Origin: Planctomycetota bacterium
GTDB taxonomy: Bacteria; Planctomycetota; Planctomycetia; Pirellulales; Pirellulaceae
Length of the DNA: 64,000 nt
Assembly: GCA_026692905.1 (NCBI GenBank)
Contig: JAPLNL010000119.1
Location: 248,001 to 312,000, forward strand
Reading direction: 5' to 3'
Shown here: positions 1 to 64,000 of the stretch, one piece after another
How the letters are laid out: the number at the start of each line of letters is the position of its first letter
Position numbering within the stretch: the first letter of the stretch is position 1
Translations under genes and position numbers: made by a program
Notes under the pieces: generated by a model
Seen by the model: the letters and a program-made list of their open reading frames with translations, nothing else
What the model was told of the DNA's origin: nothing
The model's database searches: none

Positions 1-3
1 GAA

Positions 4-29
4 AACCGGGGCTAGCGCCCAACGGCTAA
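4..29 (+). repeat. Dispersed repeat group D, single copy
   Basis: Contains GGGGCTAGCGCCCAACGGCT. Related copies lie at 22143-22220, as an inverted pair, and at 55717-55740. The core GGGGCTAGCGCCC is partly palindromic. It sits about 200 bp upstream of the first gene and may continue past the window edge. Confidence 0.75.
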
Positions 30-72
30 AGGTTTGTTTCACTAAAATTCATGCCGAAGTGCTTAGGTACAT

Positions 73-94
73 TGGAACCCGCCGCTCGCCTTAA
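73..94 (-). repeat. Dispersed repeat group F, copy 1
   Basis: Carries GGAACCCGCCGCTCGCCTTA. Other copies are near 11163, 32181, 49021 and 53587. Read on the minus strand it is followed by a degenerate CTAAGCAC, resembling the start of group A. This fits the F-then-A composite seen elsewhere in the window. Confidence 0.7.
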
Positions 95-205
95 GTGCTA
101 GGAGTCCTTGTTGTTAAGCTTCCAGGCTTTTTGTCTATTGGCTTTGACCCGAAGGGTACGCGATCTCATTCTCATTGTCTCACAATCGCAAGGCGTCCGA
201 AGACC

Positions 206-1402
206 ATGAGATCGATGCTAACTTGGCTACTTTTGAAGTTGACGTTTGCGGTATGTATCGACGCGTTCACGATGCCTAAGGTGGACGCGCAGATCCCCAA
301 TAGCGAACTTCGAAACGCGGTAAGTTCGGACGTCTTTCTCAGAGGTTTACCCTCAACCAGCTTAGAGCAAAATTCTGGGGTATTGCAGCCTGTAACTACC
401 GCACAATTCGAATCTCCAGTAACTCCCAACGCAATCGGGACTGGCGTTTTAAACCAGTTTCAGCTAACTTCCATTGCGACACCTGTTTCGCAAACACCAG
501 CCAGCCAACCGTCGCACACATCGACCAGGGAAGCGACTCGATTGAACTGGCGAGATCGACTGGGACTGGATCGAGATCAACCCAATTTCCTAGTCGGATA
601 CGAAGTGCTCGGCTTTCGCCGAGGCAATGACACGGTCGGTCCTTATTCACAAGGGCAGGGGCTCGATCGATTCGATCAAGATACGGCAGCGCGATACACT
701 TTTTCGAGGCTCCTTGGTGGCATTGAGCGTGTTGAGTTCAATTTCACAGGGCCGTTTCACTGGGACAAACAGTCTACCGTGATCGGGCCCGTGGACTCCC
801 ATTTTTCACCGAGTATCAGCGCGGCCTTCGATCAAGCGGACAATCATCGACTCTCGCATCAGGTCCGATTGTCTTCTTATGAGTTGAATCGCTGTTGGTC
901 GTCCGATGAGTTATCTACATTCTTTTATGGCCTGCGAGTATTCGATCACGCGGAAAAGTATCACCTCGATGCGAGCAAAGGTACAGGCAATAGCACCTTC
1001 CAGCTTGGTACCAACAACTTTTTGGCTGGTGGTCAGATAGGCCTTAACCTTTCCAGGCCATTAAGCCAACGCTGGACAGTTGGTTTTGACGGAGGGCTCG
1101 GACTTTACGGGAACTTCGCAAACGGATCTTTGGATGCCAGAAATGGCTCCTCGACTCTTTTGGATACGAGCGACAGCAGGCTCCGCTTGACTTCGGTAAT
1201 GACGACCGGCGGGCGAATCCATTATCGCGTTTCGCAGAACATTGTGGCTACCGGAGCGTACGAGTATTGGACCTTTCCCGGCCTAGCAACCGCCGCGGAT
1301 CAGCATCTTTCCAGCAATGCTCAACTAGGCGCTTTGGCCTTGCGAACAGGCGATGACCAGCTTTTTCGTGGTTGGTCCTTTGGTCTTTCCGCTAGATTCT
1401 GA
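206..1402 (+). CDS. BBP7-like outer-membrane beta-barrel protein
   Basis: Predicted exported protein of 398 residues. The open frame extends upstream to 95, but ATG 206 begins a good signal peptide (MRSMLTWLLLKLTFAVCIDA, with likely cleavage after VDAQ), so I prefer it. The mature part alternates short polar and aromatic segments, with many glycines and paired hydrophobics. It ends in an aromatic residue (SFGLSARF), typical of outer-membrane barrels. The segment near residues 345-365 (GAYEYWTFPGLATA) resembles the late strands of the planctomycete BBP7 porin family. A low-complexity Ser/Thr/Gln linker follows the signal peptide. Family assignment is from pattern memory; another barrel family is possible. 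Confidence 0.6.
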   Translation: MRSMLTWLLLKLTFAVCIDAFTMPKVDAQIPNSELRNAVSSDVFLRGLPSTSLEQNSGVLQPVTTAQFESPVTPNAIGTGVLNQFQLTSIATPVSQTPASQPSHTSTREATRLNWRDRLGLDRDQPNFLVGYEVLGFRRGNDTVGPYSQGQGLDRFDQDTAARYTFSRLLGGIERVEFNFTGPFHWDKQSTVIGPVDSHFSPSISAAFDQADNHRLSHQVRLSSYELNRCWSSDELSTFFYGLRVFDHAEKYHLDASKGTGNSTFQLGTNNFLAGGQIGLNLSRPLSQRWTVGFDGGLGLYGNFANGSLDARNGSSTLLDTSDSRLRLTSVMTTGGRIHYRVSQNIVATGAYEYWTFPGLATAADQHLSSNAQLGALALRTGDDQLFRGWSFGLSARF

Positions 1403-1513
1403 GCTCGACGTTGGCTGGGCAGGCCAATCCGCCTTGAATCGCATCCGCTTTGCGATGACAATCACAACTCACATTCGTAAAGGTCGGTTCGCCCAAACAG
1501 GTCAGGAATCATC

Positions 1514-1861
1514 GTGAAGTTGATTATTGCAATCGTACAGCCAAACCGATTGGAGGAGGTCAAAGAGGCCTTGACCGAAGTTGAGGTCTTTCGGTTGACC
1601 GTGCTTGATTGCCTTGGTTTTGGTCGTCAGAAAGGGCAGAAGACAGCTTTTCGCGGACATGACGTATCCGTGAACCTACTTCGAAAAGTCCAGCTCCAAA
1701 TTGCTGTTAACGATGAGTTCGTCGAACCGACGATCAACGCAATCCTCAAGGGCGCAAAGACCGGCGATAAAGGTCAAATTGGAGACGGGAAAATTTTTGT
1801 GCTCCCGATGGACGATTGCATCCGCATTCGAACTGGCGAAAGAGGGCCAGAGGCTATCTAG
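1514..1861 (+). CDS. glnB: PII-family nitrogen regulatory protein
   Basis: A 115-residue PII trimer subunit, a cytosolic sensor of ATP/ADP and 2-oxoglutarate. GTG start. Core motifs are intact: GFGRQKG at 35-41, the B-loop region near 81-92 and C-terminal RIRTGERG at 104-111. Numbering matches E. coli GlnB through the T-loop, where Tyr51, the uridylylation site, is Val and Tyr46 is Phe. There is also no Ser at position 49, the cyanobacterial phosphorylation site. Three residues are inserted in the B-loop (TGDKGQIGDGK), a form I recall from planctomycetes. No amtB or glnA is adjacent; the next gene is an ABC ATPase 9 nt downstream. GlnB versus GlnK cannot be decided. Confidence 0.93.
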   Translation: MKLIIAIVQPNRLEEVKEALTEVEVFRLTVLDCLGFGRQKGQKTAFRGHDVSVNLLRKVQLQIAVNDEFVEPTINAILKGAKTGDKGQIGDGKIFVLPMDDCIRIRTGERGPEAI

Positions 1862-1870
1862 CCGTTCGCC

Positions 1871-2617
1871 ATGAACCGTTCGCTTGACAACCTAATTCAG
1901 ATCAAAAACGTTTCGAAGATTTACAAGCTCGACGAGGTAGAGGTGCGCGCGTTGGACGACATCGACCTCGTTATGAAACGAGGCGAATACTCAGCGCTCA
2001 TCGGCCCCAGTGGATCTGGCAAGTCAACCTTGATGAACACGCTCGGTTGCTTGGATCGACCTACGATGGGCAGCTATCAGTTAAGCGGCCAAGAGGTGGT
2101 CAACATGACGCGCGACGAGCGCGCTCGGATTCGCAACGAGCACATCGGATTCGTCTTCCAGAATTTCAATCTGCTGGCTCGAACGTCGGCTCTTGAGAAT
2201 GTCGAGTTGCCGCTGATGTACGGAGCTCCTTTTACGGCCAAGCAAAGGCGAGATCGAGCCAAAGAGATGCTTGCTCTAGTTGGCCTCTCGGATCGGTTAG
2301 ACCATCATCCCGGGCAACTTTCCGGCGGACAACAACAACGCGTCGCAATCGCGCGGGCTCTCGCCACATCTCCGTCCATTTTGATGGGAGATGAACCGAC
2401 TGGAAACCTCGATTCTCGCACGAGCCGCGAAGTGATCGAGATGTTTCGCAAGCTTAACGAAGAACGTAATTTGACCGTCATTTTGGTAACGCACGATGTT
2501 TCGGTTGCGCGGCATGCACGACGCAATATTGTCTTGCGAGATGGCAAAATCATCGCAGATACAACCGATCACGATGCGGCAGCGCTCGCACTCAAGAATT
2601 CGCAAGAGTTGGTATGA
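1871..2617 (+). CDS. ABC transporter ATP-binding protein, MacB/LolD type
   Basis: A 248-residue ATPase of the LolD/MacB class, which powers lipoprotein release or mechanotransmission at the inner membrane. Walker A GPSGSGKST is at 45-53, Q-loop FVFQNFNLL near 94-102, signature LSGGQQQR at 150-157 and Walker B LMGDEP at 171-176. It begins 9 nt after the PII gene and shares a 4-bp ATGA overlap with ispD. No FtsX-like permease gene is adjacent, so its membrane partner must be encoded elsewhere. The substrate is unknown. Confidence 0.9.
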   Translation: MNRSLDNLIQIKNVSKIYKLDEVEVRALDDIDLVMKRGEYSALIGPSGSGKSTLMNTLGCLDRPTMGSYQLSGQEVVNMTRDERARIRNEHIGFVFQNFNLLARTSALENVELPLMYGAPFTAKQRRDRAKEMLALVGLSDRLDHHPGQLSGGQQQRVAIARALATSPSILMGDEPTGNLDSRTSREVIEMFRKLNEERNLTVILVTHDVSVARHARRNIVLRDGKIIADTTDHDAAALALKNSQELV

Positions 2618-3321
2618 AGGATATCGCAATCATTCTGGCTGCGGCTGGGAAAAGCACACGCTTCCGAGATCCCTTTTTCAAAAAGGTGTTCACGCTTGCA
2701 TCCGGTAAGCCCGTTTGGCAGCATAGTGCTCAGCTCTTTGCTGAACATCCTCGCGTCGCTCAAATCATCATGGCGATCTCTCCAGAAGATAAAGAGCTTG
2801 TTCAGGAAAAGTACTCGGGCAACTTGTCGATGCTAGGGGTCGAAATCGTCTTGGGGGGCGACGAACGCTACCACAGTATTCGCAACGCGTTAGAACGCGT
2901 GCGTTCGGAAATCAAGTTGATTGGCGTGCACGATGCCGCCCGCCCCTGTTTGACGAAGCAGTCTTTTGACGCTGTGATTGCTGCCGCAGATCGAACAGGG
3001 GCAGCCATCTTGGCTTCGCCGATTCGCGGGACAGTCAAGCGTTGCAACAACCAAGATCAGATTTCCGAAACAGTTCCAAGGGATGGACTCTGGGAGGCCC
3101 AAACGCCTCAGCTTTTCCAGGCCAATATTCTTAAATCGGCTTATGCCAAAATGAGGGGGAAGCCGACCGACGATTCGCAGGTCGTCGAGCAAAGTGGAGT
3201 GCCTGTTGTTTGCGTCGAAGGCCCTGAAACCAATATCAAAATCACAACCAAAGAAGACCTTAAAATTGCGGAGGCATTTCTCAAAGTCCCGCAGCGGACT
3301 AGAGACAACCCTTTCTTTTAA
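2614..3321 (+). CDS. ispD: 2-C-methyl-D-erythritol 4-phosphate cytidylyltransferase (IspD)
   Basis: A 235-residue enzyme converting MEP and CTP to CDP-methylerythritol in the non-mevalonate isoprenoid pathway. The N-terminal nucleotide-binding loop AAAGKSTRF is at about 9-17. VHDAARPC near residues 108-115 matches the family DAARP motif, and TPQ occurs near 167 (WEAQTPQLF). The Lys27-type position is also present (FFKKVF). Length is typical. The start overlaps the preceding ATPase stop by 4 nt, so the two are probably translationally coupled. ispF is not adjacent. Confidence 0.92.
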   Translation: MKDIAIILAAAGKSTRFRDPFFKKVFTLASGKPVWQHSAQLFAEHPRVAQIIMAISPEDKELVQEKYSGNLSMLGVEIVLGGDERYHSIRNALERVRSEIKLIGVHDAARPCLTKQSFDAVIAAADRTGAAILASPIRGTVKRCNNQDQISETVPRDGLWEAQTPQLFQANILKSAYAKMRGKPTDDSQVVEQSGVPVVCVEGPETNIKITTKEDLKIAEAFLKVPQRTRDNPFF

Positions 3322-3427
3322 TCGCTGAAGCATGTCAAACAACGAAAACAATGGGCATTTTGTCCGGCTCGGGCTTGGAGGCCGGACACCGCTTTGGTGT
3401 TCTAATTGGCCTTGCGACGAATCCGGA

Positions 3428-3485
3428 TCGTGAATCTAGAACTCCAAAGCTGCGGACAGAGGGGCAAGCCCCAGCTGTCCTGAAG
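3428..3485. repeat. Dispersed hairpin repeat group B, copy 1
   Basis: GGACAG, GGGGC, AAG, GCCCC and CTGTCC form a strong stem-loop at about 3454-3480, just after ispD. The same unit in reverse orientation is at 18416-18473, with homology extending to the flanking TTCACG. In the second copy the outer stem base changes on both sides (GGACGG with CCGTCC), keeping the pairing. Confidence 0.8.
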
Positions 3486-3526
3486 TGCCGCACAGAGTTA
3501 AGCTATCGGGCGGATTTTTGCGATTT

Positions 3527-3602
3527 CGTGCCCTGTCCTAAAACTCGTGCCCTGTCCTAAAACTCGTGCCCTGTCCTAAAACTCGTGCCTAGTCCTAAAA
3601 CT
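3527..3602. repeat. 19-bp tandem repeat, four copies
   Basis: Four head-to-tail units of CGTGCCCTGTCCTAAAACT; the fourth has two substitutions (CGTGCCTAGTCC...). It fills most of the ispD-tat gap (3322-3671) together with repeat B. No coding signal was seen; the open frame across it is low-quality. Recent expansion by slippage is likely. Confidence 0.9.
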
Positions 3603-3671
3603 GTGCTCGTGCTCGGTCACAAAAAACGACTCGATCAGAGCACCAACGGACATCAAGACGGACCATGAATC

Positions 3672-3968
3672 CTACTTTGATTCAGACGTGTCTTTTGCGG
3701 CGGAGGAGTGTTCGTCCTCAGTTGGTGGAGAGAATTTGGGAGCAGACGACACCAAATCCTCAGGTTCGTCCTCTTTTGAAATCCGCGGAACTTTTGGCTC
3801 GTAAGTTTCAACCGCTTGGAATTCGCGTTTGAACTCATCGACACTTTTCTTGAGACCGCGATAAGTGCCACCTAGATTTCGCGCGACCTCAGGAAGTCGC
3901 GATCCGAAGAGCATCAGAGCAACCACCCCGAACAACATCATTTCAAAATAGCCTAAGTTGCCTAACAT
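3672..3968 (-). CDS. Sec-independent translocase protein, TatA/TatB type (second of pair)
   Basis: A 98-residue single-span Tat component. From ATG 3968 it has a very short N-terminus, a hydrophobic helix (YFEMMLFGVVALMLFGSRLP), the Phe-Gly hinge, the amphipathic segment PEVARNLGGTYRGLKKSVDEF and a long acidic, Ser-rich tail. ATG 3968 is preceded by GGAAAG with 9-nt spacing and matches where Tat proteins normally start. The frame also opens at ATG 4034, which would add 22 residues that are unusual for the family. It lies just downstream of the shorter tatA, probably in one transcript. tatC is not in the window. TatA or TatB role is not resolvable. Confidence 0.85.
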   Translation of the reverse strand: MLGNLGYFEMMLFGVVALMLFGSRLPEVARNLGGTYRGLKKSVDEFKREFQAVETYEPKVPRISKEDEPEDLVSSAPKFSPPTEDEHSSAAKDTSESK

Positions 3969-4054
3969 ACCCTGTTGCTTTCCGCTATTCAACAACTTCC
4001 CAATCGCGAAAACACTAGCTTTCGCAGTTTCCATAGGATCGACAAAGCGACGAA

Positions 4055-4213
4055 CTAGCTGGGCTGATCAGCATCGTCGTCTCGCATACCCTTTTTGAAT
4101 TCGGTTGCGCTTCGTCCGAGATTTCTCATCAATGAGGGGAGTCGCGCGCTGCCGAATAGGAGCATTACGACAACCAAAAAAATCATCAACTCTGTAGTGC
4201 CCATACCAAACAT
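4055..4213 (-). CDS. tatA: TatA twin-arginine translocase subunit, 52 residues
   Basis: A small gene that a 60-residue cutoff would miss. The 52-residue product has N-terminal MFGMGTTELMIFLVVVMLLF, then the GSARLPSLMRNLGRSATEFKKG amphipathic helix and a short acidic tail (DDDADQPS). This is the compact TatA layout of membrane helix, FG hinge and basic amphipathic helix. The stop codon is 86 nt upstream of the preferred start of the second Tat gene, and 20 nt upstream of the alternative ATG. It probably forms the translocation pore with it. Several Tat-type (RR) precursors occur in the window, including the genes at 8046 and 20638. Confidence 0.85.
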   Translation of the reverse strand: MFGMGTTELMIFLVVVMLLFGSARLPSLMRNLGRSATEFKKGMRDDDADQPS

Positions 4214-4414
4214 AGGTGGGTTCCGATAAGCAAAGGGGAGGTGGGTGGAACGAATCCAAGGTCTTTCGTTCCCCTCATTCTATTGGACGGCGTCGGGGTG
4301 TCAAACGATGGCCCACGTGAAACGACAGTAAATAACTCTGTTACTGAGGGTTAAATCGATTATTCGTTGGCGAGAAACAGGCGTGACATCCCGGGGAACC
4401 TACGAATTTACCGA

Positions 4415-5065
4415 CTACACTGCACTAGCACGCCGAGCCTTTACCCATTCAACTACGACGGGGATCGCACTGACGACAATGATCCCAATCGTTACGTAGA
4501 TGAAGTTTTCTTTGACAAACGTGAAATTCGCGAAAAAGTACCCGGCGACCAAGAAAAGGCTGACCCAAACTGCTCCGCCGACAATGTTGTAGAGCCAAAA
4601 TCGCCCAAAGTTCATCCTGCCAATCCCCGCCACAAAAGGGGCGAAAGTTCTGAGGATAGGTACAAATCGGGCAATGATGATCGCCTTGGCGCCATACTTT
4701 TCGTAAAACGTCTGGGCACGTTCCAAGTGTTTCTTGTGAAGCCACCGGGACGAATCACTCGTAAAAACCTTTGGCCCAATTTTTGCCCCAACCCAATAAT
4801 TGACCGCATCGCCGATCACCGCAGCCAAAAACAGGAGCGGAATCAGTATCCACAAACTCAGGGCTGGATTGTCGACTGCACACAACGCCCCAACCGCAAA
4901 TAACAGTGAATCGCCGGGCAAAAAAGGCAAAACGACCAACCCGGTTTCGCAAAAAAGGATGGCGAAAAGCACGACATAAACCCACTCTGATCCGACGGTA
5001 TCCACCAACTCGTTCAAGTGCCTATCGAGATGCAAAATCCAACTGAGAATGGTGTTCAAATTCAT
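4415..5065 (-). CDS. DedA family membrane protein
   Basis: A 216-residue inner-membrane protein of the DedA/SNARE-associated family, members of which act in undecaprenyl-phosphate or phospholipid flipping and proton-dependent homeostasis. The N-terminal FCETGLVVLPFLPGDSLLF corresponds to the re-entrant loop with the conserved Glu and Pro-Gly-Asp. FVPILRTFAPFVAGIGRM carries the Arg-Pro-Ala-Gly signature. The C-terminal helix is followed by a basic tail (KARRASAV). Length is normal. The start is separated from the next gene by a repeat-containing gap. Confidence 0.92.
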   Translation of the reverse strand: MNLNTILSWILHLDRHLNELVDTVGSEWVYVVLFAILFCETGLVVLPFLPGDSLLFAVGALCAVDNPALSLWILIPLLFLAAVIGDAVNYWVGAKIGPKVFTSDSSRWLHKKHLERAQTFYEKYGAKAIIIARFVPILRTFAPFVAGIGRMNFGRFWLYNIVGGAVWVSLFLVAGYFFANFTFVKENFIYVTIGIIVVSAIPVVVEWVKARRASAV

Positions 5066-5156
5066 GAAAACGTGTCTTTATTGCGTCCGGCGTGCAGTAA
5101 TGGCAAATCCGCATTGCAAGACTACACACCCTCAAGCTCCGTTTCAATCCAAATAA

Positions 5157-5299
5157 CAGTGTAAAACGATTGTCCTCAATCGTTTGGGTAATGGAAATCC
5201 GCATGGATTAGCCAGTTAACGCTCGAATCGCTTCGGATCAGTTCTTGCAAATCTGTCGCAAAGTGCCTGACAAGCGATTGAGGACAATCGCTCTACTCT
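5157..5299. repeat. Repeat group G, inverted pair
   Basis: Two opposite-facing hairpins lie in the DedA-methyltransferase gap. One is CGATTGTCCTCAATCG at 5167-5182. The other is AGCGATTGAGGACAATCGCT at 5273-5292. The second ends directly at the methyltransferase stop codon; the TAG and preceding GAG lie in sequence shared with the copy at 42994-43035. An equivalent pair is at 42896-43035. Confidence 0.85.
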
Positions 5300-6015
5300 C
5301 GCTTCGCGGCGAGATGTGCCAATCGGCATGTGAAAATTCGAATCTCTCGCTGATGGTCCCCAAGATCCACATAGGACGGACTGCATTGCCAACCTGCGGC
5401 CACGATCCACTTCTCAAATCGATCGCCCGTGTGACGCTGTGGCTCGCTCAGATAGACGGCGCCTCCAGGCGCCAAATGACGTCGTATGCAAGGCTCCAAG
5501 ATGGGAAACAATTTGAAGTCATACACAATGTCAGACCCAATAATGATTGGATACGGCTGCAACTGAGTGTTACGGTCTCGCCAATCCAAAAGCCGGACTT
5601 GAACTCTGTCGGCAACTTGCCTCGCATTAAATTTGCACACCATCAATGCTGTAGGAACTGCGTCGGTGATTAAGACTTCAGCACCGCGAATTCCAGCCGA
5701 AATTCCAGCCCGGCCACTACCTCCCCCTAGTTCCAAAATCCGGGTGCCATTCAAATTTGGCAATGTACCAAGAAACTGATCGAGCCCTTGAGCGGCCCGC
5801 CACGAAGCTGCCCAAAAAGGGTCCAGCTCAACGGTTCCTTCCTGACTTTTTGATAACGCGTTGAGCAATAGCGAATCTGGATCAACCACCCGTGTCCATG
5901 GATACTCTCGGCCAGCGATCATCGTCGATGTGTGCTCGATTGGAACTTGTTTTTGAATCCGCGCGAGCAGCCGAGCATCACTGGCTATGCGACTTGGTGA
6001 TCTACTGGCCAACAT
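5293..6015 (-). CDS. SAM-dependent methyltransferase, Methyltransf_16-like
   Basis: A 240-residue class I methyltransferase. The central part has PFWAASWRAAQGL followed by motif I ILELGGGSGRAGISA, acidic motif II (VLITDAVPTAL) and SDIVYDFKLF. This resembles the METTL/lysine methyltransferase group that modifies proteins such as ETF-beta. The start at 6015 lies 1 nt after the response-regulator stop, with GAGG just upstream. The open frame reaches back to 6063, overlapping that gene. Third gene of a glyA/response-regulator/methyltransferase run. Substrate unknown. The last two codons fall in a group G repeat. Confidence 0.8.
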   Translation of the reverse strand: MLASRSPSRIASDARLLARIQKQVPIEHTSTMIAGREYPWTRVVDPDSLLLNALSKSQEGTVELDPFWAASWRAAQGLDQFLGTLPNLNGTRILELGGGSGRAGISAGIRGAEVLITDAVPTALMVCKFNARQVADRVQVRLLDWRDRNTQLQPYPIIIGSDIVYDFKLFPILEPCIRRHLAPGGAVYLSEPQRHTGDRFEKWIVAAGWQCSPSYVDLGDHQREIRIFTCRLAHLAAKRE

Positions 6016-6016
6016 T

Positions 6017-6451
6017 TCACCTCGGCTCTTCCATTTCTCTGATGTAGGCCCGAAGACGCTCAAGCTCGTCCTCTGTCCCCTTAAGCTTGAGCATATTGCT
6101 TACTCGCTTTTGCAGCTCATGCGAATTGACAGGCTTGGATAAGAAATCGTCGGTTCCAGCCGCTACCGCTCGCTCGATATCTCCCAACTCGCTCAGAGCA
6201 GTGACCATCAAGATCATGATTCGAGCGTGAACCGGATCCGCCTTGAGTTTGCGGCAAACCTCAAAGCCGTTCAGCTTGGGCATCATGACGTCCAACAATA
6301 TCAAATCCGGATGAAACGATTCGACTTTGTTCAACGTATCTTGGCCATCGACAGCCATCTCCGTATCGCAATCGATTTTGGCAAGTAACGCTTCGAGCAA
6401 TTCGCGATTCTGCGCATTGTCGTCTGCGATGAGTATTCGTGGTGTGGTCAT
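6017..6451 (-). CDS. Single-domain response regulator (CheY-like)
   Basis: A 144-residue receiver domain with no DNA-binding output. Acid pocket Asp10/Asp11, phospho-acceptor Asp54 in LLDVMMP, Thr84 and Lys106 (FLSKPVN) are all present. After the receiver there is a short charged helix (DELERLRAYIREMEEPR) that could form a coiled coil. No histidine kinase is encoded nearby. It sits 21 nt downstream of glyA and 1 nt upstream of the methyltransferase, so co-transcription is likely. Confidence 0.92.
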   Translation of the reverse strand: MTTPRILIADDNAQNRELLEALLAKIDCDTEMAVDGQDTLNKVESFHPDLILLDVMMPKLNGFEVCRKLKADPVHARIMILMVTALSELGDIERAVAAGTDDFLSKPVNSHELQKRVSNMLKLKGTEDELERLRAYIREMEEPR

Positions 6452-6472
6452 TGGCTGATATCTTAGAGGAGG

Positions 6473-7729
6473 TTAAACAGCGATAGCCAAGCCGGCGGCT
6501 GGGACAGGGAAATGATTGGTCATTTGCTTGACCTCCGATCGAATCTGCTCAAGAACAGCCTCATCATCGTGCGATTTTAGCGCCGTGGCGATCCAAGCCC
6601 CAATCTTCTTAAACTCATCGACTCCCATGCCCCGCGTTGTCAACGCAGGCGAACCAATCCGAATACCACTCGGGTCCATCGGCTTGCGGGTATCGAACGG
6701 TATCATGTTCATGTTCACGGTGATCCCGCAATGATCCAAGGCTTTCTCCGCGATCTTGCCACCAATTCCAAAACTGGTGACGTCCACCAGCACAAGGTGG
6801 TTGTCGGTTCCACCGCTGATCAAACGCAACCCTCGCGACATCAACGACTCAGCTAAGGCTCGCGCGTTGTCGATAACCTGGCGACCATACTCCTTAAAGC
6901 TCGGCAGCAACGCTTCCGCAAAGCACACCGCTTTACCTGCCACGACATGCATGAGCGGTCCACCTTGAATTCCTGGGAAGACAGCGCTGTTGACCGGTTT
7001 GGCGAACTCGTTTTTGCAAAGGATCAACCCGCCTCGTGGCCCTCGCAACGTCTTGTGAGTCGTCGTCGTCACGTAGTCCGCATAAGGCACCGGGGAGTTG
7101 TGAACGCCAGCCGCAACCAAGCCCGCGTAGTGTGCCATATCAACCATCAACTTCGCGCCAACTTCTCTCGCGATCTCTGCAAAGCGATCATGAAATATCT
7201 CACGTGGATAGGCGCTCGCCCCCGCGACGATCATCTTCGGCTTGTGCTCACGCGCCAACTTGGCAACTTGATCAAAATCGATGCGATGATTCACCGGATC
7301 AACGCCATAAGAATGGAAATGGTATAGCTTGCCGCTGATATTCAGCTTCATCCCGTGCGTCAAATGCCCACCTTGGGCCAAGTCGAGGCCCAGAACCGAA
7401 TCGCCCGGCTCCAGAGCCGACAAGTACACTGCCGTGTTCGCTTGAGAACCGGAATGGGGCTGAACATTCGCATGCTCGGCACCAAACAGCTCCTTGGCTC
7501 GATCGATGGCCAACTGCTCAACAACGTCCACAAACTCGCAGCCACCGTAATAGCGCCGGCCTGGATACCCCTCGGCGTATTTGTTGGTGAGCACACTTCC
7601 AACCGCCTGCATAACCGCAGGACTAGTGTAATTCTCGCTCGCAATCATCTCGAGACCTTCCTGCTGGCGAAGTGCTTCCGATTCGATCGCTGCCCAGACG
7701 GCGGGATCCTGAGAATGAAGAATGCTCAT
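6473..7729 (-). CDS. glyA: Serine hydroxymethyltransferase
   Basis: A 418-residue PLP enzyme interconverting serine and glycine with tetrahydrofolate, the main source of one-carbon units. N-terminal [19 protein letters not shown], the substrate loop [18 protein letters not shown] and the PLP-lysine motif [14 protein letters not shown] (Lys226) are intact. Length is normal. First gene of a probable three-gene minus-strand operon. No obvious glycine riboswitch was seen upstream. Confidence 0.97.
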
Positions 7730-8045
7730 TAGATGAACTTATTGAGTGGAAAGTTTGGGAATTTGGAAGTGAGGCGAATATCGACTAGATTCTCAGCTAG
7801 TTAGCCGCTGCCGTCAATCAGAAGTTAACTTGTTGAGCGGGCTGCAATGCGTCAAAAAGTACCCAAATTCGCAAATCTGTTAGGCAAACCGTCGCACGCG
7901 TTACAGTGCGGCGGCCTTCGTGTAGGCTTACAATGATTCACACCCGAATTGCAGTTGGACCGTACCCTCTCTCGATCTCAAAAGACAATCAAGGGAGCGG
8001 TACGGAAACACCTCTTAATTTAATCACGAAGTAGGGAAGTACATC
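7730..8045. other. Intergenic gap between divergent genes
   Basis: 316 bp separating glyA and the asparaginase-like gene, so it should hold both promoters. I saw no repeat element and no credible short ORF. TACAAT near 7929 could be a -10 box for the plus-strand gene, but no matching -35 was found. Confidence 0.4.
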
Positions 8046-9020
8046 ATGGAAATCGATCGTCGACAATTTGCTGGGTTCTTGAGTGCGGCAGCTGCATTAG
8101 GGGTCGCAAAGCAAGGGGCTTCAAGCGACTCGAGTCAACAGCCCTTGTTTGTGGCGACCTGGAATTTTGGACTATCTGCCTGCAAACAATCGCTGGAGAC
8201 TTTGAACAAAACCAAGTCGATTCTTGATGCAATTGAGATGGGGATTCGTGTTGCAGAGGCAGACACAAGCGTCGATTCGGTTGGCGTTGGCGGAGCTCCC
8301 AATGCGCATGGCGTCGTTCAACTGGACGCATGTTTCATGGATGGCGAAACGCACAAAGCTGGTTCGGTCGCAGCGTTGGAAAATTACCCGCATCCGATAT
8401 CCGTTGCACGCCGAGTTATGGAGAAAACCAAGCATGTGTTGTTGGTCGGATCGGGGGCGGCCGAATTCGCAAAAAAGCAGGGGTTCGAGGCTAAGGATAT
8501 TTTGACGAGCGAACAGAAAAAGAAGTGGGAAAAGTGGCTGGCAGAACAAGCCAAAACCGCGAGGGCTGCCGACAATGCAGCTCCACCAAACCATGATACG
8601 ATCGCGCTTGTTGGAATGGATGCAACTGGGCACATTGCAGGTGGTTGCTCGACCAGTGGCTTGGCTTACAAAATGCCTGGCCGAGTTGGCGATAGCCCAA
8701 TCCTCGGCAGTGGGCTATACGTCGATGGCGAAATAGGAGCCGCCGGTGCAACCGGGATTGGCGAAAACGTAATGAGGCACTGCGGTTCTTTTTTGATTGT
8801 CGAGTTCATGCGTTCAGGAATGGAGCCAACAGCAGCGTGTCGGGCTGCCATTGAACGCATTGCAAAAACCGAAAAGAAAAAACCTGCTGATCTCCATATC
8901 AACTTTTTGGCCATCGACAAACAAGGACGTTGGGGAGCGGCGGGGACCGACCAAGGGTACGAGATCGCCGTTGTAACGCCCGATTCGGCACGATTGGAAA
9001 AGCCGTTTCTGGTTGTTTAA
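8046..9020 (+). CDS. Glycosylasparaginase-like Ntn hydrolase, Tat-exported
   Basis: A 324-residue N4-(beta-N-acetylglucosaminyl)-L-asparaginase family enzyme, an Ntn hydrolase that cleaves itself to expose a catalytic Thr. The autoprocessing motif HDT has Thr185 (PNHDTIALVGMD). GRVGDSPILGSGLYVD and GAAGATGIGE form the substrate site, as in the family. The N-terminus DRRQFAGFLSAAAALG is a twin-arginine signal, so the enzyme is likely periplasmic or outer-surface. It could release asparagine from glycopeptides or act on isoaspartyl peptides. It is a stand-alone gene between glyA and xerC. Confidence 0.9.
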   Translation: MEIDRRQFAGFLSAAAALGVAKQGASSDSSQQPLFVATWNFGLSACKQSLETLNKTKSILDAIEMGIRVAEADTSVDSVGVGGAPNAHGVVQLDACFMDGETHKAGSVAALENYPHPISVARRVMEKTKHVLLVGSGAAEFAKKQGFEAKDILTSEQKKKWEKWLAEQAKTARAADNAAPPNHDTIALVGMDATGHIAGGCSTSGLAYKMPGRVGDSPILGSGLYVDGEIGAAGATGIGENVMRHCGSFLIVEFMRSGMEPTAACRAAIERIAKTEKKKPADLHINFLAIDKQGRWGAAGTDQGYEIAVVTPDSARLEKPFLVV

Positions 9021-9086
9021 GCGTGACTCTGTTTTGCGTTGTAGAATACTTGGGTAGAAAGTTCCTACAATCGAAAGGACACATGG

Positions 9087-10010
9087 ATGCACGCTGAAAT
9101 TGCTCAGTTTTTACGCTATTTGGACGTTGAGCGTAACGCTTCCGATTTGACCATCAAATCCTATCGCGAAGACTTGATGGATTTGGCGGACTTTTTGACC
9201 GACGAAGGCCAAAAAAAAGTGGTACCTCGGGACGTCGACGCATCCCATCTCCGAGTCTACGTTTCCGCATTGCACGACGCAGGCTACGCTCGCACGAGCA
9301 TAGCCCGCAAGCTCGCCTCGCTTCGCAGCTTTTATCGGTTTGCTCAACGACAACAGATGGCGGACACGAATCCAGCCAAACCGCTTCGTAATCCGCGTGG
9401 ACAGCGCAAACTTCCGCACTTCTTAACGGCCGAAGAAGTCCTCACCTTGATCTCCTCTCCCGATTCAAATGATGCAATGGGCTTGAGAGACATCGCCATA
9501 TTTGAAGTCATCTACAGCGCGGGATTGCGAGTCAGCGAAGTCGTTGGCATGAACGATCGCGATTTGGACTTTGACGAAGGTACGGTTCGTATTCGCGGTA
9601 AAGGCAAAAAGGAGCGGATCGGGTCGATTGGATCACATGCTGCCAAAGCTTTGCATTCCTACTATGCAGTTCGTAAACGAGCGGATCACGGCGATTCCAA
9701 GGACCTGCCTACCTTTACGAACAAATTTGGACAAAGACTCACAACGCGCAGCATTGCTCGAATGCTCGAAAAGCATATCAAGCAGTGCGGTCTAGATACT
9801 CGGACGACGCCCCACACGCTCAGGCACAGTTTTGCTACGCATCTGTTAGATCGAGGTGCGGACATTCGAAGCGTGCAAGAAATGCTCGGCCATAAGAGCC
9901 TAGTTACCACACAAATTTACACGCATGTGAGCACCGCCGCGCTCAAGCAAGCTTACACCAAAGCGCATCCCCGGGCCTCGAAACAGCCGGGCGTGCTGAC
10001 TAAGGTTTGA
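9087..10010 (+). CDS. xerC: Tyrosine recombinase XerC-like
   Basis: A 307-residue site-specific recombinase with an N-terminal SAM-like DNA-binding domain and a C-terminal catalytic domain. Active-site residues by position: Arg148 (AGLRVSE), Lys172, His243 and Arg246 (PHTLRHS), His269 (LGHKS) and nucleophile Tyr278 (TQIYTHV). Length and lack of an element-like context indicate the chromosomal dimer-resolution recombinase, not a mobile integrase. The in-frame ATG has AAAGGA 7 nt upstream. XerC versus XerD is not certain. Confidence 0.92.
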   Translation: MHAEIAQFLRYLDVERNASDLTIKSYREDLMDLADFLTDEGQKKVVPRDVDASHLRVYVSALHDAGYARTSIARKLASLRSFYRFAQRQQMADTNPAKPLRNPRGQRKLPHFLTAEEVLTLISSPDSNDAMGLRDIAIFEVIYSAGLRVSEVVGMNDRDLDFDEGTVRIRGKGKKERIGSIGSHAAKALHSYYAVRKRADHGDSKDLPTFTNKFGQRLTTRSIARMLEKHIKQCGLDTRTTPHTLRHSFATHLLDRGADIRSVQEMLGHKSLVTTQIYTHVSTAALKQAYTKAHPRASKQPGVLTKV

Positions 10011-10026
10011 GCTTGTAAAAGTCTGC

Positions 10027-10080
10027 CTAGCACGACGCGCAAGCTAGTGAATCGCTGATGGGGTTTACGCGTCGTACTAG
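10027..10080. repeat. Dispersed palindromic repeat group A, copy 1
   Basis: Left arm CTAGCACGACGCG at 10027-10039 and right arm CGCGTCGTACTAG at 10068-10080, with one mismatch and about 28 nt between them. It lies downstream of xerC. The same arms occur at 11191, 32572, 48955 and in the array at 56901. Confidence 0.88.
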
Positions 10081-10128
10081 TGCCGATTTCACTAATTGAC
10101 CTTGATTTAAAAACTTGAGTTTAAGGAT

Positions 10129-10186
10129 GTGGGACAGGCTTCCAGCCTATCATCCGCAGCAACGACAGGCTGGAAGCCTATCCCAC
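10129..10186. repeat. Dispersed palindromic repeat group E, copy 1
   Basis: Inverted arms GTGGGACAGGCTTCCAGCCT and AGGCTGGAAGCCTATCCCAC differ at a single position, which would pair G-U in RNA. Each arm also has its own small hairpin (AGGCTTCCAGCCT). A related copy is at 58287-58345. It lies in the convergent xerC/rsmG gap and could act as a bidirectional terminator. Confidence 0.88.
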
Positions 10187-10240
10187 GATAACTAAGAATC
10201 GCACCACTAGGCTTGACCTTGGCCTACGTATTCAGCGAAG

Positions 10241-11014
10241 TTACGGCCTAGGACGCAGCAATTGAAGAATCGTGCTTTCCGAATCGGTATCTGGCATGGT
10301 GTAGCCTGCTACGCGTCGCAATTCGATGTTCTTCATAAGACCTTTGTGGCGGGCCTCGCCCCGTTCTTCAACCCAACGCGGTCCCTTGATCGCAAGCAGC
10401 CTTCGGAACTTGTGCCAGTCGTCTTCAAGCCAAGTGCATAGTCGCGAAAGTGGACCAACGGCTCTGGCCGTCAACGTATCGTATCGAAACTCCTCGAGGA
10501 CTTTCTGGACACTCAGTGGGTAGACAGGGATCTTCAATTTCAAATGGTCGATGACGCGTGTTAAGACAGTCATCTTTTTGGCAACACTGTCGCACAAGGT
10601 AACTTGAACATCAGGCCGAAGGATCGCGACCAAGACTCCAGGTACGCCACCTCCTGCCCCGATGTCTAAGATCTCCTCGTCCGGCTCAAGCAATTTGGCC
10701 AGATGCCATGCGTCGAGCAGATCCCGTTTGACGAAAAGTTCCGGCGTCGTGTGCCGCGTCAAGTTGATGCTTTGATTCCAAGACCAAATCTGGAGGCAGT
10801 ACTCGACGATACTATTCCAGGCCGCTGGGGAAATATCCGTCATTTCGAGAGGAGTCGCATAGAGCTGCAATTGCGGCAGCAGGTCAGCGGCATCCCCTTG
10901 ATACATGGGTGGTTTTTTCTTGACCTGAGCTCCCAAAATGCTGCCCTCAACCAAGTCCGCAGTGTCTTCGAAAGGCTGATTGTTTTCGTCGGTCGATGGC
11001 TGATTTGAGTTCAT
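10241..11014 (-). CDS. rsmG: 16S rRNA (guanine-N7)-methyltransferase RsmG
   Basis: A 257-residue methyltransferase modifying G527 of 16S rRNA. The SAM motif is DIGAGGGVPGVLVAI. Family signatures are SIVEYCLQIWSWNQSINLT and TARAVGPLSRL. Start: ATG 11014 with AAAGGA about 4 nt upstream is preferred; the frame also opens at a TTG 30 nt earlier. The N-terminal 60 residues, acidic and Asn/Gln-rich, exceed the usual length of about 210 residues. It stands alone, away from mnmG/parAB. Confidence 0.9.
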   Translation of the reverse strand: MNSNQPSTDENNQPFEDTADLVEGSILGAQVKKKPPMYQGDAADLLPQLQLYATPLEMTDISPAAWNSIVEYCLQIWSWNQSINLTRHTTPELFVKRDLLDAWHLAKLLEPDEEILDIGAGGGVPGVLVAILRPDVQVTLCDSVAKKMTVLTRVIDHLKLKIPVYPLSVQKVLEEFRYDTLTARAVGPLSRLCTWLEDDWHKFRRLLAIKGPRWVEERGEARHKGLMKNIELRRVAGYTMPDTDSESTILQLLRPRP

Positions 11015-11162
11015 GCGTCCTTTTTTATTCTCCAGGCTAGTCAAAACGGTCTCGAACTTGCTCTATGCAATAAAATGTTCGAATTCAAAGCAACCTCAAG
11101 TGTAACTTAGACATCGCCAAGCTGATACACTAACCTAAAAGAACCGAGGAAAACAACGCTTC

Positions 11163-11242
11163 TGAGGCGAGCGGCAGCATAAAAACTACCTTAGTATGAC
11201 GCGCGAGCTAGTGAATTTACTATCCAATTCACGCGCCCGAAG
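11163..11242. repeat. Composite repeat F plus A (degenerate)
   Basis: Group F core GGCGAGCGG at about 11166 is followed 17 nt later by a degenerate group A copy: TAGTATGACGCGCGAGCTAG, then AATTCACGCGCCC. The order and orientation match the F-A pair at 48955-49038 when that is read on the minus strand. Confidence 0.7.
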
Positions 11243-11290
11243 TCGACCCAACTTAGCCGTTCTAGCTCAATCAGCTATCGGAATGTACCC

Positions 11291-12565
11291 ATGTTTAGAC
11301 TGAAGATTGTCTGTTTTGCACTCGTATGGGCTTTTGTTGCATCTGTGGGTAGCTGCTTACTTGGCCAGCCTCGGGATCAAGCTAGGCTGGCGGTCGATGT
11401 TGTGTACCTTAAAAATCAGAGGCAGCTCCGCGGTTTTGTTTTGAATCATGGGATCGACGAATTGCAGATCGCTGTTTCCAAGAGTTGGTTGGAAAAAGAC
11501 GATCGAGATGCGTATTTGAAAGCAGTCGAGTTCGCCAAGCAGTCGGCGGCCATAGCCAAGTTAACTTTGAAGGAACGTCTCCAAAAACTTCTCGATACCG
11601 ATGCTCAAGCTGGCGGTCAACCTGTCGCGAGAAATGGCGCATTCAATTTCTTTCTGGGCAAAGAGCTGGAGCGAATCGATGCTGAATTAGAGAATCCCGA
11701 AGACGAGCCGTATCAGTTTGTGATCCTCAAAATCAAACCTGCAACTCTTTCAAGGGTGAACATCGCAAGCGACCAAAATCGCAAGTTAGCTGTTTGGAGT
11801 TGGCACGAAAGACTTGCCGATATCGAGACGCGAAAGCCAAGCAGTCTAGTGGATGAGCTTAAGAACAAGAAAGTCGATCCGACACTTGGTCCTCCCGATC
11901 TTTCGGACCGATTTTATCCAACAGAAGAGGGCGATGAGCAATGGACCGTTCGTTTGGCGATTGTTTCGCACGGTTTGGACAAGCCTATTGAGTTTCAAGG
12001 CTCAGGCGACGTGATGCTGCTGGTCGACTCAAAGGACCAACAGCCTGATCTGTCGTCTCTGATGGGACAATTGATGCAGTCGCAGATGAACTCCTTGCTA
12101 GAAGAGTTGACGGGAACGGGAAAGAAGGCATCCCGAAAAACGTTGGAAGAGAGTGATTGGATCAAGAGTGCAATTTCCAAGGCAGAGAAAAGGAAGGCCA
12201 GTTATTTCAGGGCGACGAATGTTCGCACCGATGTCCTGGCTGGCACGTCGACCGTAGAGACCGCGTTTCTCGTCCAGCAATCTACCGGGAAATGGACGAT
12301 CGCATGGCGAGCCGCAGCCGTCCAAAATATGGCGGATCAAAAGCAAGAAGCGATTAGACGGATTTTGGACGACCCGCAAGTCCAAGCGATTCAGGGACAG
12401 TTTGAGACCGCGGGGATCGATGGCGTCTCGCTTGACAAAGGGATTCGAGCAGGAGCCGCAACGATGGTGGCCCAGAAATTGGCCAACAGCGAGTTCCAAG
12501 AGTACATGGACAGATACTTGAAGAGCTTAAGCCAACCGCCAGTGCTACTTCCAACGAAAAAATAA
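11291..12565 (+). CDS. Secreted protein of unknown function
   Basis: A 424-residue protein not recognised as a known family. The N-terminal MFRLKIVCFALVWAFVASVG has a signal peptide, with possible cleavage after SCLLGQ. There are no further membrane spans. Residues 20-60 (VVYLKNQRQLRGFVLNHGID) could be a small beta-domain, followed by charged alpha-helical stretches (FAKQSAAIAKLTLKERLQKLL). The C-terminal third (QNMADQKQEAIRRILDDPQ) is also helical. Codon use matches its neighbours and the frame is long and clean, so I take it as a real gene, probably periplasmic. Confidence 0.8.
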   Translation: MFRLKIVCFALVWAFVASVGSCLLGQPRDQARLAVDVVYLKNQRQLRGFVLNHGIDELQIAVSKSWLEKDDRDAYLKAVEFAKQSAAIAKLTLKERLQKLLDTDAQAGGQPVARNGAFNFFLGKELERIDAELENPEDEPYQFVILKIKPATLSRVNIASDQNRKLAVWSWHERLADIETRKPSSLVDELKNKKVDPTLGPPDLSDRFYPTEEGDEQWTVRLAIVSHGLDKPIEFQGSGDVMLLVDSKDQQPDLSSLMGQLMQSQMNSLLEELTGTGKKASRKTLEESDWIKSAISKAEKRKASYFRATNVRTDVLAGTSTVETAFLVQQSTGKWTIAWRAAAVQNMADQKQEAIRRILDDPQVQAIQGQFETAGIDGVSLDKGIRAGAATMVAQKLANSEFQEYMDRYLKSLSQPPVLLPTKK

Positions 12566-12572
12566 TAAAAAA

Positions 12573-12608
12573 GGTCGTGGTATGCCGCTCCATCGTCACA
12601 CCACGACC
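12573..12608 (-). terminator. Hairpin with adjacent A/T tract
   Basis: Perfect 9-bp stem GGTCGTGGT (12573-12581) and ACCACGACC (12600-12608). On the plus strand it is preceded by a run of A; on the minus strand it is therefore followed by TTTTTTATTATTTTTT. It would terminate transcripts coming from the minus-strand Cys-rich gene, although that stop codon is about 320 nt away. It sits 8 nt after the plus-strand gene. Confidence 0.55.
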
Positions 12609-12925
12609 ATGATGTCAGCCGATCAGTCTTGCAACTGACCCGACTTCCCAATCCGTGCTTGTCTATTCTTCGGCAAACTTCGATGGGAAATGATCGAAAA
12701 TGTGGCAGGGAGCGAAGAATCGCCTCAAACCGCAAGGTCTCTTTGAGTGCTATGCAATTCCGTGCAATTAGGTAACTCACCATTGGGAAGCACAATCAAC
12801 CGAAATATATGAGACTACGCACCTGGCGAGCTTGCAATTTCGTGTCTCGGCAGGAGCCTCGCCCCGCCCGATTAACCAATTGGCGGGTAAACATCGATTA
12901 AGTCGTTTCGTGAGACCACCGAAAC
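12609..12925. other. Intergenic gap, no gene seen
   Basis: 317 bp between convergent genes. Open frames here are shadows with no family resemblance. No copy of the dispersed repeats was found. Confidence 0.4.
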
Positions 12926-13684
12926 CTACCGTCGGGAATCGATGTTCGGATTGGTGTCTTGCACGTTCATGGCTGAGCGTGGACTGCGAATGACAGGATT
13001 CGCCATCCTCGGACGGGATGGTTGCATACTTATCGCGGGTTGAGTTTGCGCGGCTGGATAAACCGCGCTGGCGTCACAGGTTCCGGTATTGCAAGCCGCG
13101 GGTGCGACGCAGGTCGGAGCAGAGCAAGCGGGACCGCATGCAGCCCCGCAGGAATCGGAAGGCTCAACGTGAAGCGTCGATAGGGATTGTCGGTAGCGAT
13201 TTACTATCTTTGCACCTACTTTCCCCTTGCATGCATTACCAAAACAATCGCCGAGAGAGCAACCATCGCTGCCGCACACGGCAGCATGATTCAGCATGGA
13301 ATTCTTCTTGCAATCGAAACAGCGGCATTGCATGTCCGAATGTTGGTTTATCACGGCTACCTTAGCAGCCCGTTCGCTGGAGTATCCATTCCAAAGGTTT
13401 GGGCTCCAATCGCTGCAGCTCACATAGCCTAAAAGTTGAGAGTAGGGACGTCCGGAATCCCGTGGCAGAAAGGAAGCTGGATTTGACTGTGTCGGCAACG
13501 CTTTAGAGGCAGGAACCTGTTGCTCTTCCACAACTTCTTTATCGTTACGCACTTCAGAAGACAGGGAAAGTAGGGAATGACTGGCAAGCGGTTGGGGCGG
13601 AAGCGGCTTGACGGTTGAAGTCTGCGCTTGAAGGAGGGGAGCGCTGGCCAAAAAAAACATTGCTGCGTGCATCATGCGTCGCAT
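12926..13684 (-). CDS. Secreted Cys-rich protein
   Basis: A 252-residue exported protein. The N-terminus MRRMMHAAMFFLASAPLLQA is a signal peptide. The frame has ATG codons at residues 1, 4 and 5, and the true start could be any of them. A Pro/Ser-rich linker is followed by a Cys-dense section at about residues 117-205: CRCFDCKK, CGSDGCSLGDCFGNACKG and CGAACGPACSAPTC. The tail is basic and Ser/Pro-rich. The architecture resembles the Cys-rich product at 34492 but with little alignable sequence. Disulphides, metal binding or cell-wall crosslinking are possibilities; no function can be assigned. Confidence 0.75.
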   Translation of the reverse strand: MRRMMHAAMFFLASAPLLQAQTSTVKPLPPQPLASHSLLSLSSEVRNDKEVVEEQQVPASKALPTQSNPASFLPRDSGRPYSQLLGYVSCSDWSPNLWNGYSSERAAKVAVINQHSDMQCRCFDCKKNSMLNHAAVCGSDGCSLGDCFGNACKGKVGAKIVNRYRQSLSTLHVEPSDSCGAACGPACSAPTCVAPAACNTGTCDASAVYPAAQTQPAISMQPSRPRMANPVIRSPRSAMNVQDTNPNIDSRR

Positions 13685-14209
13685 CGTAACACCCTGTAGA
13701 AAGTCGTCCGTGATAGTTCAAGCTCAAAAACGAAAATGGGCGAATGCGAATTACCCTGTACCGTAGCAACGTTTAGCCACTTTCACCGTGAGACCAAGTC
13801 ACGGCTGGCTTCGCAATCGATCGCCCATGATCGACATATAAAGATTGCACCCGAACGGTGAGATGGCAAATTCCAGTTCCTTTTTTTTGGTGGCACGGCC
13901 ACGATTCGAATAGGGATACAACGATTTGTGAAAGTCTATGGATTGCCGGGAGCGTGATGCGGTGCCGACAGAGAGCTAAGGTGAGCTGAACAAATCGATC
14001 GCCAAAAAATCGGGAGTATTCATGCGAACGATCGAAGCGATAAGATGGAAAGCCTTGGAAAAGGTTGGCAAAATCCGCCTTGTCGATTTGATTCGATACG
14101 GGATTTTGATGATGGAACCCCCTTTGAGGGAAACGGAAGCTGGATAACCAAAAGGAATCTGGCAATCGATCTTGCATTCCGGAAGGAATTAGGCAGAATA
14201 CGGGTAATT
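13685..14209. other. Intergenic gap upstream of tRNA-Ser
   Basis: 525 bp without a convincing gene. Open frames across it show no family resemblance, and one runs through the tRNA on the other strand. No dispersed repeat was found. It should contain the promoters of the Cys-rich gene and the tRNA. Confidence 0.4.
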
Positions 14210-14298
14210 GGAGAGGTGGCTGAGTGGTCGAAAGCACCGGATTGCTAATTCGGCGTAGGAAGAAATTCTTACCGCAGGTTCAAATCCTGTCCTCTCCG
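14210..14298 (+). tRNA. tRNA-Ser(GCU)
   Basis: 89 nt. The acceptor stem GGAGAGG (14210-14216) pairs with CCTCTCC (14291-14297); discriminator G. The anticodon stem CCGGA/TTCGG encloses TTGCTAA, with anticodon GCT at 14244-14246, reading AGC/AGU. A long variable arm (GTAGGAAGAAATTCTTAC) and a T-loop GGTTCAAATCC confirm a class II serine tRNA. No 3' CCA is encoded. Confidence 0.96.
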
Positions 14299-14324
14299 TT
14301 TATTGTTGTGGGTTTTTTTAAAGC

Positions 14325-14389
14325 GGGTTTTTCATGTCCGGCGACATGAAAGCCCTTGTTGGGCCCAAATTTGCGGGCCTCTCTTTTTG
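14325..14389 (+). terminator. Tandem hairpins downstream of tRNA-Ser
   Basis: First hairpin: TTTCATGTC and GACATGAAA around CGGC, extended by GGG/CCC (14325-14355). Second: GGCCC and GGGCC with an 8-nt loop (14362-14379), followed directly by TCTCTTTTT. A separate T run (14313-14319) lies just after the tRNA. A plausible intrinsic terminator for the tRNA transcript. Confidence 0.45.
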
Positions 14390-14557
14390 TCTTCCAAATA
14401 GATTGGGAGTCCTCCATTATTGCCGTCGTGGAACATCGTTGGCTGTTTATGCGAAGTACGGAGCAGCAAGTGCTCCTCTGCAAAACGGATTTGAGTACAA
14501 TCGTCCCGTTCCTCGACTAAATTCCACGATCCTTCCCTTCCAACAAGAGATTTCAGC

Positions 14558-15151
14558 ATGGCCAAGAAAAAGAAAGCTTCCACCAAGTCCAAAACCAAAC
14601 CGATGGGACGAATCGTCATGAGAACTGGCGAAGCGTTAGTCGAGGCCGAACCGGCATGGTCCGCCGCCGAGCCCGAAATTGTGATTGGTGAACTTGACGG
14701 TCCGGTCGGTTTTGCAATTGCACAATTAATCGGTAACCAAGTCAAAGGGCACACCAAGGTTTTCGCCATTCTGAACAGCGACGTCCAAGTCAAGCCAGCG
14801 ACCGTCATGGTCAGCAAAGTTACCGTCAATAGCTCCCTCTATACCAATATCTTGATGGGCACCGTTCAGGCTGCAATCGCTCACGGTGTACTCGACGCAG
14901 TTCGAGCTGGCCACATCCCCAAGGAAAAAGCCAACGATCTGGGAATCATTGTCTCGGTCTGGCTTGATCCGTCCATTGTCGATGTTGAATACGACCCAGA
15001 ACTATTGTTCAAAACCAACCGCGAAGCCACCACCAAAGCCATTGCCAAAGCCATGAACAATGAGCCAACGATCGACTGGTTGCTCAAAAACCAAGAATCG
15101 ACTCCCCACTTTTTCCATCAGCTCGCGCTCGACGGAAAGTTGAAAGCGTAA
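14558..15151 (+). CDS. Formaldehyde-activating enzyme homologue (Fae-like)
   Basis: A 197-residue protein related to Fae, which condenses formaldehyde with tetrahydromethanopterin. Family segments: TGEALVE near 22, DGPVGFAIAQLI, NQVKGHT, VKPATVMVSKVTV, a TVQAAIAHGVLDAV helix, IPKEKANDLGIIVSVW and NREATTKAIAKAM. The N-terminal 20 residues are Lys-rich (MAKKKKASTKSK). By eye, the segment that in canonical Fae carries the catalytic His (AHIDLLIG) reads EPEIVIG, with Glu at the His position. It may therefore be a non-canonical Fae paralogue with another activity or a binding role. No other H4MPT genes are nearby; glyA is the only other C1 gene here. Confidence 0.85.
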   Translation: MAKKKKASTKSKTKPMGRIVMRTGEALVEAEPAWSAAEPEIVIGELDGPVGFAIAQLIGNQVKGHTKVFAILNSDVQVKPATVMVSKVTVNSSLYTNILMGTVQAAIAHGVLDAVRAGHIPKEKANDLGIIVSVWLDPSIVDVEYDPELLFKTNREATTKAIAKAMNNEPTIDWLLKNQESTPHFFHQLALDGKLKA

Positions 15152-15188
15152 TGCACTCTCTGCATGTCCAGATCTTGCGGGGGACGAA

Positions 15189-16067
15189 TTGAACTATCTT
15201 CAAGCCGTCGCGGCTTACATTCTTTGGGGGATTTTTCCACTCTATTGGAAACTGCTGCGACCGGTCAATTCTTTTGAAATCATTTGCCACCGCATCGTAT
15301 GGTCGTTGATGACGCTGTTGCTGGTTATCAGCCTTGGCCGGCAATGGCCCGCGATTCGCGAGCTTACAAAGGACAAGAAACGGCTCGCCTTGTGTTTGGT
15401 TTCGGCGAGCTTGATCAGTATCAACTGGTTGGTTTTCATCTGGGCGGTTCAAAACGGGTTTGTCGTCGAAACAAGTCTCGGCTACTTCATCAATCCATTG
15501 CTCAACGTGTTGCTTGGTGTGCTTCTTTTTCACGAGAAAATGCATCCCGTTCAATGGCTCGCCATCTCCATTGCGGCCTTGGGGGTCGCGGTCATGACTG
15601 TGCAAACAGGGGAATTCCCATTCATTGCGATTACGCTGGCAATTTCGTTTGCGTTGTACGCTGCAGCGAAGAAAAAGACAACTTTGCCGGCGGTGGCAGG
15701 GCTTGGCATGGAGACTGCACTCTTGACTCCGATTTCGCTCATTGCACTAACTTATTTTGCGTATGTTTCGCACGATAGCGAACCTAGAACGGCAAACACT
15801 TGGATGCTTCTTGTACTGGGTGGCCCAATCACAACGTTGCCCCTCGTTTTGTTTGCGGCTGCGGCCAAAACAGTGCCGATGGCGGCCATGGGGATGCTCC
15901 AGTACATCGCTCCTTCGCTACAATTCCTCTTCGGCGTGTTTCTATTTCATGAATCGGTATCGCTGGGCCGAGCTTTTGGATTTGCGCTGGTCTGGCTTGC
16001 CTTGATTGTATTTAGTGGCTTTGTGATTGTGTCCTCCCGATCGACAAATGCTCGAAAAACCAGTTGA
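15189..16067 (+). CDS. rarD: RarD-type EamA transporter
   Basis: A 292-residue inner-membrane protein of the drug/metabolite transporter superfamily with about ten helices (two EamA repeats). The RarD signature is clear: YILWGIFPLYWKLL at the N-terminus and WLVFIWAVQNGFVVETSLGY near residue 80. GMLQYIAPSLQFLFGVFLF marks the second repeat. The start is TTG with GGGGGA about 6 nt upstream. It lies 37 nt after the Fae homologue on the same strand. Substrate unknown; E. coli RarD overexpression is linked to chloramphenicol sensitivity. Confidence 0.92.
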   Translation: MNYLQAVAAYILWGIFPLYWKLLRPVNSFEIICHRIVWSLMTLLLVISLGRQWPAIRELTKDKKRLALCLVSASLISINWLVFIWAVQNGFVVETSLGYFINPLLNVLLGVLLFHEKMHPVQWLAISIAALGVAVMTVQTGEFPFIAITLAISFALYAAAKKKTTLPAVAGLGMETALLTPISLIALTYFAYVSHDSEPRTANTWMLLVLGGPITTLPLVLFAAAAKTVPMAAMGMLQYIAPSLQFLFGVFLFHESVSLGRAFGFALVWLALIVFSGFVIVSSRSTNARKTS

Positions 16068-16103
16068 ACGACAGAATTTATCCTTTGAAATGGTACAACG
16101 AGC

Positions 16104-17813
16104 ATGAGTACTGGATCGCTTTTGGCACGGATCTTCCGCAAGAAGAGCGTTGAGGAATTACATCAAGAATCAACCGATCGAGAAACGGCGGGCACGTCGC
16201 TGGTCAAGAGCCTGAACTTGCTCGACTTGACCTGCTTCGGCATCGCAGCCGTCGTTGGGGCAGGCATCTTCACAACACTCGGAAAAGCAGCCGCAGACGG
16301 TGGACCAGCGGTGAGCATCTTGTTTGTGCTAACCGCCATCACCTGTTTGTTTTCCGCGTTGTGCTACTCCGAATTCGCCTCTCGTATTCCCGTCAGCGGC
16401 AGTGCTTACACCTATTCCTATGCTGTTTTCGGCGAGCTAATCGCTTGGCTAATCGGTTGGAATCTGCTGATGGAATATGCCATTGGCAATAGTACGATTG
16501 CATTTTCATGGTCGGACTATTTTTCAAATATTCTCAATGGGATCGGTTGCCCTTTGCCTGGCTGGTTAGAAACTGATTACTACTCTTGTTCCGAGGAAGC
16601 AGGCAAGGCCGCTGACACGCTCAAGAACCCCACGTTCAAAGCAGACCTAGTCGCAATTTGGGAGAACGCACCTCGATTGGGCGGTATGCGTATCATTCTG
16701 GATCTACCTGCCCTCGCGATCAATTTGGTTATCACTTGCTTGGTCTATATCGGAATCCAAGAATCCAAGCTGGCTAGCAATACGATGGTTTTCTTAAAGC
16801 TCGGTGTCGTGCTTGGAGTGATCGTCATCGGTGCCTTTTATGTGAACCCGTCCAATTGGATTCCCTTCGCACCCAATGGAGCAACAGGTGTTTTGCAAGG
16901 AATCGCCGCGGTCTTCTTTACCTACATTGGTTTCGATGCAATCTCAACCACCGCGGAAGAATGCAAAAATCCGAAGCGGGACCTTCCGCTGGCAACACTA
17001 CTCACGCTCGGCATCTGTACTGTTCTGTATGTGATTTTGGCGTTTGTGCTGACAGGGATGGTGAACTACAAAGAGCTAGACGTGGATGATCCGCTCGCGA
17101 TCGTCTTCTCCAAACACAATCTCAATTGGCTTTCTGGAATCATTTCCATGAGCGCCGTGATTGCAGTCGCCAGCGTATTTCTCGTTTTCCAGCTCGGGCA
17201 GCCTCGAATCTTTATGAGTATGGCGCGCGACGGTTTGCTTCCCAAGCAGTTTGCCAAGATCCACCCTCGATTCAAGACCCCGGCGTTTTCGACCATTGTG
17301 ACTGGCATTGCAGTCGCGATACCCACGTTGTTCTTGAACTCTCAAATCGTATTGGATCTGTGTTCGATTGGGACGTTGTTCGCATTCGTTTTGGTTTGCG
17401 GCGGAATTCTCGAACTCAACGCAATTGACCGAAATGAAACAGCCAAGAGCGGCAACGCGGTGGTGCGATCAGGATTCAAAGTCCCTTATATCAATGGTCA
17501 GTTCGTAATGCCTGTCCTGTTTCTACTTTATTCAGCCTTCATGCGATCCCTGCCCGACAATCATGATTTGACCCATAACTGGTCCTGGGAAAAGTTTCCG
17601 TACTTCGTTTTTTGGGCGGTGTTCCTGGCACTCTCTATTTTGACCTCGATTCGAAAATGGTCTCTTATTCCAGTGCTTGGAGTAATCACCAATCTTTATT
17701 TGATTGCGGGGATCGGGCATCTCAATTGGTTGAGATTTGGCGTTTGGTGCTTGGTCGGCTTGGCTGTGTATTTTGTCTATGGCTACCGCAACAGCCGATT
17801 GGCAAATCGGTAG
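16104..17813 (+). CDS. APC-family amino acid permease (cationic amino acid transporter type)
   Basis: A 569-residue inner-membrane protein with about 14 hydrophobic segments. The first helix region carries GIAAVVGAGIFTTLGKAA, the GAGIF substrate motif of APC transporters. Segment FFTYIGFDAISTTAEECKNPKRDLPLA is the CAT-type signature. The N-terminal tail KKSVEELHQES also occurs in bacterial CAT-like permeases. A periplasmic insertion around residues 150-190 (LPGWLETDYYSCSEEAGK) is longer than usual. It starts 36 nt after rarD and is followed 9 nt later by the NYN gene, suggesting one transcript. Confidence 0.93.
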   Translation: MSTGSLLARIFRKKSVEELHQESTDRETAGTSLVKSLNLLDLTCFGIAAVVGAGIFTTLGKAAADGGPAVSILFVLTAITCLFSALCYSEFASRIPVSGSAYTYSYAVFGELIAWLIGWNLLMEYAIGNSTIAFSWSDYFSNILNGIGCPLPGWLETDYYSCSEEAGKAADTLKNPTFKADLVAIWENAPRLGGMRIILDLPALAINLVITCLVYIGIQESKLASNTMVFLKLGVVLGVIVIGAFYVNPSNWIPFAPNGATGVLQGIAAVFFTYIGFDAISTTAEECKNPKRDLPLATLLTLGICTVLYVILAFVLTGMVNYKELDVDDPLAIVFSKHNLNWLSGIISMSAVIAVASVFLVFQLGQPRIFMSMARDGLLPKQFAKIHPRFKTPAFSTIVTGIAVAIPTLFLNSQIVLDLCSIGTLFAFVLVCGGILELNAIDRNETAKSGNAVVRSGFKVPYINGQFVMPVLFLLYSAFMRSLPDNHDLTHNWSWEKFPYFVFWAVFLALSILTSIRKWSLIPVLGVITNLYLIAGIGHLNWLRFGVWCLVGLAVYFVYGYRNSRLANR

Positions 17814-17822
17814 TATCTCAAA

Positions 17823-18347
17823 ATGCGATTGTTGATCGACGGTTACAACTTGATGTTCGAGAGCACGTCGGTCGAGCGCGGAATGGACGGCACGAATGCG
17901 TTGCGAGCTGCTCGCGGTCGATTGTTGCATCTGCTGCTCGATCTCATCGACGAGTCGATGCGGGACAAAACGATGATCGTGTTCGATGCCAAAAAAGCGC
18001 CTCCGGGACTGCCGGATAAATATACGCATTACGGAATCCAAATTGTTTTCGCAAGAGACTGGGATTCAGCAGACGAACTGATTCAAACGGAGATACGTCG
18101 CCATTCGGCCCCTAAGACATTGACTGTGGTTTCCTCCGACCACGCGATCCATCGCAAAGCGTCAGCGCGTGGAGCCAAAGTCCTTGACAGCGACGAGTGG
18201 CTCGATCGGCAGTTGGAAAATCGCGCTCGAATCGCCCGACAAGGTCCCGATAGCCCGGAATCGATAGCGGACATGGAATCCGAGTCCAAAAATCGAGAAC
18301 TAAGCGAAGACGAGAAAGCTAATTGGCTAAAGGAATTTGGCGGTTAA
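17823..18347 (+). CDS. NYN domain ribonuclease, YacP/Rae1-like
   Basis: A 174-residue PIN-like (NYN/YacP) nuclease. N-terminal MRLLIDGYNLMF carries the first catalytic Asp (Asp6). FDAKKAPPGLP, FARDWDSADELIQTEI and VVSSDHAIHRKA are the remaining acidic motifs. The family includes Rae1, which cleaves mRNA in the ribosomal A-site in Bacillus. The C-terminal 40 residues are highly charged and probably flexible. Last gene of the rarD-permease-NYN run. Confidence 0.9.
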   Translation: MRLLIDGYNLMFESTSVERGMDGTNALRAARGRLLHLLLDLIDESMRDKTMIVFDAKKAPPGLPDKYTHYGIQIVFARDWDSADELIQTEIRRHSAPKTLTVVSSDHAIHRKASARGAKVLDSDEWLDRQLENRARIARQGPDSPESIADMESESKNRELSEDEKANWLKEFGG

Positions 18348-18415
18348 CGGGTAGCTAGTGTATTTTCCCAACGCGATTTTCTTCCCTTGCCCCGTTTTGC
18401 AACGCTGTAAAGAAT

Positions 18416-18473
18416 TTCAGGACGGCTGGGGCTTGACCCCACCGTCCGCAGCTTTGGCGTTCTACATTCACGT
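18416..18473. repeat. Dispersed hairpin repeat group B, copy 2
   Basis: Reverse-orientation copy of 3428-3485. The hairpin comprises GGACGG, GGGGC, a short loop and its complement. It follows the NYN stop by about 70 nt and precedes the long palindrome at 18485. Confidence 0.8.
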
Positions 18474-18484
18474 GGCCTGATCGA

Positions 18485-18537
18485 ACAACTCTGGATTTGT
18501 CGCACCGCCATTGGCGGTGCGACAAATCCAGAGTTGT
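18485..18537. repeat. Perfect palindrome with 26-bp arms
   Basis: Arms 18485-18510 and 18512-18537 are perfect reverse complements around one central base. The inner part is CGCACCGCCATTGGCGGTGCG. This would form a very stable cruciform or RNA hairpin. I found no second copy in the window. It is not followed by a T run, so it is not a classical terminator. Confidence 0.92.
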
Positions 18538-18675
18538 CATTTTCGTTACGAAGCCCATTAGGCAGGCACACTCGTGAATAGTCAATTTTTATTTCTCGAA
18601 ATAGTTGACTCTTTGAACAATCACGGCTAATCTCCGTTAAAGAAAATTCAATAGCCCCGATGGATTTAATGATGT

Positions 18676-18766
18676 CGCCCATTCGCCCATTCGCCCATTT
18701 CTAGGCAAATCGCCCATTCGCCCATTCGCCCATTCGCCCATTCGCCCATTCGCCCATTCGCCCATT
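18676..18766. repeat. 8-bp tandem repeat (CGCCCATT), 3 + 7 units
   Basis: Three units at 18676-18699 and seven at 18711-18766, each block followed by TCTAGGCAAA. The second block ends 21 bp before the ATG of the frameshifted gene at 18788. The whole arrangement looks like a duplicated cassette with slippage. Unit number could vary between strains. Confidence 0.95.
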
Positions 18767-18787
18767 TCTAGGCAAACTTTTGCTCGG

Positions 18788-19338
18788 ATGCGAGCAACGA
18801 TTTGGATCTTCATCTTCATAGCAAGTTCTCGATCACTTACAGGTCAGGAAGTGATCGATCTCGAGGGTAAAGCGGTGCTCCATTTCGATGGAAAATCCGA
18901 GGCGGAACTCACGGTAAATACAGACTTAATTGACGGATTTGTATATCGTATACCTGCGGAACTTTCGGTTGCAAACGACCTAAAGTTCATGGACTTGAAA
19001 GGAAGAACAATTTGTCAATGTGCGTCGCTACAGTTTGACAAAAATATGGTTGCAACACCTATGAAGATGGAGTCATCAAGAAAAAGGAGAGCCAAATTAT
19101 TCCTAAAAATCAAGGCGAAAAAACATCCGTTCGCCCTTCAGCCACACCGGGACAAGGAGTTGAAGTTAATTTCGTCAAAACGATTGTTTGCTTTGAATAC
19201 CGTCAATGCAAATGCGAAAAGAACCTCAATGGAATCGGTTCATCTTGTAAGGCGAACTCTGTTGAAGAAAAAGGCATAAATGTGTACACGCAAACCCAGA
19301 ATCTTTGCCCGCCGTTGTTGGAAATAGAGGCGTTCTGA
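18788..19338 (+). pseudogene. Secreted Cys-containing protein gene with a one-base frameshift
   Basis: The first frame starts with a signal peptide (MRATIWIFIFIASSRSLTGQ) and continues to about residue 84 (LQFDK). After that it becomes a Lys/Arg-rich nonsense tail ending at 19279. In the next frame, from 19051, a convincing sequence runs to a TGA at 19336-19338, with segments GCNTYEDGVIKKKES, TIVCFEYRQCKCEKNLNG and NVYTQTQNLCPP. Adding one A to the run AAAAA at 19040-19044 joins the frames (QFDKKYGCNTYED), giving about 183 residues. This is a real mutation, an assembly error or slippage. Family not recognised. The DNA is AT-richer than its surroundings. Confidence 0.75.
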
Positions 19339-19482
19339 AAATTTAGTCCGCAAGATTAATAGATCACGTCTCTGAAGTGCCGTCTTCCGGTACAAGCTAC
19401 AACAACTATCAGTAGTTGTTGTTTGCAAAAAGTGAATTTACTTTACCTCCCCTATAATGCACTTTCCTTGATAGGTATAAAA

Positions 19483-20496
19483 ATGAGTCGCGCAGTAATG
19501 GTTGTATTTGTTTTTGTTTCGTCATTTAGCGGGCAGGTTTTAGGGCAGGCAATCGATGTGAACGACCGTTTCGCACATTTTCAACTCCAGCAGGCAGTCC
19601 TCAGCGAGAGCTTTTCTGTATTGATTGAAAAGATTTCGCTTGATGTGGATATCGTCGACGTTCCGCGAGCGGACACCCCGGGGGGAAAAAGCGAGAAGCA
19701 AAAAAGGTTGGTTTCAAATCGAATTTTGCAGCGGGTGGTGTTTGGCAAAAAGGGGCAATGGAAAAGATTGGACGGACTGTTCTATTCCGTTTTTGGTAGC
19801 CAAGACTTAGGGCTAGCAATGAGGGAATCGCAACTTATTCACGAGAATGAGGGTTGGTACTTCAGGCATTCAAAAAATGACAGGCCGAACCAAAGCTTGA
19901 GACGATTTCAGATCAGAGCTGGCATAACCGGGGAGCTGACAGAGACTCGGTGGAAACATCCTTTTTCTACAGCTACAACCAATGGGGGTGGTATGTTAGA
20001 CGATAAGGAAAACGGTTGGGCTTCGATGAATTTCACTGTTTTGGAGGAGGAACTCCAGAAGGATGGAAGAACTAAATTTACGACCACAAATCAAGGTGGC
20101 GGTGTCCATAGATTTACCTTCAATAAAGATGAAGATTGGTTTGTAGAAGAAATTGAATTTCTCACGAGGAACCAGTCGCAAGAAGAATTGATCGCAATTT
20201 CCATGGGTGCGAAGTCTAAGCCAGCTACCAAGGAAACACTAAAAGACTATACCGTGTACGCAACGAATCGTTCTGAATGGAAAGAAATCGAGAAAAACAG
20301 ATGGGTGCCGTGGGTATCCCGAATTCACTCGAAAGAAGGTGATTATCATGTTGAACACGAAATTCGGTTTCGAGATTGGAAATTCATGGGTGATGTAAAC
20401 CAATCATTGCTCGACGAGGAAAACTTTACTCTTGAGAAGATCCCTGCGTCCGTTGACTTTAAGGCGATTCGAGATTTATTCGACACTACGAAGTAG
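19483..20496 (+). CDS. Secreted protein of unknown function
   Basis: A 337-residue exported protein. The open frame begins at 19423, but ATG 19483 starts a signal peptide (MSRAVMVVFVFVSSFSGQVLG) and is preceded by AGG about 8 nt away. No family was recognised. The mature chain is polar, with many Glu/Lys/Trp residues, and contains paired beta-like segments (TKFTTTNQGGGVHRFTFNKDEDWFVEEIEFL, summarised from residues about 205-235). It ends in DFKAIRDLFDTTK. Together with the frameshifted gene upstream it forms an AT-rich two-gene islet flanked by tandem repeats, possibly acquired. Confidence 0.72.
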   Translation: MSRAVMVVFVFVSSFSGQVLGQAIDVNDRFAHFQLQQAVLSESFSVLIEKISLDVDIVDVPRADTPGGKSEKQKRLVSNRILQRVVFGKKGQWKRLDGLFYSVFGSQDLGLAMRESQLIHENEGWYFRHSKNDRPNQSLRRFQIRAGITGELTETRWKHPFSTATTNGGGMLDDKENGWASMNFTVLEEELQKDGRTKFTTTNQGGGVHRFTFNKDEDWFVEEIEFLTRNQSQEELIAISMGAKSKPATKETLKDYTVYATNRSEWKEIEKNRWVPWVSRIHSKEGDYHVEHEIRFRDWKFMGDVNQSLLDEENFTLEKIPASVDFKAIRDLFDTTK

Positions 20497-20637
20497 CTTG
20501 TTTTCCAATGGTACGTCCTTGCGTTCCTGGGGATCAGACAGGGCATGGGAATCTCAAGGGCAATCGCCCGTTAGCAGCCTGAATAACCTGCGAGTAGCTT
20601 CTCAATTGCAGAGTTATCGAGGCATCTGAATACCATT

Positions 20638-22077
20638 TTAGCTTGTCAGCATCTCGTGCTGAACAACACCATGCACATCCGTGAGTCGGAACCTGCGACC
20701 TTGAAATGGATAGGTCAGTCGTTGATGATCAACGCCCAGCATATGCAAAATCGTGGCATGCAGATCATGCACTTGAACTGGTTTGTCGACCACGTTGTAG
20801 CCCAGCTCATCCGTTTGCCCGAATGACAGGCCAGGCTTGGCGCCACCACCAGCCATCCACATGCTAAAGCACCGTGGGTGGTGATCTCGACCATAATCCG
20901 TATCGGTTAGTTTGCCCTGACAGTAGTTCGTTCTACCAAACTCGCCACCCCAAACGACCAACGTATCCTCAAGCAGTCCGCATCGTTCTAGGTCGGCCAC
21001 CAATGCAGCCGATGGTTGATCGGTTTGCAAACATTCCCTCTTCAGACCAGCCGGCAAACCGCCATGGTGATCCCAGTCCTGGTGAAACAGTTGGACAAAT
21101 CGCACCCCGCGTTCTACCAATCTTCGAGCCAACAAGCAATTGGCGGCAAACGATCCGGGTTTCTTCACATCGGGACCATACAAATTCAAAACATGTTCCG
21201 GCTCATCGGCCAAGTTATTCACTTCGGGGATCGAGGCCTGCAGTCGATAAGCCATTTCATATTGAGCAATGCGTTCGTCGATACCAGGATCGAGCGTTTG
21301 CTCGCGCTGAGCCAAATCCATCTCGCGGCTCAAGTCCAACATAGACCGGCGTTGGCCTCGCGAAACCCCATCCGGATCGTTGAGAAACAATACCGGCTCA
21401 GCCCCTGCTCGCAGCTGAACGCCTTGAAAGCGTGACTGCAAAAAACCGCTTCCCCAAAGCCGTTGATACAGAGGTTGCCCCCCTTTGTCCTTGGTTACCA
21501 AAACCACGAAAGCGGGCAAATTCTCGTTCTCGGTTCCAAGCCCATAGGACATCCACGAACCGATCGAGGGCCGCCCCGCCATCTCCGATCCGGTTTGAAA
21601 AAAGGTAATTGCGGGATCATGATTGATCGCTTGCGTTGTCATGGAGCGTACTATGCAGAGCTTGTCCGCAATCTTCGCCGTGAACGGCAACAGCTCGCTA
21701 ATCCAAGCCCCCGATTCGCCGTGCTGTTGAAACTGAAAAATGCTTTTCGCAAGAGGCAAGATCGCTTGGTTACCACTCATGCCCGTCAATCGCTGTCCAT
21801 TTCGCACGGAGTCAGGAAGTGGCTGGCCATGCTGTGCATTCAAACTCGGCTTGTAGTCAAACAAATCAAGTTGCGATGGGCCACCTGACTGGAAGAGATA
21901 GATAACCCGTTTCGCTGTCGGCTTGTGATGAAGCTCCGTTAGGACGCCTGGCACGCCAGTCCCGAGCGTCCCTAATGCTGATTTCGAGTCTGCGCTCAAC
22001 ATGCTCGCCAAGGCGATCGAGCCGAGTCCTGCCGCAGACTGTGAGAAGAATTGCCTTCGTTGGGATTGAAACTCCAT
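20638..22077 (-). CDS. DUF1501 domain protein, Tat-exported
   Basis: A 479-residue DUF1501 (sulfatase-like alkaline phosphatase superfamily) protein, abundant in planctomycetes. ATG 22077 starts MEFQSQRRQFFSQSAAGLGS, a twin-arginine signal. An upstream in-frame ATG at 22110 would add 11 residues without purpose. Family motifs: YLFQSGGPSQLDLFDYKP, LPFTAKIADKLCIVRSM, QLFHQDWDHHGG, VVWGGEFGRT and GRDHHPRCFSMWMAGGG. It usually pairs with a DUF1549/PSD1 cytochrome gene directly upstream; here the upstream neighbour is a TPR protein and a repeat, so it is an orphan. Periplasmic or paryphoplasmic; the biochemical role of the family is unproven. Confidence 0.93.
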   Translation of the reverse strand: MEFQSQRRQFFSQSAAGLGSIALASMLSADSKSALGTLGTGVPGVLTELHHKPTAKRVIYLFQSGGPSQLDLFDYKPSLNAQHGQPLPDSVRNGQRLTGMSGNQAILPLAKSIFQFQQHGESGAWISELLPFTAKIADKLCIVRSMTTQAINHDPAITFFQTGSEMAGRPSIGSWMSYGLGTENENLPAFVVLVTKDKGGQPLYQRLWGSGFLQSRFQGVQLRAGAEPVLFLNDPDGVSRGQRRSMLDLSREMDLAQREQTLDPGIDERIAQYEMAYRLQASIPEVNNLADEPEHVLNLYGPDVKKPGSFAANCLLARRLVERGVRFVQLFHQDWDHHGGLPAGLKRECLQTDQPSAALVADLERCGLLEDTLVVWGGEFGRTNYCQGKLTDTDYGRDHHPRCFSMWMAGGGAKPGLSFGQTDELGYNVVDKPVQVHDLHATILHMLGVDHQRLTYPFQGRRFRLTDVHGVVQHEMLTS

Positions 22078-22142
22078 GTTCGTCGGTCTCTCATTCATTT
22101 TTGTAAGCATGTCAGCAATAGTCTTTGTGTGAAATGGCTAAA

Positions 22143-22220
22143 TTAGCCGATCGGCGCTAGCCGCGGTTCTCGAGGAATGTCGAGCACCTTGGGGAACCGG
22201 GGCTAGCGCCCACCGGCTAA
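22143..22220. repeat. Repeat group D, inverted pair
   Basis: The left half on the minus strand carries TTAGCCGATCGGCGCTAGCC. The right half carries GGGGCTAGCGCCCACCGGCT. About 24 nt separate the halves. Single copies are at 4-29 and 55717-55740. This is the only complete inverted pair of this group here, lying between the TPR gene and DUF1501. Confidence 0.85.
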
Positions 22221-22232
22221 TTGACACAGGTC

Positions 22233-23273
22233 TCACGCTTGCGCGGACGTTGCGTCGATTGGTATTTCATTTTCGGCCTCAGGACTGCTCCACTGTGACT
22301 GCATCGCTTTCAAATCGTCGGTTCGGCCGAGCGCTTCATAGCAATGCATCAGTCCACCGGCGGCGTAACGGTAATTGCTGCAATCGTCGAGCGAGAGCTC
22401 GAAAGCCGCCGATGCTCTCTCCCATTCTTTGTTCTGAACGAGGGCGAGTCCCAAGTTGTAATGCACTCCAGCTGCAAACGGTACGCGCTCGAGAATAGAT
22501 CGGTAGATTTTCGTTGCGGCCGAATAGTTGCGTTTGGTCGCTTTTAAGTTTGCGGCATGTAGGCCTGAAAAAGGGCCTGCGATTTTGTCGCTTGCATAGG
22601 CGCGAATGAGTTGGTAGATGGCCGGAATGATACCGATAATAAATAGGAAATTGACGGCCAGCATTTTCCAGGCTGTACCACGCATACACGCCGGGCAACG
22701 CGTCGATTCATTCGTCCAGTACCCGTAGACAACAAAAAGAAAGTAGAAATAAAACTCAGTGAAATGCCTCGGATGCGAATACATTCCACAGTGTTCGCAA
22801 AGTTTGTATTCCACCTCGTTCTTTGGCGTTTCCGGCTGAATCGGAACGGTGAACACCGTGTCGCAATAGTCGCAAAACAGTTGGGGGGGCGGTTCGAATC
22901 GACTAAGATTCAGCGTCGCTGTACAGCACGGACATTGTTCCTTGCGAAACACACCAACTCGTCCACCTGCCTGCCAGGCTTCTTCCTCCTTGCCGACCTG
23001 TACAGCACTTCGGATGCGATCAATATCGGACCTTAGCTGCTTTACATTCCCCGTGTGCATCAGGATGGATATTGCCTTTGGCTGACCCTCGGCACTGGGC
23101 ACGACAAAAATGAATGCCTTCTTCGCCTGCATGGTATGAAGAATGTCGGCAGCTCGATACTGCTCTCCTGCCAGGTCGAGCTGTTTTCCGTCAAAGCTCC
23201 CTTTTTTCGAAAGGAACGTAGTCGGCTGTCCCGCCTCGTTCAGCAACTGATACTTGAAGTTTTGTGTGGTCAT
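22233..23273 (-). CDS. Zinc-ribbon membrane protein with TPR-like C-terminus
   Basis: A 346-residue protein not assigned to a named family. The N-terminal 100 residues hold an alpha/beta domain. Several CxxC pairs follow: CPCC at about 113, CDYC at about 134, CEHC at about 158 and CPAC at about 192, suggesting two zinc ribbons. Hydrophobic stretches FYFYFLFVVYGYW and MLAVNFLFIIGIIPAIYQLI look like membrane helices. Residues 245-325 show two TPR-like repeats (AATKIYRSILERVPFAAGVHYNLGLALVQNKEWERASAAFELSL, in parts). It lies head-to-head with the zinc-ribbon gene at 23563. Function unknown; perhaps a membrane scaffold. Confidence 0.8.
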   Translation of the reverse strand: MTTQNFKYQLLNEAGQPTTFLSKKGSFDGKQLDLAGEQYRAADILHTMQAKKAFIFVVPSAEGQPKAISILMHTGNVKQLRSDIDRIRSAVQVGKEEEAWQAGGRVGVFRKEQCPCCTATLNLSRFEPPPQLFCDYCDTVFTVPIQPETPKNEVEYKLCEHCGMYSHPRHFTEFYFYFLFVVYGYWTNESTRCPACMRGTAWKMLAVNFLFIIGIIPAIYQLIRAYASDKIAGPFSGLHAANLKATKRNYSAATKIYRSILERVPFAAGVHYNLGLALVQNKEWERASAAFELSLDDCSNYRYAAGGLMHCYEALGRTDDLKAMQSQWSSPEAENEIPIDATSAQA

Positions 23274-23562
23274 TGTGAGCGTGAGAAATTGGATTAGAAG
23301 TTGAACGATATCGCAATCAAAACTACCTCACACTATAACCACTTCCATCGCGATTGTCTCAACTGAGCCAACGGCGAGCCCTCGTCTAATAGGCTGCATT
23401 GGGTGGAGGGCATCAGATGGAATGTGCATGCTTTTTTGGGACGCAGTTTTTCCGTTTCATGTCTATAATGGTATCTACTCTCGCCTCCCAATGTCTCCAT
23501 ATCGTGCCAGTTAACTTCATGCAACTGCTCGCCTAATCCGTCACCCCCGATGAAGCACAATC

Positions 23563-23928
23563 ATGCCGCCCCTACCTTCTGGAAGACTTGAATTCACCGA
23601 CTGCCATGGATGCGGAAAACGTGTGGCCACAATTGCAACCATTTGTCGCCACTGCAACACGAAACGAAACGTCTCGTCGCTAGTCAAGAGAAACCCAGGC
23701 CCTCGGGACTTAGTCGGGACGGCTGATCTCGACGCAGAACCGGATGCCTATTCGCATTCCGCCCTCGCATTGGGCGGGTATGGGGAAGATGACTATGATG
23801 ATGCGGCGGAGGAAAAAGAGCAGCCTTCGATTGGCGTTTTTTCCAAAATGCAAAGTTTTTGGTGGTACGTCGCTTTGGTTCTTCTGGTCTTCTTCGTGGT
23901 CACTGCGCTGCTGCCGCAATTTTGGTAG
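23563..23928 (+). CDS. Small zinc-ribbon protein with C-terminal membrane anchor
   Basis: 121 residues. CHGCGKRVATIATICRHC (two CxxC pairs, residues 14-31) forms a zinc ribbon. An acidic linker (GEDDYDDAAEEKEQP) leads to a hydrophobic C-terminal helix (WWYVALVLLVFFVVTALLP), so it is probably tail-anchored with the ribbon in the cytoplasm. It is divergent from the zinc-ribbon/TPR membrane gene at 22233, with about 290 bp between them. No function can be assigned. Confidence 0.75.
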   Translation: MPPLPSGRLEFTDCHGCGKRVATIATICRHCNTKRNVSSLVKRNPGPRDLVGTADLDAEPDAYSHSALALGGYGEDDYDDAAEEKEQPSIGVFSKMQSFWWYVALVLLVFFVVTALLPQFW

Positions 23929-24042
23929 TCGCAGGTCTACCCATATATCTGGTTTCGTGAGAGACCTACGTTCAACAACCTTTGCATTGCAGCTGGTTTC
24001 TCACGATATGAGCTACGATATGGTTCGAAGTTCAACTTTGCT

Positions 24043-24306
24043 CTAAGGTCGTTTGCGAGCAGGCACAATGGCTCGAGGCTGTGGCACGTGTCCAGAGGAG
24101 ACTTCTTTTTGCGTGACATGTCGGCCGTGTTGTGGCGGCACCAACCGATGAAGAATTACGGGAATTGGGCTGCTGTGAACGATCACCTCTTTGCCGTTGA
24201 TAATCTGTTTGTGCTGTGTTGCATTTGCCTGACTGGAAATCGCAACAACGGAAGAGAAGGCTGCGAGTTGAATTGTGACGATTTTGCGGATTGTTTTGGT
24301 GTTCAT
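24043..24306 (-). CDS. Small secreted protein, hypothetical
   Basis: 87 residues from ATG 24306. The N-terminus MNTKTIRKIVTIQLAAFSSV plus VAISSQANA is a good signal peptide with an AxA cleavage site. The mature part is about 57 residues, His/Pro/Val-rich (HSSPIPVILHRLVPPQHGRH), and ends in basic residues. The frame reaches 24348 without a better start. No strong ribosome-binding site was seen. The support is mainly the signal peptide. Confidence 0.5.
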   Translation of the reverse strand: MNTKTIRKIVTIQLAAFSSVVAISSQANATQHKQIINGKEVIVHSSPIPVILHRLVPPQHGRHVTQKEVSSGHVPQPRAIVPARKRP

Positions 24307-24576
24307 GCCGGTAGGTCCATGTTTCGAGTCAAGAATGAGCCTTATCATCGAGAATGAGTATACCCCATCTTCAATCGCAGCTCCCCAGAATCCCGAAGTT
24401 TTGCAGAGCCGAGACAGGTATGGCGTTTGTACCGATTGAGTCGACGAAACCTGAATTCATCCCATCTTTTCCGATGGCGTCCACTTGAGTTGTAACCCAA
24501 CTTCGATGAACCTAGAGCCGTCGGAGATTTCAAATGCGCTTTGAAATGAAGCGATTACAAACACGTGAGAAATTCC

Positions 24577-25446
24577 ATGCATTCTGGTTGGCTAGTTGAA
24601 ATGGCGGGGTTGTGGGGCTACCACGGAGCGACGCTTGTCTGCGAACGCGACCCATTGCCTGTTGAAGCAGTCAATGAATACTGGCTTCGTAATCGTATTC
24701 GATTCGATGGTTGGAACGCGATGCTCTCCAATCTTCGGTCGAAGACACTTTCAATGAGTGTTTCAAGCCGCGTGCGAGCTTGGCATAAACTGCGGAGCGT
24801 GATCGAAGAAATACTGCTCGCAGAACCTCTGACGCGAGTTTGTGTCGCGGTTGCTTCCCAACTTGAAGAGCGTGAAGTTGACTGTGATTCTCGCGCGATT
24901 TTGCACAACGTGTTGTCATCGCATCTGGAGGTTCGGAATCGATGCCTCAAGATCATTCTTGAAGGGGTTGAACAAGGGTTGCCGGAGGCGGAGGAGTTGA
25001 ACCAGCTGCGACACTACTTGGAACACTGGACGGATTTACTGCTCGGGTATTTTGCCCATTCGAGCCTCGGAGCCCAGTACTCCTTTTCTGTTTCCCGGAT
25101 GGAGGAATTTGCAGAGGACTATAGCCAGCGAATGTTGGGCGACCAATCCAAAGTCGTGTGGTCCCTTCTGCAAGCGAGTTGTCGAGCTTGGCTCGATGAA
25201 CATCTTTCGCATTCCCCCGTTTCGCCAAGAATGAATCAACGTATTTGCGAGGCTGCAGTCGGTATGATTCACCCACATTTGTTCGATTCACTTGGTTGTA
25301 TGCGAACCCGCTTGATCCAGTCTATTGAGTACGGGATCAAACATGCAGACGAAACCGTTGCGAGCTTAGAGGATGGCTCATGGGAGTCGATGTCCCATGT
25401 CCTATCGCCATCGAAAAAACCTGCTTCGGTGCGTTTCCAAGCTTAG
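24577..25446 (+). CDS. Conserved hypothetical, alpha-helical
   Basis: About 289 residues, not recognised. The ATG at 24577 has GAGA about 8 nt upstream; a GTG at 24565 is an alternative start. No signal peptide or membrane helix. The sequence is almost all amphipathic helix (SSRVRAWHKLRSVIEEILLA, RNRCLKIILEGVEQGLPEAE, RICEAAVGMIHPHLFDSLG) with no recurring motif. It lies 82 bp upstream of the protein kinase on the same strand and may be co-expressed. It resembles the planctomycete-only cytoplasmic proteins I cannot name. Confidence 0.7.
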   Translation: MHSGWLVEMAGLWGYHGATLVCERDPLPVEAVNEYWLRNRIRFDGWNAMLSNLRSKTLSMSVSSRVRAWHKLRSVIEEILLAEPLTRVCVAVASQLEEREVDCDSRAILHNVLSSHLEVRNRCLKIILEGVEQGLPEAEELNQLRHYLEHWTDLLLGYFAHSSLGAQYSFSVSRMEEFAEDYSQRMLGDQSKVVWSLLQASCRAWLDEHLSHSPVSPRMNQRICEAAVGMIHPHLFDSLGCMRTRLIQSIEYGIKHADETVASLEDGSWESMSHVLSPSKKPASVRFQA

Positions 25447-25528
25447 ACGATCACCGAGCGCGACATATGAGTTAGAATAGGGTCGGCGAGCAGGAATCCC
25501 TTTTCTTATTTTCTGAGTCTCATCCACC

Positions 25529-27391
25529 GTGTCCCTCGATTTCGAAACAATTGGCCCATACAAGATCATCCGAATTCTCGGGCAGGGGGGGATGGGGACC
25601 GTTTACCTTGGTGCTCATTCTAAATCCAATGATCCAGTCGCAGTCAAGGTGATATCGTCCAGTATGGCGATGCACCAGCGTTTCCGTCGCAGGTTTGACG
25701 CTGAAATTCAAACACTCATCAAACTAAAACATCCCAATATTGTCCAGCTGATCGGATTCGGCGAAGAAAAGGGGCACTTGTTCTATTCCATGGAGTATGT
25801 CGATGGAGAGAATCTTCAGCAGCAGCTCCGACGAGAAAAAAAGATTGGCTGGGAGCGAGTCGTTGACATCGCCATCGAAATCTGCTCGGCGCTAAAGCAT
25901 GCCCATGATTTTGGCGTGATTCACCGAGACCTCAAACCCGCCAACTTGATGATCAATTCCCAAGGAAAGGCGAAGCTTACCGACTTCGGGATCGCTAAGT
26001 TATTCGGTGCAATGGAAGCCACCGTGGAAGGCTCTATCTTGGGAACCGCCGATTTTATGCCCCCCGAACAAGCAGAAGGGAAACCCGTTACAGTCCGGAG
26101 TGATCTCTATTCACTCGGCAGTATGTGCTATTCGGCGATCGCAGGTAGAGCCCCATTTACAGGAAAGAACATACCGGAGATTTTATTCAATGTTCGCTAT
26201 GGCCCCTCGACGCCGCTCGCGTCATTGGAGCCGTCAGTTCCCAGGGAGCTTTGCGATCTAATCGATGAACTCCTGCAACGCGAACCGTCGATGCGGCCTC
26301 CGACCGGTCTGGTCGTCGGAAATCGCTTGCAAGCACTGCGAGCCGGTTTGGCGATGCGAGCTCGTGAAAAGCTATCAAGCAAAACAGAAGTCCGTAATCT
26401 AAAAGAAATGACGAGTATCGACATGAACGACGATGAGTCGCTCATGCACGAAGTCAAGTCGCTTTCCCCCAACGAAAGTACAATCGTTGGAGCCACCCAG
26501 CAGTCCCATTCAAGCAACCATGAGAAAACAAGCGGATCGAACCCATCAGTTGCTGGGCCCGATGACAAAACTCGCTTGGCACCTTCGCAGTCAGAGTTTG
26601 AGTTAAGTGAGCAACCAAGCGGCATCGAATACATTGGCAATACGAACTTCCGGGAGGTTCAGGAAGAAGATCGTCGTCGCTCCAGCCTCGTCATCCCTGA
26701 AGACGAGTCTATATCTGCTTGGTCGCAATGGCTTAGTATCGGCGGACTGGTCGCCACATTGGTCGCGTGCGGCCTCGGTATCATTTGGTTTTCTCAGTCA
26801 CCGTCGGCTAACAAACTGTATCAAGAAATTGCGCCTGCGTTGAATTCGCCAGATGACGATCTGCTGTTTGCCGTTGAATCGACCGCAGAGCGATTCAAGG
26901 CGCTGTATCCGAGTGATCCACGATGCGAGGACGTCGACGCTTTGCTCGGTGAAATAGAATCGCTCCGATCCATACGCCAAATGCAACGCAAGGCAAAGCG
27001 AGGTGGTACGGATCAGTTAGATGCGGTCGAGCAAGCGTTTCTCGAATGCATAAAAGCTCAGTCGCTCGACACCGCGCTCGCTCAACGCAAACTCCAAGCG
27101 CTTGCCACCGTTTTTGCCGCCAACGAAAAACTAACATCGCGCCAAAGCCAAATTGTTGCTTTGGCGAAGCGGATGTCCGAACAAATTGCACTTGAGCCGA
27201 AACCGGCCCGGCACCCTGCGATCGAGTCGCTTGAGCAACAGATGGTTTGGGCCGAAGCGAACCTAAACCCCAGCACGAGAGCAGCGTGGTTGAAAGGGCT
27301 TATCGAACTCTTCGATGACAAGGCGTGGGCCAGGGAGCTTGTCGCGTTGGCAAAGCTCAAGTTGACAGCTATCGAGAATAACAAAGACTGA
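25529..27391 (+). CDS. Membrane Ser/Thr protein kinase
   Basis: A 620-residue Hanks-type kinase, GTG start. Residues 9-270 hold the kinase domain: glycine loop LGQGGMGTVYLG (17-28), Lys40 (VAVKV), HRDLKPAN with Asp134, DFG at 152-154, and PPEQAEGKPVTVRSDLYSLG at the activation and P+1 region. A disordered Ser/Asp-rich linker follows. One membrane helix is near residue 410 (LSIGGLVATLVACGLGIIWF), then a predicted extracytoplasmic helical domain. The C-terminal region does not match PASTA or other sensor domains I know, so the signal is unknown. Planctomycetes encode many such kinases. Confidence 0.93.
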   Translation: MSLDFETIGPYKIIRILGQGGMGTVYLGAHSKSNDPVAVKVISSSMAMHQRFRRRFDAEIQTLIKLKHPNIVQLIGFGEEKGHLFYSMEYVDGENLQQQLRREKKIGWERVVDIAIEICSALKHAHDFGVIHRDLKPANLMINSQGKAKLTDFGIAKLFGAMEATVEGSILGTADFMPPEQAEGKPVTVRSDLYSLGSMCYSAIAGRAPFTGKNIPEILFNVRYGPSTPLASLEPSVPRELCDLIDELLQREPSMRPPTGLVVGNRLQALRAGLAMRAREKLSSKTEVRNLKEMTSIDMNDDESLMHEVKSLSPNESTIVGATQQSHSSNHEKTSGSNPSVAGPDDKTRLAPSQSEFELSEQPSGIEYIGNTNFREVQEEDRRRSSLVIPEDESISAWSQWLSIGGLVATLVACGLGIIWFSQSPSANKLYQEIAPALNSPDDDLLFAVESTAERFKALYPSDPRCEDVDALLGEIESLRSIRQMQRKAKRGGTDQLDAVEQAFLECIKAQSLDTALAQRKLQALATVFAANEKLTSRQSQIVALAKRMSEQIALEPKPARHPAIESLEQQMVWAEANLNPSTRAAWLKGLIELFDDKAWARELVALAKLKLTAIENNKD

Positions 27392-27439
27392 GAACCGACC
27401 AGCGATCACTTTTGACACCTCAAGCGTTTTAAAATTTAA

Positions 27440-28333
27440 ATGCAAAATATCGTAGAAGTTACAGGGCTGACGAAAAGATATGGCAACTTTGCCGCATTGA
27501 ACGATTGCCAATTGTCCGTTCCGGAGGGGAGCGTATTCGGTCTGCTAGGGCCGAACGGGGCAGGTAAGACGACACTAATACGCTGTTTAATGGGATACTT
27601 GCGACCAACCTCAGGCGTCGCCAAAGCGGATGGGTTGGACTGCCAACATGAGAGTTTACTAGTCAGGCAGCGTGTCTGTTACTTGCCCGCCGAGACCAAG
27701 CTATTTCGAATGATGCGAGGAAGAGACTGCATTGATTTTTTTTCGGCGATTCACCCGCGAGGCAACAAGGCTCTTGCTCTCGGTATTGCCGACCGTCTCG
27801 AGTTGGATTTAAGACGCCGAGTAGGCTTTATGTCGACAGGTATGCGGCAAAAACTAGCGATCGCTTGTGTCTTGAGTTGCCAGTGTCGGCTCATGATCTT
27901 GGACGAGCCAACTGCCAATTTGGACCCAACCGTTCGATCGGAAGTCCTAAAACTGGTCCGAGAAGCAAACGAAAGGGGGACAACCATCGCTTTTTGCTCT
28001 CATGTGCTAAGCGAGATCGAAGAGATTTGCGATCATGCTGCCATTTTGAAAAGCGGCCAAGTGGTTCGCTCTATCGCTTTGAGCGAAGTCCGATTCGTGC
28101 ATCGTATTCAAGCAAACCTATCCGACGATACAAAACTGGGAGACATTCCGGCGACGATCCGAACGATCTCCAAAAAGGAAGGCTCGAATAAGGCAGGTCG
28201 AATCGTGTTGGAACTCGACGGTCCTCTCGATAATCATTTAAAGTGGTTGGGGATAAGCGGCCTCGAATCAGTCCAAATCGATTCAATCGGCCTTCGGAGC
28301 ATTTACGAAAGCGTTCATCCGGGCGTCGCCTAA
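27440..28333 (+). CDS. ABC-2 type transporter ATP-binding protein
   Basis: A 297-residue ATPase of the drug/Nod-type exporters. Walker A GPNGAGKTT is near 38-46; Walker B is RLMILDEPTANLDP. The signature is MSTGMRQKL rather than LSGGQ, a change seen in this subfamily. CSHVLSEIEEICD holds the switch His. The C-terminal 60 residues are the usual accessory domain. No permease follows; the next gene is convergent. The permease at 45384, about 17 kb away, is of a compatible class but linkage is unproven. Confidence 0.88.
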   Translation: MQNIVEVTGLTKRYGNFAALNDCQLSVPEGSVFGLLGPNGAGKTTLIRCLMGYLRPTSGVAKADGLDCQHESLLVRQRVCYLPAETKLFRMMRGRDCIDFFSAIHPRGNKALALGIADRLELDLRRRVGFMSTGMRQKLAIACVLSCQCRLMILDEPTANLDPTVRSEVLKLVREANERGTTIAFCSHVLSEIEEICDHAAILKSGQVVRSIALSEVRFVHRIQANLSDDTKLGDIPATIRTISKKEGSNKAGRIVLELDGPLDNHLKWLGISGLESVQIDSIGLRSIYESVHPGVA

Positions 28334-28480
28334 ACGGCTTGCGGCCTTTTGATTTAGTCGGTTAACAGTCACCCATAGGAGTAAGGCCAAAAGAACGTGG
28401 TACGCCTACGGCTGTCAGCTAAAAGAAGTCCCTTCACCGGACGTCTTGCGCCGTTCCTCTAACAGTGGGAACATCATTTT

Positions 28481-29029
28481 CTACTTGGCGGGAAGTTTTG
28501 CAACACCGAGCTTTTCTAATTGTTCGGCCAAATCTTTTCCGTGAGTCTCTGTGTTGACTTTGGACTCTACTGCGAGGATTTTTCCATCCTTGCCAATGAT
28601 AAAAGTCGTACGCCCCGCTTTTGTTTTATCGCTGCTCAGCACACCAAACATTTCTGCGTTCTTTCCCTTGGGGTCGCAGAGAATTGGATAATCCAAGTCG
28701 AGACTCTTAGCAAAATCTGCGTTTTTTTCAACGGAATCGGTGCTTGCGGTGAAGTAGGCGACGTCGAACTTTTTGAGCATATCTCCAGACTCCTTCATCG
28801 ACTTGCACTCTTTGGTACATCCGCCCGTGAAGGCTCGCGGAAACCAAGCGATGATAACTGCTTTCTTGCCTAAAAAATCTTTTGCCTTGTAGGTCTTGCC
28901 GTCGCTTCCTTGCAACTCAAAATCCGGTACGGTGTCGCCGACCTTTGGGACATCCGCGGAGATGGCAATACTAGGGAGGCAAAGGCATGAAGCAATGACA
29001 ACAATAAAACAACTGAGGAACGATCGCAT
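28481..29029 (-). CDS. Exported peroxiredoxin (AhpC/TSA, Bcp-like)
   Basis: A 182-residue thiol peroxidase. Signal peptide [20 protein letters not shown] with AISA cleavage, so it acts outside the cytoplasm. [15 protein letters not shown] carries the peroxidatic Cys71 and a second Cys75 three residues further, a CxxxC spacing different from the Cx4C of E. coli Bcp. The [12 protein letters not shown] segment supplies the conserved Arg. It may reduce hydrogen peroxide or lipid peroxides. Single gene, convergent with the ABC ATPase. Confidence 0.9.
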
Positions 29030-29168
29030 TTCAAAATCACCTTGAATGGGTTAGGGTGGGTGGACGAAGCCCCGCTAGTATAACGAAGTCGTCAAGGCGA
29101 TTGTCATCGTGTTGAGCTTATTTTTGAAACGCACCGCAAAGACAGGAACGGAACGTCAAACCCGATGA

Positions 29169-30881
29169 CTACTTAGATTGTCCCGCTGTGGCTCTCGCAG
29201 TACGTTTGAACGCGGACAGCAGTTGTTCCAATTTTGCGTTGAGCTCTTCCACGCTAGCCGCCCAGCTTTGATGCGATTGATCGTGCTCGTCGCTTAGTTG
29301 CTTCCATCGTCCATTGATTTTTTCTAGCTCAAAATGAAGTTGCTCGGTACCTCGAATCTTAGCTTGTGAAAGCTTTCGTTGTGTATCCAAGTCGTAGCTT
29401 GGCTTCAGAACGGCTTCGATGGCTTCGAGACTCGACGGTTCAATTTCAATGAGTATCTCATTTTGGTCCCCCGACATAGCTGACGTTGTTCCAATCAATT
29501 TGCCAACGATTCGGGCCTCTTTGTGGGTACTGGGGTTACTTAGACGCAAGCCGGTCTCAGAAAGATCGACACAAGCTCCCAAGGGAATCGATATTTTTGC
29601 CGACCAACCCTGGTTAGCATGCTGAATGGTCGCCACGCTCTTGTCACGTGCGTCAAGGATACGTTGAACAACGACTTGCAATTGGGTTGAGTCGGACTGA
29701 ACGCATTCCATTTCCTGCACAGTACAGGTCAGCCACGGAGTAGCTGCGGATTGCGAATCACGTGTCATTCGAATGTTGACAATCGGTTTGTCAACGTCCG
29801 CGAGGTCGCGACTACACAAATTTTTGCAAACGAGCTCAAACTCACTATTCGATTCAGGCGAATCTGCGGGGGACCCTGTGAATTGAATAGTCCCTTTTAC
29901 TTTGCCTGCGAGCAGCCGTGTAAAACCGACTGGCAACTTGGAAACGAATTCGGAGTTGGCCACGCTGACCTGTGTCGGAACCTGACTATCGATTTTTGAG
30001 GCAATGGCTGGCGACTCACGCAACGCAGTAATGGATTGCAGGGCTAGCTGAAGTACGGATCGGTTTTGGTTCCACTCCCTAGCAATTGCAGATTTTGCCA
30101 ATTGCATTGCGTCTACGGTAATCTTGGGCGGCGTAAAAACCGCCTGTTGCGCTAGATTTTGTAGCAGTTTTTCCGGAGCAAATTCTGTCAGGGAAATTAG
30201 CTCTTTCTCCGACTTCTTGTAAGCAACACGATCTTCAGCCATCAACTGATTGATCGATGCCAACTGTATTTTTGCCTTCTCCACGACATCTTGTTGGCGA
30301 AGCACGTTTAAAGAGCCATCGCTGGGCATCGCTTCGGCGAGATGTTGTAGCATGTCGCGAATTCGAGTAGCCACGTTTAATTGGGATTGGCTTTGCTTGC
30401 TCGACGCAAAAGCAATCTTTTGTTTCATCTCATGAAGGATCGGCTCGATTACCAGAGCGAAGGTTGCGATGTCTTTGGACTCTTCAGGAAGAGGCGATTG
30501 CGAGGGGGATTCAACTGCAAACGGAATGAATTCGCTAGTCGGTTCGGCTACCATCCAATGAACATCGGTCGCAATGACGCTATTCACTTTCAAATTGCGA
30601 TACAGCAGACTGTTCCAATCAAACTTAAGTGCAACGTAAGGAATTCGATCGAACTGAGAGCTTGATTGCGCATTGCCGTCATCTATTACCGAATGGACGA
30701 CAACATTTCGAAGGGCTATCGTACCGTCAATAAGTGAAATCTTGGATGATCCAATCTCAACTTTTGCCTTCATGATCTCGGAAAGTCGAGATTCCATTCG
30801 GGAACGCATGATCGGTTGGCAGCAGCAAATTCCGCCACCGAGGGTCACGGTTGCAATGAGAAGTCGACGACGAAACGTCAT
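29169..30881 (-). CDS. AsmA-like protein resembling TIGR03545
   Basis: A 570-residue protein with an N-terminal membrane anchor (RRRLLIATVTLGGGICCC). The next section, MKAKVEIGSSKISLIDGTIALRNV, is the AsmA-type motif of bridge-like envelope proteins, and this lengthy form resembles family TIGR03545. The middle has long helices (EMKQKIAFASSKQSQSQLNV), probably periplasmic. The C-terminal 60 residues are a coiled coil (KRTARATAGQSK tail). The start overlaps the stop of the DUF2062-like gene by 4 bp, so translation is coupled. As I recall, TIGR03545 and TIGR03546 genes are usually adjacent in outer-membrane bacteria, which supports the call. Confidence 0.78.
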   Translation of the reverse strand: MTFRRRLLIATVTLGGGICCCQPIMRSRMESRLSEIMKAKVEIGSSKISLIDGTIALRNVVVHSVIDDGNAQSSSQFDRIPYVALKFDWNSLLYRNLKVNSVIATDVHWMVAEPTSEFIPFAVESPSQSPLPEESKDIATFALVIEPILHEMKQKIAFASSKQSQSQLNVATRIRDMLQHLAEAMPSDGSLNVLRQQDVVEKAKIQLASINQLMAEDRVAYKKSEKELISLTEFAPEKLLQNLAQQAVFTPPKITVDAMQLAKSAIAREWNQNRSVLQLALQSITALRESPAIASKIDSQVPTQVSVANSEFVSKLPVGFTRLLAGKVKGTIQFTGSPADSPESNSEFELVCKNLCSRDLADVDKPIVNIRMTRDSQSAATPWLTCTVQEMECVQSDSTQLQVVVQRILDARDKSVATIQHANQGWSAKISIPLGACVDLSETGLRLSNPSTHKEARIVGKLIGTTSAMSGDQNEILIEIEPSSLEAIEAVLKPSYDLDTQRKLSQAKIRGTEQLHFELEKINGRWKQLSDEHDQSHQSWAASVEELNAKLEQLLSAFKRTARATAGQSK

Positions 30882-31963
30882 GCCGATTTCTCCGACGTCT
30901 TTCGGACCGAGTCTTTAGAACCATTAATATGCCACAATAAGTACTTCAGCGATTCGTCGCGATTGCCTACTTGGCTGGCGGTATGACTGAGGTCGTAACT
31001 GATCGTTTGACCAACGAGCCCCTTCGTTGTTGGTGCAACGCCTTGTTCGTAGGAGTCTTTGGAAGCGAAGGTGGATCCATTTCCTGTTGGCATAGGGTTT
31101 CCTTGTATGTGAGGAACTGCGGACGAATCTTTTTTGACTTGGTTGGATTCTTGTGCAGTTGGGAATGGTTTCCGATAGCGCACCACTTCGATGACCGTTT
31201 CACGAAGAAATGTGTCGTTACCTTCCGGAAGCACTTCCCCGGTAAAAATAGTTGGAATCGTTCTTTGTTTTCGCTGGCGATCCGTCGGCCGAGTCAACTT
31301 CGCCGAGGCTTCGGTGGTGGATTTGGCAGACTCTGTCGCGGAAGTGTACACGGTCGACGCTACCGCCCCAGGCGTTCCAGTAAGTGAGTCGGAACCAGTA
31401 AAGTACTGATCGTCGGAAACGACTTTAAGTTCTGGCAACGGCTTTTCTTGACGTGATTTTGATTGTTCCGCTACAGACTTTCTATATTGAATAGCATCGT
31501 TGGCTACCTGCTCCAACGCGATACTTTCTAATTTTTGGCTTGCTTTCGAAAGTAGCCAAAAGCAAATCGCAAAGGCCGGGAGGAACGTTAGGATGCCCAA
31601 TCCTATACCGCCGAGAACGAGAGTGTTTTCCAGGCGTGCCCAGGGCAAGATGGGAAACTGATAAAGAAAACCGATAGCTCTGGCGATCATGGGTTGTTCG
31701 AGCAGCGTCGAACCGACCGCAGCAGTGATGGGGCTGAACCATATACTGGCAAAGCTTAGAGCGATGGCAGTTGCGCACGCGACCAGCTGATTGATTCTAA
31801 GAAAAGCGATCATGGCAACGAGTGCGATGACAACGAGATTGTCTTTTGGAATCAATCCGAGCACGATCCCGATCGCAATAGCTAACGCGATTTGCGCCGG
31901 GCTGCGATATTGGGAAAGGATCGCAATGATTCGCTTTGAATTTCTGCTGATCCGAGAAATCAT
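30878..31963 (-). CDS. DUF2062-like membrane protein (TIGR03546-like)
   Basis: 361 residues from ATG 31963. The frame extends to 32143, but the extra 60 residues look like untranslated sequence and the preferred ATG has AGGGG close upstream. Membrane segments: AQIALAIAIGIVLGLIPKDN, VVIALVAMIAFL, ATAIALSFASIWFSP and TLVLGGIGLGILTFLPAFAI. GLIPKDN and SFASIWFSP fit the TIGR03546 pattern. The C-terminal 180 residues are hydrophilic and disordered, a long extension. It overlaps the AsmA-like gene by 4 bp; together they may form an envelope lipid or protein transport pair. Function unproven. Confidence 0.75.
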   Translation of the reverse strand: MISRISRNSKRIIAILSQYRSPAQIALAIAIGIVLGLIPKDNLVVIALVAMIAFLRINQLVACATAIALSFASIWFSPITAAVGSTLLEQPMIARAIGFLYQFPILPWARLENTLVLGGIGLGILTFLPAFAICFWLLSKASQKLESIALEQVANDAIQYRKSVAEQSKSRQEKPLPELKVVSDDQYFTGSDSLTGTPGAVASTVYTSATESAKSTTEASAKLTRPTDRQRKQRTIPTIFTGEVLPEGNDTFLRETVIEVVRYRKPFPTAQESNQVKKDSSAVPHIQGNPMPTGNGSTFASKDSYEQGVAPTTKGLVGQTISYDLSHTASQVGNRDESLKYLLWHINGSKDSVRKTSEKSA

Positions 31964-32180
31964 GGCCCCTACTAAGTTCGTTAAAACGCCGAGCAACCGT
32001 GCGTTACGGTGGAATGGGAAAAGCCGATCGCTAAACACGAGCGTCGCTTTCTTGAAACATCGGTAAGTCGCGTTGGAAAATAGAGCCGAATACGCAGACG
32101 TTGCCGAATTTACGGAAGGTTGGCCAAAGTCGGGTGCTAGCAAACGCCCGATTGCACTCCGCGTTTTGTCGATTACGCTC

Positions 32181-32236
32181 TAAGGCGAGCGGCGGGTACC
32201 AAAATGCCCATCGCGACGCGCCAGCGAGTCGTGCTA
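32181..32236. repeat. Composite repeat F plus degenerate A
   Basis: TAAGGCGAGCGGCGGGTACC (group F core) at 32181-32200 is followed by a decayed A-like right arm, GTCGTGCTA, at 32228-32236. It lies upstream of the S4 gene, which also has a full A copy downstream. Confidence 0.65.
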
Positions 32237-32306
32237 AATCAGATTTCATGCTGTCGCGCGCCAAAAGCACAGCCCACTTACACCCTCAACCAAGAAGTAT
32301 GCGTTT

Positions 32307-32546
32307 ATGCAAGGTCCAAACCAGCCCGAAGAAGAAACCATCGAATTGGATCAGTTTCTCAAGTTGGCAGAAGTAACGCAGTCTGGTGGCCAGGCGAAAC
32401 ACCTAATTCAGTCCGGCGGTGTTCTCGTGAACGGCGTGGTTGAAACACGCCGGGGGAAAAAACTTCGCCCCGGCGATCGGATTTTTGTTGGTGGCGAGGA
32501 GTTCGTTGTCGGCTCAGATTCCGACGACGAAGAGTTTGAGTCCTAA
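32307..32546 (+). CDS. S4 RNA-binding domain protein, YbcJ-like
   Basis: 79 residues, essentially one S4 domain: IELDQFLKLAEVTQSGGQAK, then HLIQSGGVLVNGVVETRRGK and KLRPGDRIFVGG. The pattern ...G.AK..I..G.V.VNG..E.R.G.KL..GD resembles the E. coli YbcJ family of small S4 proteins. The C-terminus is acidic (DSDDEEFES). Likely binds structured RNA, but the target is unknown. Flanked on both sides by dispersed repeats. Confidence 0.9.
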   Translation: MQGPNQPEEETIELDQFLKLAEVTQSGGQAKHLIQSGGVLVNGVVETRRGKKLRPGDRIFVGGEEFVVGSDSDDEEFES

Positions 32547-32571
32547 GGCGATCGGCAAAATGGAAATTTCA

Positions 32572-32631
32572 TAGCACGACGCGCAAGCTAGTGAATCTAC
32601 CACCCAATTCAATGTCTTGCGCGTCGTGCTA
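32572..32631. repeat. Dispersed palindromic repeat group A, complete copy
   Basis: Arms TAGCACGACGCGCAAG (32572-32587) and CTTGCGCGTCGTGCTA (32616-32631) are a perfect 16-bp inverted repeat with a 28-nt centre. This is the cleanest copy in the window and is taken as the reference. It sits between the convergent S4 and kdgK genes, where it could terminate both transcripts. Confidence 0.92.
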
Positions 32632-32663
32632 GGTAAATTGGGCCACACTCAGGTTGAACCGAA

Positions 32664-33671
32664 TTATCTTACAAGTGTTTCGCTGGAGTTGCCGTCGAGC
32701 AAACGCTCCACCTCTTGCCTTGAAATCAACGGTAAGTCACCCGGAATGCTGTATTTCAGTCGGGCTGTTGCGGTTGCCCACTGCAGCGATCGCCGCAAAT
32801 CTTGCTCTTCCAACCAGGCGGAAAGAAACCCGGCCGAAAACGAATCTCCGCCACCAAGCCGACCGATCGGTTCGACGGGTTCAATCGCCTGTGTAATACT
32901 ATGGTTCGCGTCGCTCGCCATGGCACCGCGCGTTCCTAAAGTCATGACCGTTGGTCGGCCTGATCGCATCGCTACCAGTTGCGACATCGCAAGTTCGTCG
33001 CTCAACTCAACACGAATACCCCATAGATTGTTGGCATCGCGTCGAGGCAAAAAAGCGAGGTCCGCAGATTCAAACAGGGACTGACTGTATTGGCGCGCCT
33101 GTTTGGCACTACATAGCAGCGATCGGTGGTTTACGTCAAAACTGATTTGCCAACCTACCGATCTTGCCCGCTTTACCGCTTCAGCGACGGTTTCGCGAAC
33201 CGAATCGCTTAGCCAAAGCGAAATACCGGTAATGTGCAGCCATTTGGATTTGAAAGGAGCGAATAAGTCCGAAGGCAGATCGCTTGGCTGGAAGTTTGAA
33301 AAAGCAGAATTCGCACGATCGTAAATGACCTGGCTGTTTCTAGGTGGAGTACCCGCTTCTAAGAAGTACAGCCCAACGCGGTCGTTGTTCGTCCATACGA
33401 TATGCTTGGTGCAGACTCCATGCGCGGCGATGGCCCGTTCGACTTTTCTCCCCAAGTGGTTGTCGGTCATCCTGGATAGCCATGCGACTCGTTTCCCAAG
33501 TCGAGATAGGCCAACGGCCGTGTTCGACTCACTCCCTCCGACATGCACTTGCAAGCTTTCGGCCTGCTCAAGGCGAAGATTGCTATCAGGGGTCAATCGC
33601 AGCATGGTTTCGCCCAAAGTGACGACATCCCATAGCGTTTCTGAAGAATGATTGCTGATTGTTGAATTCAT
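32664..33671 (-). CDS. kdgK: 2-keto-3-deoxygluconate kinase, PfkB family
   Basis: A 335-residue ribokinase-fold sugar kinase. ATG 33671 overlaps the aldolase stop by 4 bp (ATGA) and is preferred over the frame opening at 33737. N-terminal DVVTLGETMLRLTP and VGGSESNTAVGLSRLG fit PfkB signature 1. The C-terminal RLGGGDSFSAGFLSAWL is signature 2 with the catalytic Asp. Together with the adjacent KDPG aldolase this gives KDG to KDPG to pyruvate plus glyceraldehyde-3-phosphate, the lower part of hexuronate or galactonate breakdown. Other PfkB kinases cannot be excluded by sequence alone, but context favours KdgK. Confidence 0.85.
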   Translation of the reverse strand: MNSTISNHSSETLWDVVTLGETMLRLTPDSNLRLEQAESLQVHVGGSESNTAVGLSRLGKRVAWLSRMTDNHLGRKVERAIAAHGVCTKHIVWTNNDRVGLYFLEAGTPPRNSQVIYDRANSAFSNFQPSDLPSDLFAPFKSKWLHITGISLWLSDSVRETVAEAVKRARSVGWQISFDVNHRSLLCSAKQARQYSQSLFESADLAFLPRRDANNLWGIRVELSDELAMSQLVAMRSGRPTVMTLGTRGAMASDANHSITQAIEPVEPIGRLGGGDSFSAGFLSAWLEEQDLRRSLQWATATARLKYSIPGDLPLISRQEVERLLDGNSSETLVR

Positions 33672-34318
33672 ACTGCATTGCAATCCAATTCGCTGGCTTT
33701 CACATACTCGGAAGCGGTCTGGATCAGTTTCTTCCAATCCTTGTTTTGAATGGCGATCGGATCAAGCAATTGGCTACCGATACCGACGGCTACCGCACCG
33801 GCTGCAAAAAACGTGGCTATGTTCTTTAAGTCGACGCCACCCGTCGGCATGAGTTTGAGGTACGGCATTGGGGCTAGCACATCTCTAATGTAGCCAGCTC
33901 CCAACGTTCTTGCGGGAAACACTTTGACAATATCGGCCCCAGCATCCCAGCACGTTGCGATTTCGGTTGGGGTGTAAGCTCCCGGGCAGACGGCGACTTT
34001 GTTTTGTTTGCAGTAATCGATAATCTGAACCGAGGTAATAGGCGAGACTATAAATTGTGCTCCACTATCGATCGCGAGTTTTGCTTCTTCGAGCGAACGA
34101 ACAGAGCCGATGCCGACGACCGCTTTTTGGGACATAATCGCTTGGTGGGTATCTCTCATTTTTCTAACGACAGCAGGTGCGGCTGCGTTTGTCAGCGTGA
34201 ACTCAAGAGCCCGAATTCCCGCCTGAAGCAAAGCGTCGGTGATCGGAGGTGCCGTCGATAGGTCCTCCAACCTAAGAATGGCGACGAGACGGGCGTCGAG
34301 GATTGTTTCAATGGTCAT
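33668..34318 (-). CDS. eda: KDPG/KHG aldolase
   Basis: A 216-residue class I aldolase cleaving 2-keto-3-deoxy-6-phosphogluconate to pyruvate and glyceraldehyde-3-phosphate. Glu39 (ALEFTLTN) and Schiff-base Lys132 (DIVKVFPA) are present; MPTGGVDLKN is the phosphate site. ATG 34318 gives the normal length; the 51 residues before it in the open frame look non-coding. First gene of the eda-kdgK operon. The divergent Cys-rich gene begins about 170 bp upstream, so a shared control region is possible. Confidence 0.92.
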   Translation of the reverse strand: MTIETILDARLVAILRLEDLSTAPPITDALLQAGIRALEFTLTNAAAPAVVRKMRDTHQAIMSQKAVVGIGSVRSLEEAKLAIDSGAQFIVSPITSVQIIDYCKQNKVAVCPGAYTPTEIATCWDAGADIVKVFPARTLGAGYIRDVLAPMPYLKLMPTGGVDLKNIATFFAAGAVAVGIGSQLLDPIAIQNKDWKKLIQTASEYVKASELDCNAV

Positions 34319-34491
34319 CGTGGTGATCAGATTCCTATCGGCCGAAATTGCTAGCGAAAGAAGTTGGAAAGATTTGCTGATTGTATCGATTGTACCGGCC
34401 GATACAGAACAGCAGAAGGACGGTTTGCTCCAGGTTGGGGCGACGAATCCGTTTGTTTTGCAAGCCAGCAATTCTTCAGGGGCGCATTGTT

Positions 34492-35217
34492 ATGAAAACT
34501 GCATTGTTCGGGTGGCTATTGGGATTTGGACTGTTGATAAGCCATGTCGGCTGCTGCTCCGTTCGTTTTGTTGGTGATGGCTGCGGCATGGGAGCATGCG
34601 GTGACGTTGATTGCGAAGTAGGTGCCTGCGGCAGTTTGCGATCACGAATCGCGAATCGAATTCGAAGCACCCATTGCAGCTCGGGTTGCGGTGAAATTTA
34701 CTGGGACGAACACATTAGCGAGCCGCCCGTATGCGATCCTTGCGGCTGCAACGCTGGGTTTGAGTGCGGATCGTGCCAAAGCTGCCCAACGGCGCTCGGA
34801 CGATTGAGAAACCTTTGGGGATATCGATATGTTCCGTCTGATTGCGGCGAATGCTCTTCATGCGGATTGACTTCGAATCACGGTGGTTCAAGCTCGTGTG
34901 CAACATGCGCGGGCAACACGCAATCATCGTACTCGTCGAGTGATCCTATGTCATCGCATAGCGAGTTGATGTCTTATGAGCCTACAGAAAATTCGGTGAT
35001 ATCACGTTCGCCAACCCCGGCCAAACCGAAACAAGCACCTGCTCCAAAACCAACTCCCGATTCCAATGCGATGCGTCTGAATGAGGATTCGCCGGAGCGA
35101 CTTGTCGTTGGAAGCGGGGCATCGAAAGCTCGGAAATCGACAGTGGCTAGACCTGTCTCGATCAATTCGAAGCAGTCCATCCAAGGTAAGCCAAGGCTGG
35201 TAACCAACCCTCGCTAA
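34492..35217 (+). CDS. Cys-rich exported protein, lipoprotein-like
   Basis: A 241-residue protein from ATG 34492. The frame upstream to 34381 lacks a signal and I treat it as untranslated. MKTALFGWLLGFGLLISHVG leads directly to a Cys pair, a lipobox-like site with an atypical His at -3. Then come many paired cysteines (CGMGACGDVDCEVGACG, CSSGCGEIYWDEHISEPP, CDPCGCNAGFECGSCQSC, CGECSSCG). The GCGEIYWDEHISEPP segment is one I recall from other planctomycete secreted proteins. The C-terminal half is Pro/Ser-rich and disordered. A disulphide-rich surface protein is my reading; no function is known. Confidence 0.8.
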   Translation: MKTALFGWLLGFGLLISHVGCCSVRFVGDGCGMGACGDVDCEVGACGSLRSRIANRIRSTHCSSGCGEIYWDEHISEPPVCDPCGCNAGFECGSCQSCPTALGRLRNLWGYRYVPSDCGECSSCGLTSNHGGSSSCATCAGNTQSSYSSSDPMSSHSELMSYEPTENSVISRSPTPAKPKQAPAPKPTPDSNAMRLNEDSPERLVVGSGASKARKSTVARPVSINSKQSIQGKPRLVTNPR

Positions 35218-35635
35218 TCGTATCAAGTCAACCCTCGGTTCTAGGTGTAAAGTTTTTCGCAGCGAAACTCGTCAAGAGTTTCGATGGTTTTGAGGAAGCA
35301 GTAGAAAGTCGATACGACGCTAGATACTCAATAGCGGTGTGTCACGCTTACCGAGAGCGACTTTGCACTAATCCATTTGCCAGCAGCTCTTTTTGTTGGC
35401 CCGAATTCCGAGGGAATACGCACTATCTTTATGGCTCGACGTTTCTGTCTGAGGGGTTCATCGAGAAACCTATCGATGTTTGCTCTATTGCTCGAACAAG
35501 TGCACGATTTTTGCATTTCACCGGCAACTCCTCCAACTGGATTTCAGTCTGATTGTTTTCCAATCTCCCTTGCCTTAGGATACGATGAAGACGACACAGC
35601 ATTCAAGATTTGGTTGAGCAAAACAGAGAAATCCA
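35218..35635. repeat. Intergenic gap holding group C repeat, degenerate copy
   Basis: The C element is at about 35261-35322. Its left hairpin CGAAACTCGTCAAGAGTTTC is intact, but the right half has decayed (GTAGAAAGTCGATACGACG). The rest of the 418-bp gap shows no gene; open frames are low quality. The M36 promoter must lie here, with a possible weak GAGAAA Shine-Dalgarno just before 35636. Confidence 0.65.
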
Positions 35636-38600
35636 ATGACCCGCTTTTTCTCCCTAATTCTAGATGGTTTCCTACGACGAACTTGGGCCGTATCTAGGGA
35701 GTCCAAGAAACGACAGATCGTTCGGCAACCTTTGTGGCAATGCTGGTTGTCGATTGAGCAGTTGGAGGAGCGACGGGTGCTCACGGCGGTGCCATATTAT
35801 ATCCCACAAACCTCTATGTGGACCAACGGACAACAGTACCTTACAGCTCCGAGCATCGGCACGCCTTTCGAGCTTGCGATGGAATATTTGGAGAGCCATG
35901 CGGCTACCTATGCTTTGAATGCAGAAACCATTCAGAGTTCCAAGGTAACGGATCAGTACACGGATGCAGACACTGGAATTACGCATATTTATATGCGCCA
36001 GCAAGTTGGGGGGATTGAGGTTGAAAATACATCCTTGGGAATTCATTTGACTGGACTTGGGCAGGTGATAACAGTCTCAAGTAATTTTGTTCCTGACTTA
36101 AACACCGACGCCTATTCAGCGTCCCTTGCTCATGACTTTCCCATTAACGCGATCGACGCAGCGCTGTCGGCGATGGATCAATTGAATTTGCCGGTTGGCA
36201 TTGGTCCAATTAGCGGATTTCAGAGTGGGGTCGATGCAAGGCGGAAAACTCCCCTCAGTATTCCTGGACTGTCGATGGAATCAGTCGAAGCCAATCGTGT
36301 GTGGGTGCCTAATCAGGCGGGCGGACTGGATTTGGCTTGGGAGATGATTGCAAAAACGCCCGATGGGGATCATTGGTACCATTTGGGAGTCGACGCCACG
36401 ACGGGCGAGCTTCGAATGGCTTGGGATTGGATCGATGACGCGTCTTACAACGTTTTGCCTTTGCCGACGGAAACGCCTGCTGAAGGTTCTTTTCAGACAA
36501 TTGTCGACCCGCATTTGGCCTCTCCATTAGCTTCACCGTTTGGTTGGCATGATACCAACGGCAATTCGGGAGCTGAGTTTACGACGACCGTTGGGAACAA
36601 CGTGGATGCCCATTTGGACAGGAATGGTGACGATGTTGCAGATGTAGGAAGCCGTCCAGATGGCGGTTCGCTTTTGACTTTTGATGCGGCCTTTAATGGT
36701 TCGCGATCTCCGCTTTTGAACGCGAATGCGACAATCAATAATCTGTTTTACTGGAACAATATATTGCACGATGTCCATTATCTTTACGGCTTCACACCAG
36801 CCGCCGGAAATTTTCAGACAAACGTCTATGGGCAAGGTGGATTGGGAAATGATGCGGTCCAAGCGGACGGGCAAGACAACGCGGATGGCGGATCGGCTAA
36901 CAATGCAAATTTTGGTACTCCGCCCGATGGCTCTGCTCCTCGAATGCAAATGTTTGAGTTTACGTCGACCACTCCACGCCGAGATAGCGATATGGATTCG
37001 TCGATCATGGTTCACGAATACGGGCATGGCGTCTCGAATCGCTTGACAGGTGGCCCCGCCAATGCGAGTGCTCTGTCGGCATTGCAAAGCGGAGGAATGG
37101 GAGAAGGGTGGAGCGATTTTTGGAGCCTGATGTTCCGCCAGAGAAACGCTCTGGACACGATCGATGCTCGTGGAGTCGGAATGTATGTGATTGGTCAATC
37201 AGAAACCGGACTTGGGATTCGCAGTTATCGTTACGATTACGACATTGGGAATCAAACCAACGAAACTTTCTTAAGTTACGGCACAGGTGCAAGCCAGTCG
37301 ACACAGGTTCACTGGGTCGGCACGCGATGGGCTTCTACGCTTTGGGATTTGAACCACCTTTTGATTACCAAATATGGTTACGAGCCCAATCTTTACAATG
37401 CAAGCAGTACCGGAGGGAATGTTCGCACGCTTAGGCTGGTGATGAACGCGTTGAAACTACAACCGGCGAACCCAAGTTTGGTTCAAGCTCGCGATGCTAT
37501 TTTAGCTGCGGATACTGCGTTGAATGCGAGCGCCAATCATCGCGAGATTTGGCTGGCCTTCGCCCGCCGCGGATTGGGCGAGGGTGCGTCTACAGCCAGT
37601 GCAAGTTCGAGTGTACTAACAACATCATTCACGGTTCCATCGCAATTTCAAAATTTGAGCGTGGCGTCAACGGTACCATCGCTTGGTTCAGTAGCGAGTA
37701 GCCCGGCCACCCTGTTTACGGTCAACTTGTCTGCAGCATATCAATCAACCAGCGTTAGCGCGTCCGATTTCCTCGTCGATAACATTCCAGCAACTGGTTT
37801 CAATTTGGTTGACGCAGACACGATCGACTTTACTTTTGCAGCAACGCCATTGGCAACGCAAGGTATGCATAACATGAGCATCGCTGCTGGAAATATTCTG
37901 CGAGCAAGTGATGCGTCTGCAGTCTTGGCATTTACGGCCAGTTTTCGCTGGGACGCGATTCCGCTCCAAGTAGCGACGGTTAGTCCCGCGAGCAATAGCG
38001 CTATCGCATTGGGGCAATCGCTGGTTTTCGATATCGACTTCAATGAACCTATTGATGCTAACACTGTTTCGTTAGACGATGTGATCGTCAGTTTTGGCAA
38101 CGTAATCGGTGCAACTGCCTTAGATGCGGACACGGCAAGATATACGATAGGCAACTTGAATTCAGAAGCTTCACTCAGCGTTGCCCTTGGTAGAAATAGG
38201 GTAACAGATGTCTTTGGGAATCCGAACGTTTCAAGCTTCTCGACGAGCTATCTGGTCGATCGCAGTATCGGTCCCTTTGATCAGGCTCCAACCGCTAATT
38301 CCCCGCTGGGCGGGATGATTTACGAAACGTTTGGCACGGGCTCGATTGGTTTTTCAGGAGATGTGGACGGCTACACTATTTCACTGGACACTCCTCAAAC
38401 TCTCACTGTCTTAGTAACGCCGGTTACGTCAACGTTGCGGCCACAAGTGGAACTCCTTAATCCAGTCAACACTTCGATGGGCCTAGCGACGTCAACCAAC
38501 AACGGTGCGTTAGTTCTTTTGCCTGTAATCCAAATCACAGCTTCGGGAACCTATCGAATCAATGTGAGTGGAGCAGGTGCGACGCTTGGTGATTTCAAGG

Positions 38601-40675
38601 TACGATTGATTCTGAATGCTGAATTGGAATCTGAAAGTGCAGGCGGAAACACAAATCACACGACAGCAACGGCGGAAGATCTCACACCATCGTCACTGAC
38701 TCTTAGTACTCCGTTATCTCAGGCACGACGTTTGGCGGTTCTCGGGACGACTGATTCTTCCGCCGCGGTTGCCAGCACACCAAACTTCGTCGATATAAGC
38801 TTAACGGGAACTCGTAGTACCTCGGCGGTGGGCGATGATTCCACAGATACCCTAAGTTCATCCCAGTTGTCCGGCTTTACCTTTCCATTCTATGGAACGA
38901 CCTACAACAGTGTCTCCTTCAGCACAAATGGATTGATCACCTTTGGCGGAAGCGTCAACGATTGGAGCAACACCGATCTAAGTACAAGCCCTAGTTTGGC
39001 AGCGATAGCAGTACTGTGGGATGATCTCAACATCGACAACTCGGGAACGGGAACGGCAGCTAGGGCGATTTTTTGGAGAGTCACAGGTAGCGGTGTGAAC
39101 CAGCGATTGACTATCCAATGGAACAACATTCGAAATATTAGTGGCTCAACGTATTTCACGATGCAAGCGGTTTTGTCCCCCGACGGAACCATTGATCTTA
39201 ATTACGCCAGCACGGTCGTATCCAGCGTATTGACCAGCGCGACAGTTGGAATCAAAGCACCAGGCTCGTCGAACCCATTTCGCCAACTATTGCATTTCAA
39301 TCAGGCAGCGGGTCCACTGGTCGGGCCGAACTTAAGCACACGTTTCAATCCGCAAGGCCAGGACGATTATTACAAACTCAATTTGGTTGCTGGCGATAGC
39401 TTAACGGTGGCAATGGGTGGCGTAGTATCAGGAAACGTCGACGTTCAGCTGTTTGGTACTGACGGAACAACTTTGTTGGCCAGTGCGGTTGCTGGACCTG
39501 CAAACTTGCATAAAGCATTTCAGAGCATTGTTGCTCCGAATAACGGAACTTATTTCGTTCGTGTACGCGGTACCAGTGTCAGCCTGTATTCCATGGTTTT
39601 GGCGGTCAACGCGTCGTTTGATGCTGAGAGCAATAGTAGCTTTGCGGCCGCTCAATCCATGGTAAACGGGCAGGGCGTCCTTGGGGCTTTGGATTCAACG
39701 GGCGACTCGGATTGGTATTCGATTGACGTGACACAACCCAACAATCGCTTACGAATTCAATCCGCTACGCCATCCGATGGTGTGGGAGAATTCTTGAATA
39801 GTCTAGATCCCGTACTAGAACTCTATTCTCCCAACAACACACTGCTCGCTTCTGGATTGGTATTGTCGGACGGTCGCAACGAATCGATCACGGTTCTGCT
39901 ACCGTCTGTTGGTACTTATCGATTGCGTGTCGGATCAAGCGGCGGAACCAAAGGGGAGTATTACGTGTCCGCGTCGGCTGCGTTAGCTGAAGCTTCGATT
40001 CTGACGCGAGGAATTTTTTACAGTGGGGCTACTGGGCAAAGTGCATCTACATCCCTGTCTGACAAAGTCGCTTTGCTCCCTGGGCAATCGTCGACGTTTG
40101 CGAACTATTCCAATTACGCGCGCGGTCTGAATGGTTTGGTAGTGGACGTTTCCGGATTGCCGCTGACCACAATGAATGCAGACTTCCTCGCGAGCTTGCA
40201 GTTTGCCACATGGGACGGAATCGATCCAAATGGGTTTGTCGCAACTTCGATTGCCCCTACCGTAACCATTGTGACAGGCGGTGGCGTAGGCGGTTCCTCA
40301 AGAGCAAATATCACTTTCCCTGACAACTCGCTTCAGAATACCTGGTTGCGAATCGTCGTGCTTGCGAACGCGCAAACGGGTTTGTCGACGAATGATGTGT
40401 TCTATTTTGGCAATGTGATAGGAGACCTTGACGTAGGTAACACATCGTCCCGTATTCGCGTCAATGCCACGGACACCGGAGCCGTCCGGGGCAACCAATC
40501 GACGCTACCCAATAGTGCATCAGTGACAAATATCTATGACATCAATCGTGACGGGCGGGTCAACGCTACCGACACGGGAATCGTTCGAACCAGCCAGCAA
40601 ACGTTGGGTATAGTTGCTCCAATCACGGCGCCATCGGCAAGCGGTCGTACAGCGAGAACAACTTTCGGCGGTTGA
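35636..40675 (+). CDS. Giant M36 (fungalysin) metalloprotease with dockerin-like tail
   Basis: A 1679-residue secreted protein. The N-terminus has a planctomycete-type export segment, with the motif QLEERRVLTA near residue 41-50. A propeptide follows, then the M36 catalytic domain with zinc motif HEYGH at 460-464 and the third ligand Glu490 in GEGWSDFW. After the protease come Big_5/Ig-like segments, jellyroll or PPC-like domains (GDVDGYTISL, GQDDYYKLNLVAGD, GDSDWYSIDVTQPN repeats), and a NIDO/PEP-like segment. The last 80 residues carry two dockerin-like calcium loops (SRIRVNATDTGAVRG and RDGRVNATDTGIVR). Anchoring to a cohesin-bearing partner is inferred. No such partner is seen in the window. 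Confidence 0.92.
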   Translation: MTRFFSLILDGFLRRTWAVSRESKKRQIVRQPLWQCWLSIEQLEERRVLTAVPYYIPQTSMWTNGQQYLTAPSIGTPFELAMEYLESHAATYALNAETIQSSKVTDQYTDADTGITHIYMRQQVGGIEVENTSLGIHLTGLGQVITVSSNFVPDLNTDAYSASLAHDFPINAIDAALSAMDQLNLPVGIGPISGFQSGVDARRKTPLSIPGLSMESVEANRVWVPNQAGGLDLAWEMIAKTPDGDHWYHLGVDATTGELRMAWDWIDDASYNVLPLPTETPAEGSFQTIVDPHLASPLASPFGWHDTNGNSGAEFTTTVGNNVDAHLDRNGDDVADVGSRPDGGSLLTFDAAFNGSRSPLLNANATINNLFYWNNILHDVHYLYGFTPAAGNFQTNVYGQGGLGNDAVQADGQDNADGGSANNANFGTPPDGSAPRMQMFEFTSTTPRRDSDMDSSIMVHEYGHGVSNRLTGGPANASALSALQSGGMGEGWSDFWSLMFRQRNALDTIDARGVGMYVIGQSETGLGIRSYRYDYDIGNQTNETFLSYGTGASQSTQVHWVGTRWASTLWDLNHLLITKYGYEPNLYNASSTGGNVRTLRLVMNALKLQPANPSLVQARDAILAADTALNASANHREIWLAFARRGLGEGASTASASSSVLTTSFTVPSQFQNLSVASTVPSLGSVASSPATLFTVNLSAAYQSTSVSASDFLVDNIPATGFNLVDADTIDFTFAATPLATQGMHNMSIAAGNILRASDASAVLAFTASFRWDAIPLQVATVSPASNSAIALGQSLVFDIDFNEPIDANTVSLDDVIVSFGNVIGATALDADTARYTIGNLNSEASLSVALGRNRVTDVFGNPNVSSFSTSYLVDRSIGPFDQAPTANSPLGGMIYETFGTGSIGFSGDVDGYTISLDTPQTLTVLVTPVTSTLRPQVELLNPVNTSMGLATSTNNGALVLLPVIQITASGTYRINVSGAGATLGDFKVRLILNAELESESAGGNTNHTTATAEDLTPSSLTLSTPLSQARRLAVLGTTDSSAAVASTPNFVDISLTGTRSTSAVGDDSTDTLSSSQLSGFTFPFYGTTYNSVSFSTNGLITFGGSVNDWSNTDLSTSPSLAAIAVLWDDLNIDNSGTGTAARAIFWRVTGSGVNQRLTIQWNNIRNISGSTYFTMQAVLSPDGTIDLNYASTVVSSVLTSATVGIKAPGSSNPFRQLLHFNQAAGPLVGPNLSTRFNPQGQDDYYKLNLVAGDSLTVAMGGVVSGNVDVQLFGTDGTTLLASAVAGPANLHKAFQSIVAPNNGTYFVRVRGTSVSLYSMVLAVNASFDAESNSSFAAAQSMVNGQGVLGALDSTGDSDWYSIDVTQPNNRLRIQSATPSDGVGEFLNSLDPVLELYSPNNTLLASGLVLSDGRNESITVLLPSVGTYRLRVGSSGGTKGEYYVSASAALAEASILTRGIFYSGATGQSASTSLSDKVALLPGQSSTFANYSNYARGLNGLVVDVSGLPLTTMNADFLASLQFATWDGIDPNGFVATSIAPTVTIVTGGGVGGSSRANITFPDNSLQNTWLRIVVLANAQTGLSTNDVFYFGNVIGDLDVGNTSSRIRVNATDTGAVRGNQSTLPNSASVTNIYDINRDGRVNATDTGIVRTSQQTLGIVAPITAPSASGRTARTTFGG

Positions 40676-40679
40676 ACCG

Positions 40680-41258
40680 TTATTTTGCGAGTTTTGTATC
40701 GGAATTCGACTTGGGCTCCAATGGCGTCAAGAATAGCGAATGAATTGCCAACATAATTGCCCCGACAACCAAGACGGAATCGGCAATATTGAAGTTCGGC
40801 CAAATGTATTGCTGATATTTGAACAAGATCCAATCGCGAACGCCACCGCGAAGTTCGTCAGGCAAAGTAGGAATCCCCAAGCGATCATAGAGGTTCCCGA
40901 TAATGCCACCCGTTACCAACCCCATGGCAACGCAGAGCCAGTTGGACTGGGCTGCTTGGAAGACGAAGAGCCATACGCAAATCCCAGCCAGAGCAAGGAT
41001 GGACAGTATCGCGAACAGCCAGCCTTGTCCCTGTCCCATACCGAACAGAGCTCCTTGATTGACTGCCGTCTCGATTCCAACATAGGGCTCGACCAACCAC
41101 CGCGGTGGCAGCTGGCCAGGCAGTCCTCGCCAAGTGAAAATCCATTCCTTGGAAAGCAAATCCGCAATAGCTCCTCCCATCATGAGCGATCCAAAAATAA
41201 CGTAGTGACCCTTCGGTATTGAGCGGGTTGTGTTGGCTGTAGTGTTGTGCTCGTCCAT
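40680..41258 (-). CDS. lspA: Lipoprotein signal peptidase LspA
   Basis: A 192-residue inner-membrane aspartyl protease that cleaves prolipoproteins after lipidation. The catalytic aspartates are Asp125 (GNLYDRL) and Asp160 (FNIADS). VNQGALFGM near residues 67-74 is the family NxGxxF segment. There are four membrane helices. N-terminal 15 residues and the C-terminal tail are longer and more polar than in E. coli. It is convergent with the M36 gene, with only 4 bp between the stops. Its presence fits lipoprotein candidates in the window. Confidence 0.95.
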   Translation of the reverse strand: MDEHNTTANTTRSIPKGHYVIFGSLMMGGAIADLLSKEWIFTWRGLPGQLPPRWLVEPYVGIETAVNQGALFGMGQGQGWLFAILSILALAGICVWLFVFQAAQSNWLCVAMGLVTGGIIGNLYDRLGIPTLPDELRGGVRDWILFKYQQYIWPNFNIADSVLVVGAIMLAIHSLFLTPLEPKSNSDTKLAK

Positions 41259-41458
41259 GAAATTCGAGAAAAATGGTGAGGGGTAGCTGCAAAGCTGGGA
41301 ATAGGGGTAAACTATACAGATTCCGTAAGCTGGGAAAAATATCCTTTGCGAATCCTTGACGGATATTCCGAAAATGAGGCGTTTAGCAGGTGCTGAATGC
41401 CGATTCTAGCTTCCGTGATGAATCCTTCCCGCATATTCCTACTCCTTCACGATCCACC

Positions 41459-42889
41459 ATGGCAATCGCACTTTCGCCCGCCAATGCCGCTGTAAAATCC
41501 GATTTGTCCTATCAAAAGTGCATCAATGTTGATTGCGGGGCAACTTATGGGACCGACGAAGTTTTGACCAGCTGCACCAAGTGCGGCGATTTGCTGGATA
41601 TCGCGTATAATTGGGACCGAATCAACGTGCCCAATCGGATGAACGACTTCGAACAAATGTGGACCCGACGCCATGAGCCGCTGCGGTTCAGCGGCGTTTG
41701 GCGATTCCATGAATTGCTACAATTCGCGCCCGCAGATCGAGTTATTACCGTTGGTGAGGGGCAAACCCTGCTCCAACAAGCGAATTCCGTTGCCAAATAT
41801 GTCGGAATACGTCCCGGCCAGTTGTATCTGCAATACGAAGGCATGAACCCATCAGGTTCTTTCAAAGATAATGGTATGAGCGCTGCTTTCACGCATGCGC
41901 ACATGGTCGGCGCCAAACGTGCCGCTTGCGCGTCGACTGGAAACACCAGCGCTTCGCTAGCCATGTACTGCTCGGTCACCCAGCTTATGAAAGCTGTGAT
42001 CTTTATTGGTTCAGGAAAAATTTCGTACGGCAAACTTTCGCAGGCCCTTGAGTACGGTGCGCTCACCGTCCAGATTTCGGGTGACTTTGACGACGCCATG
42101 GCGCGAGTCAAAGAGGTCTCTAAAGAACTTGGAATCTATTTAGTCAATAGTATCAACCCGTTTCGTCTTGAAGGCCAAAAGACCATCATGTACCGAGTGC
42201 TGGAATCGCTTCGATGGGAAGTTCCAGACTGGATCGTGGTCCCTGGCGGAAATTTGGGCAATAGTAGCGCGTTTGGAAAGGCATTTATGGAGCTCAAGGA
42301 ACTTGGGCTCATCGATCGTGTTCCGCGACTGGCTGTCATCAATGCCGCGGGCGCTGATACGCTGGACGTCGTTTACAATCATCGCAATCTTCGCTGGAGC
42401 CGTGGACGCCCTCGCATGGAGATCGCTTGTTGGTACTACGACGAAATGGACAAAGCCAAACACAAAGCGGACACAATCGCTAGCGCCATTGAAATCAATC
42501 GCCCGGTCAACCTCAAAAAATGCCTTCGGGCCCTCGAAGTCTGTGATGGCGTTGTTCGCAGAGTGACCGACCAAGAGATTCTCGATGCCAAGGCCCAAGT
42601 TGGAGCAGGCGGTATTGGTTGCGAGCCAGCCAGTGCAGCAAGCGTCGCAGGTGCCAAGCTGCTACGTCAGCAAGGTGTCATCGGTATGGACGATCGCGTC
42701 GTATGTATCTTGACCGGCCATCAACTCAAAGATCCAACTGCAACCGTTGCATACCATACTACCGATCAAGAAAAGTTTAACGAAGTGCTCGGCAGCCGAG
42801 GCGTTTCCAGGGCTTCATTCGCCAACAGAGCAATCGCGGTTCCAAACGACATGGACGCGATCGTCAAAGCAATTCAGCTTTATTCTTGA
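41459..42889 (+). CDS. thrC: Threonine synthase
   Basis: A 476-residue PLP enzyme turning O-phosphohomoserine into threonine. PLP-lysine motif [11 protein letters not shown] has Lys136. N-terminal cysteines (CINVDC and CTKC, residues 21-42) resemble a zinc ribbon, a feature of the longer threonine synthases. [21 protein letters not shown] and [17 protein letters not shown] are the PLP-phosphate loops. The frame is open from a GTG at 41390, but ATG 41459 gives a better start for the family. No thrA/thrB nearby. Followed by repeat G. Confidence 0.93.
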
Positions 42890-42895
42890 TCGAGT

Positions 42896-43035
42896 GTCGC
42901 ACAATTGTCCTCAATTGTTGTTGCGCTGATTGACTGAAAACGCAAGTCATTTACGGCCGATTCGCTTCCAAACTTTTTTATCAAAACGGGTCTAAAGTGC
43001 CTGCCAAGCGATTGAGGACAATCGCTTTACTCTGG
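42896..43035. repeat. Repeat group G, inverted pair
   Basis: ACAATTGTCCTCAATTGT at 42901-42918 faces AGCGATTGAGGACAATCGCT at 43007-43026. The flank AAAGTGCCTGCC before and CTTTACTCTGG after the second hairpin match the copy at 5261-5299. Stem bases differ between copies but remain paired. Lies between convergent thrC and the CNNM gene. Confidence 0.85.
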
Positions 43036-43038
43036 TTT

Positions 43039-43995
43039 CTAAGCCCGTTGGATCATCTGAGCAACCAATCTGTCGCGAAGCACCACTCCAACCAACTGAC
43101 CGGTTGAATTCACAATCCGCCCCAGTTTTGTATCCTGCGATACCATCTTGTTCAGGACGGCTATTTGCCCAGATGTGTCCTCAAAAGTTGAAACCGCTCG
43201 GAGCTTCGGGCGTTCGGTGTTATAGAGCAAGTCGGTTGCTTCGTAGTAGCCCACCAGCCTTTTGTCGCGAGAATGCAAAACCGGCAAGATTTGCTGATTT
43301 GATTTGAGCATGATTTGCTTGGCCTCATCAATGGGCAAGTCGATTTGTACCGTTCGAAGCCCTCGTAGCGGCATGCAATAGCGGGAAATGGGCTCGCTGC
43401 CATAGGCAAACATGTTTTGGACCAGATCCCTCTGAACCGGCTCAAGCAGCCCAGCTTGTTCACCCTCCTCAAGCACTTGACGCAATTCGCGTCTCGCCAA
43501 AGCAGGCCTAACTTTGAGAGGTTCTTCGCCAAGGATTCGTTGTAGCCATTGGCTGACGAAGTACAACGCCCACGTGAGCGGTAATGCCAACACCGTCAAC
43601 GCAAACAGCGGCCAGCCTGCAATCCGAAGCAGTCGGTTGGGCATTTGATGGAAGAGACTTTTGGGCAGCAGTTCACTGAATATGAACAAAACGGGCGTAG
43701 TTAACAGACTAACAACAATATTGATTCGAGCATCGTCGTATCCGAACAATTCGATAACAAACCAAGCAACCCCGACCGGCACCGCATAATTTGCAACCGT
43801 GTTTCCAACGAGCAATGTCGAAACGAATAGCCCTGGATGATTTGTCAACCACAGTAAGCCTCGGGCAACTCGCGAGCCGTCTACTGCGTCGAGCACCAGC
43901 CTTACTCTTGGGACTCGATAAAGCCCCGTTTCAACTCCACTGCAGAATGCGCTCAGCATGCCTGCGGAAACGAACAAACCGATCGCAAAAATCAT
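43039..43995 (-). CDS. CNNM (DUF21) membrane protein with CBS pair
   Basis: A 318-residue protein of the HlyC/CorC/CNNM family, thought to move or sense divalent cations. The N-terminal CNNM domain has four helices (FAIGLFVSAGMLSAFCSGVE, GLFVSTLLVGNTVANYAVP and FIFSELLPKSLF). A CBS pair follows (CMPLRGLRTVQIDLPIDEAK to the end). It lacks the C-terminal CorC_HlyC domain present in its upstream neighbour. Its ATG overlaps that gene's stop by 4 bp and has GGAGGA 5 nt upstream. The stop lies 12 nt from repeat G. Confidence 0.88.
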   Translation of the reverse strand: MIFAIGLFVSAGMLSAFCSGVETGLYRVPRVRLVLDAVDGSRVARGLLWLTNHPGLFVSTLLVGNTVANYAVPVGVAWFVIELFGYDDARINIVVSLLTTPVLFIFSELLPKSLFHQMPNRLLRIAGWPLFALTVLALPLTWALYFVSQWLQRILGEEPLKVRPALARRELRQVLEEGEQAGLLEPVQRDLVQNMFAYGSEPISRYCMPLRGLRTVQIDLPIDEAKQIMLKSNQQILPVLHSRDKRLVGYYEATDLLYNTERPKLRAVSTFEDTSGQIAVLNKMVSQDTKLGRIVNSTGQLVGVVLRDRLVAQMIQRA

Positions 43996-45320
43996 TCGAT
44001 TCCTCCTGACTCGTCTTCTGCGATGTCAATTTCTGAACTGGTAATTTGAACGAACATTTCACCTCGACGGGGGATTTCTGTTACCTGCAAAGTAAACGTT
44101 CCCCAAGCAACATGGTCACCTACTTGTGCAAGTCGCCTCAATTGACTTTGCAAAACCCCCGCAATGGTTGCGTCGCGAGTCTCGGGCAATTTGATTCCGA
44201 GAGAGCGTTCCAATTGTTTGATTCGAGTCGCTCCTGTAACTTCCCATTTCGCTTCGCCAGTTTTGGCAAACAACGGTCGACCCATCGCGTTGATCGCCGC
44301 AGAAGGGCTCGCAAAGATAGCCTCGATGATGTCCTCGAAAAACAAAACGCCAATCGTATCGCCACGCTCATTGACGACCACCGCAACTTTCAGCTCCAGC
44401 TTCATCAGTTGCTGGAGGACACTGGCTAAATTCGCGCACCATGGAATAAAATAGGCAGGCTGAAAAGTAGGAGGTGTTTTTTTTTCGATCGCAAGTCGGA
44501 GCTGGTCGATCGTGGTCGTCGCCGTCACTTCATTGTCTGATGGAGACAGGATCAATGCAATTCTCCGTTTGCTTTCTTCGACCCATTCGGTCCCTTGATC
44601 CACGATCCATTCCTCAAGCTCCTCGGTTGTGGCTGGCAAAGAGATAGAAGCGAATTGGCTCTTGGGATGCATCCACTCTTGAGCTTGAATATTGGAGAGC
44701 TGTAACGTGTTTTGCAAGATCCCCTTTTCCAGGTCGATCATCTTGGAATCGGTTTCACTGAGCTCAATCGCCCGCTCAAGATCGGAAGTTTCTAGTACGG
44801 ATTCTGGGACCAATCCAGGCCAGATTAAGCGTCGGCAAATGTCGTTAATGGCATGCATGCCTTTTCCCAATGGCAGTACGGCTCGCATGATGCCGAGCAT
44901 CGGTATTGCGATGAATCTGCTGATTTTGAGCGGAGCGAGTACGCCAACACTTTTGGGCAAAAGCTCGCCGAAGAGAATGACGCTGGTTACGGTTGCAAAC
45001 GCGAATAAAAACGCTGCAGCCTCGGAACCTGTTAATGAGTTGGATAAGACATTGGCACATGCGAAAAACGTAATGTTGATTGCCAGATTGCACAGAAGAA
45101 TGCATGTCAGTAAATGCGAGGGATTGCTGAGCAGGTGTTGAATTGCTCGATCGGATCGCCGCGCCGAATCCAATTTGAGCCGCTGTGCCGAGGTCAATGA
45201 GAACAATGCGGCCTCGCTAGCCGAAAACAATGCTGAGAGAAAGAGCATGCCTATCAGGGCAGCCGGGGCGAGCAACCAAGCCAGTGAGCTGATTCCACTA
45301 GACTCTGGTAGGGGCGGCAA
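43992..45320 (-). CDS. CNNM (DUF21) protein with CBS and CorC_HlyC domains
   Basis: 442 residues. The N-terminal CNNM domain has LIGMLFLSALFSASEAALFS and VILFGELLPKSVG. A CBS pair covers about residues 210-340 (VAVVVNERGDTIGVLFFEDI), and the C-terminal CorC_HlyC domain covers about 350-430 (DHVAWGTFTLQVTEIPRRGE). Translationally coupled with the shorter CNNM gene. Such pairs may form heteromeric metal transporters; here the two differ in having or lacking the CorC domain. Physiological ion unknown. Confidence 0.9.
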   Translation of the reverse strand: MPPLPESSGISSLAWLLAPAALIGMLFLSALFSASEAALFSLTSAQRLKLDSARRSDRAIQHLLSNPSHLLTCILLCNLAINITFFACANVLSNSLTGSEAAAFLFAFATVTSVILFGELLPKSVGVLAPLKISRFIAIPMLGIMRAVLPLGKGMHAINDICRRLIWPGLVPESVLETSDLERAIELSETDSKMIDLEKGILQNTLQLSNIQAQEWMHPKSQFASISLPATTEELEEWIVDQGTEWVEESKRRIALILSPSDNEVTATTTIDQLRLAIEKKTPPTFQPAYFIPWCANLASVLQQLMKLELKVAVVVNERGDTIGVLFFEDIIEAIFASPSAAINAMGRPLFAKTGEAKWEVTGATRIKQLERSLGIKLPETRDATIAGVLQSQLRRLAQVGDHVAWGTFTLQVTEIPRRGEMFVQITSSEIDIAEDESGGIE

Positions 45321-45383
45321 CTCGAAACTCCTGAAGCTTGGTTGAGGTGTTTAAATGGTCCAAAAGCGAATTGTTGTTTACCC

Positions 45384-47210
45384 TCACTCTTCGTCGCTTG
45401 TTCTGGAGCCACCGAATGCGAAGTCGAATTCGCTTAATGCTGGGATCATCATGGCAGCGGTCGCGAATGCATACGACAATGATACCACACTAAACACCGC
45501 TAGTTCTTGATCACGCAAAATGAAACTAGTAATTGCAAAGTACGTTAGAAACGGAAGCATAAACGAGCTAATGGTAATTGCCGGCGAAGGATTGCGGCTC
45601 CCGAGAGCCAAGTAAAGACCGATGCCACCGCCCAAAATGATAATCAAGAACGGTGGTAGTTGCCGCCCAAATGAACCTCGGAACATCAGCATGATCAACA
45701 TACATGTCGCGACACCTAGAAACAAAAAGAAAACTGTCCCGAGACTCGTCCCAATGGCCGCACGACTTTGGGCATAAATCATTCCGCAGTGGATCCCCAG
45801 CATAGCGACGAAAAGATCCATGACGATCAGGGTAATTGCTGTGAAAATCAGGTTCTCCGTAGTCAAGGCGGACTGGGCCCATAAGTACACACACAGAAGT
45901 AACGGCGTAATCACCATCTCTTTGGTTACGTACAGAACCCCGCAAATCTTTCCAAACAAAAACTCGCTAGGCGATATTTCGGTGACAAGCAACAGATCTA
46001 ATGCTCCGCCATCTCGCTCGTTGGTGATCGAGTTGACAGCTAACGCATTGATAACAATCAGCGATAACACAAAGAACGGCGCTAGCAGCGAAACCGTGGT
46101 GGGTACCAGCTCTTCCTGAAAAGTAGATTCCTGAGTTGCCAAGCCATTCAAAACGAATTGGCGAACTCCAAACGCAACCATCAATCCAAAAGCGAGATAA
46201 GCGACTCGGATGAGAAGCACTTTCCGGCCATAAGCCCAAGTGCTCATCTCCCTCCAAAGAACGGGATTGTTCCATACACGCCGCGGCGCACGCACCTTCC
46301 ATGCTTTGACTTGCCGCGGCTGATTGGCATTGTCTAGCAAACTAGCTTTGGGCAAGTTCGAATTGACCGTATCGACTTCTGGTTCTTCCGATTCTGCATT
46401 CCCGCCTCGACGTTCGCGCGAGGGGTTCCATACCCGCAGCATTTGAATCGAAAGCAGTGTCAACCCCAGAGCTATTGCTAGGAACACCAGGCCCGACAAC
46501 AACGCGTTTCCTCCTGGAATCCAAAATGGCAGTATGTTTTCCGAAGCAATCGGTTGAGTAACATCCACAATAGCGCGAAGTGGACTAACGAGCTTCGCTA
46601 CGGTTGGCGATACAAAGCTTAGTTTGTCCGCCGCGATCACTTCGCAGACCGCCAACCACAGAGCAATGATTAGCATTGTTACCGTGATGGATTGGAATGT
46701 CTTCTCTCGCCAAAAAGCAATCGTCGCCCCAAGCGTTGCGCTTGCAATCAAAGCACAAAACGTCACCCATGAGCAAGCAAAAACCTGTTCAATGGACACG
46801 CCCCCCAACAGAACCATAGAAAAAACAATGGGAAGGGAGGCAAGAAAGGCGTTCATCGAAGCTAGTAACCCAGCTCCGATTTTCCCCAAAACCATCTCGA
46901 CGTTGGACAGCGACGTCATCAACAAGAGAATCAACGTTTGTTTGTCTTTTTCGTGGCTCACCGCAATCGTGCCAGCTAAAGCCGCCATGAAGAGCAACAC
47001 GATCAACTGAAACGGTGCGATCAACTGGAAAATAAGCACACCGAACCGAGCTAAATCCCCTGGATTCTGAACCGGCTGAATTCCAGCCAAAAGCAACCAA
47101 GTCGTACAAATGATCGCAAAAAGCATCAATGCGAATACGACGCGATTAACAAAATGCCTCCCGCGTCGAGGGAGGGTCGCAATTTCACGTTGGAAGATGG
47201 GGCCTATCAT
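45384..47210 (-). CDS. ABC-2 type permease, tandem two-module fusion
   Basis: A 608-residue inner-membrane protein with about 12 helices in two related halves. Half one starts IGPIFQREIATLPRRGRHF; half two begins near residue 320 with NPVLWREMSTWAYGRKVLL, the same amphipathic element before six helices. EKDKQTLILLLMTSLSNVE and ERDGGALDLLLVTEISPSE are the matching coupling-loop repeats. A Glu/Asn-rich linker joins the halves. No ATPase is adjacent; the one at 27440 is a remote possibility. Resembles exporters coupled to cell-envelope or Gld-type systems, but substrate unknown. Confidence 0.88.
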   Translation of the reverse strand: MIGPIFQREIATLPRRGRHFVNRVVFALMLFAIICTTWLLLAGIQPVQNPGDLARFGVLIFQLIAPFQLIVLLFMAALAGTIAVSHEKDKQTLILLLMTSLSNVEMVLGKIGAGLLASMNAFLASLPIVFSMVLLGGVSIEQVFACSWVTFCALIASATLGATIAFWREKTFQSITVTMLIIALWLAVCEVIAADKLSFVSPTVAKLVSPLRAIVDVTQPIASENILPFWIPGGNALLSGLVFLAIALGLTLLSIQMLRVWNPSRERRGGNAESEEPEVDTVNSNLPKASLLDNANQPRQVKAWKVRAPRRVWNNPVLWREMSTWAYGRKVLLIRVAYLAFGLMVAFGVRQFVLNGLATQESTFQEELVPTTVSLLAPFFVLSLIVINALAVNSITNERDGGALDLLLVTEISPSEFLFGKICGVLYVTKEMVITPLLLCVYLWAQSALTTENLIFTAITLIVMDLFVAMLGIHCGMIYAQSRAAIGTSLGTVFFLFLGVATCMLIMLMFRGSFGRQLPPFLIIILGGGIGLYLALGSRNPSPAITISSFMLPFLTYFAITSFILRDQELAVFSVVSLSYAFATAAMMIPALSEFDFAFGGSRTSDEE

Positions 47211-47441
47211 GGTACCGAGTTTAATGTGAAATGCATGGGCTGACCATCACATCAATCGGACTTAAGGGAAAATCGCAAATTGGAATGGAAAGTTGGAGGG
47301 GCGTCCTGGATTTCTTGCAGACAAGTCAGCGTACGTGCCGAGAAGCATGGAAGTTGTAATTATTTTGCCGAATGGGCCGATAAATGCGGACAAACACGGC
47401 CGGCCAGTGCGATAGTGGCAGCGAATCGCTGAGGACACAAA

Positions 47442-48287
47442 ATGAGTTATCTGCGACATTGGAAATTGTCTCGTTCCCCGTTTGCATTGGGTTCCTCCAG
47501 TCGCGGTGTATTTTGTGGTGGGACGATCGAGGAAGCGTTGGCTCGGAGCGAGTTTCTCGTTTCCCATGAAAAACGACTTGCAATTGTTTTGGGCCCCGCT
47601 GGAGTTGGGAAAACGACGTTCCTGAAGCATTTTGTTCGCTTGAGAAATGCTCAGAACGCACGAGAAAACCTCGCCATTATCGACCTTCGCTCGGCCGATG
47701 CGGGCAGCCTCCCCCTCAGAATTTTGCAAGGTATTGCGCACCATCAAGAACCACCGCACTCTACGAGAGAATGTTGGAATCAGATTAGCGACGAGTTGTT
47801 TTCGGAATCAGCGATTGGCCATCGCACGGTGTTAATCCTAGACAATTTGCATGAGGTCTCGGATGACTTTTACCAAGCAATTTCGCAATTGTGGAGCACT
47901 CCTATCCGCTGGAGCATGTTCCTGTCGCTCGACGACGATTCGATTGTGAATATTCCCAGGTGGATTTTGGATCAATGCGAACTCAAAATTCAATTGCCGC
48001 GATGGGATCTCGGGCAAACAGCGGACTACTTTGACTTTGCGATTCAGCGGGTGGGAGGCAATGATTCCATATTCAACGGTCAAGCGATCACAAGGATTCA
48101 GGAACTGAGTGACGGAATTCCCAGGAAAATGGTTCAAATCGCTGAATTGGCTTTGGTGGCAGGGGCGGTTCGAAAGGCAGAAAAAGTCACGGCAGAGCTG
48201 GTTGACCAAGTCTGCGACGAATTTACTGTCACTGTTGGAACAAAATTCTCGCCAATCTGGGAAGATCAGAGATTGAATGCTGGATAA
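47442..48287 (+). CDS. ExeA/GspA-like AAA ATPase
   Basis: A 281-residue ATPase. The N-terminus MSYLRHWKLSRSPFALGSSS is the typical ExeA start (YxxxWxLxxxPF). Walker A is GPAGVGKTT near 50-58; Walker B HRTVLILDNLHEV near 125-137. The C-terminal helical lid is about residues 215-270. ExeA proteins assemble type II secretion rings or act with transposition; no GspB/ExeB partner, secretin or transposase is nearby. No peptidoglycan-binding domain follows. Probable plus-strand single gene followed by DUF2203. Confidence 0.82.
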   Translation: MSYLRHWKLSRSPFALGSSSRGVFCGGTIEEALARSEFLVSHEKRLAIVLGPAGVGKTTFLKHFVRLRNAQNARENLAIIDLRSADAGSLPLRILQGIAHHQEPPHSTRECWNQISDELFSESAIGHRTVLILDNLHEVSDDFYQAISQLWSTPIRWSMFLSLDDDSIVNIPRWILDQCELKIQLPRWDLGQTADYFDFAIQRVGGNDSIFNGQAITRIQELSDGIPRKMVQIAELALVAGAVRKAEKVTAELVDQVCDEFTVTVGTKFSPIWEDQRLNAG

Positions 48288-48501
48288 TTCGAGCAAGAAT
48301 TGAAATGGTGCTAGTTGCTGACAATGGAGTCACAAACCCCTCAATGAGCCAGTTTGGGGATTCCATTCGACGAAAACTTTCTACCGATCGAAAACGCCTC
48401 ACAAGTGAACTTTCCTAAATGGAAAGTTGTCGGTATTGTCTTGTGATAATACTTGAACGATGAACTGCGTTCGAGAACAACGAATAAGGCGTCCGCCAAC
48501 C

Positions 48502-48918
48502 ATGCCAACCAAAACAACTCAAATCTTCTCGATCGAACAAGCGAGAGCAATGCTCCCGCTGCTCCGGCTTATCGTGACAGATATCTCGTTGGCACACCGA
48601 GATTTAACCGAACGAAAATCGAATCTTCGCCGGATGTTGCGGCGCAACGAGGGAAAAGCACGGTTTCAAGTCTACGATGCCGAGATAACCGAGATTCAAG
48701 AAGACCTCAAAAACGATTCGGCTCATCTTGACGAATACGTCAGCGAGCTAGAGCAACTAGGTGTCATTTTGCGTTCCGCTCACGACGGTATCGTTGATTT
48801 CCCAACCGTTGTTGATGACATGCCTGCCTACTACACCTGGCAAATGGAACAACAAGATATCGTCGACTTCCATCGAGCTGACGAATCTACCGCAGATCGC
48901 AAGCCGATCTTTGAGTAG
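48502..48918 (+). CDS. DUF2203 family protein
   Basis: 138 residues from ATG 48502 (the frame opens at 48460, which adds 14 residues without support). N-terminal IFSIEQARAMLPLLRLIVTD is the DUF2203 start. A central coiled-coil helix leads to LGVILRSAHDGIVDFPTVVD and YYTWQMEQQDIVDFHRADE, the family's C-terminal block. Small cytoplasmic protein found across many bacteria; no assigned function. Lies about 210 bp after the ExeA-like gene. Confidence 0.88.
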   Translation: MPTKTTQIFSIEQARAMLPLLRLIVTDISLAHRDLTERKSNLRRMLRRNEGKARFQVYDAEITEIQEDLKNDSAHLDEYVSELEQLGVILRSAHDGIVDFPTVVDDMPAYYTWQMEQQDIVDFHRADESTADRKPIFE

Positions 48919-48954
48919 ATGTTTGTTTCTAGTTCATGTCAATCAGTCCTGCCG

Positions 48955-49038
48955 TAGCATGGCGCGCAATCGAGTGAGTCTTCTTTTCAATTCACCGGCT
49001 TGCGCGTCGTGCTAGATATTGGAACCGACCGCTCGCCT
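48955..49038. repeat. Composite repeat A plus F
   Basis: Group A at 48955-49014, with an intact right arm CTTGCGCGTCGTGCTA and a decayed left arm (TAGCATGGCGCGCAATC). Group F follows at 49021-49038 (GGAACCGACCGCTCGCC). On the minus strand the order is F then A with a 14-nt gap, as at 11163. It overlaps the 3' end of the TadE gene by 2 nt. Confidence 0.82.
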
Positions 49039-49519
49039 ATTGGTCGATTGGCTCGTTGCTGTTGTTTCCCACCGTCCCTGCTGCCAACAGATAGGCTTTG
49101 TTCTCATGGTCGAGTGTCATGGAAGACAGCATGTCTTTGTCGGCTAGAAAAATGGGCTTCAACCAAGAGTTATCGGAATACTTACATTGAATCTCCACCG
49201 TGACAGTTGACGTCGAGGTCGTAAAAGTAGTTGGAGTAACTGTGATGGTCGCATTTCGAACACCTGTCGCATTCAAGAACTGATTTGCTTTGGCCGTAAC
49301 ATCGTCAACAGTCTTGCCTGGAACGATCCCTACTCGGGCTGACTCATAGGCAGCTTGCTCTACCGAGTGACGCGCGTACATGAATCGGGCGAACTCGAAG
49401 CCAGCTAAAAGGATGGTGAAAAACAACCCGCTGCAAATGGCGAATTCAACCGTGAATGCGCCCAATCGGCGATGGTATTTCCGCAAAACTCTACAATGCG
49501 TTATTTCTATTGAATTCAT
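49037..49519 (-). CDS. TadE-like pilus assembly protein
   Basis: 160 residues. A basic N-terminus then GAFTVEFAICSGLFFTILLAGFEFARFMY, the TadE membrane helix with the conserved Glu at the +5-like position (FTVEFA). The periplasmic part VEQAAYESARVGIVPGKT is the TadE signature. Last gene of a four-gene minus-strand run of minor-pilin-like proteins. No TadA ATPase, secretin or Flp pilin occurs in the window. May form a minor pseudopilin complex. Confidence 0.88.
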   Translation of the reverse strand: MNSIEITHCRVLRKYHRRLGAFTVEFAICSGLFFTILLAGFEFARFMYARHSVEQAAYESARVGIVPGKTVDDVTAKANQFLNATGVRNATITVTPTTFTTSTSTVTVEIQCKYSDNSWLKPIFLADKDMLSSMTLDHENKAYLLAAGTVGNNSNEPIDQ

Positions 49520-49522
49520 GAT

Positions 49523-50725
49523 CTACTCGGTCAACATGTTTGGTAACGTGGCAGCGATAGTGCGAAAGGCAGCTTCCAAGGATGCGGCATCGGGGGCAAC
49601 ATAACATTGCCCGCCGCCAGCTTGGGCGACGCGTTGCATCAATGCAACGTCCGCTTGTGCACTAAATGCGATGGTATGGGTTCGAATATTCATTTCTCGA
49701 GCCGTTGTCGCTAATACAACTGGATCGTCGCCTTGGGACCGTATTCCGTCCGTGAGCAAAATAATGCTCTTGCTGGACGTGATCCGTGTTCGAGTCGGAT
49801 CTGTCAAAGCGTTTACTCCCTCGCGAAGACCAGCTGCGATGTTGGTATTTCCGATGAGCGGTTGTGTTGCAATCGTATTCAGTTTTTGCTTGAGCGTGGT
49901 GTAGTCGGTTGTTAGTGGTTGATCGATGGAGGCGACAACGGATGTCCAAATTCCAAAGGTAAAGTTGCTTGAGTAGGACGCTAGGGCAACTCGGGACTTG
50001 ATGGGCGCCTCATTGAGAACATTGGCAAAGATATTGACAGACGAAGTCAGCGAAGCCCAGCGACTCAAAGTGGCATGCGGCAACTGAAAATAGTTTTGAA
50101 TGGGAGACTTGCCTGCCAAGTCTCCGGGATAAGTAAAAGGTGTCGAGCCTAGTGTCCAAGCCATTGAGCCAGACCGATCGACCACCAGGCAAACGTCCAT
50201 GTCGATTCGAGTCGAAACGGCAGACTGTTCTGAAGTAAAGGTTGAAACACCCATCAACTGCGGGAGCAAAATGGTTGGGATGCCACCACCAGCCATTTTG
50301 CTCAAATTCGAATTGATACGAATGGAATTCGTAACGACACTCGAAGTTGATGCCGTCTGTGAAAACGAATAGGACCCGTTGGCGTTCCCTATGGATGATC
50401 CAATCTGGATGTCGCTGTCGTCCAAGACAACGACTCGGCCAGCGACGCGATGCAAAGCAGCAATCGTCTTAGCCGATTGCCTAGCTTGATCCTGTGATTG
50501 TGTTTGTCCAAGCACGACAAGTGCTGCCTTGGCGGCAGCATCGGTCGCAAGCCTTTGTTCCGAGCGCACGAGCTCCATGTACGCAATGTTTATACTGAGC
50601 CCAGCCAGCGCAACCAATGCGAAAAAGGCAGCTCCAGAAAGGACTAAAATGGAGCCTCGGCGATTTCGAGACACTCTTGTGCGCTGGGACTGGCAAAGCT
50701 TAGGACGGACAAACGTCTTAGTCAT
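49523..50725 (-). CDS. TadG-like protein with VWA domain
   Basis: 400 residues. An N-terminal anchor RRGSILVLSGAAFFALVALA and AYMELVRSEQRLATDAAAKAAL form the TadG-like (Flp pilus) module. The VWA domain runs from about residue 178 to the end, with metal site Asp183-x-Ser185-x-Ser187 (DRSGS), a Thr near LTTDY and a second Asp in LLTDGIRSQGDD. It starts 11 nt from the upstream TadE gene and ends 3 nt before the downstream one. The VWA could bind matrix or another pilus subunit. Confidence 0.9.
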   Translation of the reverse strand: MTKTFVRPKLCQSQRTRVSRNRRGSILVLSGAAFFALVALAGLSINIAYMELVRSEQRLATDAAAKAALVVLGQTQSQDQARQSAKTIAALHRVAGRVVVLDDSDIQIGSSIGNANGSYSFSQTASTSSVVTNSIRINSNLSKMAGGGIPTILLPQLMGVSTFTSEQSAVSTRIDMDVCLVVDRSGSMAWTLGSTPFTYPGDLAGKSPIQNYFQLPHATLSRWASLTSSVNIFANVLNEAPIKSRVALASYSSNFTFGIWTSVVASIDQPLTTDYTTLKQKLNTIATQPLIGNTNIAAGLREGVNALTDPTRTRITSSKSIILLTDGIRSQGDDPVVLATTAREMNIRTHTIAFSAQADVALMQRVAQAGGGQCYVAPDAASLEAAFRTIAATLPNMLTE

Positions 50726-50736
50726 GATGTAACCTT

Positions 50737-51159
50737 CTATTCGCGAAGCATAGTTGCGTCGACAGAAAAAGTTCCTTGATCTTGTAAAACGAATCGTGTG
50801 GGAGAATTGGAAGCACAGGGGACTTCAACTCGAACCCGAATCTGCGTTCCAGACGGTTGAGACAGCAAATCAGCGGGAGTTACAGTGACGACCGCTCCCT
50901 TGACATTGCGTTGAGTCAACATCGCTTGGCAGCGGGCCGCAACATCGGCGTTGCTGCAGGTACTTCGTACCGCTGATCTTGCTCCTTCGTAGGCAACGAT
51001 GACCGCAGATTGACGGAGGAAAATCCTCTGGCAGACTTCGATCGTTCCCATAACGAGTATCAGCATCACTGGCAAAACAACCGCCAACTCAACCGAAGCC
51101 AAACCGTCGCGTCGACTCGATTGTCGTCTACTCTTTTGATTGTTCGATGAAGTGGTCAT
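50737..51159 (-). CDS. TadE-like pilus assembly protein (first of two)
   Basis: 140 residues. RRDGLASVELAVVLPVMLIL is the TadE helix with the processing-type Glu; VIVAYEGARSAVRSTCSN matches the conserved segment after it. The C-terminus is a small beta-rich domain (PSGTQIRVRVEVPCASN). It lies 11 nt upstream of the VWA/TadG gene and 41 nt after the DUF4114 gene. Not close in sequence to the second TadE at 49037. Confidence 0.88.
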   Translation of the reverse strand: MTTSSNNQKSRRQSSRRDGLASVELAVVLPVMLILVMGTIEVCQRIFLRQSAVIVAYEGARSAVRSTCSNADVAARCQAMLTQRNVKGAVVTVTPADLLSQPSGTQIRVRVEVPCASNSPTRFVLQDQGTFSVDATMLRE

Positions 51160-51200
51160 GTTTGGGATCTTCTAAACGCAAATACGATGTTCAACATAAA

Positions 51201-51986
51201 TCACTGTGGCAGGCTTGATGGGTCATCCGTCAACGAATTTGCATTCACCATACCGATATCCACCACGAACAAAGCATCGTTGTAGTCCAAGTCGCCACCA
51301 CCCACGATGTCCTCGAAACCGATCAATAGGTAGGGTGAGTCGGGCATTGCAAATGCAACAACGTGTTGCAACCGATCGCTGTTCTTCGACGAATCATTCC
51401 ATAACCAAGCGAGGTTCGTATTGGTTTGCCCAGAATCTCGCCACTTGTTGAATGCGTCCGAAATCAGAAAGAAGTCCAACTGCCACCCGTTACCACCCTT
51501 GCCCAGGTCCACAAAGTCGCCGGCGCGAAGCGGTTCGTTCACAGTACGACTTCCACTCCCGATCGAGGCGTTAGGGAAAATGACTTTGGGCGATCCAGGC
51601 GTAGGGCTACCTGCGGGTGTGAACGCAAATCCTAATGTATTCCGATACCCCGCACCTTCGGCAAGGAAGTAAACACGAATGGTCTCAACAGCTTCCTGAC
51701 GCAGGAAGAGTTTGGCCGAGTCGAGCTTGAATCCAGTAGCGTTCGAGAAAACGACGCTCTCTTTCAGGTTGTTATTGATAATGGTTTGGAATTTCGGTAG
51801 CCATTGGCCATTGAAAGTCGCTGCTCGCGAGTCCGAACCTGTTACTTGGACGTTACCGATGACCGGCAAATTAAGTGGGACTGGAGTCGCTTGCGGACTG
51901 GCTGGAGTACCTGCGTTAGCAATCCCGCTCGAGCCCATCAGCATGAGGCCTAGGGTGAACCAGTTGTGTTTCGAAAGTCTCATCAA
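51201..51986 (-). CDS. Secreted DUF4114 protein
   Basis: 261 residues. Signal peptide MRLSKHNWFTLGLMLMGSSG with NAGTPAS; the ORF's first ATG is at 51986, the second Met is the next codon. The C-terminal block YLLIGFEDIVGGGDLDYNDALFVVD is the DUF4114 core with acidic calcium-type residues. No PEP-CTERM sorting tail is seen, although DUF4114 often has one. The N-terminal part (AKLFLRQEAVETIRVYFLAEG) is beta-rich. First gene of the TadE/VWA operon and downstream of a candidate riboswitch leader. Perhaps an adhesin for the pilus-like structure. Confidence 0.87.
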   Translation of the reverse strand: MMRLSKHNWFTLGLMLMGSSGIANAGTPASPQATPVPLNLPVIGNVQVTGSDSRAATFNGQWLPKFQTIINNNLKESVVFSNATGFKLDSAKLFLRQEAVETIRVYFLAEGAGYRNTLGFAFTPAGSPTPGSPKVIFPNASIGSGSRTVNEPLRAGDFVDLGKGGNGWQLDFFLISDAFNKWRDSGQTNTNLAWLWNDSSKNSDRLQHVVAFAMPDSPYLLIGFEDIVGGGDLDYNDALFVVDIGMVNANSLTDDPSSLPQ

Positions 51987-52021
51987 TGCACCTCGTGAAG
52001 CAAGTTCAAAGTCGACAGCAT

Positions 52022-52095
52022 GAGATACCCCATGCCATTTCCTTTCTGAAGCGTAGCTTTGCTTTTTCCCGCAAGTGCCGACGGTTTGAACCTTT
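52022..52095 (-). promoter_or_regulatory. Candidate c-di-GMP-I (GEMM)-like leader
   Basis: On the minus strand, 5' to 3': TTCAAACC, a 12-nt stretch, CGGGA, GCAAAGCTACG and ATGGCATGGGGTATC. These blocks, in this order, resemble the c-di-GMP-I riboswitch pattern CAAACC...GGGACGCAAAGCYACGG...ATGGC...GGGTTACC. It lies about 40 nt upstream of the DUF4114 start, the right place for a leader. Weak points: the first stem is poor (no GAAA tetraloop) and the second does not fold as in known examples; GCATG/CATGC offers a different hairpin. Sequence similarity only. Confidence 0.32.
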
Positions 52096-52425
52096 TCCGA
52101 AATCCCTCGCTCAAGGGAGGGTGAAGATAGTGCTTGATATGGGGTTACACGCTACGGATATTTCGTCCCATTTTCGATCTCATTAATCGTTTTTGTGATT
52201 GGCGAAAGCGAACAAACATCTGCTTTTTTCATGCTTTAGACGCGAAAACTCAGCTGCGGAAGAATCCTCTTCGGGGGGCATGAAATTCGCGGTGGGACGC
52301 AAGCAGTTGCTAGACAGCAATAAGCGTTTTCCTTACGGCTTGTTTTGCGAAAATCGGACTTGCTATTGCCCCCGGCGCATCCACAAAAGCGGGTCGCGGA
52401 CATTCTGCTGAACGCGTAATGAAAG
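52096..52425. other. Intergenic gap, no gene seen
   Basis: Distal part of the 439-bp gap upstream of the DUF4114 operon and after the TerB gene. An open frame at 52199-52411 has no family resemblance or signal. It likely contains the operon promoter. No dispersed repeat was found. Confidence 0.4.
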
Positions 52426-52779
52426 CTACTGTGCTTTTTTCCCGACGAGCTTGTCGATCAACTTATCGAGCTCTACCCGCTCAATACCCATTTTGGCAGC
52501 AGCTAAAGCAAATAGCCGCTTCTCAACTTCGCTTAATTTACCGTCAGCGGCCATGATTCGAACCAAATCGGAAAGCATCGCAATCTGCTCTTCTTTTTCA
52601 GTAGGCAATTTAAGTGAAGCTTCGTCGCTCAAAGCATAAGATACTGCATTGCCCAAATCAGCTTCATCTAGCCCCATTTCTCCACACCGATCCACCAGCA
52701 ATGCAATTTCGCCCTCGGATAAACTGCCATCGGCAGAAGCCATTATCACAAGGTTTTTGAGGTGGTCCAAATGTTGCAT
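52426..52779 (-). CDS. TerB-like domain protein
   Basis: 117 residues, all-helical TerB/DjlA-N fold: two repeats of the acidic loop, VIMASADGSLSEGEIALLVD and VRIMAADGKLSEVEKRLFAL. These DGxLSxxE loops bind divalent metal in TerB. The C-terminus is basic (IDKLVGKKAQ). No J domain or other ter genes are nearby, so it is a stand-alone regulator-type TerB. Tellurite resistance itself should not be assumed. Confidence 0.9.
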   Translation of the reverse strand: MQHLDHLKNLVIMASADGSLSEGEIALLVDRCGEMGLDEADLGNAVSYALSDEASLKLPTEKEEQIAMLSDLVRIMAADGKLSEVEKRLFALAAAKMGIERVELDKLIDKLVGKKAQ

Positions 52780-52847
52780 AGCGTACTCTTTCCAGGGTTG
52801 ATAGGAAATCTGATCATAGTCGAAACGTCACCAAACTGTTCTGCAGA

Positions 52848-53387
52848 CTAACTAAAACTTGCGACACTTTCCTGCGAGGTGGTTTCAACGTCCATCGCGT
52901 TGGATTCGCTGAGGCTGTGCAACGTCCTTTTCGTTGGTAGTGCAACACGTCTAGAGACTAGAGTGACCAAAATTCCATCTTGGACTTTTTCACCATTTTG
53001 ATTGAACAGCTGGCGGTACCAATGTACTTCCCCGTGCTTTCGCCCTCTCGGCTTCAAATCGATGATTTCCGTTACCGCACGGATAGAGTCGCCGATAAAA
53101 ACAGGTTTGGTAAAACTCCAGCTGCGTATATCGACCAAAGCAGCAGTCAAAACGGCAGGGGCATTCGAACTTAACCCTGCAAGGATGGACAGCCCAAGCA
53201 AACCGTGAGCAACCGGTTTTCCGAAAGGACCATTTGCAGCAAACTCAGGATCGGTATGAAGCGGATCGTGATCGCCAGTGAGATCTGCGAAAGACTGGAG
53301 GTCCGATGCCGCGATGGAACGCTCGGAGCTAGTCCATTTATCGCCAATGTTAAGTTGCTCAAAAGCGAGCGGTTCGATTGTAACCAT
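52848..53387 (-). CDS. MaoC-family dehydratase (R-specific enoyl-CoA hydratase-like)
   Basis: 179 residues, hotdog fold. SFADLTGDHDPLHTDPEFAA carries the catalytic Asp-His pair; FGKPVAHGLLGLSILAGL is the family's second conserved segment. Likely substrates are enoyl-CoA or an MaoC-like acyl group. The C-terminal 40 residues are a Ser/Thr-rich extension not needed for the fold. Gene starts 61 nt upstream of the terB gene on the same strand. Confidence 0.92.
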   Translation of the reverse strand: MVTIEPLAFEQLNIGDKWTSSERSIAASDLQSFADLTGDHDPLHTDPEFAANGPFGKPVAHGLLGLSILAGLSSNAPAVLTAALVDIRSWSFTKPVFIGDSIRAVTEIIDLKPRGRKHGEVHWYRQLFNQNGEKVQDGILVTLVSRRVALPTKRTLHSLSESNAMDVETTSQESVASFS

Positions 53388-53694
53388 CTAGCATCCATCT
53401 CCATCCAAATGGCCAGTAAGCCGAGAACCCAAAGTCTCATTTACAACGCCTGCCAGATTCTCAGATGGTAGACGGTTTGTTGCAACCCCGATTCCCGTCA
53501 AACCAGGAGTCCAATCTTCAAAATCTAAGCCTAAATTAGAATAATTGCTCAATATTACTCAGTTCGCCCGAACGCCCTAGGCTGCCAGAACCCGCCGTTC
53601 GCCTTACATTCCCGCATCTTGCGTGAACTCGTTTTGGGTACAATTGGGACGCAATTCACTGACGAACCATTGCTACGACCAAAACGCAACTCTC
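53388..53694. other. Intergenic gap with repeat F copy
   Basis: 307 bp between divergent MaoC and esterase genes. The F copy AGAACCCGCCGTTCGCCTTA is at 53587-53606. Otherwise no gene; promoters for both sides must lie here. Confidence 0.6.
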
Positions 53695-55719
53695 ATGCAA
53701 ACTCGATTTTACAATCTCCGACAAATGGTGTTCGCTACCGTCTGCGCACTGACGTTCAGTCCTTTTGCAAAGGCACAAGAGTCCACCAAGCAGCTTGATT
53801 TGCTGATCGTTGCTGGACAGTCCAATGCGACCGGTTTCGATACCGATCCCGATAAGCTTGGTGTCGATGAGTTGGACGCGTTGATCCGGTTTCGATTTCG
53901 AGTTGGCGACCCTCCACCAGACGAGCACGATTCGAGTTCGTCAAGGACGAAGTGGACGACACTCGGTAGTCAGCCGCTTGGTAAACCGGGTCCAAATTCA
54001 GAGCCTCGACAATATGGAAATTTTGCCAATCCAAAGGGTGGCTTTGGGCCGGAAGTGGCGTTCGCTCGCAAGATAAAACGACGTGACAAACAGACAGGAA
54101 GAGCGACGGAGCTCGCAGTTGTCAAAGCAGCCTTTAGCGGCACTAGCGTTGCCGACGATTGGGATCCAGCAGGCGAAGGCAAACGAGGAGCATGCTATCG
54201 GGCATTGGTCGAAGAAATCCGAGAGGCAAAATCGCTGGCTGAGGCCGAGGGCTTAACCGTTAACTTTCGAGGCCTAGCATGGGTTCAAGGGGAATCCGAC
54301 GCAAATGCAAACGATGCTCCGAAATACGCCGAGCGATTGAAGGCGATGTTTCGTTCTTTGCGGCGGGATATCCAAGCTGAAAGATTACCGGTTCTCGTCT
54401 CCGTGAATGTTCATTTTCACGAAGAGAAAAATAAGTTCATGCCTGAGATCATCGCAGCACAAAAGCGCGTCGGTCACGAGTTCCCTATTTGCAGATATGT
54501 TGACACACGTGGAGCGGCGATCGCAAATGATGTTCACTTTAATAGCGAAGGCACCAACGAGGTTGGGAAACGTTTTGCATCGGCTTTGCTTGCGATAGAA
54601 AACGAAAGCTCATCGGAAAATGGTCCACCAAAAAACACCAGCTGGACGAAACACGTCGTATACGAAGGGGCTGGGTGCGTGACGGCGGTTGCAGGGGACT
54701 TCAATGGCGATGGATTGATCGATATTGTTTGCAACGCGGGCAAAAAGACCCAGTTGCTCGTTGCTCCCGACTGGAAGCCCATTGTCTTAAACTCCGGGGA
54801 CATGGATTGGATACACAGCGAAACGATGGACGTGGACGGTGACGGCGATCTCGACGTTATCGGTACTCCGTACAGCCCTGGCCGTATCGTCTGGTTGGAG
54901 TGCCCGTCGCAACCACTCAACGAACGTTGGAATGAACGGCTTATCGACGATCAAGTGAACGGTGTGCACGGGCTGCTTGTTGGAAACATCGACAACGTCG
55001 GGCGACTCGACTTGCTTGCGACGAGTGCTCAACCCACAGGCCCATTTCCGTATTCCCTAGTCTGGTATCGTATTCCTTCGGACCCGCGTGCAGCTGAGCG
55101 TTGGGAACGTTTCGTTTTCGCGGCGGGCGACGCTCCAGGTCTATCGCATTACTTGGGCGTTGGCGATATCGATGGTGATGGTTTGCCAGATGCAGCCTCG
55201 GCTGCAAAAGGGGATGACACCAAGGCGGGTGCTGATGGCCAATGGTTTGCTTGGTGGCGAGCAGGCAAAGATCCTACCCAGCCCTGGATAAAGGAGGTTG
55301 TTTCGGCTAGACAACCTGGAGCTACCAATATCCATCCCGCTGATGTCAACGGCGATGGCAAGATGGATATGATCGCGTCTCGTGGCCATGGCCAAGGTGT
55401 CGTTTGGTTCGAGCGAGAGACAAACTCTGCTCAATGGGCTGAGCACACGATTGATGGCGAATTGCGCGAACCGCATTGCTTGGCAGCGATCGACTTAGAT
55501 CGAGATGGAGACGTCGATGTGGCAACGGTCGCTTATGGTAGCGAGAGAGCCATGTGGTACGAGAACGATGGGCGAGGAAACTTCAAGTCGCGTTTGGTAG
55601 GCGAGAAGCAGCAAGCCTACGACATACGCATTATCGACTTGGACCAAGATGGTGACCTAGACTTTGTTGTAGCTGGACGTGCGAGTAACAACGTGGTTTG
55701 GTACGAAAATCCAAACTAG
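53695..55719 (+). CDS. Sialate O-acetylesterase (SASA) fused to FG-GAP/VCBS repeats
   Basis: About 674 residues from ATG 53695. The frame opens at 53623, but ATG 53695 is just before signal peptide QMVFATVCALTFSPFAKA; ATG 53725 is another option. The SASA domain: DLLIVAGQSNATGFD near the catalytic Ser, then RGLAWVQGESDAN and DVHFNSEGTNEVGKRFA with the catalytic Asp-x-x-His. The C-terminal 340 residues are FG-GAP/VCBS repeats (GDFNGDGLIDIVC, DVDGDGDLDVIG, DINPADVNGDGKMDM-like, DLDRDGDVDVATV, DLDQDGDLDFVV), a calcium-binding beta-propeller. Removes acetyl groups from sialic or other sugars; propeller may bind polysaccharide. Stop codon overlaps repeat D. Confidence 0.9.
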   Translation: MQTRFYNLRQMVFATVCALTFSPFAKAQESTKQLDLLIVAGQSNATGFDTDPDKLGVDELDALIRFRFRVGDPPPDEHDSSSSRTKWTTLGSQPLGKPGPNSEPRQYGNFANPKGGFGPEVAFARKIKRRDKQTGRATELAVVKAAFSGTSVADDWDPAGEGKRGACYRALVEEIREAKSLAEAEGLTVNFRGLAWVQGESDANANDAPKYAERLKAMFRSLRRDIQAERLPVLVSVNVHFHEEKNKFMPEIIAAQKRVGHEFPICRYVDTRGAAIANDVHFNSEGTNEVGKRFASALLAIENESSSENGPPKNTSWTKHVVYEGAGCVTAVAGDFNGDGLIDIVCNAGKKTQLLVAPDWKPIVLNSGDMDWIHSETMDVDGDGDLDVIGTPYSPGRIVWLECPSQPLNERWNERLIDDQVNGVHGLLVGNIDNVGRLDLLATSAQPTGPFPYSLVWYRIPSDPRAAERWERFVFAAGDAPGLSHYLGVGDIDGDGLPDAASAAKGDDTKAGADGQWFAWWRAGKDPTQPWIKEVVSARQPGATNIHPADVNGDGKMDMIASRGHGQGVVWFERETNSAQWAEHTIDGELREPHCLAAIDLDRDGDVDVATVAYGSERAMWYENDGRGNFKSRLVGEKQQAYDIRIIDLDQDGDLDFVVAGRASNNVVWYENPN

Positions 55720-55740
55720 GGGCTAGCGCCCAATGGCTAA
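55717..55740 (+). repeat. Repeat group D, single copy overlapping a stop codon
   Basis: TAGGGGCTAGCGCCCAATGG; the TAG at 55717-55719 is the esterase stop and the first bases of the element. Compare 4-29 and 22194-22220. Confidence 0.75.
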
Positions 55741-55791
55741 TCAACGGGTACAAGGCGACGTGCTTAATGCGTATTCCACATTAAGTCACAG

Positions 55792-55860
55792 GTAGCGAAA
55801 CTCGTCAAGAGTTTCGGTAGAACCAGGGAATTCGCCGAAAGTCTTGACGACTTTCGCTAC
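55792..55860. repeat. Repeat group C, complete copy
   Basis: Two successive hairpins. Left: CGAAACTC GTCAA GAGTTTCG; right: CGAAAGTC TTGAC GACTTTCG. The two also pair with each other as long arms (24 of 26 positions). The loops are complementary. Stem bases differ (CTC/GAG versus GTC/GAC) with pairing kept. Other copies are at 35261 and 59979. Confidence 0.92.
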
Positions 55861-55909
55861 TCTGCAAAACAAAAACAGCCCAAGTTTTTAGTTTTGACGA
55901 CGCACGGCG

Positions 55910-56830
55910 CTAGCGTTTTGAAAAACGTTCAGCCAAACCATTCAGCTCAGCAACCGGCGCCGGTCCCTCGTGAAAGTAGATCGCATAACGCAATCGCAAC
56001 ACGCTCTCTTTTTTGAATATGTCGTTTACCGCCGTTTCCGCACCATTCGTATAAGCTGCTTCACCAAAGGGGCTCACGGAAAAAAGTCCGTAGTTGCGAA
56101 CATGATACCGACTTGGTCGAAAATTCTCTGGATGATCAAATAGCGTCACGCCATATCCTTTGCCATCGATTGGTCCCTCGTAGTCCACCCAAGCGGAACG
56201 CTGCCCCCAACAGTCCTTCGTTCCTGTTTTTCCATCGGCATTCATTACTTTACCTTGGCCTTTGTCCTCTCGTTGAGACTCGGCCAACCGAAAACCAAAG
56301 AGCCCCTCCTTGGTATCGCGGAAATTCACATCCGAACCGGCCATCTTAAACTGAATGTCATATTCAAGCATTCTGTTGGCATGAATCGTAATCGTTGTCG
56401 TTTCGATCATGATGTCTGCTGCGTTCCGATCGAGCCAATGATTCGTGACTCGCATGATCGCAGGATTGCCTTCCGAGGTTCGCAGTTCTACGCCTCGGTT
56501 TTCGATTTTCCCTTTCTCGGCCCAGAATTGGAGCTCGTTGACCTCATCGACGGACACCCAAATTCCTTTATGGTGAGGGTGGTCCCCTTGATAATCCTCG
56601 CCGACGATTGGACGAGTTAATAGAGCGCCATCGGCAGCCTTAACTGGGAAAAAAAAGGGTTTTGGCAGACTTTTGGCGAACCGGTAAGTCGTGAATTCTT
56701 TGTCGTTGATCGTTACGGAAACAGTGTCTCCATTTCGAAGAAGTTTGACCGAATCCGCGGCTACGGCGACTTGCGGCATCGCGACTGAAAACAAAACGAG
56801 TATCAATGCTGCGGCTAGGATTTTTTTCAT
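55910..56830 (-). CDS. PmoA-like DUF6807 protein
   Basis: 306 residues with signal peptide MKKILAAALILVLFSVAMPQ and AVAA. Family marker HPHHKGIWVSVDEVNELQFW is at residues about 85-104; LRYAIYFHEG near the C-terminus. The family (PmoA, DUF6807) is common in planctomycetes and Bacteroidetes, annotated as particulate-methane-oxidation-like only by name; it is a beta-sandwich resembling galactose mutarotase. Exported, perhaps involved in sugar handling. No methane oxidation should be inferred. A single gene between repeat C and the tandem array. Confidence 0.88.
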   Translation of the reverse strand: MKKILAAALILVLFSVAMPQVAVAADSVKLLRNGDTVSVTINDKEFTTYRFAKSLPKPFFFPVKAADGALLTRPIVGEDYQGDHPHHKGIWVSVDEVNELQFWAEKGKIENRGVELRTSEGNPAIMRVTNHWLDRNAADIMIETTTITIHANRMLEYDIQFKMAGSDVNFRDTKEGLFGFRLAESQREDKGQGKVMNADGKTGTKDCWGQRSAWVDYEGPIDGKGYGVTLFDHPENFRPSRYHVRNYGLFSVSPFGEAAYTNGAETAVNDIFKKESVLRLRYAIYFHEGPAPVAELNGLAERFSKR

Positions 56831-56900
56831 GTTAGTTGCTAAATCAGGAGGTGAGGAATTGGATGTTTTAGAGACTGTGTAAAAATTCGCATCGTACGCC

Positions 56901-57223
56901 TAGCACGACGCGCAAGCTAGTGAATTCAGTACCTAGCACGACGCGCAAGCTAGTGAATTCAGTACCTGCACGACGCGCAAGCTAGTGAATTCAGTACCCA
57001 GCACGACGCGCAAGCTAGTGAATTCAGTGCCTAGCACGACGCGCAAGCTAGTGAATTCAGTGCCTAGCACGACGCGCAAGCTAGTGAATTCAGTACCCAG
57101 CACGACGCGCAAGCTAGTGAATTCACGCCGGTTCTTCCAAACGCAAGCTAGTGAATTCAGTACCCAGCACGACGCGCAAGCTAGTGAATTCGGCTCCATT
57201 CCACTAGCTTGCGCGTCGTGCTA
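56901..57223. repeat. 33-bp tandem array of group A half-elements
   Basis: Nine direct copies of the left half, each beginning near TAGCACGACGCGCAAGCTAG, at 56901, 56934, 56967, 56999, 57032, 57065, 57098, a degraded one near 57131 and 57165. Spacing is 33 bp (32 for one). The last is followed by a single inverted copy (CACTAGCTTGCGCGTCGTG...) at 57202-57223. Only 7-8 bp differ between units, so no CRISPR spacers. Because 33 is a multiple of 3, both strands show open 11-residue-repeat frames, which I regard as spurious. Confidence 0.95.
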
Positions 57224-57248
57224 CCTAGCCTTCATGATGTCCCGCGTC

Positions 57249-58259
57249 TTATAGCAGGCCCATGGTTGGGTCTAAACCAAACATGCAGTTCATGTTTTGG
57301 ATCGCCGCACCGCTCGCACCCTTGACCAAGTTATCGATGGCCGAAACAAGGATGATGCGAGGTCCGTTTTCGCGGACCGTAATGTCGACATAATTGGTTC
57401 TCGAGACAAATCGCGTTGCAGGCAAATGCGAGACGACTCGAACAAAGGTGCTTGAGTCATAATAGGTGTTCAAGCATTCACGAATCTGATTTGGGGTCGC
57501 CCCGGCAGCCGGATGGACATAAATCGTCGACAGAATTCCCCTCTCCATCGGGGTCAAATGCGGGGTGAAGACAATTTGGGGTTCGACTCCACTGAAACGC
57601 TTCACGATATCCACGATCTCAGGCTGATGGCGATGATTGCCTACTGAGTAAGCTGAAATGCTTTCGTTGGTTTCACAGTATAGATTTCCAAGCTTTGGAG
57701 TTCGACCGGCACCACTGATACCTGACTTGCTATCAACGATGATATCCAACGGCGAAATAAGGCCCTCCTTTAGCAAAGGTGATAGGGGCAAAATTGCAGA
57801 GGTTGGGTAACAGCCTGGATTGGCAACCAGACGACAATCTTTTAATTCGCCCGCAAACAGTTCGGGGAGTCCGTACGGGGTCATTCCCAATCGCCCCGCA
57901 TCCGGGTGCTTTTCGCCATACCATTTTTCGTAAAGTGCCGGCGTACTCAGCCGATAGTCAGCAGACAAATCGATGACGCGACATCCGGCATCCAATAATT
58001 GCATCACGATATGCGCTGATGCCCCATGCGGCAAACAGGAGAAAGCCACATCGCAGCGCTCAGCAACCTGCACCGGAGTCAAATCCTCAACGGGCAGTCG
58101 AAGCCTGCGGACAAGACTAGGATGCATATCGGCAATCATACTACCATCCGCTTGGCGACTGGTCGCTGCAAGGATTTGAACCTGAGGATGCCCAATAAGC
58201 CATTCGATCGCTTCGATAGCCGTGTATCCAGAAGCGCCAATAATGCCTACTCGAATCAT
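57249..58259 (-). CDS. argC: N-acetyl-gamma-glutamyl-phosphate reductase
   Basis: A 336-residue arginine-biosynthesis enzyme reducing N-acetylglutamyl phosphate. NADP loop GIIGASGYTAIE near 6-17; catalytic Cys150 in VANPGCYPTSA; the downstream HRHQPEI and HLTPMERGILSTIYV segments are conserved. Length is that of the single-domain type. No argJ/argB adjacent. The array lies directly after its 3' end, so array copies may affect its message. Confidence 0.95.
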   Translation of the reverse strand: MIRVGIIGASGYTAIEAIEWLIGHPQVQILAATSRQADGSMIADMHPSLVRRLRLPVEDLTPVQVAERCDVAFSCLPHGASAHIVMQLLDAGCRVIDLSADYRLSTPALYEKWYGEKHPDAGRLGMTPYGLPELFAGELKDCRLVANPGCYPTSAILPLSPLLKEGLISPLDIIVDSKSGISGAGRTPKLGNLYCETNESISAYSVGNHRHQPEIVDIVKRFSGVEPQIVFTPHLTPMERGILSTIYVHPAAGATPNQIRECLNTYYDSSTFVRVVSHLPATRFVSRTNYVDITVRENGPRIILVSAIDNLVKGASGAAIQNMNCMFGLDPTMGLL

Positions 58260-58286
58260 GCGAATCCCTTTGCAAGAGTTTATGAT

Positions 58287-58345
58287 GTGGCATAGGCTTC
58301 CAGCCTGTGGTTAGAACGCTTTCTCAGGCTGGACGTCTATGCCAC
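58287..58345. repeat. Repeat group E, copy 2
   Basis: GTGGCATAGGCTTCCAGCCT and AGGCTGGACGTCTATGCCAC. The outer GTGGCAT/ATGCCAC differs from copy 1 (GTGGGAC/ATCCCAC) on both sides, keeping pairing. Lies between co-directional NUDIX and argC, just upstream of argC's start. Confidence 0.85.
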
Positions 58346-58421
58346 TGGAACAATGAATCTGCGGTTTGCTTGCAATTTATCGTGCAAGCAAATCTGATTC
58401 TACGCGAAATCGCGGTATTGG

Positions 58422-59102
58422 CTACATGAACCAGGGTTCCTCAATTTGTTCCTTCAAAATTTCGCGAACCATATTGCGAAGCTGCCCGAGCACCATGGCG
58501 GTAGCTCCCCATACGAAATGTTCACCAACACGAAACCCGGGGGCATCAAATTGGACGGTTCCTCGTTTCAAAGTCCCGACGCTAATCGCTTCGTCCTCAA
58601 TTAAATCACGTAAAGGAAAGAAAATTAGTTCAGCCACCTCATCCGGATTTGGTTTGAAGGCAGGCCGAAAGGAACTCGTAGCCACAATAGGAGTCACGGT
58701 GTGCCGACTCGCATAAACATACAGCGGAGCGAGTTCGCAAATCGGTTGCATGTACTCGGTCGTGCAGCCGAGTTCTTCGCCAAACTCTCTGCATGCAGTT
58801 CGCCAAACAGTCTCTCCTGAATCCGAGCGACCACCTGGCAATGAAACTTGCCCGCCATGGTCAGCCATTTGAGTTGGGCGAAGTGTCAATGGGATCGTCC
58901 AGTCAGAGCCCGAAATGGGAATCAGGCAAATCAGTACTGCGGCGGGATGAGAATATCGGGGAGCAGGGCCGCGGTGGCGCCCATAAGCGTATTGAGGAGC
59001 CAGTTCGCGATGCGAGTCGCTATGCGTCGTTGTGGTTCCAGGTTTTGCCGCCCGACGACGAAGCAATTCCGGGAGGTTGGATAGATTTCCTGTCTCGTTC
59101 AT
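58422..59102 (-). CDS. NUDIX hydrolase, CoA pyrophosphatase-like
   Basis: 226 residues from ATG 59102 (frame opens at 59174 overlapping divergent DNA). NUDIX box GGRSDSGETVWRTACREFGEELG, matching Gx5Ex7REUxEExGU. PTQMADHGGQVSLPGG just before it is the NudL/CoAse signature. Likely hydrolyses CoA or related pyrophosphates. The C-terminal half is complete (LRDLIEDEAISVGTLKRG). Divergent from the histidine phosphatase, starts 133 bp apart. Confidence 0.9.
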   Translation of the reverse strand: MNETGNLSNLPELLRRRAAKPGTTTTHSDSHRELAPQYAYGRHRGPAPRYSHPAAVLICLIPISGSDWTIPLTLRPTQMADHGGQVSLPGGRSDSGETVWRTACREFGEELGCTTEYMQPICELAPLYVYASRHTVTPIVATSSFRPAFKPNPDEVAELIFFPLRDLIEDEAISVGTLKRGTVQFDAPGFRVGEHFVWGATAMVLGQLRNMVREILKEQIEEPWFM

Positions 59103-59235
59103 AACAAAATCAGTCGCAGTACAAGATGCCAAGAGCGAATTCACTTTTGACGAGAATTGGATCGGAACATACATTAAGTCTCACGGACGCTCCATTCTAA
59201 GCGAAAATGCCATCGATTACGACAATCTTACACCC

Positions 59236-59913
59236 ATGCACCATTTGCCAAGTTTGCTTTTGATTCGCCATGCCCAGTCCGAGAACAACGCTCTCGAGGA
59301 TCAATATCGCGTCCCTGACCCCAATATCACGGAACTGGGAGTCAAACAATCTCAAAAGCTCGCCCCGGTTGTTTCTAAACTCAACCCAACCATACTTTAC
59401 TGCAGCCCGTTCCTTAGATCATTGGAAACCACTCGCTGGATTGCACAACGGACGTCTGTGGTGCCGACGATTCGGCAAGACATCTATGAACAAGGCGGCT
59501 GCCACAGCGGATATCAACCAGGCAAGCGACTCGCGGTCGCGGGAATGAATCGTCAGACTATCGCAGCGAAATATTCACGATGGAATATAGATGATCGTAT
59601 CACCGATCAAGGTTGGTACGATCTCGATCACTACGAAACCGAGGAGGAAGCGAAAGAACGGGCCAAACGGGTCCGGACATGGTTTGAGTCGGAATCAACA
59701 ACGCACAGCGGTCAAGATCGAGTCGCAATGGTGATTCACGCCGATTTCAAACTCCGCTTGCTTGAGGCCTTTCTTGAGGACGAAGCTATTGAAGAAAAGC
59801 TAGGGGATATCATAAACACTTCCATGACTAGACTTTCCCGTTCCAAAGGTCGATGGCGCATCGACTACTGGAATGTCTTCACGCACCTCGATCATCACGA
59901 AATATCCTGCTGA
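59236..59913 (+). CDS. Histidine phosphatase family protein
   Basis: 225 residues from ATG 59236. The open frame reaches 59032 through the NUDIX gene, so I reject the first 68 codons. RHG-type motif LLIRHAQSENN with RHAQ at the catalytic His, then CSPFLRSLETTRWIA (second Arg) and MVIHADFKLRLLEAF with the C-terminal His. A Gln replaces Gly of the RHG motif, seen in several members. Substrate unclear: a phosphoglycerate-mutase-like phosphatase. No signal peptide. Confidence 0.87.
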   Translation: MHHLPSLLLIRHAQSENNALEDQYRVPDPNITELGVKQSQKLAPVVSKLNPTILYCSPFLRSLETTRWIAQRTSVVPTIRQDIYEQGGCHSGYQPGKRLAVAGMNRQTIAAKYSRWNIDDRITDQGWYDLDHYETEEEAKERAKRVRTWFESESTTHSGQDRVAMVIHADFKLRLLEAFLEDEAIEEKLGDIINTSMTRLSRSKGRWRIDYWNVFTHLDHHEISC

Positions 59914-59978
59914 GATGACCGGCAGTGGTTAGAGTATTCAATGTCACTCGCCTTTCGGGGTACCGAGAAGCATTTTGG

Positions 59979-60045
59979 AGCGAAACTCGTCAAGAGTTTC
60001 GGCGGTTAAGGCAACGCAGCCGAAAGTCTTGACGACTTTCGCTAC
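59979..60045. repeat. Repeat group C, complete copy
   Basis: Same two-hairpin structure as 55792-55860 with a different 20-nt middle (GCGGTTAAGGCAACGCAG). It lies inside the false N-terminal extension of the open frame beginning at 59975. Confidence 0.92.
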
Positions 60046-60124
60046 GTCACTTCACCTTCCTCTCGCTTCGCTCGCCGTGAAAGTTGCGACTGCGATCGAC
60101 ATTTTTATTTGGCAATGGAACACT

Positions 60125-63100
60125 ATGCGAATACTGCGATGCACCAGCAATCACTTCTATCGATCTGCTTTGGCTATTTGGATTGCCCTATCTGTTTCCG
60201 CGGGCTCGGCCGCGTTTGCTGATGATCTGGTTTGCCATTGGGCCGACGTGCCCATTCTGATCGATGGCTCGGACGAGGACCCAGCCTGGAAGAATGCGTC
60301 GGTCATTGATCGATTCCGAATCCCGGCTAGTAAAGATCCAATTCCACAGGCGGCGACTCGCGCTCGATTGCTTTGGGATCGACAGTATCTTTATTTCTTT
60401 GCCGAGATGGAGGACCGCGATTTGTTTGCAGATGTCGACGAGCATGATGGCAAAACGTGGAGCAACGACGTCTTCGAAATATTCTTGAAACCGAGTCGCG
60501 AGGCGGCGGGGTACTATGAATTTCAAATCAATGCAGCGGGCACTGAAATGGATATGTTTCTGCCTGACCAAAAGAGCGGCGGTTACAACTCGCTTAAGTC
60601 AAACGACCCTTTTCATTGGAAGACTCAAGTTCGACGCAATGGGACGCTTAACCAACGGGGCGATCGAGATCACTCTTGGACGGTTGAGGGCCGGATCCCT
60701 TGGCTCGATTTGATGCCGACAGGCGGCAGGCCGGATATCGATGAGATTTGGCAATTGGCCCTTTGCCGTTATGACTACACACTCAATGAAATGCCGGAAC
60801 TCAGTAGCTGTGCCCCATTGACCAAGCTCGATTTTCATCGGTGCGAGGATTATGCAACCGTTCGTTTTGCGTCGGCAAGCGAAACGAATGCGACTGTGCA
60901 TTCACTTCGCAATCGCCCACACTTTGCCGACACGATGGTTGCAGGATCGCCCGAACCGCCACTTCCCTATCGAGCCGTTCGAGCATATCCCGACTTGAAA
61001 TTAGAATGGCCAATAGATGTCCAAGTTGAGCCGGGTAGCAAACGCTTTATCGTGATCGAAGAGCAAGGGGCCTACGGTCCGACCAAAATCATGCGTACCA
61101 CCGACGCATCTGATCAAACGGAATTGGAGTTGCTGTTCGATCCGAAAGGAGTAGCTTACAGCATCGCCTTCCATCCAAACTTCCTTGAAAATGGATTTCT
61201 GTACGTCGGAAGCAATGGAAAGAACGAAGGAGAAAAACACAAGAGCCGTATCGTTCGGCGCACACTCGCTCGAAGCGCTCCCTTCGGACTAGTGGGCGAC
61301 GAGATGACCGTGATCGATTGGGAATCGAACGGGCACAACGGCGCTGCTGTGACCTTTGGTAAGGATGGGATGATGTACTTGACGACCGGCGATGGCACTT
61401 CCGATTCGGACGCCAATGTCGTGGGCCAAGATTTATCTAAGCTGCTTGCCAAAGTGCTGCGGATCGATGTTGACCATCCAACGCCCGGCCGAAGTTATTC
61501 TGTTCCACAGGACAACCCGTTTTTTAACGTGGCCAACGCGGTTCCTGAAACGTGGGCCTACGGCCTTAGAAATCCCTGGCGGATAACGACCGATGCCGAG
61601 ACTGGGCATATTTGGGTCGGGAACAACGGCCAGGACATGTGGGAGCAAGTCTACTTGATTGAGCGTGGGGCGAACTACGGTTGGTCGGTCTTCGAAGGAG
61701 GCCATCCTTTCTATTCAAAGCGGCAGCTTGGACCGACTCCTCACGTTTTGCCTACCGTCGATCATCCTCACAGTGAGGCGCGATCGCTAACGGGCGGCGT
61801 CGTTTACTATGGTGACAAATTGCCGGAACTGCGAGGCGCGTATATTTATGGGGATTATTCGACAGGCAAGATCTGGGCAATCAAGCACAATGGATCAGCA
61901 ATCCTTTGGCATCGGGAAATCGCCGACACGCCGTTTCAAATTTCCGCCATCTCGGTGGATGCGAACGGCGAGTTGATCGTGGTCGACCATCGCGGTGACA
62001 AACATGGAGGGCTTTATCATTTAGAGCCGGTGCCATCCGACCCCAAGCCGAACCGCTTCCCGCGTTTTCTGAGTCAAACGGGGCTAATGCAAAACATGCC
62101 ACAACACCAAGTCGCGCGGGGACTCATTTCCTACAGCGTCAATGCTCCGTTTTGGTCCGATGGCGCCATGAAATCCAGGTATATTGCGTTACCCACGGAC
62201 GGTCAAATAGAAATCCCAGACCAATGGGCATGGCAGTTCCCCGACAAAACAGTGATCATGAAATCGTTCTCACTGGAATACGTCGCAGGCGATCCTACCT
62301 CGAAACATTGGATTGAAACCAGACTGCTGGTCAAGGAACAAGGGGAATGGGTTGGATACTCCTACGCATGGAATGAGGAGCAAACCGATGCGGAGTTGGT
62401 GGCTGCTGGTGGACGAGACGAAGATTTTTTGATTGCGGAGCCCGATGGTATTCGTTCTCAGCGATGGCACTATCCAAGCCGAACGGAATGCATGGTGTGT
62501 CATACGCGAGCGGCAGGCTATTTGCTTGGACTGACAACGGTCCAGATGAATAAGGAGCAGGACTACGGAAATGGGCTAAAGAGCAATCAGCTCGATGCAT
62601 TGGAAAGCATGGGGGTATTGAAAACCAATTGGGTTGCTCACGCGCAAGACGCGATGCGAGCTCAAATGGCCACCGAGGGACATTCCAAAGAAAAAATTGG
62701 GTCGGATTTCTCCAACTTAAAGCCGTTAGCGGGACAAAGAAAAGTCAAAACAAATGGCATGATGGGAAAGATTGGCGGCGAGAATCGCAAACTGGTCGAC
62801 CCGTACGACGCGTCTGCTAATCTTGAGCAACGCGCTCGTGCATTCCTGCATTCCAACTGCGCCTACTGCCACGTTGAAGCGGGCGGAGGAAATGCCAAAA
62901 TGAATCTATCGTACTATGCAGAGCTTGCGCAAATGAACATTGTGGATGTCGAACCGATCCACCATCACTTTGACAAGCCAGACGCTAGGCTCATTGCACC
63001 AGGCTCTCCCGACCGGTCGGTGTTGTTGCATCGAGTTGGGACTCGGGGGCCTGGACAAATGCCACAGTTGTCAACCAATCGTGCCGATGAGAAATCGTTT

Positions 63101-63136
63101 GCGATGCTAAAGGCTTGGATTGCTGAAATCAAGTAG
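60125..63136 (+). CDS. CBM9 / sugar-dehydrogenase-like / dihaem fusion protein
   Basis: 1003 residues from ATG 60125, just before signal peptide ALAIWIALSVSAGSAAFA. Frame upstream to 59975 runs through repeat C and is not used. Residues about 38-270: CBM9-like beta-sandwich (VPILIDGSDEDPAWKNA). About 300-640: PQQ-type glucose/sorbosone dehydrogenase propeller (SIAFHPNFLENGFLYV, YLTTGDGTSDSDANVVGQDL, WAYGLRNPWRITTDA). About 650-1003: dihaem-cytochrome module like SO2930, with CMVCH at 789-793 and CAYCH at 912-916. Oxidises a sugar or polymer end and passes electrons to two c-type haems; exported. Substrate not known. Confidence 0.92.
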   Translation: MRILRCTSNHFYRSALAIWIALSVSAGSAAFADDLVCHWADVPILIDGSDEDPAWKNASVIDRFRIPASKDPIPQAATRARLLWDRQYLYFFAEMEDRDLFADVDEHDGKTWSNDVFEIFLKPSREAAGYYEFQINAAGTEMDMFLPDQKSGGYNSLKSNDPFHWKTQVRRNGTLNQRGDRDHSWTVEGRIPWLDLMPTGGRPDIDEIWQLALCRYDYTLNEMPELSSCAPLTKLDFHRCEDYATVRFASASETNATVHSLRNRPHFADTMVAGSPEPPLPYRAVRAYPDLKLEWPIDVQVEPGSKRFIVIEEQGAYGPTKIMRTTDASDQTELELLFDPKGVAYSIAFHPNFLENGFLYVGSNGKNEGEKHKSRIVRRTLARSAPFGLVGDEMTVIDWESNGHNGAAVTFGKDGMMYLTTGDGTSDSDANVVGQDLSKLLAKVLRIDVDHPTPGRSYSVPQDNPFFNVANAVPETWAYGLRNPWRITTDAETGHIWVGNNGQDMWEQVYLIERGANYGWSVFEGGHPFYSKRQLGPTPHVLPTVDHPHSEARSLTGGVVYYGDKLPELRGAYIYGDYSTGKIWAIKHNGSAILWHREIADTPFQISAISVDANGELIVVDHRGDKHGGLYHLEPVPSDPKPNRFPRFLSQTGLMQNMPQHQVARGLISYSVNAPFWSDGAMKSRYIALPTDGQIEIPDQWAWQFPDKTVIMKSFSLEYVAGDPTSKHWIETRLLVKEQGEWVGYSYAWNEEQTDAELVAAGGRDEDFLIAEPDGIRSQRWHYPSRTECMVCHTRAAGYLLGLTTVQMNKEQDYGNGLKSNQLDALESMGVLKTNWVAHAQDAMRAQMATEGHSKEKIGSDFSNLKPLAGQRKVKTNGMMGKIGGENRKLVDPYDASANLEQRARAFLHSNCAYCHVEAGGGNAKMNLSYYAELAQMNIVDVEPIHHHFDKPDARLIAPGSPDRSVLLHRVGTRGPGQMPQLSTNRADEKSFAMLKAWIAEIK

Positions 63137-64000
63137 CTTGAGCGACCGGAAGTCCGAGGGTTGCGATTAACGGATTCGTTCGGAGTCGGACTCTGCTTTC
63201 TCGAATGGCGATGGCCAGAACAGCACCTATCCCAAGCGTGACCAAGATATCTTCTTTGGTCGCTAGTTCCGTCGATTTTGGCGAATCAAAACCATTTCCG
63301 ATCGTTGGTAATAATTGAGCTTCGGATTCGCTTCGCGACTGAACCATGTTGGAGGAGCCGATGAACAATTGCAGGATTTCAAATGGATTCGTACTAGCTT
63401 TTGCAACCACACTTTGGCGTTGAGAGTTTTCCGCAAGATCGCGAATTTCAATCATGCCTTTTGGCGCTGGCAAGCGTTTGGTGTTGACGGCCAACTCATC
63501 GATAATGGAATCAATTTGAGCATTTTGCATTTGCCTCAAAAGAACATCGTTTTGCTGTTGAGTGCGGATGCGTGAAGCTTTGGATTGAATGCCATTCGGC
63601 CTATCCAATTCGACTCGAAGACTGCCATTCATTGCGAACGAGAGCATTCCGTCCTTGGTTGTTTTAGCCGATTCTGCTCTGGGGCTGATCACCATTTCTG
63701 TTGGTGTTAGCCCCTTTGCATTCGATGAAACTGAGGCATGGTCATTCAAAGATGACTTCGATTGCAGGACGCTAACTTGAGGAGCTATGGAAACGGAATT
63801 GTAGTCAAGTTTCGAGGTTAGGTTATCCGACAGAGGTGACGCGCTGGCTGTTCGAATTGTGGAATCTGCAACAAGGTCGCTCGATTGTGGTTGCAACGAA
63901 AGAGGTTTCGACAAGTTCAATTCGGGCCTCGAAACACTTTGGTTTTGTCCAACGCTAGAGGCGGACGGTTGCAAGTTTTGCTTCACCGCCGCACTAACGC
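63129..64000 (-). CDS. Partial protein, unknown, Ser/Gln-rich
   Basis: At least 285 residues. The frame is open to the window edge with no stop, so the start is outside; the GTG at 63986 need not be real. The visible part is low-complexity (Ser, Asn, Gln), then helical (TQQQNDVLLRQMQNAQIDSI). Near the C-terminus is a hydrophobic segment (EDILVTLGIGAVLAIAIRES) and a short tail. It could be the C-terminal end of a large cell-surface or membrane-anchored protein. Its stop overlaps the convergent dihaem gene by 8 bp. Confidence 0.65.
   Translation of the reverse strand, partial: VSAAVKQNLQPSASSVGQNQSVSRPELNLSKPLSLQPQSSDLVADSTIRTASASPLSDNLTSKLDYNSVSIAPQVSVLQSKSSLNDHASVSSNAKGLTPTEMVISPRAESAKTTKDGMLSFAMNGSLRVELDRPNGIQSKASRIRTQQQNDVLLRQMQNAQIDSIIDELAVNTKRLPAPKGMIEIRDLAENSQRQSVVAKASTNPFEILQLFIGSSNMVQSRSESEAQLLPTIGNGFDSPKSTELATKEDILVTLGIGAVLAIAIRESRVRLRTNPLIATLGLPVAQAT

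Follow-up and report, generated by a model that had tools for sequence, protein, structure and literature searches.

A one-armed tandem array between argC and a DUF6807 gene of a Planctomycetota bacterium and its probable origin from a REPIN-like element

The array at the argC–DUF6807 gap

The window analysed here is a stretch of 64,000 nucleotides of contig JAPLNL010000119.1 (assembly GCA_026692905.1) from a Planctomycetota bacterium of the Pirellulaceae. Two co-directional genes of the window, argC and a DUF6807 gene, are separated by a gap which holds a tandem array closed by one inverted arm (Table 1). The initial annotation had described nine left halves stacked head to tail with a period of about 33 bp and capped by a single inverted copy, and both the sequence and Tandem Repeats Finder (period 33, 8.9 copies, score 458, with an alternative four-unit period of 131) bear out the site, the period and the cap. 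Nine units are present, starting at 56901, 56934, 56967 (32 nt), 56999, 57032, 57065, 57098, 57131 (34 nt) and 57165; the 34-nt unit is damaged, so that the arm core GACGCGCAAGCTAG is intact in eight of the nine. The units differ from one another by substitutions, a one-base deletion and this damaged copy. The window contains 15 matches to the core at up to two mismatches against 0.53 expected, which together with the tandem score excludes chance. An Rfam scan of the window gave a tRNA as its sole match and nothing on the array.

Table 1. Features of the array, its surroundings and two unamplified copies of the element in the window
Feature	Position	Strand	Remarks
Tandem array	56899..57197	+	nine units of 32-34 bp, made up of arm, loop-side and flank-side bases; arm core intact in eight
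First left arm	56901..56922	+	22 nt
Damaged unit	57131..57164	+	34 nt; only the second half of the arm is intact, the first being replaced
Last left arm	57165..57186	+	partner of the inverted cap
Loop (centre) of the surviving inverted pair	57187..57201	.	
Single inverted right arm	57202..57223	-	closes the array
Right outer part of the element	57224..57251	-	up to the argC stop codon (57249-57251); comparison by eye
Left flank of the array	56881..56898	+	
argC, N-acetyl-gamma-glutamyl-phosphate reductase	57249..58259	-	upstream neighbour; TIGR01850, 390 bits
DUF6807 gene	55910..56830	-	downstream neighbour; PF14100, 210 bits
Simple (unamplified) element copy	32572..32633	.	left arm, loop, diverged right arm
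Simple element copy	10028..10080	.	diverged right arm

The closing arm is complementary to the first arm of the array at 22 of 22 positions, and the last left arm (57166-57186) forms a strong hairpin with it (-28.6 kcal/mol as single-stranded DNA, z -9.5). The element from which these parts are known consists of two inverted 22-nt arms around a loop of 15-16 nt and is a REPIN-like miniature element. As the initial annotation had it, the form with left arm, centre and right arm exists elsewhere, for example at 32572-32633, with 18 candidate pairs of which two appear to be spurious. The sequence beyond the closing arm resembles, by eye, the outer end at other copies of the element. In many complete copies, again by eye, further inverted ends of approximately TTAGGCGAGCGGC lie on the outside, and the full element may therefore be about 117 bp long.

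A single arm folds no better than its shuffled versions (z +0.97 and +0.84; about 0 in a second test). A single REP is a stable imperfect hairpin, which this arm by itself does not form while the inverted pair does. Among more distant relatives many single arms do fold as hairpins (z down to -4.35), in a test of 31 hand-picked arms which were all chosen for containing GCGNNAGC, so that pairing at the apex is expected in part. The arms of diverged relatives keep GCGNNAGC at their centre while the outer stem changes; we take this central motif to be, possibly, a very stable DNA mini-hairpin.

Open frames on both strands had also been pointed out. They do exist, as ORFs of 88 aa and 89 aa that cover parts of the array, and carry no weight as a coding signal, since the 32- and 34-nt units shift the frame and the modal period is divisible by three in only 15 of 59 arrays of this arm. 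A coding array was rejected on the same ground, the periods not being held to multiples of three. A CRISPR array does not fit either, because the spacers are nearly identical within the array. Two other tandem arrays of the window, at 3526-3606 and 18675-18766, are built of a 19-bp unit (4.3 copies) and of the 8-bp unit TCGCCCAT (11 copies) and are unrelated to the arm.

Abundance of the arm and local origin of the arrays

The core GACGCGCAAGCTAG occurs 629 times in the genome (5.96 Mb, 148 contigs) against once for the same core read backwards, and a longer arm pattern occurs 625 times against none for its control. Clusters of arms were analysed in a sample of three contigs which covers 724,061 of 5,955,990 bases, one of the contigs only to base 220,000. 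Here 113 arm matches at up to two mismatches (reversed-core control: 10) fall into 48 clusters, namely 18 single arms, 15 simple +- pairs and 15 clusters with at least two arms in the same orientation. The +- pair is thus the commonest multi-arm pattern (15 of 48) and -+ never occurs. With 45 further loci, partly picked for strong matches and therefore biasing the set towards arrays, we obtained 76 distinct clusters of at least two arms, 61 of them tandem; an inverted cap is present in 35 of these and absent from 26 at up to two mismatches. Left arms always precede right arms, and -+ was seen in none of the 76. Arrays of the arm also make up 12 of the 24 tandem arrays with a period of 20-60 in the three contigs, a count that excludes the array of the window, which is filed under period 131. 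The search for further arrays of this arm, proposed with the initial annotation, thus places the array at argC as one among dozens of local arrays at many unrelated sites in the genome. Contigs C26, C42, C69, C103, C105 and C138 start or end in arrays, and one array (L057) holds a run of N; since arrays coincide in this way with N runs and contig ends, the longest ones are probably under-counted in this assembly.

Spacers are uniform in any one array and vary from one array to the next. A dominant spacer length is found in 49 of the 52 arrays with at least two spacers, and the modal periods of the arrays range from 24 to 50, with one of 8. The spacers are built from sequence of their own locus. 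The suffix of a spacer matches its own outer flank over 3.09 nt on average as compared to 0.97 nt with permuted loci (54 arrays), and the prefix matches its own loop over 6.17 nt as compared to 2.95 (29 arrays); in neither case was any of 5000 permutations as high. These sets leave out five arrays whose flank is itself array sequence or coincides with a contig end, and before their removal the values were 3.66 against 1.03 (n = 59) for the suffix and 6.15 against 2.83 (n = 33) for the prefix. Among 25 capped arrays with spacers of at least 6 nt, the modal spacer consists wholly of its own loop and its own flank in 15 and is not fully explained by them in 10, the null for the fully explained spacers having a mean of 3.1 and a maximum of 7 in 2000 permutations. 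In the array of the window every spacer opens with the first bases of the loop at 57187-57201 (AATTC), and the fit to the left flank is weak, its last bases recurring as an exact suffix of 3 nt.

Because the periods are specific to the locus and the spacers are built from the own loop and flank, we conclude that a segment of flank, arm and part of the loop was duplicated locally to give the arrays. This agrees with the earlier proposal of a local amplification of one arm rather than a dispersal of whole elements, the match to the own locus being far above that to permuted loci; slippage and an abortive transposition process, the two routes suggested with that proposal, are each possible causes. 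The endpoints of the duplication vary from locus to locus, reaching 0-24 nt on the loop side and 0-20 nt on the flank side, and a fixed cleavage site at these ends was looked for by eye and none was seen.

Candidate transposase and distribution among relatives

The genome contains ten matches to Y1_Tnp. One of them, on another contig (L044; C68:8979-9437), is a HUH/Y1 transposase gene of 153 aa which lies between arm arrays on both sides in the order +++---- gene +++----, with 14 arms at up to one mismatch. On the evidence of position and distribution, this is probably the cognate enzyme of the arm. The protein (L044/L136) carries the motifs NHVH, WTEG and YTLEAQ and scores 23.8 bits with PF01797, just over the cut-off of 23 bits; with NF047646 (REP-associated tyrosine transposase) it reaches 23.1 bits, below the curated cut-off of 80 bits. 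Among solved structures no sequence relative of it was found. The stop codon of the gene (TAG, or TAA in G021) is formed by the opening bases of the arm next to it (L044:1840-1848, L138:1951-1960), and thus the repeat directly abuts the transposase gene.

The two closest homologues in the genus, in G024 (70%) and G021 (60%), are both adjoined by an exact 14-mer of the arm, and other homologues in the genus reach at most 54%. At 36 distinct homologous loci, some of them cut by contig ends and a few remote, similar arms centred on GCGNNAGC lie on both sides of the gene in 26, inverted arms are present in 29 and tandem arms of the same orientation in 14. Tandem arms are a recurring feature next to related transposase genes whose arms differ in sequence, and arrays were also seen in independent genomes (L091, L094 and L138).

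The comparison of the argC gap in relatives, likewise proposed at the outset, covered a genus set of 27 genomes including the own one, with argC in 26. The array is absent from all 19 of the other argC loci that were fetched (six further argC matches lay outside this set), where only scattered matches with three mismatches occur. The sister species G026 has an ArgC protein with 100% identity and the same two neighbours, and its argC gap holds no arm. By eye, that gap (G026:C4; L070, about 1240-1500) contains what appear to be two other paired inverted repeats, so that different families of repeats may be drawn to this site.

Six of the 27 genomes contain the exact core, with 629 occurrences in the own genome, 167 in G026, 13 in G024, 8 in G025, 3 in G021 and 1 in G023. 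Tandem arms make up 19 of 45 clusters in the own genome as compared to 3 of 80 in G026 (Fisher p about 1e-7, each cluster counting as independent; the comparison used, for each genome, the first 100 exact arms listed). In G026 no transposase homologue above 50% was detected, in an assembly of about 620 contigs, so that a cognate gene may have fallen into an assembly gap. Within the same 724 kb of the own genome, a different paired repeat forms tandem clusters in 0 of 25 cases as compared to 13 of 41 for the arm (p 0.001). Both comparisons point to the enzyme. Over about 60 kb of synteny between the own genome and G026, one +-- site is common to both and split by an insert in G026, another site reads ++- in G026 and survives in the own genome as a collapsed remnant, and still others are confined to one of the two species. 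A clean empty site was not found at G026:C4:53917, where the insert in G026 is larger and composite. At least one two-unit tandem, which speaks against the enzyme, is common to G000 and G026; it either is older than a loss of the cognate gene from G026 or came about in the absence of that gene.

Origin of the array and relation to known systems

We favour, with moderate confidence, the reading that one arm of a REPIN-like element was amplified locally to give the array, with growth by slippage or unequal recombination and a transposase as the likely trigger. An initial tandem duplication would have run from a few bases of the left flank through the arm and into the loop, and growth to nine units by slippage or unequal recombination would have left the right arm single. 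The most likely trigger would be the cognate transposase, either nicking a single strand or binding at the arm during replication, with template switching to follow.

The strongest rival, which seems to us rather unlikely, holds that the same local duplication and expansion came about by replication slippage or recombination alone and that the transposase merely spread the elements earlier. Hairpins promote slippage, the four-unit period of 131 bp scores as well as that of 33 bp, as slippage of blocks would give, and the variable endpoints show no fixed cut site, so that unaided misalignment fits them equally well. However, slippage alone would hardly account for the lack of tandems at the other paired inverted repeat in the same contigs, for the few tandems among the 167 arms of G026, or for the tandems beside related transposase genes with different arms. 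Nor do variable endpoints exclude an enzyme, since for E. coli TnpA-REP several in vitro cleavage sites are reported, both 5' and 3' of the REP (PMC8266576).

A bolder form of the favoured reading, which we regard as doubtful, makes the class-3-like HUH transposase itself the driver of a one-sided tandem amplification of the arm that it recognizes. In a rolling-circle-like side activity, its nick at a single arm would leave a free 3' end from which the flank, the arm and part of the loop are copied over and over. This would account for the frequency of tandem arms in the presence of the cognate gene, their rarity where none is detected and their recurrence beside related genes with different arms.

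Selection for a role at argC-DUF6807, as a transcript-end hairpin, a protein binding site or a means of gene spacing, is improbable: the array does lie between two co-directional genes and the end of its strongly folding terminal pair lies about 26 nt beyond the argC stop codon, but the gap of G026 and the other 19 argC loci fetched do without it and arrays of the same arm stand at many unrelated sites. Least probable is that short-read assembly made the unit number or the whole array: arrays do trouble assembly, as the contig ends and the N run show, but the differences between the units serve as unique anchors and arrays occur in independent genomes.

Among known systems, the motifs NHVH, WT and YTLEAQ of the candidate transposase would place it, on sequence, in class 3 of the TnpA-Y1 proteins of Quentin et al. 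2018 (PMC6006769), whose genes are described as lying among REP-like structures. That class is characterized by NHVH, W[TA] (here W followed by T) and Y----Q, a length of about 155 aa and occurrence in Planctomycetes, and its genes are flanked by repeated structures numbering up to about 600 per genome, as the present gene has arms on both sides and 629 exact cores genome-wide. The 5' foot of class 3 is CnGA; by eye, relatives such as L091 and L092 read CCGA before a small hairpin and the present arm reads ACGA. In contrast, the word "tandem" is absent from the main text of that account, and we found no one-armed tandem arrays described in its class 3 section.

As in the REPINs of Bertels and Rainey 2011 (PMC3116915), two inverted repeats with a short spacer form a unit that is dispersed as such. 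That paper reports evenly spaced REP arrays of the same orientation at two places in SBW25 and ordered REP or REPIN clusters which repeat the element together with flanking sequence. Unlike the commonest ordered clusters set out there, which repeat whole REPINs, the present array repeats one arm and keeps the other single, and unlike the REPs described there the single arms do not fold into a strong hairpin. The GTAG REPs and the TIRtrons/TIRYT of Di Nocera et al. 2013 (PMC3733652) share the arrangement of transposase genes with flanking inverted repeats; by eye, the present arm differs from those in having neither a GTAG tag nor the motif GGGGWSAS, and its CGTC is internal instead of tagging an end. 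A literature search for the 11-mer GACGCGCAAGC and its complement gave papers whose titles suggest fortuitous matches in unrelated sequences.

Published work (PMC3733652, PMC3116915) thus already describes tandem clusters of REPs or REPINs together with flanking DNA, and in the literature outside subscription papers, as far as its available text goes, we found no description of one-armed arrays for class 3 or for Planctomycetes. What is new is an amplification that is mostly one-armed, abundant in this genome, rare in a sister species where no cognate enzyme was detected, and recurrent in the transposase clade. The way in which REP clusters form is debated: a paper of 2010 on RAYTs (PMC2817692) doubted slippage or recombination alone and proposed the transposase. 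With dozens of independent, readable arrays, one candidate enzyme and a sister species that carries the repeats but in which the enzyme is not detected, this question becomes testable.
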